DNA from: an uncultured Alphaproteobacteria bacterium
GTDB taxonomy: Bacteria; Pseudomonadota; Alphaproteobacteria; HIMB59; GCA-002718135
DNA length: 41,251 nt
NCBI GenBank assembly: GCA_902541215.1
Contig: CACBPV010000010.1
Coordinates: 1 to 41,251 of the forward strand
Reading direction: 5' to 3'
The notes beneath the pieces were generated by a model. That model was not told the DNA's origin. It was given only the letters and a program-made list of their open reading frames with translations, and did no database searches. This document shows, one piece after another, positions 1 to 41,251 of the stretch (positions within the stretch are counted from its first letter, which is position 1; each line of letters opens with the position of its first letter). The translations under genes and the position numbers were made by a program.

Positions 1-635
1 TTTAAAACTCCTAAAAAAAAGATTAAGCAAAAAAAAGATATTATAGACAAATAATATTTATTTTGTTTTATTGTAATTTTTAACAAATTTACAAAATCGT
101 AAATTGATATAGAAAAAAATAAAGCTGAAAGAATAAATAATGTGCTAGAAAAAAAACTTATTGAATAAATTGAATTTAAAAATAACCAATGTGAATTATA
201 ACTTATTCTTCTATGGTGCAAAATTTCAAATAAGTTTTTGTTCTTATAATTTTTAATTGTTTCATAATGATAGGTGAAATCATCATTAAACCCAGCATAA
301 AATGAATAAATAAAGCTCAATATTAATACAAATATGAGAAATATTATTTCATTTTTTATATTTTCTCTTTTGAGAAAATTATAGAAATAAATTAACAATC
401 CTACAATAATCAAAATAAAGCTAAAATAATTAGATATTGGTATTACAAAGTTAAATAATATAGAAAAAAATCCAATGAAAATTAATCCTTGGATAAAAAT
501 TAAATTTTTTAAATGAAGTTCAATCCGATTATTAAAAAGAAGCTTATTTATAGTTGTTCCATAACCTAAGATAGAAGTCAGTATTATTAAAATAAATATT
601 GGATAAAGAAGTAAATTTAAATATGAGAGATCCAT
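1..635 (-). CDS. Polytopic membrane protein, N-terminal part (cut by window edge)
   Basis: An open frame runs from an ATG at 635 to the window edge without a stop (211 codons seen). The product is almost entirely hydrophobic, with several membrane segments in the first 100 residues, then a loop with an N-D-D-F-x-Y-H-Y motif and further membrane segments. It resembles the large membrane protein at 10817-12625: both have a G-Y-G motif after the first membrane helix and an N-[DE]-D-F-x-Y-x-Y motif after about 100 residues. I take both to be one family of large integral membrane proteins found in surface-polysaccharide clusters, possibly polymerase- or glycosyltransferase-like. The start lies 7 bp after the stop of the oxidoreductase gene, so it is probably the last gene of the 4448-to-1 operon. 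The exact function is unknown. Confidence 0.75.
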   Translation of the reverse strand, partial: MDLSYLNLLLYPIFILIILTSILGYGTTINKLLFNNRIELHLKNLIFIQGLIFIGFFSILFNFVIPISNYFSFILIIVGLLIYFYNFLKRENIKNEIIFLIFVLILSFIYSFYAGFNDDFTYHYETIKNYKNKNLFEILHHRRISYNSHWLFLNSIYSISFFSSTLFILSALFFSISIYDFVNLLKITIKQNKYYLSIISFFCLIFFLGVL

Positions 636-642
636 TTTTAAA

Positions 643-1524
643 TTAATATTTATAGAATTTTTCTAAAAACTCAGTTGTTTTAGAAGATACTTCTATAAGT
701 TTTTTAGATATTTCAAAATTTGAATTTTCAAATCTCTCTAATAATGATGATATTGGTGTTTTTTTATTTTTATATAAAATTTTATTATTATAACTTATTT
801 CATGAGAGATCATATTATTTGTAATACAATCATTATTATTTAAAATTATTTTCATTTTTCTTAATTTTTTTTTAAATATGTTTCCAGTTACTATTTTAAC
901 TTTAATTTTTGAATCAATCTGAAACATAAATTTTGTAACAATTCTTTTTTGCAATTTATTTCTAGATTTAATCTCCTTTTTTGTAATAACTGAGAAATCT
1001 TTCTCCCAAAATAATAGGTATAAAAGACTTATAGAATGAAATCCCCAATCCCAAATGGGATGAATTTCTTTTCTAAATGGACCAAAACTCCCTTCATAAA
1101 TTATTATTTTTTTAATTTCTTTAAAATTATCATCAATTAGTTTTTTATATTCATTAAATGTTTCTGAAAAATAATTTGTTAAATTAGGATAAATAATAAG
1201 TTTGTTGTACTCTAAAATTTTTTTAATTTCCTTTATATTTTTAAAAGAGTCACTAACAGGTTTTTCAATAATTAGAGGTATGTTTTTATTTTTAATAAGT
1301 TTGATAACTTCTAAATTAATTTTAGGTAATGCAGCAACATATATACAATCGCTAATATTAGATTCAACCAATTTTTCAATACTTTGAAATATATTATATT
1401 TATTTTTGAAAGTCTTATTTTTTCGACATACTATTGAGATCAAATTATAATTTTTACTATCATTAATTTCATCAATTATTTTTAATGCCCAATTACCACA
1501 ACCCACTAAAGAAATATTAATCAT
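643..1524 (-). CDS. Gfo/Idh/MocA-family oxidoreductase
   Basis: This is a 293-aa NAD(P)-dependent dehydrogenase of the Gfo/Idh/MocA type. The N-terminal Rossmann motif G-C-G-N-W lies at residues 8-12, and the E-K-P motif typical of the family (its lysine is catalytic in many members) is at 87-89. The C-terminal half is short and lysine-rich compared with the usual 330-360 aa, so the substrate-binding domain is reduced. Such enzymes oxidise or reduce sugars and nucleotide sugars. With a sugar epimerase, a C-methyltransferase and a GT2 transferase directly upstream in the same operon, a role in making an unusual surface sugar is likely. The gene starts 1 bp after the epimerase stop. The substrate cannot be read from the sequence. 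Confidence 0.82.
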   Translation of the reverse strand: MINISLVGCGNWALKIIDEINDSKNYNLISIVCRKNKTFKNKYNIFQSIEKLVESNISDCIYVAALPKINLEVIKLIKNKNIPLIIEKPVSDSFKNIKEIKKILEYNKLIIYPNLTNYFSETFNEYKKLIDDNFKEIKKIIIYEGSFGPFRKEIHPIWDWGFHSISLLYLLFWEKDFSVITKKEIKSRNKLQKRIVTKFMFQIDSKIKVKIVTGNIFKKKLRKMKIILNNNDCITNNMISHEISYNNKILYKNKKTPISSLLERFENSNFEISKKLIEVSSKTTEFLEKFYKY

Positions 1525-1525
1525 T

Positions 1526-2566
1526 TTAGTAGATTTTGTAATTAATTGTTGCCCATTCTAAAAATTTCTTTAACCCTTTTTCTAGAGATATCTTTGTTTT
1601 ATAATTTAAATCTTTTCTAGCTTTATTAATATTAGGACATCTTCTTTGTGGTTCATCATCAGGATAAGATTTTGGATGTCTTATATAATTAGCCTTTACT
1701 TCTTTTGTATGAATTTTTTTTAGAACATTGTAAATATCCTTTACAGAAACCTCAGGTTTATTATTTCCAATATTATACGCTTCTCCTGGCCTACCTAAAC
1801 ATATTACTCTTATAAAACCTTCTATGGCATCTGAAATATAGCAGTAAGTCCTAGTTTGATTACCACTCCCATAGATATTAATTCTTTTTTCATTTAATAT
1901 GTTACTAATGAAATTTGGAAAAATTCTATAATCTTTTTGTCCCATTCCTGGACCATATATATTAAATGGTCTAATTATATTGGTATGTAACTTGTAATAA
2001 CTATTATAAATATAACAAAGTGTTTCACCTAATCTTTTACTTTCATCGTAACATGCTCTTGGCCCCATTGAACTCACATTACCTCTATATGTTTCTTTTG
2101 TTGGAACATTTAATTTATCAGGATCTCCATATATTTCGCTCGAACTAAAAAAAATAAACTTCGCATTGTTTTTTTTTGCTATTTCTAAGCAATTTCTAGT
2201 TCCATTGATAGCAACATCAAGTGTTTCTATTGGTTCTTTCCTATAATAAAATGGACTCGCTATTCCTGCTGCATGAATTACAATATCTATTTTTTTATTA
2301 AATATAAATTTCTTAGATACATCTTTTTTAATAAATTTTATATTTGATGATTTAAATAAATCTATATTTCTAAATACTTTATCGTATACAGTTACTTTAA
2401 TAGGATTTTTTAGTTTTTTATTATATTCTTTAAAAATTTCTACAAAATACTTTCCTAAGAAGCCGCTACCACCAGTTATTAATATTTTTTTCCCATCTAA
2501 ACGATTAGAGATTTTGTTTGTATTTTTAACAATATTATTAATATCTTCTCTTAATAGAAAATTCAT
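1526..2566 (-). CDS. NAD-dependent epimerase/dehydratase, UDP-glucuronate decarboxylase-like
   Basis: This is a 346-aa extended SDR enzyme. The nucleotide-binding motif T-G-G-S-G-F-L-G is at residues 31-38 and the catalytic Y-x-x-x-K at Tyr173/Lys177. The segment G-P-R-A-C-Y-D-E-S-K-R and the N-I-Y-G-P-G motif are very close to those of UDP-glucuronate decarboxylases (UXS), which convert UDP-glucuronate to UDP-xylose. An extra N-terminal stretch of about 25 residues precedes the Rossmann fold. The start ATG lies within the last bases of the upstream methyltransferase gene (4-bp overlap), so translational coupling is likely. Related dTDP-glucose dehydratases and UDP-sugar epimerases cannot be excluded, but the Y-D-E-S-K context favours UXS-like chemistry. 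Confidence 0.85.
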   Translation of the reverse strand: MNFLLREDINNIVKNTNKISNRLDGKKILITGGSGFLGKYFVEIFKEYNKKLKNPIKVTVYDKVFRNIDLFKSSNIKFIKKDVSKKFIFNKKIDIVIHAAGIASPFYYRKEPIETLDVAINGTRNCLEIAKKNNAKFIFFSSSEIYGDPDKLNVPTKETYRGNVSSMGPRACYDESKRLGETLCYIYNSYYKLHTNIIRPFNIYGPGMGQKDYRIFPNFISNILNEKRINIYGSGNQTRTYCYISDAIEGFIRVICLGRPGEAYNIGNNKPEVSVKDIYNVLKKIHTKEVKANYIRHPKSYPDDEPQRRCPNINKARKDLNYKTKISLEKGLKKFLEWATINYKIY

Positions 2567-3747
2567 CTTAATGTTCCAAAGGGTATCGGTTTATAGAATT
2601 TAACTTTAATTTTGCTAAAATATTTTTTTATATCTTTGAAGTATTCATAAGCAAAAACTAAAACTATATCAATCTTCTTATTAATATTATTTTTTCTAGG
2701 CAAAATTTTAATGTGCATACCAGGTGAATATCTATTTTGTTTTAGAGGGCTGTCATCTATGATATAATTGATTAAGTTTGAGTTTATTTTTCCTACATTA
2801 GTAATTGTAGAAACTCTAGCTGGTGATCCATAGCCAATAATATTTAAACCCTTTTTATTAAAAGATATTAATTGATCTTTTAAAATTTTTGAATTTAAAT
2901 AAATTTGTTTATTAAATTTCTTAAAAGAATTGAAATTTAGATTTTGTTTCTCATCATTCAAAATTTTTTTACATCTATTAGTAATTTTAGGTCTTAATGA
3001 ATTTTTTATAAAACATCTAAGAGAGCCACCGTGAACATCTATTTTTTCAATATCATATAATGTCATTCCTACATTTTTAAAAAGTTTATTTATTGAATTT
3101 GCTGAATAATAAAAAGGTCTATCAAAATAAAATCTTTCAAATTCTAAATTCTTTAAAAAATTTTGTAAATATTCAATCTCAATAATTAATGTTCCATCTT
3201 TTCTTATAAAATTCTTTATATCTTTAGAAAATTTTATTGGATTTTCTAAATGAGTAACAACACTAGAGGCAACAATTAAGTCTGGCTTATCATATTTCTT
3301 TAAAATTTTTTTAATAATTTTTCTATCAAAAAAACCTATGTAAGTTTCTAAACCTCTATCATTTGCTATCTTTCCAACATTTATTGATGGATCAATTCCA
3401 ATAGATTTTACTTTTAGTTTTTTAAGTGGTTGTAATAAAATGCCATCATTTGAACCTACATCAACTACAAAATTATACCTCTTTATTTTAATAGCTAATC
3501 TCTCAAAATGTTCTTTTAATTTTTTATTAACTGATGAAAGATAATAATAATCTTCAAATAAAATATTTCTATTAATTATTTTTTTTATTTGTCCAGACCT
3601 ACAACTCTGGCAAAATATAATTTTTAAATTAAATTTTTTTTCCTTTGTTAATTCATCTTTATTTTTTGGATATTTATTTGCCAATGGCTGTTTTCCAAGG
3701 TTTATAACTTCTGAAACTTTTTCTGAGCGACAAATTCTACATTTCAT
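2563..3747 (-). CDS. Zinc-binding sugar C-methyltransferase-like protein
   Basis: This is a 394-aa class I SAM-dependent methyltransferase with the three-part layout of nucleotide-sugar C-methyltransferases (NovU/TylCIII-like). An N-terminal zinc site has Cys3/Cys6 and Cys46/Cys49. A Rossmann SAM site has V-D-V-G-S-N-D-G at 95-102. The C-terminal domain opens with G-Y-G-S-P-A-R. Proteins of this architecture add a methyl group to a ketosugar carbon. It overlaps both neighbours by 4 bp (GT2 upstream, epimerase downstream), so the block is tightly coupled. The combination suggests a branched-chain or methylated deoxysugar for LPS or capsule. The sugar substrate is not determinable. Confidence 0.85.
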   Translation of the reverse strand: MKCRICRSEKVSEVINLGKQPLANKYPKNKDELTKEKKFNLKIIFCQSCRSGQIKKIINRNILFEDYYYLSSVNKKLKEHFERLAIKIKRYNFVVDVGSNDGILLQPLKKLKVKSIGIDPSINVGKIANDRGLETYIGFFDRKIIKKILKKYDKPDLIVASSVVTHLENPIKFSKDIKNFIRKDGTLIIEIEYLQNFLKNLEFERFYFDRPFYYSANSINKLFKNVGMTLYDIEKIDVHGGSLRCFIKNSLRPKITNRCKKILNDEKQNLNFNSFKKFNKQIYLNSKILKDQLISFNKKGLNIIGYGSPARVSTITNVGKINSNLINYIIDDSPLKQNRYSPGMHIKILPRKNNINKKIDIVLVFAYEYFKDIKKYFSKIKVKFYKPIPFGTLR

Positions 3748-4448
3748 ACAAAAAACTTTTTAATTTTAGTAGAAATTATCCAATATATAACTGAAAATAC
3801 ATCATAATATCTAATTTTCTTTCCTTCACTATAATTTCTTCCGTGATAATTAACTCCTATTTCAAATATTTTTGAATTTCTACTTATTAGGTAAGTTAAT
3901 ATTTCAGCTTGTTGACCCCAATTATAACATTTAAGTTTGTTTACATCTATCAACTGTCTTTTAAACATACAATAACAGCAATATATATCTGTAAAAGTAG
4001 TATTGTTTAAAAAATTAAATAAGAATGTTATAAATTTATTCCCAATCATATGCCAGAAATGTAGGACAGATCTACGTGTTCCTATAAATCTACTCCCCAT
4101 AATAAGATCATACCTATATTTCTCATTTTCTTCTAAAAAAATTAAAATATCATTTGGGTCATATTCTAAATCTGCATCTTGAATCAAAATATAATCTTGG
4201 GTACAATTTTTAATACCTTCTATCACAGCTTTTCCTTTTCCAGAATTTTTTTTTAAATGAATAGCTTTGGTGTATAAATTTGAGCTACTTTCTATGATTT
4301 GTTTTGAATTATCTATAGAACCATCATTTATAATAATTATTTCAAGGTTACATTTGTCTTTTAAAAAAGCTAATTTTTTTAGCACATTTAACAATGTTGC
4401 TTCTTCATTATAAACCGGAATGATAATACTTAAATTCTGAAACTGCAT
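3744..4448 (-). CDS. GT2 family glycosyltransferase (DPM1/bactoprenol-type)
   Basis: This is a 234-aa GT-A fold transferase. It has the start motif S-I-I-I-P-V-Y-N-E-E, an N-D-G-S segment at 41-44, K-N-S-G-K-G-K-A near 67-74, and the metal-binding D-A-D at 91-93 followed by a Y-D-P motif. This is the pattern of dolichyl-phosphate mannose synthase and bacterial polyprenyl-phosphate glycosyltransferases, which load a sugar onto a lipid carrier at the inner membrane. There is no clear transmembrane domain, only a hydrophobic C-terminal stretch before a basic tail. It is the first gene of the minus-strand glycan operon, so the promoter should lie in 4449-4600, where I see no convincing consensus. 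Confidence 0.85.
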   Translation of the reverse strand: MQFQNLSIIIPVYNEEATLLNVLKKLAFLKDKCNLEIIIINDGSIDNSKQIIESSSNLYTKAIHLKKNSGKGKAVIEGIKNCTQDYILIQDADLEYDPNDILIFLEENEKYRYDLIMGSRFIGTRRSVLHFWHMIGNKFITFLFNFLNNTTFTDIYCCYCMFKRQLIDVNKLKCYNWGQQAEILTYLISRNSKIFEIGVNYHGRNYSEGKKIRYYDVFSVIYWIISTKIKKFFV

Positions 4449-4608
4449 GATTACTTAATTTTAAATATTTACTTATATATTTAATTGTACATAAATAAAT
4501 AAATTCTTATCTATTATAAACAAGAACTGAGATAATTATTTAATCATTTAAAAAACAGTATGTATTTGTGATTAAAAAGTAACTAATAAAATTTGTTAAA
4601 TAATTTGA

Positions 4609-4713
4609 TTAAAACGCACCAATATTAGGTGCAAGCCAACCCTGACAACCACTTAAAAAGAATGGTATTTGTATAATAAATAAATAAAGAAGAATTTTTT
4701 TTACAAATTTCAT
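4609..4713 (-). CDS. Tiny predicted lipoprotein (34 aa)
   Basis: A 34-codon frame has ATG at 4713 and TAA at 4609-4611. It encodes a basic N-terminus (M-K-F-V-K-K), a hydrophobic core of about 12 residues and a good lipobox, L-S-G-C, at residues 20-23, leaving a mature peptide of only 12 residues starting at the lipidated Cys. Such mini-lipoproteins (entericidin/LptM-like in size) are common in Gram-negatives but poorly conserved. No Shine-Dalgarno sequence is visible, which lowers confidence. It fills most of the spacer between the glycan operon and the tRNA-bounded island; otherwise 4449-4608 and 4714-4808 show nothing I can name. Confidence 0.5.
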   Translation of the reverse strand: MKFVKKILLYLFIIQIPFFLSGCQGWLAPNIGAF

Positions 4714-4808
4714 AGTTAATTATTTAAATAATATAGTAAATTTGAAAAAGCTATAGTAAAAAAATATTCTTATAATTTTTTTTATTAACTAAAATTTAGA
4801 ATTGTTAA

Positions 4809-4853
4809 GGAGAGATGTGAGAGCGGTTTAATCAGCACGCTTGGAAAGCTCGT
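4809..4853 (+). pseudogene. tRNA-Ser 5' half, degraded (probable attL)
   Basis: This stretch lines up with the first ~45 nt of the intact tRNA-Ser at 7404. It shares GGAGAG at the 5' end, a D-arm-like GAG-CGGTT segment, and the anticodon stem and loop GCACGCTTGGAAAGC, identical over 15 nt and including the GGA anticodon. After the anticodon stem the match ends: there is no variable arm, no TTCGAAT T-loop and no acceptor 3' strand, so it cannot make a functional tRNA. It is most simply the half-site left when an element recombined into the anticodon region of the gene. Confidence 0.75.
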
Positions 4854-4920
4854 CTTGTAGCGCGACTAAAGTTACTTAATTCCTATAAATTCTGTATTTC
4901 TATAACGATAATAAGAAAGT

Positions 4921-4942
4921 GATCACACATTGATCACACTTA
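4921..4942 (+). repeat. Left copy of 22-bp island-end repeat
   Basis: This contains two tandem 11-bp units beginning TGATCACAC. The same 22 bp recurs in the same orientation at 7321-7342 with one mismatch, exactly 2400 bp away. This copy lies between the tRNA-Ser fragment and the integrase start, 13 bp before its ATG. Tandem short repeats placed on both sides of a tRNA core resemble arm-type integrase binding sites of attP. An operator shared by int and the right-hand gene is the alternative. Confidence 0.7.
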
Positions 4943-4955
4943 GAAAGGATAAAAT

Positions 4956-5159
4956 ATGGCTACGATTAGAAAATTACGAAAACGCTGGCAAGCTATCGTT
5001 AGAAGAAAAAGGATACACGTCAGTAAAACTTTCTGGAAAAAATCAGACGCACGCCTTTGGTCAGATAAAACAGAAGCACAAATTGAAGTTGGTTCTTATC
5101 TAGGAACAAAAATAGTTCTTCCTTTTGACCCAATCATTAACTTATTCTTGGTTCTCTGA
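4956..5159 (+). pseudogene. Tyrosine integrase, N-terminal remnant
   Basis: About 47 codons encode a sequence typical of the extreme N-terminal arm-binding domain of phage-type tyrosine integrases: M-A-T-I-R-K-x-x-K-R-W-Q-A, then R-R-K-R, S-K-T-F-x-K-K-S-D-A-R-L-W, and E-A-Q-I-E-V-G-S. The family is normally 350-400 aa, with the catalytic R...HxxR...Y in the C-terminal half; all of that is missing. The frame runs into the 3' end of the opposite-strand gene at about 5097 and stops after 20 unrelated residues. The start is well supported by an AAAGGA ribosome-binding site 7 nt upstream. It was presumably functional until its 3' part was lost. Confidence 0.8.
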
Positions 5160-6334
5160 CTAACTAACAATCCTTGAATAATTTTATCTCTTTTGGGATT
5201 AGGTGGTGCCCAACCGAAACCATTCCCGAAATCAAAATAGCCAATACCAGTTGAAGTATATTTCCATGTAGCTTGGCCAGTTGCATTTTGTTGCGCTAGC
5301 GCCTGTTGTTTTTCTTCTTCCGTTGGTTCTTTTACTCCACCTTTTGTTTGCATTTCCTGAATTGCTAAAACTATTTCTCCCATTAATTCCTTATCATCTT
5401 TAATTTCTTCTATATCTTCTAGATTCATAGGACCAGTGCCTATAATAGATGGAAGGTATCTACGCACACAGTCATCAACATCTTTTCTTTCAATACCGCA
5501 CCCTAAAGATATGGCAAATTCGTCGAATGAGGATTTTTTCATTGAGATTGCTACACCACAACTTATTATATTCCCAGTTGTATAATCAAAACACATCCTT
5601 CTACTATTTTGGTCTATTCCATATGATTCTTTATAGGCGAAAGCTATTTTTTTAAATTGTTCAAAATTAATTTCTTTATCAGGTAAACAGTCACCGCTTG
5701 AACCTAAATTAATAAAGTAAACATCTAAGTTATATTTTTGACAATATATTTTTCCTAAAATTTTATTTTCTAAATTACCCTTTACCCATTCTCCAGTTTT
5801 TTCACTTCCATTTCTTAAAGCTAAAGTTCCATGCCCATGATATTTTCCTAGTTCCCAATTACCAACATACTTTTCATTTAGTTTAGTTTGTATTCCCTCG
5901 CCTTGTTTTTTCCCTTTTACCCATTGTCCACGATAAATAATTTGATTCTTTGTATTATATGCGAAAGTAAAAAATCCTTCTCCATGATAATAATATTTAT
6001 CATCTTCAAATTTTTTAAATTCACCAATATATATCTTTCCATTGGAAAGATATTCTATTTTACCATGACATTCATTTGGAGAACTATTAGCTATTTTTTG
6101 GGTAATAATAGTTTTAGGTTCTTTTGGACAACCTCTTTCATCTTTACGACAAGTTTTAGTTTTTTCTTTTTTTATTTTGCATTTAGGTAATTCACTTTCA
6201 AAAGTAGATTTAAATATCTTTAATTCATCCTTATATATTTTATTACTTTCTTTTTTAGCGCTCACGCTTTCCGCACTCACCACCATAGGCGTTAAGAAAA
6301 CAATTAATCCAACGAGTAGTATGAATTTCCTCAT
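5096..6334 (-). CDS. Exported MORN-repeat protein with island-specific C-terminal domain
   Basis: This is a 412-aa predicted periplasmic or secreted protein of unknown function. I chose the ATG at 6334 because it opens a clear signal peptide (M-R-K-F, hydrophobic core, V-V-S-A cleavage near residue 21) and lies behind a GGTAGGA ribosome-binding site. The start 24 bp upstream would place a hydrophobic basic tail before it. Residues 52-90 are Cys-rich. Residues about 95-190 hold four or so MORN-like repeats (Y-x-G-E/G-x-W, G-x-G-x). Residues 269-412 are 132/144 identical to the end of the neighbouring 6388-7278 protein and contain a conserved Cys279/Cys289 pair, an aromatic/Gly-rich F-D-F-G-N-G-F-G-W and the terminal R-T-I-F-V-P-R. 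The last 64 bp overlap the integrase remnant in antisense. Confidence 0.8.
   Translation of the reverse strand: MRKFILLVGLIVFLTPMVVSAESVSAKKESNKIYKDELKIFKSTFESELPKCKIKKEKTKTCRKDERGCPKEPKTIITQKIANSSPNECHGKIEYLSNGKIYIGEFKKFEDDKYYYHGEGFFTFAYNTKNQIIYRGQWVKGKKQGEGIQTKLNEKYVGNWELGKYHGHGTLALRNGSEKTGEWVKGNLENKILGKIYCQKYNLDVYFINLGSSGDCLPDKEINFEQFKKIAFAYKESYGIDQNSRRMCFDYTTGNIISCGVAISMKKSSFDEFAISLGCGIERKDVDDCVRRYLPSIIGTGPMNLEDIEEIKDDKELMGEIVLAIQEMQTKGGVKEPTEEEKQQALAQQNATGQATWKYTSTGIGYFDFGNGFGWAPPNPKRDKIIQGLLVSQRTKNKLMIGSKGRTIFVPR
5097..5413. repeat. 317-bp direct repeat, copy 1 (3' end of exported-protein gene)
   Basis: This is nearly identical to 6389-6705, offset 1292 bp; I count only scattered substitutions. 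It covers the last ~105 codons of the 5096-6334 gene, where the two proteins differ at just two residues. Homology begins at the stop codon and drops abruptly after the I-E-E-I-K-D-D coding segment. The left edge coincides with the point where the integrase homology ends. Confidence 0.92.
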
Positions 6335-6351
6335 TATGATTATCCTACCAC
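6331..6351 (-). promoter_or_regulatory. Conserved ribosome-binding/start segment, copy 1
   Basis: Reading the minus strand, GTGGTAGGATAATC leads into the ATG of the MORN-protein gene. The same 21 bp, with two differences, precedes the other exported-protein gene at 7275-7295. Sequence further upstream and downstream is unrelated, so the shared piece is just the translation-initiation region (GGTAGGA as Shine-Dalgarno). It supports the internal start codons chosen for both genes. Confidence 0.7.
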
Positions 6352-6387
6352 CAACCAAGGAGATTGTTAAGTTAAGATATTTTTTAG

Positions 6388-7278
6388 CTATCTAGGAACA
6401 AAAATAGTTCTACCTCTTGACCCAATCATTAACTTATTCTTTGTTCGCTGGCTCACTAATAATCCGCTAATAATTTTATCTCTTTTGGGATTAGGCGGTG
6501 CCCAACCGAAACCATTCCCGAAATCAAAATAGCCAATACCAGTTGAAGTATATTTCCATGTAGCTTGGCCGGTTGCATTTTGTTGCGCTAAGGCTTGTTG
6601 TTTTTCTTCTTCCGTTGGTTCTTTTACTCCACCTTTTGTTTGCATTTCCTGAATTGCTAAAACTATTTCTCCCATTAATTCCTTATCATCTTTAATTTCT
6701 TCTATTTGTTCCAAAGTCATTAAACCTGTTCCAATAACTGAGGGTAACCATCGCCTTACACAATCATCGAGATCTGCCCGATCAATTGCACAACCTAAAG
6801 ATATTGCAAATTCATCATATGAGGTTTCTTTTTCATTATTTCTATTTTTACTCACGCATTGATATTCACCTTTGTATTCAATATATTCGTTATTCTCTCC
6901 TTTTGTGTTGCATTTTAAAGATAAATATTTGAATAGATCACTGTCTTGATTTTTACTGGCTGTTTCAAAATATTGTCTTTCACCAAAGGGTTTATATTTC
7001 CCATTTGGCAAGTATCCATTAAGTGACAAATATCTACCATAGGTAATTTCTTTAGAGTTTTTGCAATAATTTTCCTTTATTTTACCAGTATTAATCCTGC
7101 CTCCTAATCCATTGACGTTTGAAACACTACCTGAATCGTTTTCACAAAAACAAAATACATAATTAACGTTAGTATCATTAGTTACGCAATAATAGCTTGT
7201 TAAATCTTCTTCTTGTGCTGTCGAAAAATTTGAAAAAAATAAAAACAATAATCCAAGAATAAAAAAAATTATTTTCAT
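6388..7278 (-). CDS. Exported protein, variable Cys-rich N-half plus shared C-terminal domain
   Basis: This is a 296-aa predicted exported protein of unknown function. The start at 7278 opens a typical signal peptide (M-K-I-I-F-F, long hydrophobic stretch, F-S-T-A-Q cleavage near residue 21) behind the same GGTAGGA start segment as its neighbour. Residues 22-150 contain about seven cysteines and a Y/G/N-rich stretch but no recognisable domain, and no similarity to the MORN region of the 5096-6334 product. From residue 153 to the end it matches that product at 132 of 144 positions, including the paired cysteines (C-x9-C). The two genes are co-oriented, 53 bp apart, and look like duplicated modules with exchanged N-terminal parts. 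Confidence 0.78.
   Translation of the reverse strand: MKIIFFILGLLFLFFSNFSTAQEEDLTSYYCVTNDTNVNYVFCFCENDSGSVSNVNGLGGRINTGKIKENYCKNSKEITYGRYLSLNGYLPNGKYKPFGERQYFETASKNQDSDLFKYLSLKCNTKGENNEYIEYKGEYQCVSKNRNNEKETSYDEFAISLGCAIDRADLDDCVRRWLPSVIGTGLMTLEQIEEIKDDKELMGEIVLAIQEMQTKGGVKEPTEEEKQQALAQQNATGQATWKYTSTGIGYFDFGNGFGWAPPNPKRDKIISGLLVSQRTKNKLMIGSRGRTIFVPR
6389..6705. repeat. 317-bp direct repeat, copy 2
   Basis: Partner of 5097-5413, in the same orientation. It is the 3' third of the 6388-7278 gene, beginning at its stop codon. Recombination between the copies would delete 1292 bp, removing one gene and leaving a single chimera. The much higher identity here than in the adjoining coding sequence points to recent duplication or gene conversion. 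Confidence 0.92.
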
Positions 7279-7295
7279 CACGATTATCCTACCAC
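7275..7295 (-). promoter_or_regulatory. Conserved ribosome-binding/start segment, copy 2
   Basis: Second copy of the 21-bp initiation region described at 6331-6351, directly before the ATG at 7278. The sequence upstream is different and AT-rich (TATAATATATATT on the minus strand at about 7300-7312 could serve as a -10 region). Confidence 0.65.
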
Positions 7296-7320
7296 GATAA
7301 ATATATATTATAAATAAAGC

Positions 7321-7342
7321 GATCACACTTTGATCACACTTA
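7321..7342 (+). repeat. Right copy of 22-bp island-end repeat
   Basis: This matches 4921-4942 at 21 of 22 positions in the same orientation and again contains two tandem 11-bp TGATCACAC units. It lies between the start of the last cargo gene and the intact tRNA-Ser, so the pair brackets the cargo. Interpretation as P/P' arm-type sites is inference. Confidence 0.7.
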
Positions 7343-7403
7343 CGTTACAAAGAATTCCTATTAACCACTAATTTAATATGTTAAATCATAGGAAATATAA
7401 GTA

Positions 7404-7493
7404 GGAGAGGTGGCCGAGTGGTTGAAGGCGCACGCTTGGAAAGCGTGTGTAGTTTCAATACTACCGAGGGTTCGAATCCCTCTCTCTCCGCCA
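7404..7493 (+). tRNA. tRNA-Ser (anticodon GGA)
   Basis: This folds as a complete class II tRNA. The acceptor GGAGAGG pairs with TCTCTCC (one G-U) and is followed by discriminator G and an encoded CCA. The D arm is present. The anticodon stem CACGC/GCGTG carries loop TTGGAAA, giving anticodon GGA (reads UCC/UCU, serine). There is a long variable arm typical of serine tRNAs, and the T arm GAGGG-TTCGAAT-CCCTC. It forms the right boundary of the island. If the island integrated at the anticodon region, the 5' half and promoter of this gene came from the element. Confidence 0.97.
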
Positions 7494-7588
7494 TAAATTA
7501 TGATTATAATAAAATTATTTTAACTAAAACTATAAAAGATTTATTGAGATATTTTTTTTATTTTTTGATTATTTTTAAATACTCAAAT

Positions 7589-8362
7589 TTAAATTTCAAT
7601 TACTTTTTCATGAATTTTTCTATCAATATATAAAAAGTTTTGTAATTTATTATTTTTATAAAATAATTTTTTAATTAATTTTGGTAAAATCAAATTTAAA
7701 AATTTTGTGTTAATCTTAATTGCTTTTCTATTTCTTTTTTTACAAAAATTGTCAAAAATTTCCCATAGAAACAAACTTTCTTTACCTTGGATATTATAAG
7801 TAGACTCACCTACAAAATCTTTTGAAATAATATCTAATATATATTTTGATAAAAGATTTAATTTTACAGGTGAATACAAATTACCAGGATAAATCATTGG
7901 ACATATACCCATGCCAAATAAATTTAAATTTTCAAATAATCGATTGCTAATATTATATGATTCATCAATTATAAGTGATGGTCTTATTATTATGACATTA
8001 TTTTTTTTTAAAGAACTCTCTGCAAATTTTTTAGACAATGTATATGGATCATTTAGCATTGGATTTTTTACATTTATAGAGCTTATATGAATAAATTTAG
8101 TAAATTTTAAATCTTTAATACTTAATAGAATATTTTTTGGTAAATATTTGTTAATATAGAAATCATTTTTAGTAGTAGGATTTATACTTGCGGCACTATT
8201 AATAATTACATTGTATTTCACTTTACTTATATCATTAAGAAATATATTTATTTTTTCTGTACTTCTTAAATTATAACACTCTACATCAAATTTTTTATCA
8301 TTAAGTATTCTTAATAATTCTTTTCCCAAAAAGCCTGTAGAACCTGTAAGAGCAATTTTCAA
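7589..8362 (-). CDS. NAD-dependent epimerase/dehydratase (SDR)
   Basis: This is a 257-aa extended-type SDR protein. The dinucleotide motif G-S-T-G-F-L-G is at 7-13, an N-S-A-A motif near 55-58, S-S-I-N at 94-97, and the catalytic Y-x-x-x-K at Tyr107/Lys111. It is shorter than typical nucleotide-sugar epimerases (310-350 aa), with a reduced C-terminal substrate domain, and resembles dTDP-4-dehydrorhamnose reductase-like proteins only in general fold. It overlaps the start-side neighbour (radical SAM gene) by 4 bp, so the two are co-transcribed. A role in modifying a surface sugar is inferred from context. Confidence 0.8.
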   Translation of the reverse strand: MKIALTGSTGFLGKELLRILNDKKFDVECYNLRSTEKINIFLNDISKVKYNVIINSAASINPTTKNDFYINKYLPKNILLSIKDLKFTKFIHISSINVKNPMLNDPYTLSKKFAESSLKKNNVIIIRPSLIIDESYNISNRLFENLNLFGMGICPMIYPGNLYSPVKLNLLSKYILDIISKDFVGESTYNIQGKESLFLWEIFDNFCKKRNRKAIKINTKFLNLILPKLIKKLFYKNNKLQNFLYIDRKIHEKVIEI

Positions 8363-9693
8363 TTATCTATTAACTTTCTTTTTAAGTAAAAAAACAACCA
8401 TTTTGGATTTAAATAGTAACTAAGATAAGCTTTATTTAGTAAGTTTCTAACTTCAGAAGTATTTAAATTATTATGATTAAATATTAGCTTCCATTGATTA
8501 AAATCTTCATATTTATCTGTTAAAATTCTATCTTTATATTCTTCGAATACTGGAGTACCAGGATATGGTGTAAAAATACTAAATTGTGCATACGTTGATA
8601 ATATTTTTTTTGAATAGTTAATTGTTTTTAAACATGTTCTAAGAGTATCTGTTGGTTGACCCAAAATATACATAGATTTAACCTTTACATTATTTTCTTC
8701 TAATTTTTTAACTTTATAAATCTGTTCATCAAATGCAATTGTTGTTCTTTTTGAATCTAAAAGCACATCTGCATCTCCTGATTCTATACCCACGTAAACA
8801 AGTTTAATACCACTTTTTTTAAAAAGAGATATCATCTCATCATCTATATTTTTAAGATGTGTTTCTATACAAATATTAAATTTTATTGTTGATGAGGCTA
8901 ATTTTTCTAATAATTCTGTTGTATGTTTTTTATTTATTGAGAAAACAGGATCTCTAAATATAAAATTTTTAGTTCCAAACTTTTCATGCCAATACTCCAT
9001 TTCTTTTACTATTTTATCACTATTTCTTAATCTTAGCTTTCTTCCTTGTTGTTTTGGATATGTACAATAATAAAAACATGAATATGGACATCCTCTTGAT
9101 GCATTAATAGGAATGGTAGAGCCCTTGCCTAACAATTTCATTACTGGTTTGATTTTTTTAAAAACAATATCCCAAGCTGGATAATTTAAATCATCTAAAT
9201 TATAATTATGTTTATGATAAATAACTTCAGGCAAGTTATTAAAATTATCAAAATTTTTTAATTTAAAATCTTTAAAATAAAATTCACTTTCACCTGATAT
9301 AACTTTTGCACCATAGTCAGTATATAATTCTGGCTTTGAACTAGCAAATGGACCAATGACAAAAATATTTTTCTTTTTTGCATTCAATTTTTTAATAACT
9401 TCTATCTCAGATTCATAACAAACTATAGATGAAGGAATAACATACAAATCATAATCTACTTCTTTTTCTAAAGTTCTGGAGTATTTTACATCAAAATTAT
9501 TATTATGAAGTTCTGCAATAGCATGAGCGGCAAAGAGAGGTGGATAATCAATTGTTTTTTTTATATATAAACTTAACAATTTTAGAAAAAAATTATCCCC
9601 ATAATCATTAGCAGTACCATAACCGCCATTTTGATCTTTTGATATTCTATAATTTTTATTTGGATATATGTCTAAAAGAAGAATTTTTAACAT
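8359..9693 (-). CDS. Radical SAM protein, B12-binding-like N-terminus, CX3CX3C motif
   Basis: This is a 444-aa protein. Residues 1-145 look like the cobalamin-binding-like domain that precedes many radical SAM enzymes (P-P-L-F-A-A-H-A near 51-58; G-P-F-A-S and G-E-S-E-F motifs). The radical SAM core follows: S-R-G-C-P-Y-S-C-F-Y-Y-C places Cys202, Cys206 and Cys210 as CX3CX3C, one residue longer than the canonical CX3CX2C, then downstream motifs F-R-D-P-V-F, I-E-T-H and V-G-I-E-S-G. The reaction is unknown; relatives act as methylases or in lipid and cofactor chemistry. It is encoded upstream of, and overlapping, an SDR gene within a glycan block. The divergent GT2 gene starts 35 bp away. Confidence 0.83.
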   Translation of the reverse strand: MLKILLLDIYPNKNYRISKDQNGGYGTANDYGDNFFLKLLSLYIKKTIDYPPLFAAHAIAELHNNNFDVKYSRTLEKEVDYDLYVIPSSIVCYESEIEVIKKLNAKKKNIFVIGPFASSKPELYTDYGAKVISGESEFYFKDFKLKNFDNFNNLPEVIYHKHNYNLDDLNYPAWDIVFKKIKPVMKLLGKGSTIPINASRGCPYSCFYYCTYPKQQGRKLRLRNSDKIVKEMEYWHEKFGTKNFIFRDPVFSINKKHTTELLEKLASSTIKFNICIETHLKNIDDEMISLFKKSGIKLVYVGIESGDADVLLDSKRTTIAFDEQIYKVKKLEENNVKVKSMYILGQPTDTLRTCLKTINYSKKILSTYAQFSIFTPYPGTPVFEEYKDRILTDKYEDFNQWKLIFNHNNLNTSEVRNLLNKAYLSYYLNPKWLFFYLKRKLIDN

Positions 9694-9728
9694 TTTATTG
9701 TATAATATATTAAAACAGAATCTTTAAA

Positions 9729-10811
9729 ATGAAAAAAAATATCTCCATAATTATTCCAACATTTAATGAAAAAGATAATATTATTGAGTTATATAAAGAA
9801 ATCAAAAATAACTTAGTTATATCAAAAATATCCTGGGATGTTATTTTTGTTGATGATAGCAATAATAATGACACAGCAAATATTATAAGAAAGCTTCAAA
9901 ATAGCGAAAATAATGTTTTTCTTATAAAAAGAATTGAAAATAGAGGATTGTCATCTGCTTTAATTCAAGGAGCTCTCTCAACTAATTCAGAATATGTTTT
10001 ATTTATGGATGGCGATTTACAGCATCCTCCAGATACAATTTTATCATTGTATAATGAAATAAATAAAAAAAATTATGATTTAGTCTCGGCCAGTAGATTT
10101 TTAAATGAGAATAAATTACTAGAACAGAAAAGATATAAAGCATCTTCTTTTGTAAACTTTCTTTTAAGAAAATTATTTAAAATAAATTACTCAGATGTAT
10201 TGACTGGTTTCTTTATAATGGATAGAAATTTTTTTATAAATAATTATAAAAAATTTTCTAATATAGGATTTAAATTACTTTTAGACATAATATTATCGAC
10301 TAAGAAAACAATTAAGTATAGTGAAATTTCTTTTGAATTTAAAAAAAGATATTCTGGAGAAAGTAAATTAAATAGTAAAGTATTTATTGATTTTATTATA
10401 CTTATTATAGATAAATTAATTGGTAAAATAATACCAGGAAGGTATTTTATTTATTCTTTAATTGGATCACTTGGAATAATATTTCAATTAATAACTTTTT
10501 ATATTTTATCAAATTTTATTAATTTTAATTATTCACTACTTATCTCAATTATATTAACAATATATTTTAATTTTGTTTTAAATAATGAATTCACTTACTC
10601 AGATTTAAAAAAAAAAGGCACTAAATTTTATAAGGGATTGATTAGATATTATTTTTTCTGTTCATTTGGTGCTGTTTTTAACTTTATCTCTGCAAAAATA
10701 ATTTTTGATAATCTATCTAATATTTATATTGCAGTTGTAATAGGTGCATTTGTAGGTAGTATTTGGAACTACTCAATGAATACATCATATAATTGGAAAA
10801 TTAAAAAATAA
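9729..10811 (+). CDS. GT2 glycosyltransferase fused to GtrA-like membrane domain
   Basis: This is a 360-aa protein. Residues 1-230 form a GT2 domain: S-I-I-I-P-T-F-N-E start, V-D-D-S at 41-44 and D-G-D at 94-96 with the L-Q-H-P-P-D motif of polyprenyl-phosphate glycosyltransferases. Residues about 238-355 have four membrane segments and match the GtrA family (G-R-Y-F-I-Y-S-L-I-G-S, N-F-V-L-N-N-E-F-T-Y, F-G-A-V-F-N). The fusion suggests loading of a sugar onto undecaprenyl phosphate together with membrane translocation of the product. It is the only plus-strand gene in this block and converges on the 602-aa membrane protein, 5 bp apart. Confidence 0.87.
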   Translation: MKKNISIIIPTFNEKDNIIELYKEIKNNLVISKISWDVIFVDDSNNNDTANIIRKLQNSENNVFLIKRIENRGLSSALIQGALSTNSEYVLFMDGDLQHPPDTILSLYNEINKKNYDLVSASRFLNENKLLEQKRYKASSFVNFLLRKLFKINYSDVLTGFFIMDRNFFINNYKKFSNIGFKLLLDIILSTKKTIKYSEISFEFKKRYSGESKLNSKVFIDFIILIIDKLIGKIIPGRYFIYSLIGSLGIIFQLITFYILSNFINFNYSLLISIILTIYFNFVLNNEFTYSDLKKKGTKFYKGLIRYYFFCSFGAVFNFISAKIIFDNLSNIYIAVVIGAFVGSIWNYSMNTSYNWKIKK

Positions 10812-10816
10812 TAATT

Positions 10817-12625
10817 TTAATATAATATATTTTTATTCATAAAATTATAACAGTCACTCTCATTTTTATTTTTCTTATACAAATTATAAGAATAAAAATC
10901 ATATTTTTCTCCAAGACATACCTCTTTACCATCAGGTATACACGGGAAATCTATTTTACCACACATAAGAATTGCTTCCTTCCCATTATTAAATATTAAT
11001 TTATCAGTTTTGAGTCTTTTGTTATAATCTGTATTATCAAGTATTATTTTAACGAAATCTTTGTTTTCAAATAATTCATAATTATTGGGCCACGGAAAAT
11101 TTTCGAATTTTTGATTATTTATATCATCGTAAATTCTGTTAAAATTTTTTAAATTTAAATAACTTATTGCTACACAAATTAATATAAATAAATTGAGATA
11201 ATTTACTTTTTTCAAAAACTTTTGATTCAAAAAACTTATTATTAAGCTAAATAAAATAATAAAACAGAAATATCCACCATATCTCATTTGTGGTGATAAA
11301 AAGAACCACAAAATTGTAATTAATACAATTGAAATTAATAAAAGATAATTATATTTTTTTGAAATTTTTTCGCTATCAATTTTTCCATTTTTTTTAATAC
11401 TTAAAATAAGTAGTACAAATAAGCTTAATAGAAATAAATTTACAATTTTTTTATAATTTGGATCCATTAACCAATATTTTCCCCAGAATAATGGACTAGT
11501 TGCAAAATAATTATTATAATTATAAAAATTTTCCCTTTCTAGATTTTTCCATACAAATTTGTTTTTTAAATTAAATGAATCTTTGGCATAGAAAGGCCAG
11601 CCTTTTGAGTCAGATTTTAACTTATTATATTTTTGATCTGTTACTTTTAAATTAGATGACCAAGTAAGTTCTTTAATACATAAAGTACTCACAGGATAAA
11701 TTAAACACCCACTATTTATTATATTTTTAGTAATAAAAAAAATAAATGTAAAAACTGTAAATAATATTAATTTTTTATTATTCATAAAAAAGTTTAAAAT
11801 AGTTTTATATTTCGTAATTAGAATAATAATAAATAGTGGTCCAATAATTACGCTATTAAATCTTAAAATTATTGCTAAAGTAAAAAGTATAAGTATTTTT
11901 GCATATATATCATTTTTTTTATCATCTAAAAAAATTGAATAAGTTAAACAAAATATTAAAATTAACAATAATTGAGGTGGTAACATTGTTCCAAAATCTC
12001 TTAATTTAGTAAAAGATACAATGCTTAAAAATAAAACTACAAAATAAAAAATATTAAATCTTTCAAATACTTTTTCAATTAAATAACTTAAATAAAAAAT
12101 ATAAAAAATTAATATGGGAACAGAAGAACTATTTTCAATTAAATTATTTACATTAAAAAGAATAATAATGTCATAAAGACTGTTAGTAGAAAAAGCTAAA
12201 GTATTATTTATGTTTACTACACCAAATATAATTTTTGATGAAGTTAAATAATTCATATACGGCTGATAGTAAAAGTAAAAATCCTCGTTATTTTCTGAAA
12301 TTATTCCAAGTAATGAAAATAATAATAGTGTTAAATAAAAAATAAATAATGATTTTAATTTAAAATTTTTATAAATTGTAAATATTATAAAAAATATTAA
12401 TCCAATTAAAAAAACGATAATAATAATAAATTCATTTATATTGCTAAAAAAGTTTATAACTGTTGAGATATTATATAATATTAAAAATCCAAATAAACCA
12501 ATAATACCAATTTCTTTAAAATTTGCTTTATTGTTAAAAAAAAGTATTTTACCAAACTGACCGTAGCCAATAATCATCATTGATGATAAGAAATAAAATA
12601 TTAAGATGATGAGTAATTCAAGCAT
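10817..12625 (-). CDS. Large polytopic membrane protein, glycan-associated
   Basis: This 602-aa protein has about a dozen predicted membrane helices spread over residues 1-490 and a soluble C-terminal region of about 100 residues with several cysteines. Near the N-terminus is G-Y-G, then N-E-D-F-Y-F-Y-Y at about 110-118; later W-P-F-Y-A and P-Q-M-R-Y-G-G. The first 200 residues resemble the truncated protein at 1-635. This architecture fits a large integral-membrane family linked to surface polysaccharides (GT-C- or polymerase-like), but I cannot assign a reaction. It lies 30 bp downstream of the TPR-methyltransferase gene. Confidence 0.75.
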   Translation of the reverse strand: MLELLIILIFYFLSSMMIIGYGQFGKILFFNNKANFKEIGIIGLFGFLILYNISTVINFFSNINEFIIIIVFLIGLIFFIIFTIYKNFKLKSLFIFYLTLLLFSLLGIISENNEDFYFYYQPYMNYLTSSKIIFGVVNINNTLAFSTNSLYDIIILFNVNNLIENSSSVPILIFYIFYLSYLIEKVFERFNIFYFVVLFLSIVSFTKLRDFGTMLPPQLLLILIFCLTYSIFLDDKKNDIYAKILILFTLAIILRFNSVIIGPLFIIILITKYKTILNFFMNNKKLILFTVFTFIFFITKNIINSGCLIYPVSTLCIKELTWSSNLKVTDQKYNKLKSDSKGWPFYAKDSFNLKNKFVWKNLERENFYNYNNYFATSPLFWGKYWLMDPNYKKIVNLFLLSLFVLLILSIKKNGKIDSEKISKKYNYLLLISIVLITILWFFLSPQMRYGGYFCFIILFSLIISFLNQKFLKKVNYLNLFILICVAISYLNLKNFNRIYDDINNQKFENFPWPNNYELFENKDFVKIILDNTDYNKRLKTDKLIFNNGKEAILMCGKIDFPCIPDGKEVCLGEKYDFYSYNLYKKNKNESDCYNFMNKNILY

Positions 12626-12655
12626 GAATTTAAAATATAATAATATTATATTGAT

Positions 12656-14638
12656 TTAGTTTATTTGTTGACACCAAAATTGATACATACCAGCAAAAAT
12701 TCTTTGATTTTTATTTTCAAAGCTTTCCCATTTTTTGAGTTCATAAAGGTCGTTAGGGTTATTAAAAATATTTTTAAATTTCTCAACAACAAATTTGTCT
12801 TCAAAACCTACAAATTTTAAATTTAATTTTTTCATAATTTTATTTAATTTAGGAATAGTATATCGATGTTCTTTAACATGAAATAATAGATCTCTTACTC
12901 CACTTAAAGAATAAAAATCAGGGCTATATTTAATATTATTCCAATAGGATTTTTCATTAGATAAAATTTCATTTCTAAAATTAATTATACTTTTCTTATG
13001 AGTTTCTATTTTGGATTTAATAATATGCATTCTTATATCAGCTATATTTTTTCTTGCTTTTTCACTGTATAATCCAATGAGCATTAAACCATGATTTTTT
13101 AGATTTTCTTTTAGCACTTTCCATCCTTTTTCTGGATTATCCATGTGGTGTAAAACTCCTACTGATTCAATAATGTCAAATTTTTTGTTAAGTCTTTTTA
13201 AATCTAATAAATCGCCTTGAATAAATTTAATATTTTTGAAACCAATTTCTTCAGCTTTTCTTTTAGCATAAGACAGACTATTCATACTAAGATCTAAAGC
13301 GTATATGTTAGCTCTTTTATATTTTGAAGCTGTTGTAATAACATGTTGTCCTGTGCCACATCCAGCAATAAGAATATCTGGATTACTAGAAAAATTTATT
13401 TTTTTTAAATCAATATTTAAGGATATATCATTTATTACATCTTTAATTTCTCTTTCATTAATACTTAATCCCAAGTTAGTCCATCTTGGATAAGGATTCT
13501 CCTCATATTGATTTCTGACTTTTACAGAAATTTTATTTTCAATTTTTGAAATTGATTGTATCTTTTTACTTAAATTTTTTTCAATTTGGAAATTTTTAAT
13601 TTGTAGATTATATACTTGAGACAAGCTTTTTTTATTAGCTATATTGTTTGCCCAAGTAAAACTATTTAAAGGAGCATAACAACTTAAACATAAAATTTCT
13701 AAATCATTAATTTCTTGATTATTTTTATATTTTGTCTCAATTGTATTTTTAAGTTTTTCCAAACTTTGTTCTTCTTTTTCTGAAACAAAATATACGTATT
13801 CATTAAGAAAACATTGTATGGATAATGAAGTTGCAAATTTAGTAAATAATTTATTAAAATTTAATGAATTAATTTGATTTAATAATTCTTTTCTAATTTT
13901 TTTAAAATTACTTTCAATATAGTAACTAGGAATAGGGCAAACTTTCATGAACTGATTAAGAAGTAAATTATTACTAAGCCCATCTACTATTTTATCAAAA
14001 TTTGTAAGAAATAATTTATTATTTACTAATTCCAAATAATCTTTTAAATCTGTGTTTAAGTATAATGCATTAATTACATTAGCAGCAATTGCATTAGGTC
14101 TAACAATTTTGCTTTCATTTAATAGATGTAATAAAAATTTATTAATATATTTATTTTTTTCCTCTAATGTATAATGTTGAAGAACCCCACCAAGATTATA
14201 GTAAGCTCTTTTATAATTTGGGTTGATGATTAATGTTATAATATAATTTTCTAATGCTTTTCTATTCCAACCCTTATTTCTATATATGTTTCCTAAATTA
14301 TTATATGCTTTAAAATAATTTTTATCTACATCTATAACCTTTTTGTAATTTTTAATTGCCTCATCTTGATCATTTAATTTACTATTAATATTTGCCAAGT
14401 TATAAAAACCATCAGCAAATTTAGAATTTAATTTTATAACTTTAGTGAATAAATCTTTAGCTAAACTGTAATTTTTAAGCTCTGTTTGTATAACGCCTGT
14501 TAGATTATTAATTAATAGTGAGTTAGGATATTCTTTTAATAGTTTCTGTGATAACTTAAGAGATTTTTCTAGTTTTTTGTTATTAAATAATCTTATTGTT
14601 TCTTCAATTATTTTCTTATCAGGTTCTTGTTTAATCAT
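12656..14638 (-). CDS. TPR-repeat / SAM-dependent methyltransferase fusion
   Basis: This is a 660-aa soluble protein. Residues about 8-160 form four TPR units, recognisable from A-x-x-x-Y/F repeats such as D-G-F-Y-N-L-A-N and A-Y-N-N-L-G-N-I-Y. A middle region of unclear nature follows, including Q-Y-E-E-N-P-Y-P-R-W at 377-386. A class I methyltransferase domain then has I-A-G-C-G-T-G-Q-H at 424-432, A-L-D-L-S as motif II, and G-V-L-H-H-M-D as post-motif. Fusions of this kind are frequent in AT-rich marine alphaproteobacteria and may modify a protein or a glycan; the substrate is unknown. It starts next to the end of yejF but is probably a separate function. Confidence 0.82.
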   Translation of the reverse strand: MIKQEPDKKIIEETIRLFNNKKLEKSLKLSQKLLKEYPNSLLINNLTGVIQTELKNYSLAKDLFTKVIKLNSKFADGFYNLANINSKLNDQDEAIKNYKKVIDVDKNYFKAYNNLGNIYRNKGWNRKALENYIITLIINPNYKRAYYNLGGVLQHYTLEEKNKYINKFLLHLLNESKIVRPNAIAANVINALYLNTDLKDYLELVNNKLFLTNFDKIVDGLSNNLLLNQFMKVCPIPSYYIESNFKKIRKELLNQINSLNFNKLFTKFATSLSIQCFLNEYVYFVSEKEEQSLEKLKNTIETKYKNNQEINDLEILCLSCYAPLNSFTWANNIANKKSLSQVYNLQIKNFQIEKNLSKKIQSISKIENKISVKVRNQYEENPYPRWTNLGLSINEREIKDVINDISLNIDLKKINFSSNPDILIAGCGTGQHVITTASKYKRANIYALDLSMNSLSYAKRKAEEIGFKNIKFIQGDLLDLKRLNKKFDIIESVGVLHHMDNPEKGWKVLKENLKNHGLMLIGLYSEKARKNIADIRMHIIKSKIETHKKSIINFRNEILSNEKSYWNNIKYSPDFYSLSGVRDLLFHVKEHRYTIPKLNKIMKKLNLKFVGFEDKFVVEKFKNIFNNPNDLYELKKWESFENKNQRIFAGMYQFWCQQIN

Positions 14639-16216
14639 CTATATAACTGAAGAGATTAGTTTCTTTGTATATTCTGATTTAGGTGAAATAAAAATATCTT
14701 TACTGTAATTTTCTTCAACAATTAAACCATCTTTCAAAACAATTATTTTATTAGCAACAGCTCTTATAACTCGCATATCATGACTAATAAAAATATAACT
14801 TAAGTCTAATTCTTTTTGTAATTCATTTAGTAAATTCAATATTTGATTTTGAATTGTTACATCTAGAGCAGAAGTTGGTTCATCTAAGATTAATATTTTT
14901 GGTTCTAAAATTAAAGCTCTTGCAATAGCTATTCGTTGACGTTGTCCTCCAGAAAATTCATGAGGGTATTTTTCAATTGTATATTCATATTCTAAACCGA
15001 CTTTTTTTAAAATATTTTTTACCTTTTGTTTTTTTTCTTTCAAACTTATTGCTGGATAATGAACCATCAAACCCTCAGAGATAATATCCTCAATGTTCAT
15101 CCTTGGACTTAGTGATGAAAATGGATCTTGAAACACAACTTGAATATCTTTTCTTAAATCTAAAATTTCTTTTTTACTTAAATTATTTAAATTTTTATCA
15201 TTAATAACTATTTCTCCTTTGGATTTAACTAAATTAAGAATTGCTAAAATTAATGAAGTTTTCCCAGAGCCAGATTCTCCTACAATTCCAATAGTTTCAC
15301 CAACATTTAAATTAAAACTAACGTTTTTAATTGCTTTTACATAATCTATTGTCCTTTTAAGCAATCCTTTTTTTATTGGATACCAAACATCTAGATTTTT
15401 AATATTTATAATAGATTTACTTTTACTACTGTTATTTTCTTTTATATTATTTTGATTTGATACTAATTCTTTAGTATATTCATGTTTAGGAGTATTAAAA
15501 ATTTTTTCACTTGTACCAAATTCAATGATTTTACCATCTTTCATAACATATATGTAATCCGATAATTTTTTTACAACCGCAAGATCATGGCTTATAAAAA
15601 TCAAAGACATTCCCATTTTTCTTTGAATATTTTGTAATAACTCTAAAATTTGTAATTGTATTGTTACATCTAAAGCTGTAGTCGGCTCATCTGCTATTAA
15701 TACATCTGGTTCATTCGCAATGCTCATTGCAATCATAGCCCTTTGTCTTTGTCCACCAGACAGTTCATATGGATATATTTTTGGTCTTGATGAAATATCA
15801 TTAAGACCAACTTCATTTAGCAATTTAATAGTTCTTTCTTCAGCTTCTTTTTTACTTATCGTATTATGAGTAGTGATAATTTCTTCAATTTGCTTATTTA
15901 TTGTATGAAGAGGATTCAAGCTTGTCATTGGTTCCTGAAATATTGTTGAAATTTTATTTCCTCGTATATTTTGAATTTCTTTTTGACTTAAATTTAATAA
16001 ATTTTTATTATTATATTTTATTTTTCCTGTCTTAATGTTCGCCCCATTAGGCAGTAATTTTAGTATGCTAAGTGCTGATAATGTTTTACCTGATCCAGAT
16101 TCCCCAACTATTGCCGTAGTTTTACCTTTTACTACATCAATATTTACGTTTTTAACTACTTCAGTATATTTACTAAAAGCTATACTTAAATTATTAATTG
16201 ATATTATTTTTTCCAT
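14639..16216 (-). CDS. yejF: Oligopeptide ABC transporter, double ATPase (YejF)
   Basis: This 525-aa protein has two complete ABC domains in tandem. The first has Walker A G-E-S-G-S-G-K-T at 38-45, signature L-S-G-G-Q-R-Q-R and Walker B L-I-A-D-E-P. The second has Walker A G-E-S-G-S-G-K-T, signature F-S-G-G-Q-R-Q-R and Walker B L-I-L-D-E-P. One polypeptide with both ATPases is the hallmark of YejF in YejABEF importers (microcin C uptake in enterics; muropeptide uptake in several alphaproteobacteria). It is the last gene of the yej operon, 1 bp from yejE. Confidence 0.93.
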   Translation of the reverse strand: MEKIISINNLSIAFSKYTEVVKNVNIDVVKGKTTAIVGESGSGKTLSALSILKLLPNGANIKTGKIKYNNKNLLNLSQKEIQNIRGNKISTIFQEPMTSLNPLHTINKQIEEIITTHNTISKKEAEERTIKLLNEVGLNDISSRPKIYPYELSGGQRQRAMIAMSIANEPDVLIADEPTTALDVTIQLQILELLQNIQRKMGMSLIFISHDLAVVKKLSDYIYVMKDGKIIEFGTSEKIFNTPKHEYTKELVSNQNNIKENNSSKSKSIINIKNLDVWYPIKKGLLKRTIDYVKAIKNVSFNLNVGETIGIVGESGSGKTSLILAILNLVKSKGEIVINDKNLNNLSKKEILDLRKDIQVVFQDPFSSLSPRMNIEDIISEGLMVHYPAISLKEKKQKVKNILKKVGLEYEYTIEKYPHEFSGGQRQRIAIARALILEPKILILDEPTSALDVTIQNQILNLLNELQKELDLSYIFISHDMRVIRAVANKIIVLKDGLIVEENYSKDIFISPKSEYTKKLISSVI

Positions 16217-16217
16217 T

Positions 16218-17246
16218 TTAATTAAAAGTCTTTCTTGGATCTAATGAGTCTCTTATTGCTTCACCAACGAAAACTAAAAGTCCTAACATTAACCCTAACG
16301 TTAAGAAACTTGTAATTCCAAGCCAAGGAGCTTGTAAATTGTTTCTTCCTTGATTAACCATTTCTCCCAATGATGCAGATCCTGGAGGTAAACCAAAACC
16401 TAAAAAATCAAGACCTGACAATGCTGTAACTGACGCACTTAAACTAAATGGGAGAAAAGTAACTGTAGCTATAGTTGCATTAGGTAACATGTGTCTTATA
16501 ATAATTTTTGTATTTGAAACTCCCAATGCTCTAGCTGCTCTTATATAGTCAAAATTTCTTGCTCTTAAAAATTCTGCACGAACTACACCGACATAGCCCA
16601 TCCAACTAAAAAGTAATAAAATAATTAAAAGCCACCAAAAATTTGGTTGAATTACACTAGCTAAAATTATCAAAACATAAAGTGTAGGTATTGCTGACCA
16701 CACTTCCATAAATCTTTGGAAGAATAAATCAGTCTTTCCACCAAAATAGCCCTGTATCGCTCCTGCAGATACTCCTATAATCATTGAAAAAAATGTTAAA
16801 GTAAATCCAAATAATACAGATATTCGGAAACCATAAATTAATCTTGATAATACATCTCTTGCTTGATCATCAGTACCAAGCCAATTTTTATTTGAAGGTG
16901 GTGAAGGAGCTGGAGCAGATAAATCTCTTATTATAGTATTATATGAATATGGAATTATAGGCAAAATCATCCATCCATTTTCTTCAATTAAGTTTTTAAC
17001 ATATGGATCTTTATAATCTGCCTCTGTTTCAAAATCTCCTCCAAATGTTGTTTCTGAATAGAAAGAAAATATTGGATAATAAAACTTTGAGTTATATTTT
17101 ACTAGTAAGGGTTTTTCATTTGCAATAAAATTCGCAAACAAAGAAATAATAAATAAAAAAAAGAATATCCAAAAAGAATAATAACCTCTTTTGTTGTTTT
17201 TAAAATTATTTAATCTTCTTTGATTTAATTTTGATAATTTTTTCAT
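16218..17246 (-). CDS. yejE: Oligopeptide ABC transporter permease (YejE)
   Basis: This is a 342-aa inner-membrane permease of the DppC/OppC type. There is one N-terminal helix, a periplasmic loop carrying the YejE-typical segment ending in [16 protein letters not shown], then five helices with the EAA-loop motif [10 protein letters not shown] near 235-245. It forms the channel with YejB and is energised by YejF. Its ATG overlaps the end of yejB by 4 bp, indicating coupled translation. Confidence 0.92.
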
Positions 17247-18346
17247 TGTCTTGATTCAAAATCTATACGTGGATCAATAATTGAGTACATAAAATCACCA
17301 ATTATTCCCATAACTAAACCGAGTAGCGAGAAAAAATAAAGTGTTGCAAATATAACTGGATAATCTCTAGTCAGAGCAGCTTCGTATCCTAGTAAACCTA
17401 AACCATCTAAAGAAAAAATAACCTCAATAAACAGAGAACTTGAAAAAAGAATTCCAATAAATGCTGATGGAAATCCAGCAATAACTATTAACATTGCATT
17501 TCTAAATACATGACCATAAAGAACCTTTCTTTCAGCTAAACCTTTAGACCGTGCAGTAATTACATATTGTTGATTTACTTGATCAAGAAATGAATTTTTT
17601 GTTAAAAAAGTCAATCCAGCAAATCCACTTACAAGCATTGCAGTGAGCGGCAAAGCTAAATGCCAGAAGTAATCTATTATTTTTTGAAATAATGTTAACT
17701 CATCAAAATTTTCAGAAAATAAACCTCTTAGAGGAAAAATATCATAAAACCTTCCTCCTGCAAAAAATACTATTAGAATTACGGCAAATAAAAAATTTGG
17801 AATTGCATAACCAATTGTCACAATTGAACTTGATACTATATCAAACTTTGATCCATCCTTTATCGCTTTTCTTATACCGAGAGGAATAGATATTAAATAT
17901 ACTAATAAAGTTGTCCATAAACCAAGTGATATTGAAACTGGCATTTTATCTAAAACGATAGAAGTAACTTTTTGATCTCTAAAAAAACTTTCTCCAAAAT
18001 CAAATGTTAGATAATCTTTTAACATTTTCATGAAACGTTGATGTGCTGGTTTATCCATTCCATACATCTTTTCTATTTCTTTTATAACTTCTGGATCGAG
18101 GCCTTGTGCTCCTCTATATTTACTATCATTAACTGATGTAGAATTATCTCGATTAAACTCTAAAGTTTCACTTTCGCCACCACCAGAAAATCGAGCTGTT
18201 GACTCAACAGCTGTACCAGTCATTTGAGCGATCATTTGTTCTACTGGGCCTCCTGGAACAATTTGAATGATTGCAAAATTTATAACCATTATTCCAAAAA
18301 GAGTTGGGATAATTAAAAGAAGTCTTTTTATTAAGTAAGCACCCAT
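17243..18346 (-). CDS. yejB: Oligopeptide ABC transporter permease (YejB)
   Basis: This is a 367-aa DppB/OppB-type permease. The first helix and the I-V-P-G-G-P-V-E motif come early. A periplasmic insert of about 60 residues, characteristic of YejB and ending D-K-P-A-H-Q-R-F, is followed by five more helices with the EAA-type motif [10 protein letters not shown]. It sits 39 bp downstream of yejA and overlaps yejE. Length and domain order match the family, with no sign of decay. Confidence 0.92.
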
Positions 18347-18385
18347 ATTGTGCTATTTTATATTATTTCTAATAAACTTTAATAA

Positions 18386-20212
18386 TTAGTTTGATGTTCT
18401 ATTTGATTGGGTTATTTCAAATTTATTCTGATTAATCCACCATGTGTCGAAGCCTAAAGAATATTTTGGTTTTATTTTAGGTTGATCGAAAAAATCCCAA
18501 TATAGAACTCTGTATGAGGAAATGTGCCATTGTGGAATAACATAATAATTCCATAGAAGGACACGATCTAAAGCTTTGGTTATTGTAATTAATTCCTCTC
18601 TATCACTAGCATTAATCAGACTTTCAATTAATCCATCTACAGCATAATTTTTTATACCAACAACATTTCTAGAGCCATCAGTATCTGCTGCATCAGAACC
18701 CCAAAAATTTCTTTGTTCGTTACCTGGAGATAAAGATTGACCAAAGGTTTGAACAATCATATCAAAATCAAATGTCTCCATTCTTTTTTGATATTGTGCA
18801 CTATCGATTGTTCTTACTTCGGCAGTTATTCCTAATTTTTCAAGATTATCTTTAAATGGGAAAACTATTCGCTCAAAAGCAGGTGATCGTAATAAGATTT
18901 CAAACTCAAAAGGTTCTTTTGTACTAGAATGTAAAAGTTTACCATCAACTAATTCCCATCCAGATTCTTCTAAAAGTTTTGAAGCTTCCTGCAATTGCAT
19001 CCTCATATAACCGGAACCATCTGTAACTGGATTTGTATATTCTTCTGTAAATATTTCTTTTGGCAGTACATCAAAATATGGATTTAAATAATTTAATTCT
19101 TTTTTTGAAGGAAGACCAGAGGAAGCAAGTTCTGAATTTTCAAAAAAGCTATCTGTTCTTTTATACGCATCAAAGAATAAATTTTTATTTGACCATTCAA
19201 AATCAAAAGCATAAGAAAGAGCCTTTCTTACTCTTCTATCTTTAAATTTTTCTTTTCTAATATTAAAAGCAAAACCCTGCATACCTTGTGGATTTTCATG
19301 ACTTATTAATTCTTTTTTAATTAAGCCTTCATTGACAGCGTTTATATCATACGCAGTTGCCCATTCTTTTGATGAGTTTTCAGAGAAGAAATCAATCTCA
19401 CCAGATTTAAAAGCTTCTCTTTCGATACCTCTGTCTTTATAATAATCATATCTAATTGTGCCAAAGTTATCTTTCCCAATTTTAATTGGTATTGATGCAC
19501 CAAAACCCCAATAATTTTGATCTAGTTCGTAAGTAATTGATCTTCCACTATCAAATGATTTAATCTTATATGGACCACTTCCAATTGGTATTTCCAGAGA
19601 TGTTTCTTCAAAGTTTTTATTTTCCCAATAATGTTTTGGTAGTACAGGTAATTGACCAACAATTAATACTAATTCTTTATTAGTGTTTGTTGTAAAATTA
19701 AATCTCACTTTATTTTCTTGTTCTTTAATAACTTCTTTTACATCTCCATAGTAGTACTTATAAAATGGGTGGCCTTTTTCCATCAAGGTATTAAATGTCC
19801 AAACAACATCGTCAGCTGTAATTTTTTTCCCATCGTGCCAATACGCTTCTTTTCTTAATGTAAATGAAACCCAGGATCTGTCATCTGGCCATTCTATCGT
19901 TTCTGCTAATAATCCATATTCCGTAAATGCTTCATCACTTGATCCCGTTGTTAATGTTTCATACAATCCTCCAATTCCAGCAGCAGAAGTACCTTTTAAA
20001 ATAAATGGATTAAAACTGTCATAGGTTCCAATGGCACTTCTTACTATTGATCCACCCTTGATTGAATTTGGATTAATATATTCAACATTTTCAAAATTTT
20101 TTGAGTATTTTGGCTCACCATGCATTGCAATTGCATGTGATATATTAGTATTTGCTTGTGCTTTTAATTGAAAAATTAGAGTAAACGTAAAGATCAAAGC
20201 GAGTATTTTCAT
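18386..20212 (-). CDS. yejA: Oligopeptide-binding periplasmic protein (YejA)
   Basis: This is a 608-aa family 5 solute-binding protein. The N-terminal signal peptide has a hydrophobic core and cleaves at about A-Q-A-N, residue 20. The mature part has the typical A-M-H-G-E-P-K-Y opening, G-T-Y-D-S-F-N-P-F, W-P-D-D-R-S-W and the R-K-A-L-S-Y-A-F-D segment. It captures peptides in the periplasm for YejBEF. As the first gene of the operon it should carry the promoter in the 41-bp gap to hisN, or share that gene's transcript. Confidence 0.92.
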   Translation of the reverse strand: MKILALIFTFTLIFQLKAQANTNISHAIAMHGEPKYSKNFENVEYINPNSIKGGSIVRSAIGTYDSFNPFILKGTSAAGIGGLYETLTTGSSDEAFTEYGLLAETIEWPDDRSWVSFTLRKEAYWHDGKKITADDVVWTFNTLMEKGHPFYKYYYGDVKEVIKEQENKVRFNFTTNTNKELVLIVGQLPVLPKHYWENKNFEETSLEIPIGSGPYKIKSFDSGRSITYELDQNYWGFGASIPIKIGKDNFGTIRYDYYKDRGIEREAFKSGEIDFFSENSSKEWATAYDINAVNEGLIKKELISHENPQGMQGFAFNIRKEKFKDRRVRKALSYAFDFEWSNKNLFFDAYKRTDSFFENSELASSGLPSKKELNYLNPYFDVLPKEIFTEEYTNPVTDGSGYMRMQLQEASKLLEESGWELVDGKLLHSSTKEPFEFEILLRSPAFERIVFPFKDNLEKLGITAEVRTIDSAQYQKRMETFDFDMIVQTFGQSLSPGNEQRNFWGSDAADTDGSRNVVGIKNYAVDGLIESLINASDREELITITKALDRVLLWNYYVIPQWHISSYRVLYWDFFDQPKIKPKYSLGFDTWWINQNKFEITQSNRTSN

Positions 20213-20253
20213 ACATGTAATATATGTCGATTTATAAAAAATTAAAATAAATT

Positions 20254-21027
20254 TTAGTTTATTAATTTAATTATTTCATCATGAAGTGAACTTGTACTAG
20301 AAGCAACTAAACTGCCATCTGAGTCTAAAGATATATTTTGTCCAAACTTATCCGTAATTACTCCACCAGCTCCTTCAATTACATTTACAAGAGCCATATA
20401 ATCATGCACTTTTAATGTATCTTCTAAAACAATATCAATTAAACCTGAGGCTAACATTCCATACATGTAACAGTCACCACCCAGTCTATAATACCTTGTT
20501 TTTTCTTTTAGTGATTCTAATCCTTTTCTGATTTGAGGTTCATCAAAATATAATCCAGATGTAAAAAGATAGGCATCTTTAATTTGTTTAATCGCACTAG
20601 TTTGAACATCTTTTCCATTACATTTTGTCTTTTGATTTTTTACTCCTATCCATCGCTCATTGTGTGCTGGACAATTAATAATCCCTAAAACCGGTTTTTT
20701 GTTATGAAGTAATGCAATTAAATTACCAAAATCTTTATGTCCAGCTATATAACTTCTTGTTCCATCTATAGGATCTAATACCCATAAAAACTCAGAGTCT
20801 ATTTTTTCATTTTCATACTCTTCACCTAAAATTCCATGATCAGGATATTCTTTTCTTATTTTCTCTCTTAATACTTGCTCTGTTTCTTTATCTGCTAAAG
20901 TTACAGGACTTTCATCATCTTTAATTTCTATTTCAATTTTGTTTCTAAAATAATGCATCGAAGTTTTAGATGCATCATCAGCTAAAGAGTTTGCAAATTT
21001 TGAAAACTCTTCTGTATCTAAGATCAT
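20254..21027 (-). CDS. hisN: Inositol-monophosphatase family, histidinol-phosphatase-like
   Basis: This is a 257-aa Mg-dependent phosphatase of the IMPase superfamily. Metal ligands are visible as G-E-E at 68-70, D-P-I-D-G-T at 85-90 and a C-terminal K-V-H-D-Y-M-A-L motif followed by E-G-A-G-G-V. The K-V-H-D replacing the usual W-D, and L-I-A-L-L-x-x-x-x-P-V-L-G-I-I, are typical of the HisN branch, which dephosphorylates histidinol phosphate in many alphaproteobacteria. 3'(2'),5'-bisphosphate or inositol phosphatase activity is the alternative. It starts 9 bp after the end of the cytochrome c gene, so the two may be co-transcribed. Confidence 0.8.
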   Translation of the reverse strand: MILDTEEFSKFANSLADDASKTSMHYFRNKIEIEIKDDESPVTLADKETEQVLREKIRKEYPDHGILGEEYENEKIDSEFLWVLDPIDGTRSYIAGHKDFGNLIALLHNKKPVLGIINCPAHNERWIGVKNQKTKCNGKDVQTSAIKQIKDAYLFTSGLYFDEPQIRKGLESLKEKTRYYRLGGDCYMYGMLASGLIDIVLEDTLKVHDYMALVNVIEGAGGVITDKFGQNISLDSDGSLVASSTSSLHDEIIKLIN

Positions 21028-21036
21028 TACTTTAGT

Positions 21037-21582
21037 TTATGGAAGTGGTGCTGGATTATCTGAGTGTTCTCTTAGGAAATAAACTAAGTCTGCTCTATCT
21101 TTTACTTTTTTCAAACCTGCAAAGTTCATTTTTGTACCTTTTATATATTTTTTTGGTTTATATAAAAATTCTGCTAATTCTTCATATCCCCATTCTCCAC
21201 CGTATTCAGCTAAAGCTTTAGAGTAAGCAAAACCTTCAACATTTGCTTTTGGTCTATTTATGATGTTCCATAAGTGTGGACCTACTTTATTTGCACTACC
21301 TTTTTCGTAATTATGGCACGTAGCACATTTTTTGAATAATTTTTCTCCATTATCGAGGGAAGCACTTGCTAATAACATTGAAATTGGCTCTATTACTTCT
21401 TCTTTTTTTTCTACTACTCCAACGGCAGTAGAATCCTCAGGAATGTCTATTTTATAAGCTGTTTCTTTTTTTTCATCATGATCAATATTAATGACTAAAT
21501 CTCCAAAATGCCCGATAAGGGTAACAATTAAGACTGCTAATATAATAGATGCTAAAATTTTATTAACTTCAAGCCCAGACAT
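21037..21582 (-). CDS. Membrane-anchored c-type cytochrome (CycM/c552-like)
   Basis: This is a 181-aa protein with a single N-terminal membrane anchor (about residues 9-31) and an acidic linker, then a class I cytochrome c domain: haem motif C-A-T-C-H, G-P-H-L-W-N-I, and M-N-F-A-G as the Met axial-ligand segment. It resembles the membrane cytochrome that carries electrons from the bc1 complex to the terminal oxidase in alphaproteobacteria. I start it at 21582 (M-S-G-L-E-V-N-K); an ATG four codons upstream is possible. A longer frame would run back through kdsB on the other strand and is not credible. The gene is divergent from kdsB with a 91-bp gap, an arrangement seen in other alphaproteobacteria. 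Confidence 0.9.
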   Translation of the reverse strand: MSGLEVNKILASIILAVLIVTLIGHFGDLVINIDHDEKKETAYKIDIPEDSTAVGVVEKKEEVIEPISMLLASASLDNGEKLFKKCATCHNYEKGSANKVGPHLWNIINRPKANVEGFAYSKALAEYGGEWGYEELAEFLYKPKKYIKGTKMNFAGLKKVKDRADLVYFLREHSDNPAPLP

Positions 21583-21673
21583 GTATAAGTACATATACAG
21601 ATTTTTTAGAAGAAAGAATATATTTGTCGTAAGTATGAAATTTAAATTCTCTTGCCTAATTGTCGCATAAATT

Positions 21674-22408
21674 ATGAAAAATGTTGTAATTATACCTTCA
21701 CGAATGGCTTCCAATAGACTGCCGGGCAAACCATTAATGGCTATAGATGGTATTCCAATGATACAACGAGTATGGCAACAAGCAATTGAGTCAAATATTG
21801 GAGAAGTGTTTGTTGCATGCTCTGAAATTGAAGTGCACGACTTAATTGTAAGTTGTGGTGGCAAAGCCATTATGACAGATCCAAATCTTCCCTCTGGAAC
21901 TGATAGAGTTCACTCCGCTTATTTAAAGATAAAAAATAACAAAGACATTGATGTTATAATCAATCTACAAGGTGATATGCCTCTTATAAATCCAGAACAT
22001 ATTCTTAAAGTCATTAACCCAATAAAAAGAAATTTTACCATTGGCACACTCGCAACAAACTTACATGATAATGAATTAAATAATCCCAATGTAACAAAAG
22101 TTGAAGTTAATTTTAAAAAAAATGAAACAGCGCAGGCGTTAAGTTTTTACAGAGAAGTTACGATAGAAAATAAAAACTTATACCATCATGTTGGTATCTA
22201 TAGTTATACTCCAGATTCAATTAATACATTTATCAATCTACCTAAATCAAAAAATGAAATAGATCTAAGTTTAGAACAAATGAGAGCTATGGATTCTAAA
22301 ATTCCAATTGGAGTTACGTATGTTCCTGAAGTTCCAATGAGTGTAGATACAAAAGAGGATTTAATAAATATTGAAACTAATATAAGAGAGCACAATGATA
22401 AAAGTTGA
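21674..22408 (+). CDS. kdsB: 3-deoxy-manno-octulosonate cytidylyltransferase
   Basis: This 244-aa cytoplasmic enzyme activates Kdo as CMP-Kdo for lipid A-core assembly. The N-terminal I-I-P-S-R-M-A-S-N-R-L-P-G-K-P-L (residues 6-21) is the nucleotide-binding signature of the family. D-R-V, N-L-Q-G-D-M-P and the Q-A-L-S-F-Y-R segment correspond to the usual D-R-V, N-x-Q-G-D-E-P and A-L-Y-F-S-R positions. It shows that the organism makes Kdo-containing LPS. The end overlaps the start of pheA by 14 bp. Confidence 0.95.
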   Translation: MKNVVIIPSRMASNRLPGKPLMAIDGIPMIQRVWQQAIESNIGEVFVACSEIEVHDLIVSCGGKAIMTDPNLPSGTDRVHSAYLKIKNNKDIDVIINLQGDMPLINPEHILKVINPIKRNFTIGTLATNLHDNELNNPNVTKVEVNFKKNETAQALSFYREVTIENKNLYHHVGIYSYTPDSINTFINLPKSKNEIDLSLEQMRAMDSKIPIGVTYVPEVPMSVDTKEDLINIETNIREHNDKS

Positions 22409-23237
22409 TAGATTTTCATTTCAAGGTGTAAATGGTGCTTATAGTGAACAAGCTGGAAAAAATATTTTTCCAAACGCAACAAGTGTACCGTGTGCAACTT
22501 TTGAAGATATGTTTGAACATGTTAGATCTGGAAAATCTGAAGCAGCAATGGTTCCAATAGAAAACTCACTTGCAGGAAGAGTAGCGGATACTCAAAGATT
22601 GATACCTGACTCTGATTTAAAAATAACTTATGAATATTTTCATGAAGTAAATCATAACTTACTTGGAATTAGAGGTGCAAAAATATCAGATATCAAAAGA
22701 ATAAGAAGTCATGAACAGGGAATTGCCCAATGTCGAAACAAAATTTTAAAACTAGATAAGCAAATGATTGTTGAAGCTGATACAGCCGGATCTGCTAAAT
22801 TAATTTCAGAGTTAAATAATATTGAAGATGGAGCTATCGCATCTGAACTTGCTGCTGATATATATGATCTTGATATATTGGAAAAAAATTTCCAAGATAC
22901 TCAAAATAACGTAACTCGATTTCTTGTTATGCAAAAAAATTTATCAGATATAAATCTAGAAACAAAGGATATCCTTACAACATTAGTATTTACAGTTAGA
23001 AGTATTCCAGCAGTTTTGTACAAATGTCTTGGTGGATTTGCTAGTAATGGTGTTAATATAACTAAGCTTGAGAGTTACATTCACCCACAGGGTTTTGATG
23101 TTGCACAATTTTATATTGATTTTGAGGGACATCCTGAGAATACATCTGTAAAATTAGCACTAGAAGAGATGAAATTTTTTTGTAAGAAGATAGAAATCCT
23201 TGGAGTATATGAGAAATCTTCATTCAGGAAAAAATAG
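22395..23237 (+). CDS. pheA: Prephenate dehydratase
   Basis: This 280-aa enzyme converts prephenate to phenylpyruvate in phenylalanine synthesis. The catalytic PDT domain spans about residues 5-182, with F-Q-G-V-N-G-A-Y-S, P-I-E-N-S at 54-58 and the catalytic T-R-F at 174-176. The C-terminal ACT domain (about 193-275), with L-E-S-Y, would bind phenylalanine for feedback control. There is no chorismate mutase domain, so mutase must be encoded elsewhere, as usual in alphaproteobacteria. The start is set by the 14-bp overlap with kdsB. Confidence 0.95.
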   Translation: MIKVDRFSFQGVNGAYSEQAGKNIFPNATSVPCATFEDMFEHVRSGKSEAAMVPIENSLAGRVADTQRLIPDSDLKITYEYFHEVNHNLLGIRGAKISDIKRIRSHEQGIAQCRNKILKLDKQMIVEADTAGSAKLISELNNIEDGAIASELAADIYDLDILEKNFQDTQNNVTRFLVMQKNLSDINLETKDILTTLVFTVRSIPAVLYKCLGGFASNGVNITKLESYIHPQGFDVAQFYIDFEGHPENTSVKLALEEMKFFCKKIEILGVYEKSSFRKK

Positions 23238-23255
23238 GTTTTTTTAAAAAGTCTA

Positions 23256-23285
23256 TTTATATTTTATTTACATTAATGTTATATT
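23256..23285 (+). promoter_or_regulatory. Possible promoter of the SRP RNA gene
   Basis: TTTATA at 23256-23261 as -35 and TATATT at 23280-23285 as -10, with 18-bp spacing, would start transcription near 23291, at the 5' end of the SRP RNA. The region is AT-rich, so chance matches are easy; the fit to the RNA end is the main support. Confidence 0.4.
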
Positions 23286-23289
23286 GCTA

Positions 23290-23380
23290 CAGGGAGGATT
23301 GAGGGCAAATAAATTGCTAATCCAGTCAGATCTGAAAAGAAGCAGCTGTAACAATCTTGTTTGGGTCTCAACTCCTTCCA
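23290..23380 (+). ncRNA. ffs: Signal recognition particle RNA (4.5S type)
   Basis: The conserved apical domain CAGTCAGATCTGAAAAGAAGC (around 23324-23344) is the SRP54/Ffh binding hairpin. Compared with the common form, the GGAA tetraloop is GAAA and its closing pair is U-A instead of C-G, a compensated change. The flanks pair as expected of one long hairpin: TTGAG 23299-23303 with CTCAA 23367-23371, CAAA 23306-23309 with TTTG 23360-23363, and GGAG with CTCC outside. The RNA guides Ffh-bound ribosomes to FtsY. Its place directly before dnaX is conserved in alphaproteobacteria. The ends are approximate. Confidence 0.92.
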
Positions 23381-23389
23381 TTAATTATA

Positions 23390-25078
23390 ATGACAGAAGA
23401 AAAAAAATACAAAGTTTTAGCTAGAAAATACAGACCGCAAAAATTTGAAGATTTAATTGGTCAAGAATTATTAGTAAAAATTCTATCAAACGCTATTAAT
23501 AATGACCGGCTAGCTCACGCATATATTCTTACAGGTGTCAGAGGTGTTGGAAAAACTACCACTGCTAGACTTATAGCGATGAGTATTAATTGTAAGAATA
23601 GAGATAAAAAAAATTGTGAACCATGTGGAAATTGTGATTCATGCAAATCAACAACTTCGGACAGTAATCTTGATGTTATTGAGATTGATGCAGCGTCTAA
23701 TACTGGCGTTGATGACATTAGAGAAATAATTGACAATGTAAAATATAAACCTGTTATCAGTGATTATAAAATATTTATTATTGATGAAGTTCATATGCTT
23801 TCAAAAAGTGCATTTAATGCATTGCTTAAAACTTTAGAAGAACCACCAGAACATGTTAAGTTTATTTTTGCCACAACAGAAATTAAAAAAGTACCAATAA
23901 CTGTCTTATCGAGGTGTCAGAGATTTGATTTACATAGAATAGAAAATAAAATTTTATCAGATCATTTATTAAAAATTTCCAAACTAGAAAATATTGATAT
24001 TGATTTAGACGCTATTTCGTTAATTGTTAGATCGGCAGATGGATCTGTAAGAGATGGTCTTAGTCTATTAGATCAAGCAATAACTAGCCCAAATGAAAAA
24101 ATTGACTCGCAAACTGTAATAAGCATGCTGGGATTAGCTGATAGAGAAAAAATATTTAACTTAGTTGAAATTATTTTAGAAGGAGATGCGCTTGGTGCAA
24201 TGAACAAGTATAAAGAATTGTATGAATTAGGAGCAGATATAGCAATGATATTTGATGAACTATTAAACGTAGTACATTTCCTTGTTCAAATAAAAATAGC
24301 ACCAGATTTAAAAGATGACATTTATATTCCTGAATTTGAAAGAAATAAGGGAGCTGAGTTGTCATCAAAAATGACATTAAATAATTTGAATATTATATGG
24401 CAAATTTTATTCAAAGGTTATCAAGAACTGCAAAATAGTTCTCATTTATATCAACATGGTGAAATGATTATTTTAAGAATTATTTACTTACACGATGGCC
24501 CAAGTCCTGAAGATCTAATTAAAAAATTGGACAAGGAAGTAGCCGAAAAAGAACCATTAAAAAAAGATCTTGAATTGCAAAATGAAACTAATGAAAGTAG
24601 CAAAGTACTAAACTTTAATGAAAATAAAAAAGAAATTTTACCAAAAGAAAATGTAGATATAAAACATGTTCAAGACTTCAGACATTTTGTCGATATGTTT
24701 TTTAAAAATAGAGAAGGATTACTTCATACTAAGCTATACAATGATGTGAAATTAGTCTCTTTTAAAGAGGGAGAAGTTACCTTAAATACGTCTAAAATTA
24801 ATGACACTGCCTTCAATAGAACTATTGCAAAATTAATCTCTAAATGGACAGGAAGAATATGGCAGATACATTCATCTACAAGTAATCTTGGAAAAAGTTT
24901 ACATGATGAGGATATTATTAATCAACAAAAAGAAATTGAAATAATGAAAAATCATCCAGAAGTAAAAAAAATATTAAAAGAATTTCCTGAAAGCAAAATT
25001 CACGCTATTACAGATCTAGGTGAAATAAATGATGATAAGACAGAAATAAATCAAATAAAGATGAAAAGGGAGAAATAA
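23390..25078 (+). CDS. dnaX: DNA polymerase III subunit tau/gamma
   Basis: This is a 562-aa clamp-loader ATPase. Walker A G-V-R-G-V-G-K-T is at 49-56, the zinc module cysteines at 68, 76, 79, 82 and 85, Walker B I-D-E-V-H at 131-135 and the S-R-C motif at 174-176. Domains I-III end near residue 370, followed by a charged linker and a C-terminal tau-specific region that contacts DnaE and DnaB. I start at 23390 (M-T-E-E-K-K-Y); an ATG 33 bp upstream lies inside the SRP RNA hairpin. A heptameric A run at 24559-24565 could give a short gamma form. The stop overlaps the ybaB ATG by 1 bp. Confidence 0.95.
   Translation: MTEEKKYKVLARKYRPQKFEDLIGQELLVKILSNAINNDRLAHAYILTGVRGVGKTTTARLIAMSINCKNRDKKNCEPCGNCDSCKSTTSDSNLDVIEIDAASNTGVDDIREIIDNVKYKPVISDYKIFIIDEVHMLSKSAFNALLKTLEEPPEHVKFIFATTEIKKVPITVLSRCQRFDLHRIENKILSDHLLKISKLENIDIDLDAISLIVRSADGSVRDGLSLLDQAITSPNEKIDSQTVISMLGLADREKIFNLVEIILEGDALGAMNKYKELYELGADIAMIFDELLNVVHFLVQIKIAPDLKDDIYIPEFERNKGAELSSKMTLNNLNIIWQILFKGYQELQNSSHLYQHGEMIILRIIYLHDGPSPEDLIKKLDKEVAEKEPLKKDLELQNETNESSKVLNFNENKKEILPKENVDIKHVQDFRHFVDMFFKNREGLLHTKLYNDVKLVSFKEGEVTLNTSKINDTAFNRTIAKLISKWTGRIWQIHSSTSNLGKSLHDEDIINQQKEIEIMKNHPEVKKILKEFPESKIHAITDLGEINDDKTEINQIKMKREK
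24559..24573 (+). other. Possible -1 frameshift (gamma-form) site in dnaX
   Basis: Seven A residues (24559-24565) lie in the phase A-AAA-AAA, the heptamer type on which ribosomes slip back one base. In the -1 frame the next codons are AGA, TCT and then TGA at 24571-24573, giving a product of about 394 aa that ends just after domain III, as in the E. coli gamma subunit. An AAGGAAG element lies 19 nt upstream, farther than optimal for stimulation. No strong downstream hairpin is obvious. Confidence 0.4.
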
Positions 25079-25401
25079 TGGTTAATTTAGGTAATATGAT
25101 GAAGCAAGCTCAACAGTTGCAAAAAAAAATGGCTGAAGCACAGAATAAACTAAATGATATTGAAGTTGAGGGTACTTCTGGAGGAGGCCTTATTAAAGTA
25201 ACAGCTACAGCAAAAGGTATATTTAAAAGAATTTCAATTGACGATAGCTTGATTAAACAAGATGAGAAAGAAATACTTGAAGATCTGATAGTCGCTGCAG
25301 TAAATGATGCCAAAGAAAAAGGAGAAGCCGCCGCCCAAGAAGAAATGAAAAATCTTACAGGTGGCCTACCATTACCTCCAGGAATGAAACTTCCTTTCTA
25401 A
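25078..25401 (+). CDS. ybaB: YbaB/EbfC nucleoid-associated protein
   Basis: This 107-aa DNA-binding protein has the canonical opening N-L-G-N-M-M-K-Q-A-Q-Q-L-Q-K-K-M, the G-x-x-G-G-G-L-I-K-V-T segment and a closing L-P-L-P-P-G-M-K-L-P-F. The family forms tweezer-like dimers on DNA. It is translated directly off dnaX (TAATG junction) and is followed after 2 bp by recR. The dnaX-ybaB-recR order is widely conserved in bacteria. Confidence 0.95.
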   Translation: MVNLGNMMKQAQQLQKKMAEAQNKLNDIEVEGTSGGGLIKVTATAKGIFKRISIDDSLIKQDEKEILEDLIVAAVNDAKEKGEAAAQEEMKNLTGGLPLPPGMKLPF

Positions 25402-25403
25402 AA

Positions 25404-26003
25404 ATGGAGCAATCCCCAATAGATAAATTAATTAATGATATTTCAAAACTTCCAGGGTTAGGAAGAAGATCGGCGCAAAGAATTGCTCTTTTTTTATTAA
25501 AAAATAAAGATAAAAATCTATCTCCTTTAATTGAGAGTTTAAACTTATCTTATAATAAAATTATTGAGTGCTCAGAATGTGGAAATATAGATATGGTAAA
25601 TCCATGTAATATTTGTGCAAATCCCAAAAGGGATAAAGTAACAATTTGTGTTGTTGAGGATGTGTCAGATTTGTGGACATTAGAAAAAGTAGGATTTTAT
25701 CGTGGCCTCTATAATGTTTTAGGTGGTTCATTATCAGCGATTCAAGGTATAGGAACTGATGAATTGAAAATAGAACATCTACTAAAGAGGATTGAAACAA
25801 ACAATGTTAAAGAAATTATTCTTGCCTTAAGTACAACTATGGAAGGACAAACAACATCTTTTGTAATTGCAGATAAACTAGAAAAATTTAAAGACCTAAA
25901 TGTAACAAGACTTGCACAAGGAATCCCTATGGGCGGAGAAGTACACTACTTAGATGAAAACACATTAAATACAGCATTCCAATCTAGAAAAAAAATTACT
26001 TAA
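25404..26003 (+). CDS. recR: Recombination protein RecR
   Basis: This is a 199-aa protein for RecF-pathway gap repair. It has a helix-hairpin-helix (L-P-G-L-G-R-R-S-A-Q-R) at 16-26, a zinc site Cys56/59/68/71, and a Toprim domain with V-V-E-D-V-S-D and the T-M-E-G-Q-T-T segment. It is full length. RecR forms a ring that loads RecA with RecO. It is tightly packed between ybaB and def. Confidence 0.95.
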   Translation: MEQSPIDKLINDISKLPGLGRRSAQRIALFLLKNKDKNLSPLIESLNLSYNKIIECSECGNIDMVNPCNICANPKRDKVTICVVEDVSDLWTLEKVGFYRGLYNVLGGSLSAIQGIGTDELKIEHLLKRIETNNVKEIILALSTTMEGQTTSFVIADKLEKFKDLNVTRLAQGIPMGGEVHYLDENTLNTAFQSRKKIT

Positions 26004-26009
26004 ATAAAA

Positions 26010-26519
26010 ATGGATAAATTGCTTTACGTACCAAATCCACTATTACGCCAAAAAGCAGATAAAATTCAGTCTGTTGGAATTAAGGAAAAAGAAATTGCCA
26101 AAAAAATGATGCAAATAATGATAAAAGCACCAGGTGTAGGTTTAGCAGCAAATCAAATTGGAGTTCTAAAACAAATTGTGACTATATTTTTTGTAGATCA
26201 AGAGACTAAAAAAGAAACACAATATACATTATTTAACCCAAATATTATTTCTTACTCTCAAGAAAATATTGTTATGGAAGAGGGTTGTTTATCTCTTCCT
26301 GAACAATTTGCAGAAATAGAGAGACCTCAAAATATAGTAGTCGAGTACTTAGATGAAAATAACAAACAAATAACAAAAGAAGTGAGTGGAGTAGAATCAA
26401 GAATATTACAACATGAAATTGATCATCTTTCTGGAAAGTTATTTGTAGATTATCTTTCTTCATTAAAAAGGAATATAATGATCAAAAAAGTACAAAAATT
26501 TTTAAAAAACAAAAAATAA
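26010..26519 (+). CDS. def: Peptide deformylase
   Basis: This 169-aa metalloenzyme removes the N-formyl group from nascent proteins. All three family motifs are intact: G-V-G-L-A-A-N-Q-I at 42-50, E-G-C-L-S-L-P at 91-97 (metal ligand Cys93) and Q-H-E-I-D-H-L at 134-140 (His135 and His139 ligands, Glu136 catalytic). It acts together with fmt, whose start codon overlaps its last base. Confidence 0.96.
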   Translation: MDKLLYVPNPLLRQKADKIQSVGIKEKEIAKKMMQIMIKAPGVGLAANQIGVLKQIVTIFFVDQETKKETQYTLFNPNIISYSQENIVMEEGCLSLPEQFAEIERPQNIVVEYLDENNKQITKEVSGVESRILQHEIDHLSGKLFVDYLSSLKRNIMIKKVQKFLKNKK

Positions 26520-27442
26520 TGAATAATAAGAAAATAATTTTCATGGGTTCGCCAAAAATAGCCTCTGATTATCTTGAGGCTTTAATTAAAAGTAATTTCA
26601 TAATTTCCGCAGTATTTTCACAACCCCCAAAAAAGAAATCTAGAGGAATGAAAATAATTGAATCTGAAGTTCATCAACTTGCTAATACAAATAACATTGA
26701 AGTTTTTTGTCCAAATATATTCGATAAAAATACTATTGAGACGGTGAAAAAATTAAATCCTGATTTAATTATTGTTATGGCATACGGTAAAATCTTGCCA
26801 AAAGATATTTTAGATTTACCACCATTTGGTTGTATTAATATCCATGTTTCTTTGTTGCCTAGATGGAGGGGTGCAGCCCCAATAGAGCATTCTTTAATCA
26901 ATGGTGATAAAGAGACTGGTATATCAATAATACAGCTAATCGAAAAATTAGATGCTGGACCAATTATTAATCAAAAAAAAGTAGATATAGAAGATGATTG
27001 TAATAAAAATGAATTAAGTCAAAAATTAACAGAGTTTGGAATCAAATTATTACTGGAAACTATTCCCCTTATATTTGATAAAAAAATTACCTATTCTGAT
27101 CAGGATGATAATGATGCAACATATGCAAATAAAATTTCTTCACTAAACAGAAAAATTAATTTTAATAAATCTGTAAATGAAGTTTTAAATCTTATAAGAG
27201 CTCATTCTCCTAAACCTGGTGCTTGGTTTACTATACAAAATGAAAGAATTAAGATCATTAAAGCAAGAAAATCAAACTCTAACGGTAATGCATCGACAAT
27301 TCTTAACAAGACCTTTGATATTGGTTGCAATGACGGAAGTATTGAACCACTAATTTTACAAAGAGAAGGCAAAAATGCTATTTCTAAAGATGATTTTCTT
27401 CGAGGTTATAGCTTTAACATTAATGATATAATAAATGCCTAA
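26519..27442 (+). CDS. fmt: Methionyl-tRNA formyltransferase
   Basis: This 307-aa enzyme formylates initiator Met-tRNA with 10-formyl-THF. The catalytic core shows N107, H109 and the S-L-L-P-R-W-R-G-A-A-P-I loop from 111, with D145 in L-D-A-G-P-I. The C-terminal tRNA-binding domain follows (R-A-H-S-P-K-P-G-A-W). It is adjacent to def, the functional partner, and its last 8 bp overlap truA. Confidence 0.96.
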   Translation: MNNKKIIFMGSPKIASDYLEALIKSNFIISAVFSQPPKKKSRGMKIIESEVHQLANTNNIEVFCPNIFDKNTIETVKKLNPDLIIVMAYGKILPKDILDLPPFGCINIHVSLLPRWRGAAPIEHSLINGDKETGISIIQLIEKLDAGPIINQKKVDIEDDCNKNELSQKLTEFGIKLLLETIPLIFDKKITYSDQDDNDATYANKISSLNRKINFNKSVNEVLNLIRAHSPKPGAWFTIQNERIKIIKARKSNSNGNASTILNKTFDIGCNDGSIEPLILQREGKNAISKDDFLRGYSFNINDIINA

Positions 27443-28169
27443 CTACAAGATAATATTAGAATATGACGGGACTAATTATGTTGGTTGGCAACGTCAAGAA
27501 AATGGTCTTTCCATTCAGCAATTGGTTGAAGAGGCAATAGAAAAACTATCAAAACAAAAAATAACACTTTTTGGAGCTGGTCGAACAGATGCAGGCGTTC
27601 ATGCAAGAGGACAGGTAGCTAATTTTGAATTAAAGCAACATTTTGATACTGATACTATTAGAGATGGTATTAATCATTATCTAAGACCCCAACCCATATC
27701 TATTTTACATGCTGAAGAAGTAGATAAAGATTTTAATTCAAGATTTTCAGCAAAATTGAGATGGTATGAATACAAGATCTTAAATAGAAGATCACCAATT
27801 ACGTTAGAGCAAAACAAAGTTTGGTGTGTACATAAAAAAATAGATGCTGAAAAAATAATAAAACAATCACAACAATTTATAGGCAAATTTGATTTGTCTG
27901 CTTTTAGGTCAATAAATTGCCAATCAAAATCACCAATTAAATCTATTAATTCACTAGATATAAATTTTAATCATTATGAAATAAATTTTTTAATATCAGC
28001 TAAATCCTTTTTACATTCTCAAGTTAGAATCATGGTCGGTACACTGGTTGATATAGGACTTAGCAAAATAGAAAAATCTATTTCAGAAATTATTCAATCC
28101 AAAAAAAGAGAATATGCAGGAGTTACTGCGCCACCTGAAGGATTGTATTTATTGAAAATAGATTATTAG
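27435..28169 (+). CDS. truA: tRNA pseudouridine(38-40) synthase
   Basis: This is a 244-aa pseudouridine synthase acting on the anticodon arm of many tRNAs. The catalytic Asp52 sits in G-A-G-R-T-D-A-G-V-H-A-R-G-Q; the F-L-H-S-Q-V-R-I-M-V-G motif and the C-terminal A-P-P-E-G-L-Y-L are typical. It is the last gene of the plus-strand series from ffs and dnaX, and its stop overlaps the convergent CIA30-like gene by 4 bp. Confidence 0.95.
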   Translation: MPNYKIILEYDGTNYVGWQRQENGLSIQQLVEEAIEKLSKQKITLFGAGRTDAGVHARGQVANFELKQHFDTDTIRDGINHYLRPQPISILHAEEVDKDFNSRFSAKLRWYEYKILNRRSPITLEQNKVWCVHKKIDAEKIIKQSQQFIGKFDLSAFRSINCQSKSPIKSINSLDINFNHYEINFLISAKSFLHSQVRIMVGTLVDIGLSKIEKSISEIIQSKKREYAGVTAPPEGLYLLKIDY

Positions 28170-28729
28170 TAAAAGCCAATCTCTGATAAACAAATATCAG
28201 CTTGAAAATCTTTAAATCCAGCAACCAGACCTAATGTCTTGATATTCTGACCAACTAATTTTTTAGGTTGATATGCATTTGATTTTTTAAATTCACTAAA
28301 GGGTGCTTTTATTACTTCCCACTCAGAATTAGTGTTAAAACTATACTTATAATATTGCCATGGAGCCATCGTCAGAGCGGTTCTTACATGAATTGAATAC
28401 TCTTCATTATTACCAAACACTTTAAAATAAACACCCTCAAACTCTTCTGTTGATATTGAAGGTTTTAATTGATTTCTTATTTGAATAAAGCCACCGTTAT
28501 TTTCAGTCGTGACATCTCCTGTCATATGATAACAATTAACATCATTAATTTTTGATATGATAGCTTTACCCTGGGATAATCCACCCATTACTCCATCGGT
28601 AAAAAAAGCCCAATTTTGACCTTGAGAAGAAATTCCAGGCGATTCTAAGTTATCAAGTATCATTTTATTTTGAGATTGAAGATTGAATGAAAAAAATAAA
28701 ATAAAAATAAAAATTATTAAATTTCTCAA
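28166..28729 (-). CDS. CIA30-family protein with signal peptide
   Basis: This is a 187-aa protein. Residues 1-19 form a signal peptide (M-R-N-L-I-I-F, ending F-N-L-Q-S-Q). The remainder matches the complex I intermediate-associated protein 30 (CIA30) beta-sandwich family: W-x-F-F-T-D-G-V-M-G-G-L-S near 41-53, N-N-G-G-F-I-Q-I-R, and the closing I-K-T-L-G-L-V-A-G. In mitochondria CIA30 is an assembly factor, but the bacterial exported forms have no established role and may bind carbohydrate. It overlaps the DUF1289 gene by 4 bp, so the two are co-translated. Confidence 0.83.
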   Translation of the reverse strand: MRNLIIFIFILFFSFNLQSQNKMILDNLESPGISSQGQNWAFFTDGVMGGLSQGKAIISKINDVNCYHMTGDVTTENNGGFIQIRNQLKPSISTEEFEGVYFKVFGNNEEYSIHVRTALTMAPWQYYKYSFNTNSEWEVIKAPFSEFKKSNAYQPKKLVGQNIKTLGLVAGFKDFQADICLSEIGFY

Positions 28730-28998
28730 TTTTTACGATTTTCTGCTAATTTTTTCTTAATAAGAGATAAACCTGTTTCAACCTTAGATTTATAAGATTC
28801 TTCAAATGCCTCTAACTGCCAATCTGATAATCTAGATTTTAGTTCAGATAAATTATTTTGTTTCCATTCATTTGAAGTATTTTCATCTTTCCAAATATCT
28901 TTCTCTTCATTAGTTCTTCCACAGCCGTAGCAATAACCTGAGATTGGGTCAGTTTTACATACGCTAATGCAAGGCGAAATTACTTTGTTCTGTTCCAT
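28726..28998 (-). CDS. DUF1289 cysteine-motif protein
   Basis: This is a 90-aa protein from the ATG at 28998; an in-frame ATG 12 bp upstream would add only M-Y-I-I. Residues 8-30 carry P-C-I-S-V-C-K and Y-C-Y-G-C-G-R-T, the four-cysteine signature of DUF1289, a short probable metal- or Fe-S-binding module, followed by W-K and a charged helical tail. The function is not established. It is co-transcribed with the CIA30-like gene and divergent from the PLP enzyme gene. Confidence 0.85.
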   Translation of the reverse strand: MEQNKVISPCISVCKTDPISGYCYGCGRTNEEKDIWKDENTSNEWKQNNLSELKSRLSDWQLEAFEESYKSKVETGLSLIKKKLAENRKN

Positions 28999-29059
28999 GA
29001 TAATATACATATATTTTTTTTTAGTTTATTCCATTAAAACGATATAAAACTTTAAAATT

Positions 29060-30025
29060 ATGACTGATTTTAGCTATTTAAATGTTGATAATGCTTATAA
29101 ATTAATCAATCAAAAAGTAACAAAAACTCCTTTAGTAACTAATGATTATATAAATAATCTTTTAGAAGCAGAAATTTATTTTAAACTTGAAAATTTACAA
29201 AATACTGGATCATTTAAACTGCGTGGAGCTACACATAAAATTACAAAATTGAATGAAAATGTAAAAGATTCAGGTGTAGTGGCATATTCATCAGGTAATC
29301 ATGCACAAGCTGTTGCTTATGCATCTATGATTAATAGCATTAGTGCAAAGATAATAATGCCTAAAACTGCACCTGAAATAAAAATTGAAAACACAAAAAA
29401 TTATGGAGCAGAGGTAATATTATATGACACTTACTTTCAAAGTAGAGAAGAGATAGGAAATGAAATTCAAAAGAAGGATAATAGAGCTTTAATTAAACCC
29501 TATGATGATGAAGATATAATTGCTGGTCAGGGAACTGCAGCTATCGAAATTGTAAATGATTTGAAAGAGCAATCAATTGAACCTGATCTGTATTTATGTT
29601 GTTGTGGAGGCGGAGGGCTTATTGCAGGAACATCAACATACTTAAAATATATTTACCCAAATATAAAATCATATTCTGTAGAGCCTGAAGAATTTGATGA
29701 CACAAAAAGATCTTTAGAAGCTGGTAAACTAATTAAAAATAAAAAAAATGCTAAATCTTTTTGTGATGCACTATTGGCACCACAACCTGGTAATATAACT
29801 TTTCAAATTAATTCAAATAATCTTGAAGGAGGGTTAAGTGTTTCTGATGAAGAAGTAACAAAAACTATAATTTTGCTAGCTGAACAACTTAAAATAGTTG
29901 TGGAGCCAGGAGGAGCAGTTGCAGCTGCAGCAGCATTAAATAATAAAATTGATGTTAAAAATAAAAAAATTATAGTTATGATTTCTGGCGGTAATATCGA
30001 TCTAAGTTTATTTAATACTTTATAA
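29060..30025 (+). CDS. Threonine/serine dehydratase-like PLP enzyme
   Basis: This is a 321-aa fold-type II PLP enzyme. Lys53 in S-F-K-L-R-G-A forms the Schiff base, S-S-G-N-H-A-Q follows near 80, a glycine loop C-C-G-G-G-G-L-I-A-G binds the phosphate, and S-G-G-N-I-D lies near the end. There is no C-terminal ACT regulatory domain, so it is of the catabolic threonine dehydratase, serine racemase or hydroxyaspartate ammonia-lyase type rather than biosynthetic IlvA. Which substrate it prefers cannot be told from the motifs. Its stop codon overlaps the pepP start by 1 bp. Confidence 0.88.
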   Translation: MTDFSYLNVDNAYKLINQKVTKTPLVTNDYINNLLEAEIYFKLENLQNTGSFKLRGATHKITKLNENVKDSGVVAYSSGNHAQAVAYASMINSISAKIIMPKTAPEIKIENTKNYGAEVILYDTYFQSREEIGNEIQKKDNRALIKPYDDEDIIAGQGTAAIEIVNDLKEQSIEPDLYLCCCGGGGLIAGTSTYLKYIYPNIKSYSVEPEEFDDTKRSLEAGKLIKNKKNAKSFCDALLAPQPGNITFQINSNNLEGGLSVSDEEVTKTIILLAEQLKIVVEPGGAVAAAAALNNKIDVKNKKIIVMISGGNIDLSLFNTL

Positions 30026-31788
30026 TGAATCAATCAAATTTAAAAAAATTACAAAATCTATTAAAAGAAAAAGATACCGATATTTTTGTCATTAATAGAA
30101 GTGATGAATATTTAAATGAGTATATTTCCCCAAATGCAGAAAGATTAAATTTTATAACAAACTTTTCTGGTTCAGCAGGAAGAGCAATTATAACACCAAC
30201 AGATGCCTTCTTGTATGTTGATGGAAGATATACTTTTCAAGCAAATACTCAAATTAACGCCAAAGAGATTCAAGCAAAACACCTAAATAGCTTTTGGACA
30301 GATTTAGAAAAAATTTTATTAGAAGAAGAATATAAAATTGCATTAGATCCAACTCTTCATTCAATTATAGAAATTGAAAAAGTGGTTAAAATGTTAGAGA
30401 ATTCAAAATCTCAACTTGAACTAATAGATAAAAATTTTGTCGATTTAATATGGGAAAATCAACCAAAAACACACTATACAGATATATTTGATCATCCAAC
30501 AAGTTTTGCTGGACAGAGCAGAAGTGAGAAATTAGATATCTTAAAAAAATTTTTAGATCAAAATGAAATTGATCATTACTTTGTTTCTGGGCTTGATAAT
30601 ATTGCTTGGCTATTAAATTTAAGAGCAGATGATATAAAATATACACCGTTGCTTTATTCTTATCTTCTAATTTCAAAAAATAATAAACACTCTTTGTACA
30701 TTAAAGAGTCTTCAATGCCAGAAATTCTAAAAAAAGAAATCGAAACACTAATAAATATTAATAATATTGAAAATATCGGATCTATTTTTAATAACATTAA
30801 TTCATCCGGATCAATTGGTTTAGATTTTAATTCCACTACTTTTTATTTTTTAGATCTTTTAAGAAAACAAAAAATAAATACCAAAAATTTAGCAAATCCA
30901 TGTATTTTGTTAAAAGCTATCAAAAATGAAACTGAACTTGATGGGGCAAAAAAAGCACATATAAGAGATGGTGTTAGTATTACCAAATATATTTATTGGT
31001 TAAAAAATATCATGGATCCCAAATCAAATGATGAAATAAGTGTTGCACATCATTTAGAAAATCTGCGAAGAAAAAATGAATTATTTCATTCTCTATCTTT
31101 TGATACAATATCAGCAATTGATCAAAATGCAGCCCTTCCTCATTACCGTGTTACTGAAGAAGGAAAATCATCTTTCTCAGATAATAATATTTATCTTGTT
31201 GACTCAGGAGGGCAATATTTTGATGGAACAACCGATATAACAAGAACTATAATTTTAGGTGAAGCAACAACAGAACAAAAAGATAGATTTACAAGAGTTC
31301 TTAAAGGTCATATTGCATTATCAAATCATGTTTTCGCAAAGGGAACAAAAGGAACTGATATTGATTATCTAGCAAGAAAAAGTCTACAAGAAATTAATTT
31401 AGATTATGATCATGGTACCGGTCACGGTATAGGAAGTTTTTTGAGTGTCCATGAAGCCCCACAACGTATTGCAAAAAAATCAATGTTTGATAGCGTTGAG
31501 TTACTTCCAGGAATGATTTTATCCAATGAACCTGGATACTATAAAGAAAATGAATATGGTATAAGAACAGAAAATTTAGTCGTAATAAAAGAGAATAATG
31601 ATAAGAAATTATATTTTGAAAACATCTCGTGGTGTCCAATAGATTTGGATCTTATTGAGAGTAGCATGCTTAATCAAATTGAAATACATTGGCTAAATAA
31701 ATATCATAAAAAGGTGTATGAAAAATTGCACATGTACCTTGATAATCAAGAAAGAGATTGGCTCAAAAAGGTAACTTCTGAAGTTTAG
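30025..31788 (+). CDS. pepP: Xaa-Pro aminopeptidase (aminopeptidase P, M24B)
   Basis: This 587-aa metallopeptidase is of the long three-domain form: two creatinase-like N-terminal domains (about 1-310), then the pita-bread catalytic domain. Ligands are visible in D-S-G-G-Q-Y-F-D-G-T-T-D-I-T-R, H-G-T-G-H-G-I-G, N-E-P-G-Y-Y and R-T-E-N-L. It removes N-terminal residues before proline. It is followed by a hairpin terminator 3 bp after the stop. The gene symbol is by function; the long form differs in length from E. coli PepP. Confidence 0.9.
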   Translation: MNQSNLKKLQNLLKEKDTDIFVINRSDEYLNEYISPNAERLNFITNFSGSAGRAIITPTDAFLYVDGRYTFQANTQINAKEIQAKHLNSFWTDLEKILLEEEYKIALDPTLHSIIEIEKVVKMLENSKSQLELIDKNFVDLIWENQPKTHYTDIFDHPTSFAGQSRSEKLDILKKFLDQNEIDHYFVSGLDNIAWLLNLRADDIKYTPLLYSYLLISKNNKHSLYIKESSMPEILKKEIETLININNIENIGSIFNNINSSGSIGLDFNSTTFYFLDLLRKQKINTKNLANPCILLKAIKNETELDGAKKAHIRDGVSITKYIYWLKNIMDPKSNDEISVAHHLENLRRKNELFHSLSFDTISAIDQNAALPHYRVTEEGKSSFSDNNIYLVDSGGQYFDGTTDITRTIILGEATTEQKDRFTRVLKGHIALSNHVFAKGTKGTDIDYLARKSLQEINLDYDHGTGHGIGSFLSVHEAPQRIAKKSMFDSVELLPGMILSNEPGYYKENEYGIRTENLVVIKENNDKKLYFENISWCPIDLDLIESSMLNQIEIHWLNKYHKKVYEKLHMYLDNQERDWLKKVTSEV

Positions 31789-31790
31789 TT

Positions 31791-31815
31791 AAAGCCGCCA
31801 ATTATGCGGCTTTCT
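31791..31815. terminator. Bidirectional intrinsic terminator
   Basis: AAAGCCGC (31791-31798) and GCGGCTTT (31806-31813) form a perfect 8-bp stem with a 7-nt loop. It lies 2 bp after the pepP stop on the plus strand, and on the minus strand it contains the last codons and stop of the 58-aa gene. The A and T ends give a short U run on both strands, so it can serve both convergent genes. It is one of the few GC-rich hairpins in the window. Confidence 0.8.
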
Positions 31816-31978
31816 TATTGATATCAAATTCAGTTTTTAGGAGATGCTTATCTAATTCAATTTTCCATTCTTTTCCGTATTCAGATTTGAAATATTTAAC
31901 TAAATCCTCATCATTATTGTAGTTTTTGTCGCTTAAATCCTCGTAAACTTTGTTAAAAAAGTTAAAAACATTAATCAT
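31802..31978 (-). CDS. Small conserved-looking hypothetical protein (58 aa)
   Basis: A 58-codon frame has ATG at 31978 and TAA at 31802-31804, with a good ribosome-binding site (AAAGGA, 7 nt before the ATG). The product is charged and helix-prone, rich in Lys, Asp, Glu, Phe and Tyr, with no membrane segment or signal and a K-K-A-A end. It is not a family I can name. Support comes from the ribosome-binding site, codon use like its neighbours and the terminator hairpin embedded at its stop. The 200 bp upstream (31979-32181) contains no other gene that I can see. Confidence 0.75.
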   Translation of the reverse strand: MINVFNFFNKVYEDLSDKNYNNDEDLVKYFKSEYGKEWKIELDKHLLKTEFDINKKAA

Positions 31979-32181
31979 TATTCATTCCTTTCAATTATAG
32001 AAATAGTAATTATTCTATGCAATCAAAGTATAAAAATATGAATTTTAATATGCAAAAAATGCATATATAAATATTTTAAAATTTAAATGTACTTAAATTA
32101 TTTAATAATAATTAAAATTAATTGTTCCTGATTGACTTTGTACATTAATACTTCATAGATTCTATAATATTATAACTTTCA

Positions 32182-33285
32182 ATGATAATAATTTTAACAC
32201 AATGTTTTCCATCTAGAGTAGGGGGAATTGAAACACTGATGTATGACATAGCATTAAATTTAAGTCATAAACACGATGTAAAAGTTTTAGCTGACCAACA
32301 AAACAGTGCTAAAGATTTAGAATTTGATAAAAACAATAAAAATTTTTCAATATTAAGATTTAAGGGTTTTAAATTTTTAAGAAAAAGGAATAAATTTAAT
32401 CAACTTAAAAATATTTGTTCTTCAAATAATATTGAAGTAGTTATCACTGATAGCTGGAAAAGTCTTGAGTTACCAATTAATTTTTTAAAAGAAAAAAAAA
32501 TCCCAATTATTAGTCTTGTTCATGGAAACGAAATAATAATCAAAAACGATAATCATCATAAACGAATAAAGAAAGTTTTAGAATTAGCAAACGCATTGGT
32601 GGTCAATTCATCATATACTAAAAACTTACTTTCAAAAATAAGTGAAAACTTTAAAAAAATTGAGGTTATTTATCCAGGTGTGAAATCTACTAAGAATATT
32701 ATAGAACAAGTAATAGATTTAGATGATAGTTATCCAACGTTGCTTACTCTTGCCAGACTAGAAAAAAGAAAAGGACATTCGTATATTCTTAAATCTATTT
32801 TTAATTTAAAAAAAATTTATCCAAATATTCAATATATAATTGCTGGTGAAGGTGATCAGTTAGAGAATATAAAGAAAGAAATAAAAAATTATAATCTAGA
32901 ATCAAATGTGAAGTTAGTTGGAACAATAAATGAAAATCAAAAAAAATTCATTTTTTCTAAGACTGATATTATGATCATGCCGACAATAGATGAAACTCAT
33001 GCAAATTCTATTGAAGGTTTTGGAATCGCCTACATTGAAGCAGCACAATATGGAATTCCTTCAATTGCCTCAAATGTTGGAGGCACTCCTGAAGCTGTAT
33101 TGCATAATAAAACAGGTCTAATTATTAATAATTTTAATGAATTAGATGAATCAATTAAGAATTTAGTTGAGAACAAACAAAATAGAATTGAATTAGGACA
33201 AAATGCAAAAAATAGAGCAGAAAATGAATTAATCTGGGAAAAACAAGTAATAAAATACAATAAGTTAATAGATGATATTCAATGA
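32182..33285 (+). CDS. GT4 family glycosyltransferase
   Basis: This is a 367-aa GT-B fold transferase. The N-terminal domain opens with T-Q-C-F-P-S-R-V-G-G-I-E-T. The C-terminal GT4 domain has L-A-R-L-E-K-R-K-G-H, G-E-G-D-Q and the donor-binding E-G-F-G-I-A-Y-I-E-A, then G-G-T-P-E-A-V. It is a retaining transferase of the kind that builds LPS core, capsule or glycolipid. It overlaps the following reductase gene by 4 bp, so the two are co-translated. Acceptor and donor are unknown. Confidence 0.88.
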   Translation: MIIILTQCFPSRVGGIETLMYDIALNLSHKHDVKVLADQQNSAKDLEFDKNNKNFSILRFKGFKFLRKRNKFNQLKNICSSNNIEVVITDSWKSLELPINFLKEKKIPIISLVHGNEIIIKNDNHHKRIKKVLELANALVVNSSYTKNLLSKISENFKKIEVIYPGVKSTKNIIEQVIDLDDSYPTLLTLARLEKRKGHSYILKSIFNLKKIYPNIQYIIAGEGDQLENIKKEIKNYNLESNVKLVGTINENQKKFIFSKTDIMIMPTIDETHANSIEGFGIAYIEAAQYGIPSIASNVGGTPEAVLHNKTGLIINNFNELDESIKNLVENKQNRIELGQNAKNRAENELIWEKQVIKYNKLIDDIQ

Positions 33286-34214
33286 CTATTTTATTTCATA
33301 ACACAACTTTTGATAAAATTGATGTTTGGAAAAAAACAATAAAAAAATATTTTAAAAATGAAAAAATAATTTCTATAAAAGATTATAAAAATTTTCATGA
33401 TGTAAATTGTGCAATTATTTGGAATTTACCAGATAATATTCTTTCAAGACTAAAAAATCTCCAAGTTATTTTCTCTATGGGTGCTGGAGTAGATCACATT
33501 CTAAAACTTAAAAATTATAATAAAAAAATTCCCATAATCAGAATAAAAGATGAAGAAATGGGTGAGAGAATTGCTAATTATTCTTTAGCTCAAATACTAA
33601 ATTATCAATTAAATTTTAAAATTTTTCAAAATTCTCAAATCAAACAATACTGGTCTGGAGAAAGGACACCAATTGATAATAAAAATTTAACAGTAGGTAT
33701 TTTAGGTCTAGGCTTTCTTGGAAATCATATTGCAAAATTACTAAATAAATTAAATTATAATGTTATTGCATATAAAAAAAATCAAGGAAAAGTAAAAAAT
33801 GTAAAAATATATACGGGTAAAAAAATTATAAGTTTTATTAAAAGTTCTGATGTTATTATTTCTATTCTACCATCAACACTTCAAACAAATAACATAATAG
33901 ATAAAAAGTTTTTAAAGAATATGAAAAAAAATTCTTGTTTAATAAATATAGGCAGAGGAAATGCAATTGAAGAGAAAGATCTTCTAAATCATTTAAAGAA
34001 AAACAAAAATTTTTATGCTTATTTAGATGTCTTTAAAGATGAACCTTTAAAATCAAGTAGTCAATTTTGGAAACTGCCAAATGTAACTATTACTCCACAC
34101 GTTGCAGGTGTAACAGCTATAGAGTCATCTGTTAAATATATGTACTCCAAATATAAAAAACTAAAAAAAAATAAAAATATAAAATCAGATGTTAATCCAT
34201 CTGATGGATATTAA
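33282..34214 (+). CDS. ghrA: D-2-hydroxyacid dehydrogenase, GhrA-like
   Basis: This 310-aa NAD(P)-dependent dehydrogenase is close in pattern to glyoxylate/hydroxypyruvate reductase A. It has M-G-A-G-V-D-H-I near 67-74, a Rossmann motif G-I-L-G-L-G-F-L-G-N, the catalytic Arg in N-I-G-R-G-N, Glu in D-E-P-L and His in T-P-H-V-A-G. It would reduce glyoxylate or hydroxypyruvate. Coupling by overlap to a glycosyltransferase is unusual and may reflect only compact packing. The stop overlaps convergent dapE by 4 bp. Confidence 0.83.
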   Translation: MTILFHNTTFDKIDVWKKTIKKYFKNEKIISIKDYKNFHDVNCAIIWNLPDNILSRLKNLQVIFSMGAGVDHILKLKNYNKKIPIIRIKDEEMGERIANYSLAQILNYQLNFKIFQNSQIKQYWSGERTPIDNKNLTVGILGLGFLGNHIAKLLNKLNYNVIAYKKNQGKVKNVKIYTGKKIISFIKSSDVIISILPSTLQTNNIIDKKFLKNMKKNSCLINIGRGNAIEEKDLLNHLKKNKNFYAYLDVFKDEPLKSSSQFWKLPNVTITPHVAGVTAIESSVKYMYSKYKKLKKNKNIKSDVNPSDGY

Positions 34215-35389
34215 TTAACATCAAAATAATTTTCTAAAATTCTAAAATAAATATTTTCTAATTTAATAATATCTTCAACAAAAACAAATTCATCTACTTT
34301 ATGAAGAGTTTGATTTCTAAGACCTAACTCTACTACCTCACAATAGTTCTTTATATATCTTGCATCAGAAGTACCACCATCGGTTGCTTGCTCAGGTGGG
34401 CTATTTCTCCCTGTGACATCAGAAATTGATTTTGAAATAATATTATATAAGTCACCTGCTTTATTTAGAAATGATTCAGCTGTTGCATCATATGTATAAG
34501 TGCAACTAGCATTTTTCAATTTAGAGAAAATCTTTTCTATTTTATTATCTACCCATTTTATAAGTGTTTCAGATGAGTGCATATCATTAAATCTAATATT
34601 AACTGTTGCTTTAGCTAATTCCGGAATTACGTTTTGAACAGGATTGCCAATGTCAATTGTAGCAATTTGAACAGATGTAGGTAAAAAGTTTTCATTACCT
34701 TCATCTAGAGGTTCTTCTAATATACTATTTAATAAATTCACTAAGTGATGTGAAGAATTCTCAGCTAAATGAGAATTAGCTGTATGTCCTTGAATACCTT
34801 TTACTTGAAAAAAGAAACTTACTGATCCTCTTCTTCCAATTTTTACTTTATCGCCGACCTCATTTTTAGAAGTTGGTTCACCAACGAGACAATGATCAAA
34901 CTTATAATTTTGTTTACTTGCCCATTCTAGAATTCTTGGTGTGCCGTTTACAGAATCTCTTTCTTCATCACCTGTAATTATAAAAGAAATCTTACCGGGA
35001 AAATCTTTATATTTATCAACAAATCTTTTAGAGGCACTGATGAAACAAGCAACACTGCTTTTCATATCTTCGCTGCCTCTTCCATATAGTTTACCTCCAT
35101 CTATTTGTGCAGCAAAAGGAGGGTACTTCCATGAACTTTCATTGCCTACAGGAACTACATCTGTATGACCAGCATAAGCAAAATGCTTTCCTTCATTTCC
35201 TATTGTTGCAAATAAATTTTTTACTTCGTAAGAATTGTTTCCAGAGAAAGTTAATGGATGACAGTCACATCCTATAGCTTTCAGATGATTTTCAACTACT
35301 GTTAAAGCGCCTTCATCTTTTGGAGTTACACTTGCACATTTTACTAAGGATTGTGTAAGATTAACTGGATCAAAATTAATTTCTGACAT
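34211..35389 (-). CDS. dapE: Succinyl-diaminopimelate desuccinylase
   Basis: This 392-aa zinc M20 peptidase-family enzyme acts in lysine and DAP synthesis. Metal and catalytic motifs are A-G-H-T-D-V-V-P-V-G near 72-81, G-R-G-S-E-D-M-K, G-D-E-E-R-D and the late G-G-T-S-D-A-R. It hydrolyses N-succinyl-LL-DAP and works after DapD, whose gene is directly upstream (1-bp overlap). It is the last gene of the long minus-strand operon from rpmH. Confidence 0.95.
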   Translation of the reverse strand: MSEINFDPVNLTQSLVKCASVTPKDEGALTVVENHLKAIGCDCHPLTFSGNNSYEVKNLFATIGNEGKHFAYAGHTDVVPVGNESSWKYPPFAAQIDGGKLYGRGSEDMKSSVACFISASKRFVDKYKDFPGKISFIITGDEERDSVNGTPRILEWASKQNYKFDHCLVGEPTSKNEVGDKVKIGRRGSVSFFFQVKGIQGHTANSHLAENSSHHLVNLLNSILEEPLDEGNENFLPTSVQIATIDIGNPVQNVIPELAKATVNIRFNDMHSSETLIKWVDNKIEKIFSKLKNASCTYTYDATAESFLNKAGDLYNIISKSISDVTGRNSPPEQATDGGTSDARYIKNYCEVVELGLRNQTLHKVDEFVFVEDIIKLENIYFRILENYFDVN

Positions 35390-36213
35390 TAATCTCTTAA
35401 AAGATCATTGATTGATGTTTTACTTCTGGTTTTTTCATCAACTCTTTTAACAATAACAGCACAGTATAAAGAAGGATTAATATCCCTTTCTTTTTTTCCT
35501 GGTAACGTACCTGGTACTACAACTGAATACGCAGGAACTTTTCCCATATGAATTTCTCCAGTTGATCGATCGACTATTTTTGTAGACGCTCCAATAAATA
35601 CACCCATTGATAAAACAGCACCTTCACCAACAATAACACCCTCAGCCACTTCACTTCTTGCTCCAATAAAGCAATTGTCTTCAATAATTACTGGATTTGC
35701 TTGAAGTGGTTCAAGTACACCGCCAATACCAGCGCCTCCAGAAATATGACAATTTTTACCAATTTGCGCACATGAACCAACTGTTGCCCAAGTATCAATC
35801 ATTGTTCCTTCGTCAACATATGCACCAAGATTTACAAAAGAAGGCATTAAAACCACACCTTTAGCAATAAATGCAGATTTTCTTACAACAGCGTCTGGTA
35901 CATATCGAAATCCTGCTTTCAGATGATCATCTTTAGTCCAATTTGCAGTTTTACTTTCTACTTTATCAAACCAAGTAGCATGAGATGCTTTAATGATTTC
36001 ATTATCATTTAATCTGAAACTTAAAAGAATTGCCTTTTTAATCCATTGATTAACTTGCCATTCATTATTAATTTTTTCACAAACCCTTAAGCTTCCACTA
36101 TCAAGTTTGTTTAAAGTTTCATCTACTGCATTTCTAATATCACCTGCAGTATTAACATTAATATTATCTCTCTCCTCAAAGGCATCATTTATAATTCTTT
36201 CCAGATCACTCAT
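35389..36213 (-). CDS. dapD: Tetrahydrodipicolinate N-succinyltransferase
   Basis: This is a 274-aa left-handed beta-helix acyltransferase. An N-terminal helical region precedes hexapeptide repeats between about 110 and 235 ([17 protein letters not shown] is the recognisable core). The length matches the family. It catalyses the succinyl-CoA-dependent step of DAP synthesis, so the organism uses the succinylase branch. It overlaps both the HAD gene and dapE. Confidence 0.96.
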
Positions 36214-36884
36214 ATTTTACCCTCATTTACATCTTTTAAAAATAAACTCAAATCTCTTGTTTGAAAATCTAAATATTCTTTAGATGCTTCAATATCATCA
36301 GAAAAATTTTCATAACCAGCATCAACCCAGACAGGTGTAAAACCAACTTTTTTTGCTGGAACTAAATTCTTTGCAATATCATCAAACATTGCGGATTTAT
36401 TTGCTTCGATATCAAATAAGTCGATAATTTTTTCATAGGGAGAAATTTCTGGCTTAGGAATATAATTAGCCATTTTAATATCATATATTTCATCAAAAAA
36501 GTTTGTTAGATTTATTTTCTCTAACACATCTAAGACATGTTGCTTATTAGCATTTGTATAAATAATTTTTCTTCCCTCAAGTTTATATAATTCATCATTA
36601 AGATTTTGATTTGGACCAACAATTGAGTAATCTAACTTATGAACTTCTTCTAAAAAATAATCAGGATCTACACCATGATTATCCATCATACCTCTTAATG
36701 TAGTGCCATGTTGCTTGTAATATTTTGCTTGTAGTTTTTTTGCTTCAGCTAATTCCATATTTAAATTTTTAGCTACAAACTCACCCATTAACTTATGTAC
36801 TTGCTGAAAAATTCCACTGTCTGCAGAGTACAGTGTGTTATCTAGATCAAATATCCAGGTATTGATGTTATCTTTAAAGCTCAT
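36210..36884 (-). CDS. HAD-family pyrimidine 5'-nucleotidase-like protein
   Basis: This is a 224-aa HAD hydrolase. Motif I F-D-L-D-N-T-L-Y has the nucleophile Asp13 and Asp15, the T-N-A-N-K motif II is near 104-108, Lys follows in the K-P-E-I-S-P segment, and F-D-D-I-A-K-N-L supplies motif IV. The sequence type is that of the pyrimidine 5'-nucleotidase (SDT1-like) group, which dephosphorylates UMP/CMP or related phosphates. It sits between argB and dapD in alphaproteobacteria without a proven pathway role there. Confidence 0.86.
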
Positions 36885-37796
36885 TTAATTACTTGTTATT
36901 TGTGTACCAATTCCATGTTCAGTGAATAACTCTAATATTACTGAATGAGGAATTCTTCCATCTAAAATAGTAGATTTTTTTACACCTTTTTTCATTGCAT
37001 CAATACATGTATTAATTTTCGGCTTCATACCTCCAGAAATATATTCTTTATTAGCAATACCTTTAGCTTCTTCTAAAGTTATTGATGAGATTAATTTTTC
37101 ATCTTTGTCTAAAATTCCAGGTACATCGGTTAGTAATAGTAATTTACTTGCCTGTAACTCACCTGCTATAAAACCTGCAACAGTGTCAGCATTAATATTA
37201 TATGTAAAATTATTTTCATCCTTACCTAAAGGAGATATGACAGGTATTTGACCATTTTCTATAAAGCTAGTTAGCATATCTTTGTTTAATTTTTTTGGTT
37301 GTCCAACAAAACCAATATCAACTATTTTTTCAATATTTGAATCACTATCTTTAATTTCCACATTTAATTTAGTTGCAGTGACTAAGTTATCATTACCAGA
37401 TACTCCAATCGCTTTTCCTCCAGAGGCACTTATAGATTCTACTATTTCTGAATTGATATCTTTAGATAAAACTTCCTCAACTACCTTAATTGTTTCTTTA
37501 TCAGTAACTCGTAATCCTTCAACAAATTGTGTTGATATATTTTTTGATTTAAGTCTCTCGCCAATTTGAGGTCCTCCACCATGAATAATAATTGGTGACA
37601 CACCTACTTCTTTTAATAATCCAATATCTCTTGAAAAACTCTCAGACAGTTTTTTATCTCCCATTGCATGTCCACCGTATTTTATTACAATGGTATCACC
37701 ACTATGTTCTCGAATGTATGGAAGAGCTTCAACTAAGGTTGAGGCTTTATGTATAAAATAAGCCTGATCACTCTCTGATAAAAAATCAAATTTCAT
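36885..37796 (-). CDS. argB: Acetylglutamate kinase
   Basis: This 303-aa amino acid kinase phosphorylates N-acetylglutamate in arginine synthesis. It has I-K-Y-G-G-H-A-M-G-D near 38-47, the substrate loop I-I-H-G-G-G-P-Q-I near 71-79, N-I-N-A-D-T-V-A near 200 and S-G-G-M-K-P-K near 255. An N-terminal helix precedes the fold, as in arginine-sensitive hexameric forms, so feedback inhibition by arginine is plausible. It starts 2 bp after engB. Confidence 0.95.
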   Translation of the reverse strand: MKFDFLSESDQAYFIHKASTLVEALPYIREHSGDTIVIKYGGHAMGDKKLSESFSRDIGLLKEVGVSPIIIHGGGPQIGERLKSKNISTQFVEGLRVTDKETIKVVEEVLSKDINSEIVESISASGGKAIGVSGNDNLVTATKLNVEIKDSDSNIEKIVDIGFVGQPKKLNKDMLTSFIENGQIPVISPLGKDENNFTYNINADTVAGFIAGELQASKLLLLTDVPGILDKDEKLISSITLEEAKGIANKEYISGGMKPKINTCIDAMKKGVKKSTILDGRIPHSVILELFTEHGIGTQITSN

Positions 37797-37798
37797 AT

Positions 37799-38419
37799 TT
37801 ATTGTGATAACCCGTATATAGATCTTTGAATCTCTGTAATACCATTATTTTTTTTGGTCTCAGATTGATATATTTTCGTAAATGATTTTTTATAATTTTG
37901 CATTAAACTTAAAATTGATTTTTTTTGATATTCTAAATGGTTATTAGATATTTTATCTATTTTAGTTAAAATTATGGAAAATTTTCTTGAGCAATCGCTC
38001 AATAAATCCAACATATCAATATCAGAATTTTTAATACCAACTTTTGAGTCAATGAGTAAAAAAACATGATCAAGTGTATCTCTATTTTCTATATATTCTT
38101 CAATCAAGATCATTAAATTTTCTCGTGCAACTTTTGATACTTTGGCAAAACCATAACCGGGTAAATCAATCATATTTATTTTTTCACTAATTAAAAAAAC
38201 ATTTATAGCCTGCGTTCTTCCTGGAGTTTTACTAGTTTTTGCTAATTTTTTTGTTTTAGTTAACGAATTTATTAAACTAGATTTTCCAACATTAGATCTA
38301 CCTATAAAACAACATTCTTTTTTTATATCTGAATAAGGAATTTCTTTAAATGACTGAAAGGAACCTAAAAACTTATTATTATTAAAAAAGTTATTTAAAT
38401 TTTTATTTAAGCTAGCCAT
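37799..38419 (-). CDS. engB: Ribosome-biogenesis GTPase EngB (YihA/YsxC)
   Basis: This is a 206-aa small GTPase required for large-subunit assembly. G1 G-R-S-N-V-G-K-S-S is at 40-48, a G2 threonine in K-T-P-G-R-T-Q, G3 D-L-P-G-Y-G-F-A near 80, and G4 T-K-I-D. It lies directly downstream of yidC with an 8-bp overlap, linking membrane insertion, ribosome and amino-acid genes in one transcript. Confidence 0.94.
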   Translation of the reverse strand: MASLNKNLNNFFNNNKFLGSFQSFKEIPYSDIKKECCFIGRSNVGKSSLINSLTKTKKLAKTSKTPGRTQAINVFLISEKINMIDLPGYGFAKVSKVARENLMILIEEYIENRDTLDHVFLLIDSKVGIKNSDIDMLDLLSDCSRKFSIILTKIDKISNNHLEYQKKSILSLMQNYKKSFTKIYQSETKKNNGITEIQRSIYGLSQ

Positions 38420-40139
38420 TTTTGGCTAAAATTCTTCTTTGAATATACCATTGCTGTGCAATTGATAAAATATTGTTCACTGACCAATATAAAACTAAAC
38501 CAGCTGCAAAACCAGCTAGTACAAAAGTAAATACAAATGGAAGTAATGCAAAAATTCTAGCTTGTGTTGGATCAGCGGGAGCAGGATTTAGTTTTTGTTG
38601 TAACCACATAGTGAACCCCATAATGATAGGAAGAATACCAATATCAATTATTGAAAGTATAGGTGGCACATCCCAAGGAACTAATCCAAATATTGTCATT
38701 AAGCCTAATGGGTCTGGCGCAGATAGATCATGAATCCATCCATAAAAAGGAGCGTGATACATCTCTATCGTAACAAACAACACTTTATACAAAGAGAAGA
38801 AAATTGGTATTTGTACTAAAATTGGTAGACAACCCGCAACAGGATTAGCTCCCTCTCTTTTATACAAGGCCATTAGTTCTTGCTGCATTTTTTGTCTGTC
38901 ATTTGGATATGTTTCTTTTAATCTTTGCATATCAGGCTGAAGTTTTTTCATCTTTGCCATAGATTTAAAAGATGCTTGTGCCAGTGGAAATAAAATTAAA
39001 CGCATTAAAATGGTAAAGGCAATTATTGCTAGACCAAAATTACCTGCATAACCAAAAAACCAATTAATGGCATATGAAACAGGTTTAGTTAAAAAACTAA
39101 ACCAGCCCCAGTCAATTGCATCAGTAAATCTTGGTATAGAGAGATTTTCATCATAAGCACTTAAGACATTTAATTTTTTTGCACCCACAAATAATTTTCC
39201 GCCGTAAGATATATTTTCACCCGAATTAATTTTATATATCTGACCAACATAACCTGCCCTATAGCTATCACGTCCATTATTTCCGTATCTATAATTGACG
39301 TTAATGGATTGGTCAGCATCAGGAATTAAAGCAGACATCCAATATTTGTCTGTAAAACCTAACCAACCTCCTTGTGTTTTATTATCGCAAAACTCTTTTT
39401 TTGTTTGCATTGATGAATTACAATCATCGGCAATATCATCATAATTTTTTTCCAATAATTCGTCGTTTATTAGACTAATTAAACCCTCGTGAAGTATAAA
39501 AAAATTAATTGTATCTGGTGTGTTTATTCTTTTGATTAATCTGTATGGAAAAACTTCAATATCTTCACCACTGTTATTTTCTATTTCCTGTGTAATTGTA
39601 AACATATACTCATCATCAACTTGATAGTTGATTTTGAAAGTTATATTTTTATTATTCGTCCAACTAAGTGTAACAGGGCTTGAGGGGCTTAGAGTGGTAG
39701 AGTTAGTTTTCCAATTTGTTTCTAAATTAGGTAATTCAATGTTAGAATTTTTTAGCTCTTTCCAACCTGTTTCAATATAATATGGATTAGCAGTCCCATC
39801 CGGTAACAAAAGCTGTATATTATTCGAATCAGGTTCTAAGCTAGTTTTATATTTTGATAATATGAGGTCATCTAAAATTGCTCCTTTTAAATTTATAGAA
39901 CCTTTAATAGATGCATTTTCAAAAATAACTCTGTCGGTTTGAATTAAAGCTTCATCTCTACTTTGTATTTCTGAAACAACTTGGCTGCTTTGTCCGTCAA
40001 TGGATGTTGCAGGCTCTAATACTTCATCTTCTTCAAAGGATGTTGTTTGAATTGGTTGAGTTGGAAATAATAATTGAAAAAAAATAATTATCGCAATTGA
40101 AATACCAATAGCCAAATATAAATTTCTTTGTTCGTTCAT
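38412..40139 (-). CDS. yidC: Membrane protein insertase YidC
   Basis: This 575-aa inner-membrane insertase has one N-terminal membrane anchor (about 5-25) and a large periplasmic domain (about 30-345). The conserved C-terminal core of five helices includes [12 protein letters not shown], the cytoplasmic loop [13 protein letters not shown] and [15 protein letters not shown]. It inserts respiratory and ATP-synthase subunits alone or with Sec. The SRP RNA at 23290 belongs to the same targeting route. Confidence 0.96.
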
Positions 40140-40381
40140 TTATTTAACTCAGATTTTTTTGGTACTGGATCAAATCCGTGGGAACCCCAGGGATGACATT
40201 TTGAAACTCTTTTCACCGATAAAATTGATCCTTTAAATAACCCATGTTCCTTTAATGCTTTAATAGAATACTCAGAGCAGGTTGGTAAATACCGACAATT
40301 CTGCCCAAGTATTGGGGAAATCAATAACTGGTATAATCTAATTATTATGATTAAAGGTAATGAAATATATTTACTAACCAT
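40136..40381 (-). CDS. yidD: Membrane protein insertion efficiency factor YidD
   Basis: This is an 81-aa protein with an amphipathic N-terminus and the family signature [16 protein letters not shown], followed by [13 protein letters not shown]. It aids YidC-dependent insertion. It overlaps rnpA by 8 bp and yidC by 4 bp, the standard arrangement. Confidence 0.95.
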
Positions 40382-40703
40382 TTATCTTTCCCTTAAGTTC
40401 TAATAAAAGTTTATCAAATTTCTCTTCCAGCAATGACGTTTTAGCTATTAACACATAATATGAATTAATTTTACCATTAATAATAATTTTTCTAGCTAAT
40501 TCTCTCATTATTCTCTTTGCTCTATTTCTTTTTACTGCGTTGCCAATTTTTTTGGAAGCTGTGTATCCTACACCTATAGAATTTTCTAGATCTTGATTGT
40601 GTAAAATTTGGATATTCATATTTTTACCTTTTATAAATTCTCCCTGGTTTCGTATCATAACGAAAGTCGATCTTTTCTTAATTGTAAATAATTTTTGGGC
40701 CAT
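40374..40703 (-). CDS. rnpA: Ribonuclease P protein component
   Basis: This 109-aa basic protein binds the RNase P RNA for 5' maturation of tRNAs. The R-N-R signature is in [12 protein letters not shown] near 54-65, preceded by G-Y-T-A-S-K-K-I-G. The start is 9 bp after the rpmH stop. Its partner RNA gene is not in this window. Confidence 0.95.
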
Positions 40704-40712
40704 TTGGCCTTT

Positions 40713-40847
40713 TTAAGCGCTTAATTGAGCTCTTCCTTTCGCACGTCTTCTATTAATGATTTGACGACCTGCTTTAGTTGCCATTCTAGCTCTAAAACCG
40801 TGTCTTCTTTTTCTAATTACTCTACTAGGTTGGTAAGTGCGTTTCAT
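40713..40847 (-). CDS. rpmH: 50S ribosomal protein L34
   Basis: This 44-aa protein has the invariant M-K-R-T-Y-Q-P-S and R-x-H-G-F-R-A-R-M segments and a basic tail ending in L-S-A. The ATG is at 40847 and the TAA at 40713-40715. It is the first gene of the long minus-strand operon that runs through rnpA, yidD, yidC, engB, argB and dapD to dapE. Confidence 0.98.
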
Positions 40848-40862
40848 AATAAATCTCTGGGC

Positions 40863-40891
40863 CTAATACGAATTCATTATATATAAGTCAA
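40863..40891 (-). promoter_or_regulatory. Probable promoter of the rpmH operon
   Basis: On the minus strand, TTGACT (40886-40891) and TATTAG (40863-40868) are separated by 17 bp and lie in the 63-bp gap between divergent rpmH and panC. This is a near-consensus sigma-70 arrangement and would give a leader of about 10 nt. An overlapping TATAAT is also present. Confidence 0.5.
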
Positions 40892-40910
40892 ATATTTACT
40901 TATGTAATCG

Positions 40911-41251
40911 ATGAAAATTTTCAAAAAAGCTAGTGAATTAGAGCCAAATTTAGTTTCAATCAAAGACAAGGGTCAGTCTATTGGTTTAGTTTTAACAATG
41001 GGAAACTTACACGATGGACATTTATCTCTCATTAGAGAAGCACAATTACATAACGAATTTGTGATCTGTTCAATATTTATTAATCCTACTCAATTTAACA
41101 ATGAAAATGATTTCAATTCTTATCCAAAGACAATTGATGAAGATATTTCTAAATTAGAAAATATTGGTTGTAATGCACTCTTCTTACCTGACATTCAAGA
41201 GATATACCCTAAAGGATTGACAAAGAAAAAAATTGTAAACAATTTTAGAAA
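40911..41251 (+). CDS. panC: Pantothenate synthetase, N-terminal part (cut by window edge)
   Basis: An open frame from ATG at 40911 continues past the window end (113 codons seen). It has the family motifs T-M-G-N-L-H-D-G-H-L-S-L near residues 29-40 (HxGH ATP site), I-F-I-N-P-T-Q-F-N near 59-67, and F-N-S-Y-P-K-T. The enzyme joins pantoate and beta-alanine. It is divergent from rpmH. About 60% of the protein lies beyond the window. Confidence 0.93.
   Translation, partial: MKIFKKASELEPNLVSIKDKGQSIGLVLTMGNLHDGHLSLIREAQLHNEFVICSIFINPTQFNNENDFNSYPKTIDEDISKLENIGCNALFLPDIQEIYPKGLTKKKIVNNFR

What the first reader, a model, noticed from the sequence alone, without database searches (positions are those of the whole stretch)
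5096..7278. Paired exported proteins with swapped N-terminal halves and a shared C-terminal domain
Two neighbouring genes encode exported proteins that match at 132 of 144 C-terminal residues and in a 21-bp initiation segment, yet have unrelated middles (MORN repeats in one, a Cys-rich stretch in the other). In the last ~105 codons they differ at two residues and the DNA is almost identical. I do not recognise the shared domain (Cys pair, F-D-F-G-N-G-F-G-W, R-T-I-F-V-P-R end). The pattern is that of a module family in which a constant 3' domain and constant start are joined to exchangeable exported segments, as in antigen or toxin diversification.
Basis: partly seen in the sequence, partly recalled or inferred. 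Interest (0 to 1): 0.72.

Follow-up and report, generated by a model that had tools for sequence, protein, structure and literature searches.

The report
Exported proteins with exchangeable C-terminal tails
In a small DNA insert at a transfer-RNA gene, a marine bacterium carries two proteins, probably exported, with different bodies but nearly the same end, and related proteins from elsewhere show that bodies and ends of this family have been recombined repeatedly; what they do is unknown.

Summary
I compared 49 proteins, window pair included. They combine varied bodies, a Cys-containing module M (37 of 49) and one of several short C-terminal tail classes. Of 71 pairs with homologous bodies, 33 carry different tail classes. 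The window's MORN body (99% identical in P0012) carries another tail subtype there. The pair lies in a 2.6-kb insert at tRNA-Ser(GGA) with a 5'-half tRNA copy, 30-nt end repeats and an integrase stub. One relative has no insert, one has only the ends, and one has the same head with other cargo, including MORN proteins. A homologue in G018 lies beside a full integrase at tRNA-Gly. The shared start box is a leader that also stands before other genes. Antigen or toxin function is not shown. My functional reading, exported cargo with a constant docking end, is inference.

The parts
4808..4858 (+). Copy of the 5' half of tRNA-Ser (left end of the insert); 15-nt exact core at 4835-4849
   Evidence: 75% identical over 51 nt to 7403-7453; exact core; same half in the intact tRNA-Ser of G021
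4913..4942 (+). Left copy of the 30-nt end repeat (GATCACAC-N-TTGATCACAC)
   Evidence: 90% identical to 7313-7342; similar sites near other tRNA-Ser inserts
4956..5095 (+). Tyrosine-integrase stub, about the first 46 codons; the frame then runs into the antisense of the WB tail
   Evidence: 34% identical to residues 2-54 of the L003 integrase, E 7.5e-4; DNA 96% identical to the G021 head over window 4808-5083
5096..6334 (-). WB: MORN body + M + tail F, 412 aa
   Evidence: MORN above Pfam's cut-off; module limits
5276..5539 (-). WB module M (LGCG...DDCVRR, helical in the model)
5099..5275 (-). WB tail T, class F
5099..5413 (-). WB side of the homogenised tract (last 105 codons)
   Evidence: 15 of 315 nt differ from WA
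6332..6349 (-). Leader box before WB
   Evidence: longer shared leader
6388..7278 (-). WA: Cys-motif body + M + tail F, 296 aa
   Evidence: no Pfam match
6568..6831 (-). WA module M
6391..6567 (-). WA tail T, class F
6391..6705 (-). WA side of the homogenised tract (last 105 codons)
7276..7293 (-). Leader box before WA
7313..7342 (+). Right copy of the 30-nt end repeat
   Evidence: a single copy joins both ends in G025
7404..7493 (+). Intact tRNA-Ser(GGA), insertion target
   Evidence: no insert at the homologous place in G053

Best explanation
WA and WB are cargo of a small integrative element, now without a working integrase, at tRNA-Ser(GGA). They belong to a family of probably exported proteins built from exchangeable parts: a signal-peptide-like start, a variable body (MORN, Cys-motif and others), a Cys-containing helical module M, and a short C-terminal tail T of several classes. 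New proteins arise when recombination between copies joins another body to a resident M+T, or another tail to a resident body. In this genome the 3' third of one gene was recently copied over the other (gene conversion), so both now end alike. Inferred function: the body does the variable job in the periplasm or at the surface, and M+T is the constant part that docks or retains the protein at the envelope, tail classes fitting different partners. Shown from sequence: anatomy, element context, body-tail mosaics, and empty and differently filled sites in relatives. Inferred: export, direction of the conversion, how the insert moved, and the docking role.
For: Sharp change from 68% to 95% DNA identity at about codon 105 before the stop, and loss of similarity at the stop. 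P0012: same body at 99%, M 84%, tail 81%. 33 of 71 homologous-body pairs differ in tail class, e.g. P0015/P0047 with 88% body identity over 208 aa but tails F and B. M and T identities correlate weakly, r 0.24, among 18 proteins. G+C is 36-37% in M+T and head but 27-28% in both bodies. Element ends, no insert in G053, ends only in G025, same head with other cargo in G021. Intact element of the same geometry in L054. Homologue beside a full integrase inside a 51-bp tRNA-Gly repeat in L003.
Against: The docking role has no direct evidence: M+T has no recognised fold or family, and its fold was barely tested. Only a stub of the integrase remains, so present mobility is not shown. The family was found in only 2 of 162 genomes of the order, and genomic context is known for just two loci; for the other proteins only the protein was seen. 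None in IMG/VR, phage or plasmid records. Bodies may share a small Cys motif. The M+T of the window and of L003 are diverged (79-82% DNA) although a core stretch of the two genomes is 98.7% identical, so exchange between these two loci is not recent.
Confidence: 0.5

Rival explanations
1. Variation of a surface-exposed protein: the body is the part seen by phages, grazers or competitors and is replaced by recombination with other copies, as in antigenic variation; M+T is only the constant framework.
For: Varied bodies on a common end; the site lies among polysaccharide genes; conversion tract between neighbours.
Against: Only two copies were found in the window's genome, 74% complete, and no store of silent partial copies. 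Tails vary too. Surface exposure is not shown.
Confidence: 0.2
2. Polymorphic toxin or bacteriocin-like cargo: the body or tail is toxic or binds a receptor, and parts are exchanged in competition.
For: Modular exchange of parts and small exported-type proteins on mobile elements.
Against: No toxin or immunity family was recognised in WA or WB, and no small partner gene lies between or beside them in the insert.
Confidence: 0.1
3. Ordinary paralogues with neutral gene conversion: recombination shuffles parts because the DNA is similar, and no functional modularity is involved.
For: Conversion tract within one insert; fusions to NeuB (P0021) and to a glycosyltransferase-like start (P0046) look accidental.
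Against: Open frames with class-specific tails recur on many contigs, and body limits recur at the start of M or T.
Confidence: 0.15
4. Assembly or amplification artefact: the repeated 3' ends were misjoined.
For: Fragmented genome (65 contigs, 74% complete); repeats promote misassembly.
Against: The two tracts differ at 15 sites. WA-like proteins (98%) lie on two other contigs of 12,730 and 2,702 bases. The same architecture recurs in many database proteins.
Confidence: 0.05

Closest known systems
Additive flexible genomic islands: a tRNA as insertion target for gene cassettes (Alteromonas PMC4119200; Methylophilaceae fGI-2 PMC10872708; passages seen)
   Same: Cargo at a conserved tRNA, delimited by copies of part of the tRNA, absent or different in relatives.
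   Different: Here one unit of 2.6 kb with an integrase stub head, a 5'-half tRNA repeat and cargo of one mosaic protein family.
Tycheposons (Prochlorococcus; described in PMC10872708, passages; original paper not seen)
   Same: tRNA border, tyrosine recombinase, cargo.
   Different: Much smaller than the 4-200 kb given there; recombinase reduced to a stub.
Phage satellites and similar integrative elements with integrase and primase/helicase-type genes (general knowledge)
   Same: The related intact element L054 has a phage-type integrase and a DUF5906 protein.
   Different: The window insert has neither; no relative of WA or of the L054 protein was found in IMG/VR.
Polymorphic toxins and antigenic-variation genes (general knowledge)
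   Same: Constant and exchangeable parts joined by recombination.
   Different: No toxin, immunity or silent-copy store recognised; here the C-terminal end is shared and the body varies, with the tail exchangeable too.
C-terminal sorting tags such as PEP-CTERM or the type 9 secretion C-terminal domain (general knowledge)
   Same: Different exported bodies joined to a shared C-terminal end.
   Different: No NCBIfam or Pfam model matched WA; several unrelated tail classes follow the same M.
MORN-repeat proteins (Pfam PF02493)
   Same: WB body holds MORN repeats above the curated cut-off.
   Different: MORN is one of several bodies; M and T are not part of that family.

Membership tests
MORN-repeat protein (WB body only) | Pfam PF02493 score above the curated cut-off | tested here: met
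   26.1 bits against 22.5
tRNA-targeted additive island / integrative element | Lies at a tRNA gene | tested here: met
   tRNA-Ser(GGA) 7404-7493
tRNA-targeted additive island / integrative element | Part of the tRNA repeated at the other end | tested here: met
   51 nt at 75% with a 15-nt exact core; imperfect, but the same half stands in G021's intact tRNA
tRNA-targeted additive island / integrative element | Absent from, or different in, the same place of relatives | tested here: met
   G053 none, G025 ends only, G021 other cargo
tRNA-targeted additive island / integrative element | Complete site-specific integrase in the insert | tested here: not met
   Only a stub of about 46 codons; one search found no match in G000 at E 1e-10
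Tycheposon | tRNA border and tyrosine recombinase | tested here: inconclusive
   tRNA yes, recombinase a stub; not filed as a member
Phage satellite | Packaging or occurrence in virus particles | tested here: inconclusive
   No relative of WA in IMG/VR or phage records; pattern-based scans miss distant relatives
Polymorphic toxin system | Recognised toxin domain and adjacent immunity gene | tested here: not met
   None recognised in WA or WB; undescribed toxins are not excluded
Curated C-terminal sorting-tag family | Match to a curated model | tested here: not met
   No NCBIfam match for WA, WB, P0020, P0035 or P0047 at E 0.1; no Pfam match for WA at E 1
Known fold for M+T | Structural match to a solved protein | tested here: inconclusive
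   Matches lie in the MORN part (residues 79-186); M+T barely tested
Integron cassette array | IntI integrase and attC sites | not tested
   No IntI or attC model was run

The most novel reading that the evidence does not exclude
A natural mix-and-match export kit: on tRNA-anchored mini-elements, a common leader and signal peptide express exchangeable bodies that are coupled through M to exchangeable tails. The tail is a docking tag that fits the protein to the host's envelope, so any body can be displayed in a new host, and shared DNA (head, leader, M+T) is the handle for recombination.
Probability: 0.25. Interest if true: 0.78.

Novelty: new variant of a known kind. Interest (0 to 1): 0.56.

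Why it matters
Small mobile inserts of small-genome ocean bacteria carry many unnamed, probably exported proteins. A family in which body and tail are exchanged in nature shows which parts are units, gives a direct way to ask what the constant end binds, and helps to explain why such genes look like orphans. The locus also shows one cargo site in several states (no insert, ends only, filled, filled differently) within one genus.

Tried and rejected

I first took the similarity of tails at the tRNA-Ser and tRNA-Gly loci as a sign of recent transfer between genomes. The last 240 nt of WB and the L003 gene agree at 215 of 240, but the whole M+T matches are 79-82%, while a 4.3-kb core stretch of the two genomes is 98.7% identical. 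These are diverged copies; dropped. I first read the 5'-half tRNA copy as decayed host tRNA. G021's intact tRNA has the same half, so it is an exchanged half; the crossover history is left open. The leader could be a Shine-Dalgarno box or an extended -10 promoter; the data do not decide. The likeness of the Cys motifs rests partly on segments picked by motif; unselected bodies gave 2.4%. A first tail classifier missed most F tails; one search replaces it. Tail classes F and B may be distantly related (hhalign 35%), so independent classes may be fewer. In one search, P0001 was dropped as identical to WA; near-identical proteins (P0002, P0003, WA) were kept, so pairs are not independent; M was found by a motif and set by hand for P0029; 8 further differing pairs involve a protein without a recognised tail and are not in the 33.

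Papers: passages only of PMC10872708, PMC10734472 and PMC4119200; otherwise search listings. I did not search print for the protein family, which has no name. The clade of the host was not identified beyond the record title of one relative.

Full report
CHECK OF THE OBSERVATION. The two genes are WB (5096-6334, minus, 412 aa) and WA (6388-7278, minus, 296 aa). C-terminal identity is 132 of 144 residues. The last 105 codons differ at 2 residues and 15 of 315 nt (11 codons synonymously, 2 not); the 42 codons before differ at 40 of 126 nt. Similarity stops at the stop codon. WB carries MORN repeats above Pfam's cut-off; WA matches nothing.

MORE COPIES. Searches of about 5.8 billion proteins gave 29 (WA), 33 (profile of 29 sequences; only the 7,992 best candidates were scored) and 29 proteins (P0020) at E 0.001 or better, overlapping. 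I compared 49, window pair included. M (about 88 aa, around LGCG...DDCVRR) is present in 37 of 49. Tails: F (GNGFG...) 30, C (WVDTRS...) 11, B (YDPILEKHLNSRGW) 4, D 1, E 1, none recognised 2. F occurs without M in 10, C without M in 1. A start holding VFLTP is seen in 11 of the 34 proteins P0001-P0034. Bodies include MORN (P0007, P0040, P0043), a DnaJ fragment below Pfam's cut-off (P0036) and many unknowns.

EXCHANGE. P0012 has the WB body at 99% over 243 aa, but M at 84% and tail at 81%. P0015 and P0047 share 88% over 208 aa of body and carry tails F and B; P0004 and WA share 70% over 125 aa and carry B and F. Of 71 pairs with homologous bodies, 33 have different tail classes and 8 more involve a protein without a recognised tail; the pairs are not independent. 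Among 18 proteins with M and tail F, M and T identities correlate weakly (r 0.24). G+C is 36-37% in M+T and in the element head, 27-28% in both bodies, 27.1% in the window. I conclude that body, M and T are separable in evolution and that the 3' third of WA and WB was homogenised recently. The direction is not known.

THE MIDDLES. Both bodies hold a small Cys motif. Segments picked by motif gave 91% profile probability, controls below 1%; whole bodies gave 2.4%, best alignment on the same motif.

THE ELEMENT. Left of WB lie a 51-nt copy of the tRNA-Ser 5' half, a 30-nt repeat and an integrase stub; right of WA lie the second 30-nt repeat and intact tRNA-Ser(GGA). In G053 the homologous glycosyltransferase gene is followed at about 240 bp by tRNA-Ser, without an insert. 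In G025 the left end runs into the right end through one repeat, without cargo. In G021 the head is 96% identical over 276 bp although the flank is 77.5% over 1.8 kb, and the cargo is a 148-aa protein with a hydrophobic start and two MORN proteins. An intact element of the same geometry is L054: a 42-bp 5'-half repeat beside a full integrase, a DUF5906 protein, and intact tRNA-Ser (anticodon gct) at the far end. The homologue in G018 (L003, named record) lies beside a full integrase at tRNA-Gly inside a 51-bp tRNA repeat.

DISTRIBUTION. The C-terminus was found in 2 of 110 genomes of the family and 2 of 162 of the order (profile A1 likewise). Profile A1 found it in 1 of 385 sampled genomes of the class, the window's own. 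A pattern-based scan of GTDB contigs gave one locus. None in IMG/VR, phage records or plasmids. As far as held genomes show, it is a rare accessory family; for most of the 49 proteins the host is not known.

THE START BOX. GGTAGGATAATCNNNATG with up to one mismatch occurs at 26 places in 18 of 110 genomes of the family; the reversed control at 3. Of the 26, 15 open into an ORF of 90 aa or more (WA, WB and the L003 homologue among them); 11 do not, one of these cut by a contig end. Most of the 15 begin with a hydrophobic stretch; they look mostly unrelated, but I did not compare them systematically. A longer form, CTTAACAATCTCCTTGGTTGGTGGTAGGATAATC...ATG, recurs with few changes in several. It is a leader of various cargo genes, not a mark of this pair.

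STRUCTURE. With 32 sequences AlphaFold gives WB residues 271-412 (M+T) ten-residue means of 63-92: helices, then a tail of short strands and two helices; residues 18-193 are below 50. The WA model is weaker in the tail. Fold searches matched the MORN part only; M+T was barely tested.

MECHANISM, SHOWN AND INFERRED. Shown from sequence: mosaic proteins, a homogenised tract, an insert with alternative cargo. Inferred: export; arrival by an integrase (the resident one is a stub, so an earlier complete copy or one acting in trans); the tail as docking part. Docking rests only on the constancy of M+T against varied bodies, the cysteines and the exported-type start; it is the weakest step.

NOVELTY. 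tRNA-anchored cargo islands are known (passages). The tail-exchanging family has no curated model in the libraries searched; I did not search print for it. I rate it a new variant of a known kind.

Noticed in passing
3' side of tRNA-Ser(GGA) in same-genus genomes, e.g. L119 1967-6764, L122, L127, L134: The 3' half of tRNA-Ser recurs in tandem at about 0.4-2.6 kb spacing: 19 of 102 genomes gave more than one match. Units hold one or a few genes; the same 353/354-aa ORF (alcohol-dehydrogenase-like by recall) stands at or next to such units in five loci, and a 111-aa small transporter-like ORF in two. Integron-like arrays with a tRNA-derived site.
   Followed up: partly
L037-L047 and other loci: 11 of 41 integrase matches in the family cover only the N-terminal 46-120 residues, beside a tRNA in the loci fetched. 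Inserts with an integrase stub as head recur at tRNA-Gly, often with an exact 51-bp tRNA repeat at the other end.
   Followed up: partly
window 6332-6371 and 7276-7293; L041, L047, L049, L057-L082: A conserved leader (GGTTGGTGGTAGGATAATC...ATG) stands before many cargo genes; Shine-Dalgarno box or extended -10 promoter undecided.
   Followed up: partly
L136 tRNA-Ser 2484-2573 against window 4808-4834: G021's intact tRNA-Ser has the 5' half that in the window is the extra copy, so tRNA halves have been exchanged between elements and hosts.
   Followed up: partly
P0021, P0046, P0036: The tail is fused to a NeuB fragment in P0021; P0046 joins a glycosyltransferase-like start (below cut-off) to a family body; P0036 holds a DnaJ fragment (below cut-off) in its body. 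Short contigs, so chimeras are possible.
   Followed up: no
L131 3121-4502; L040 5247-8589; L060: MORN proteins recur as genes at these tRNA-linked sites or behind the leader, with and without a hydrophobic start.
   Followed up: no
window 7494-14638: G053 has an ABC-transporter gene directly after tRNA-Ser, where the window has sugar-related and other genes in between, so the 3' side of the same tRNA is also variable.
   Followed up: no
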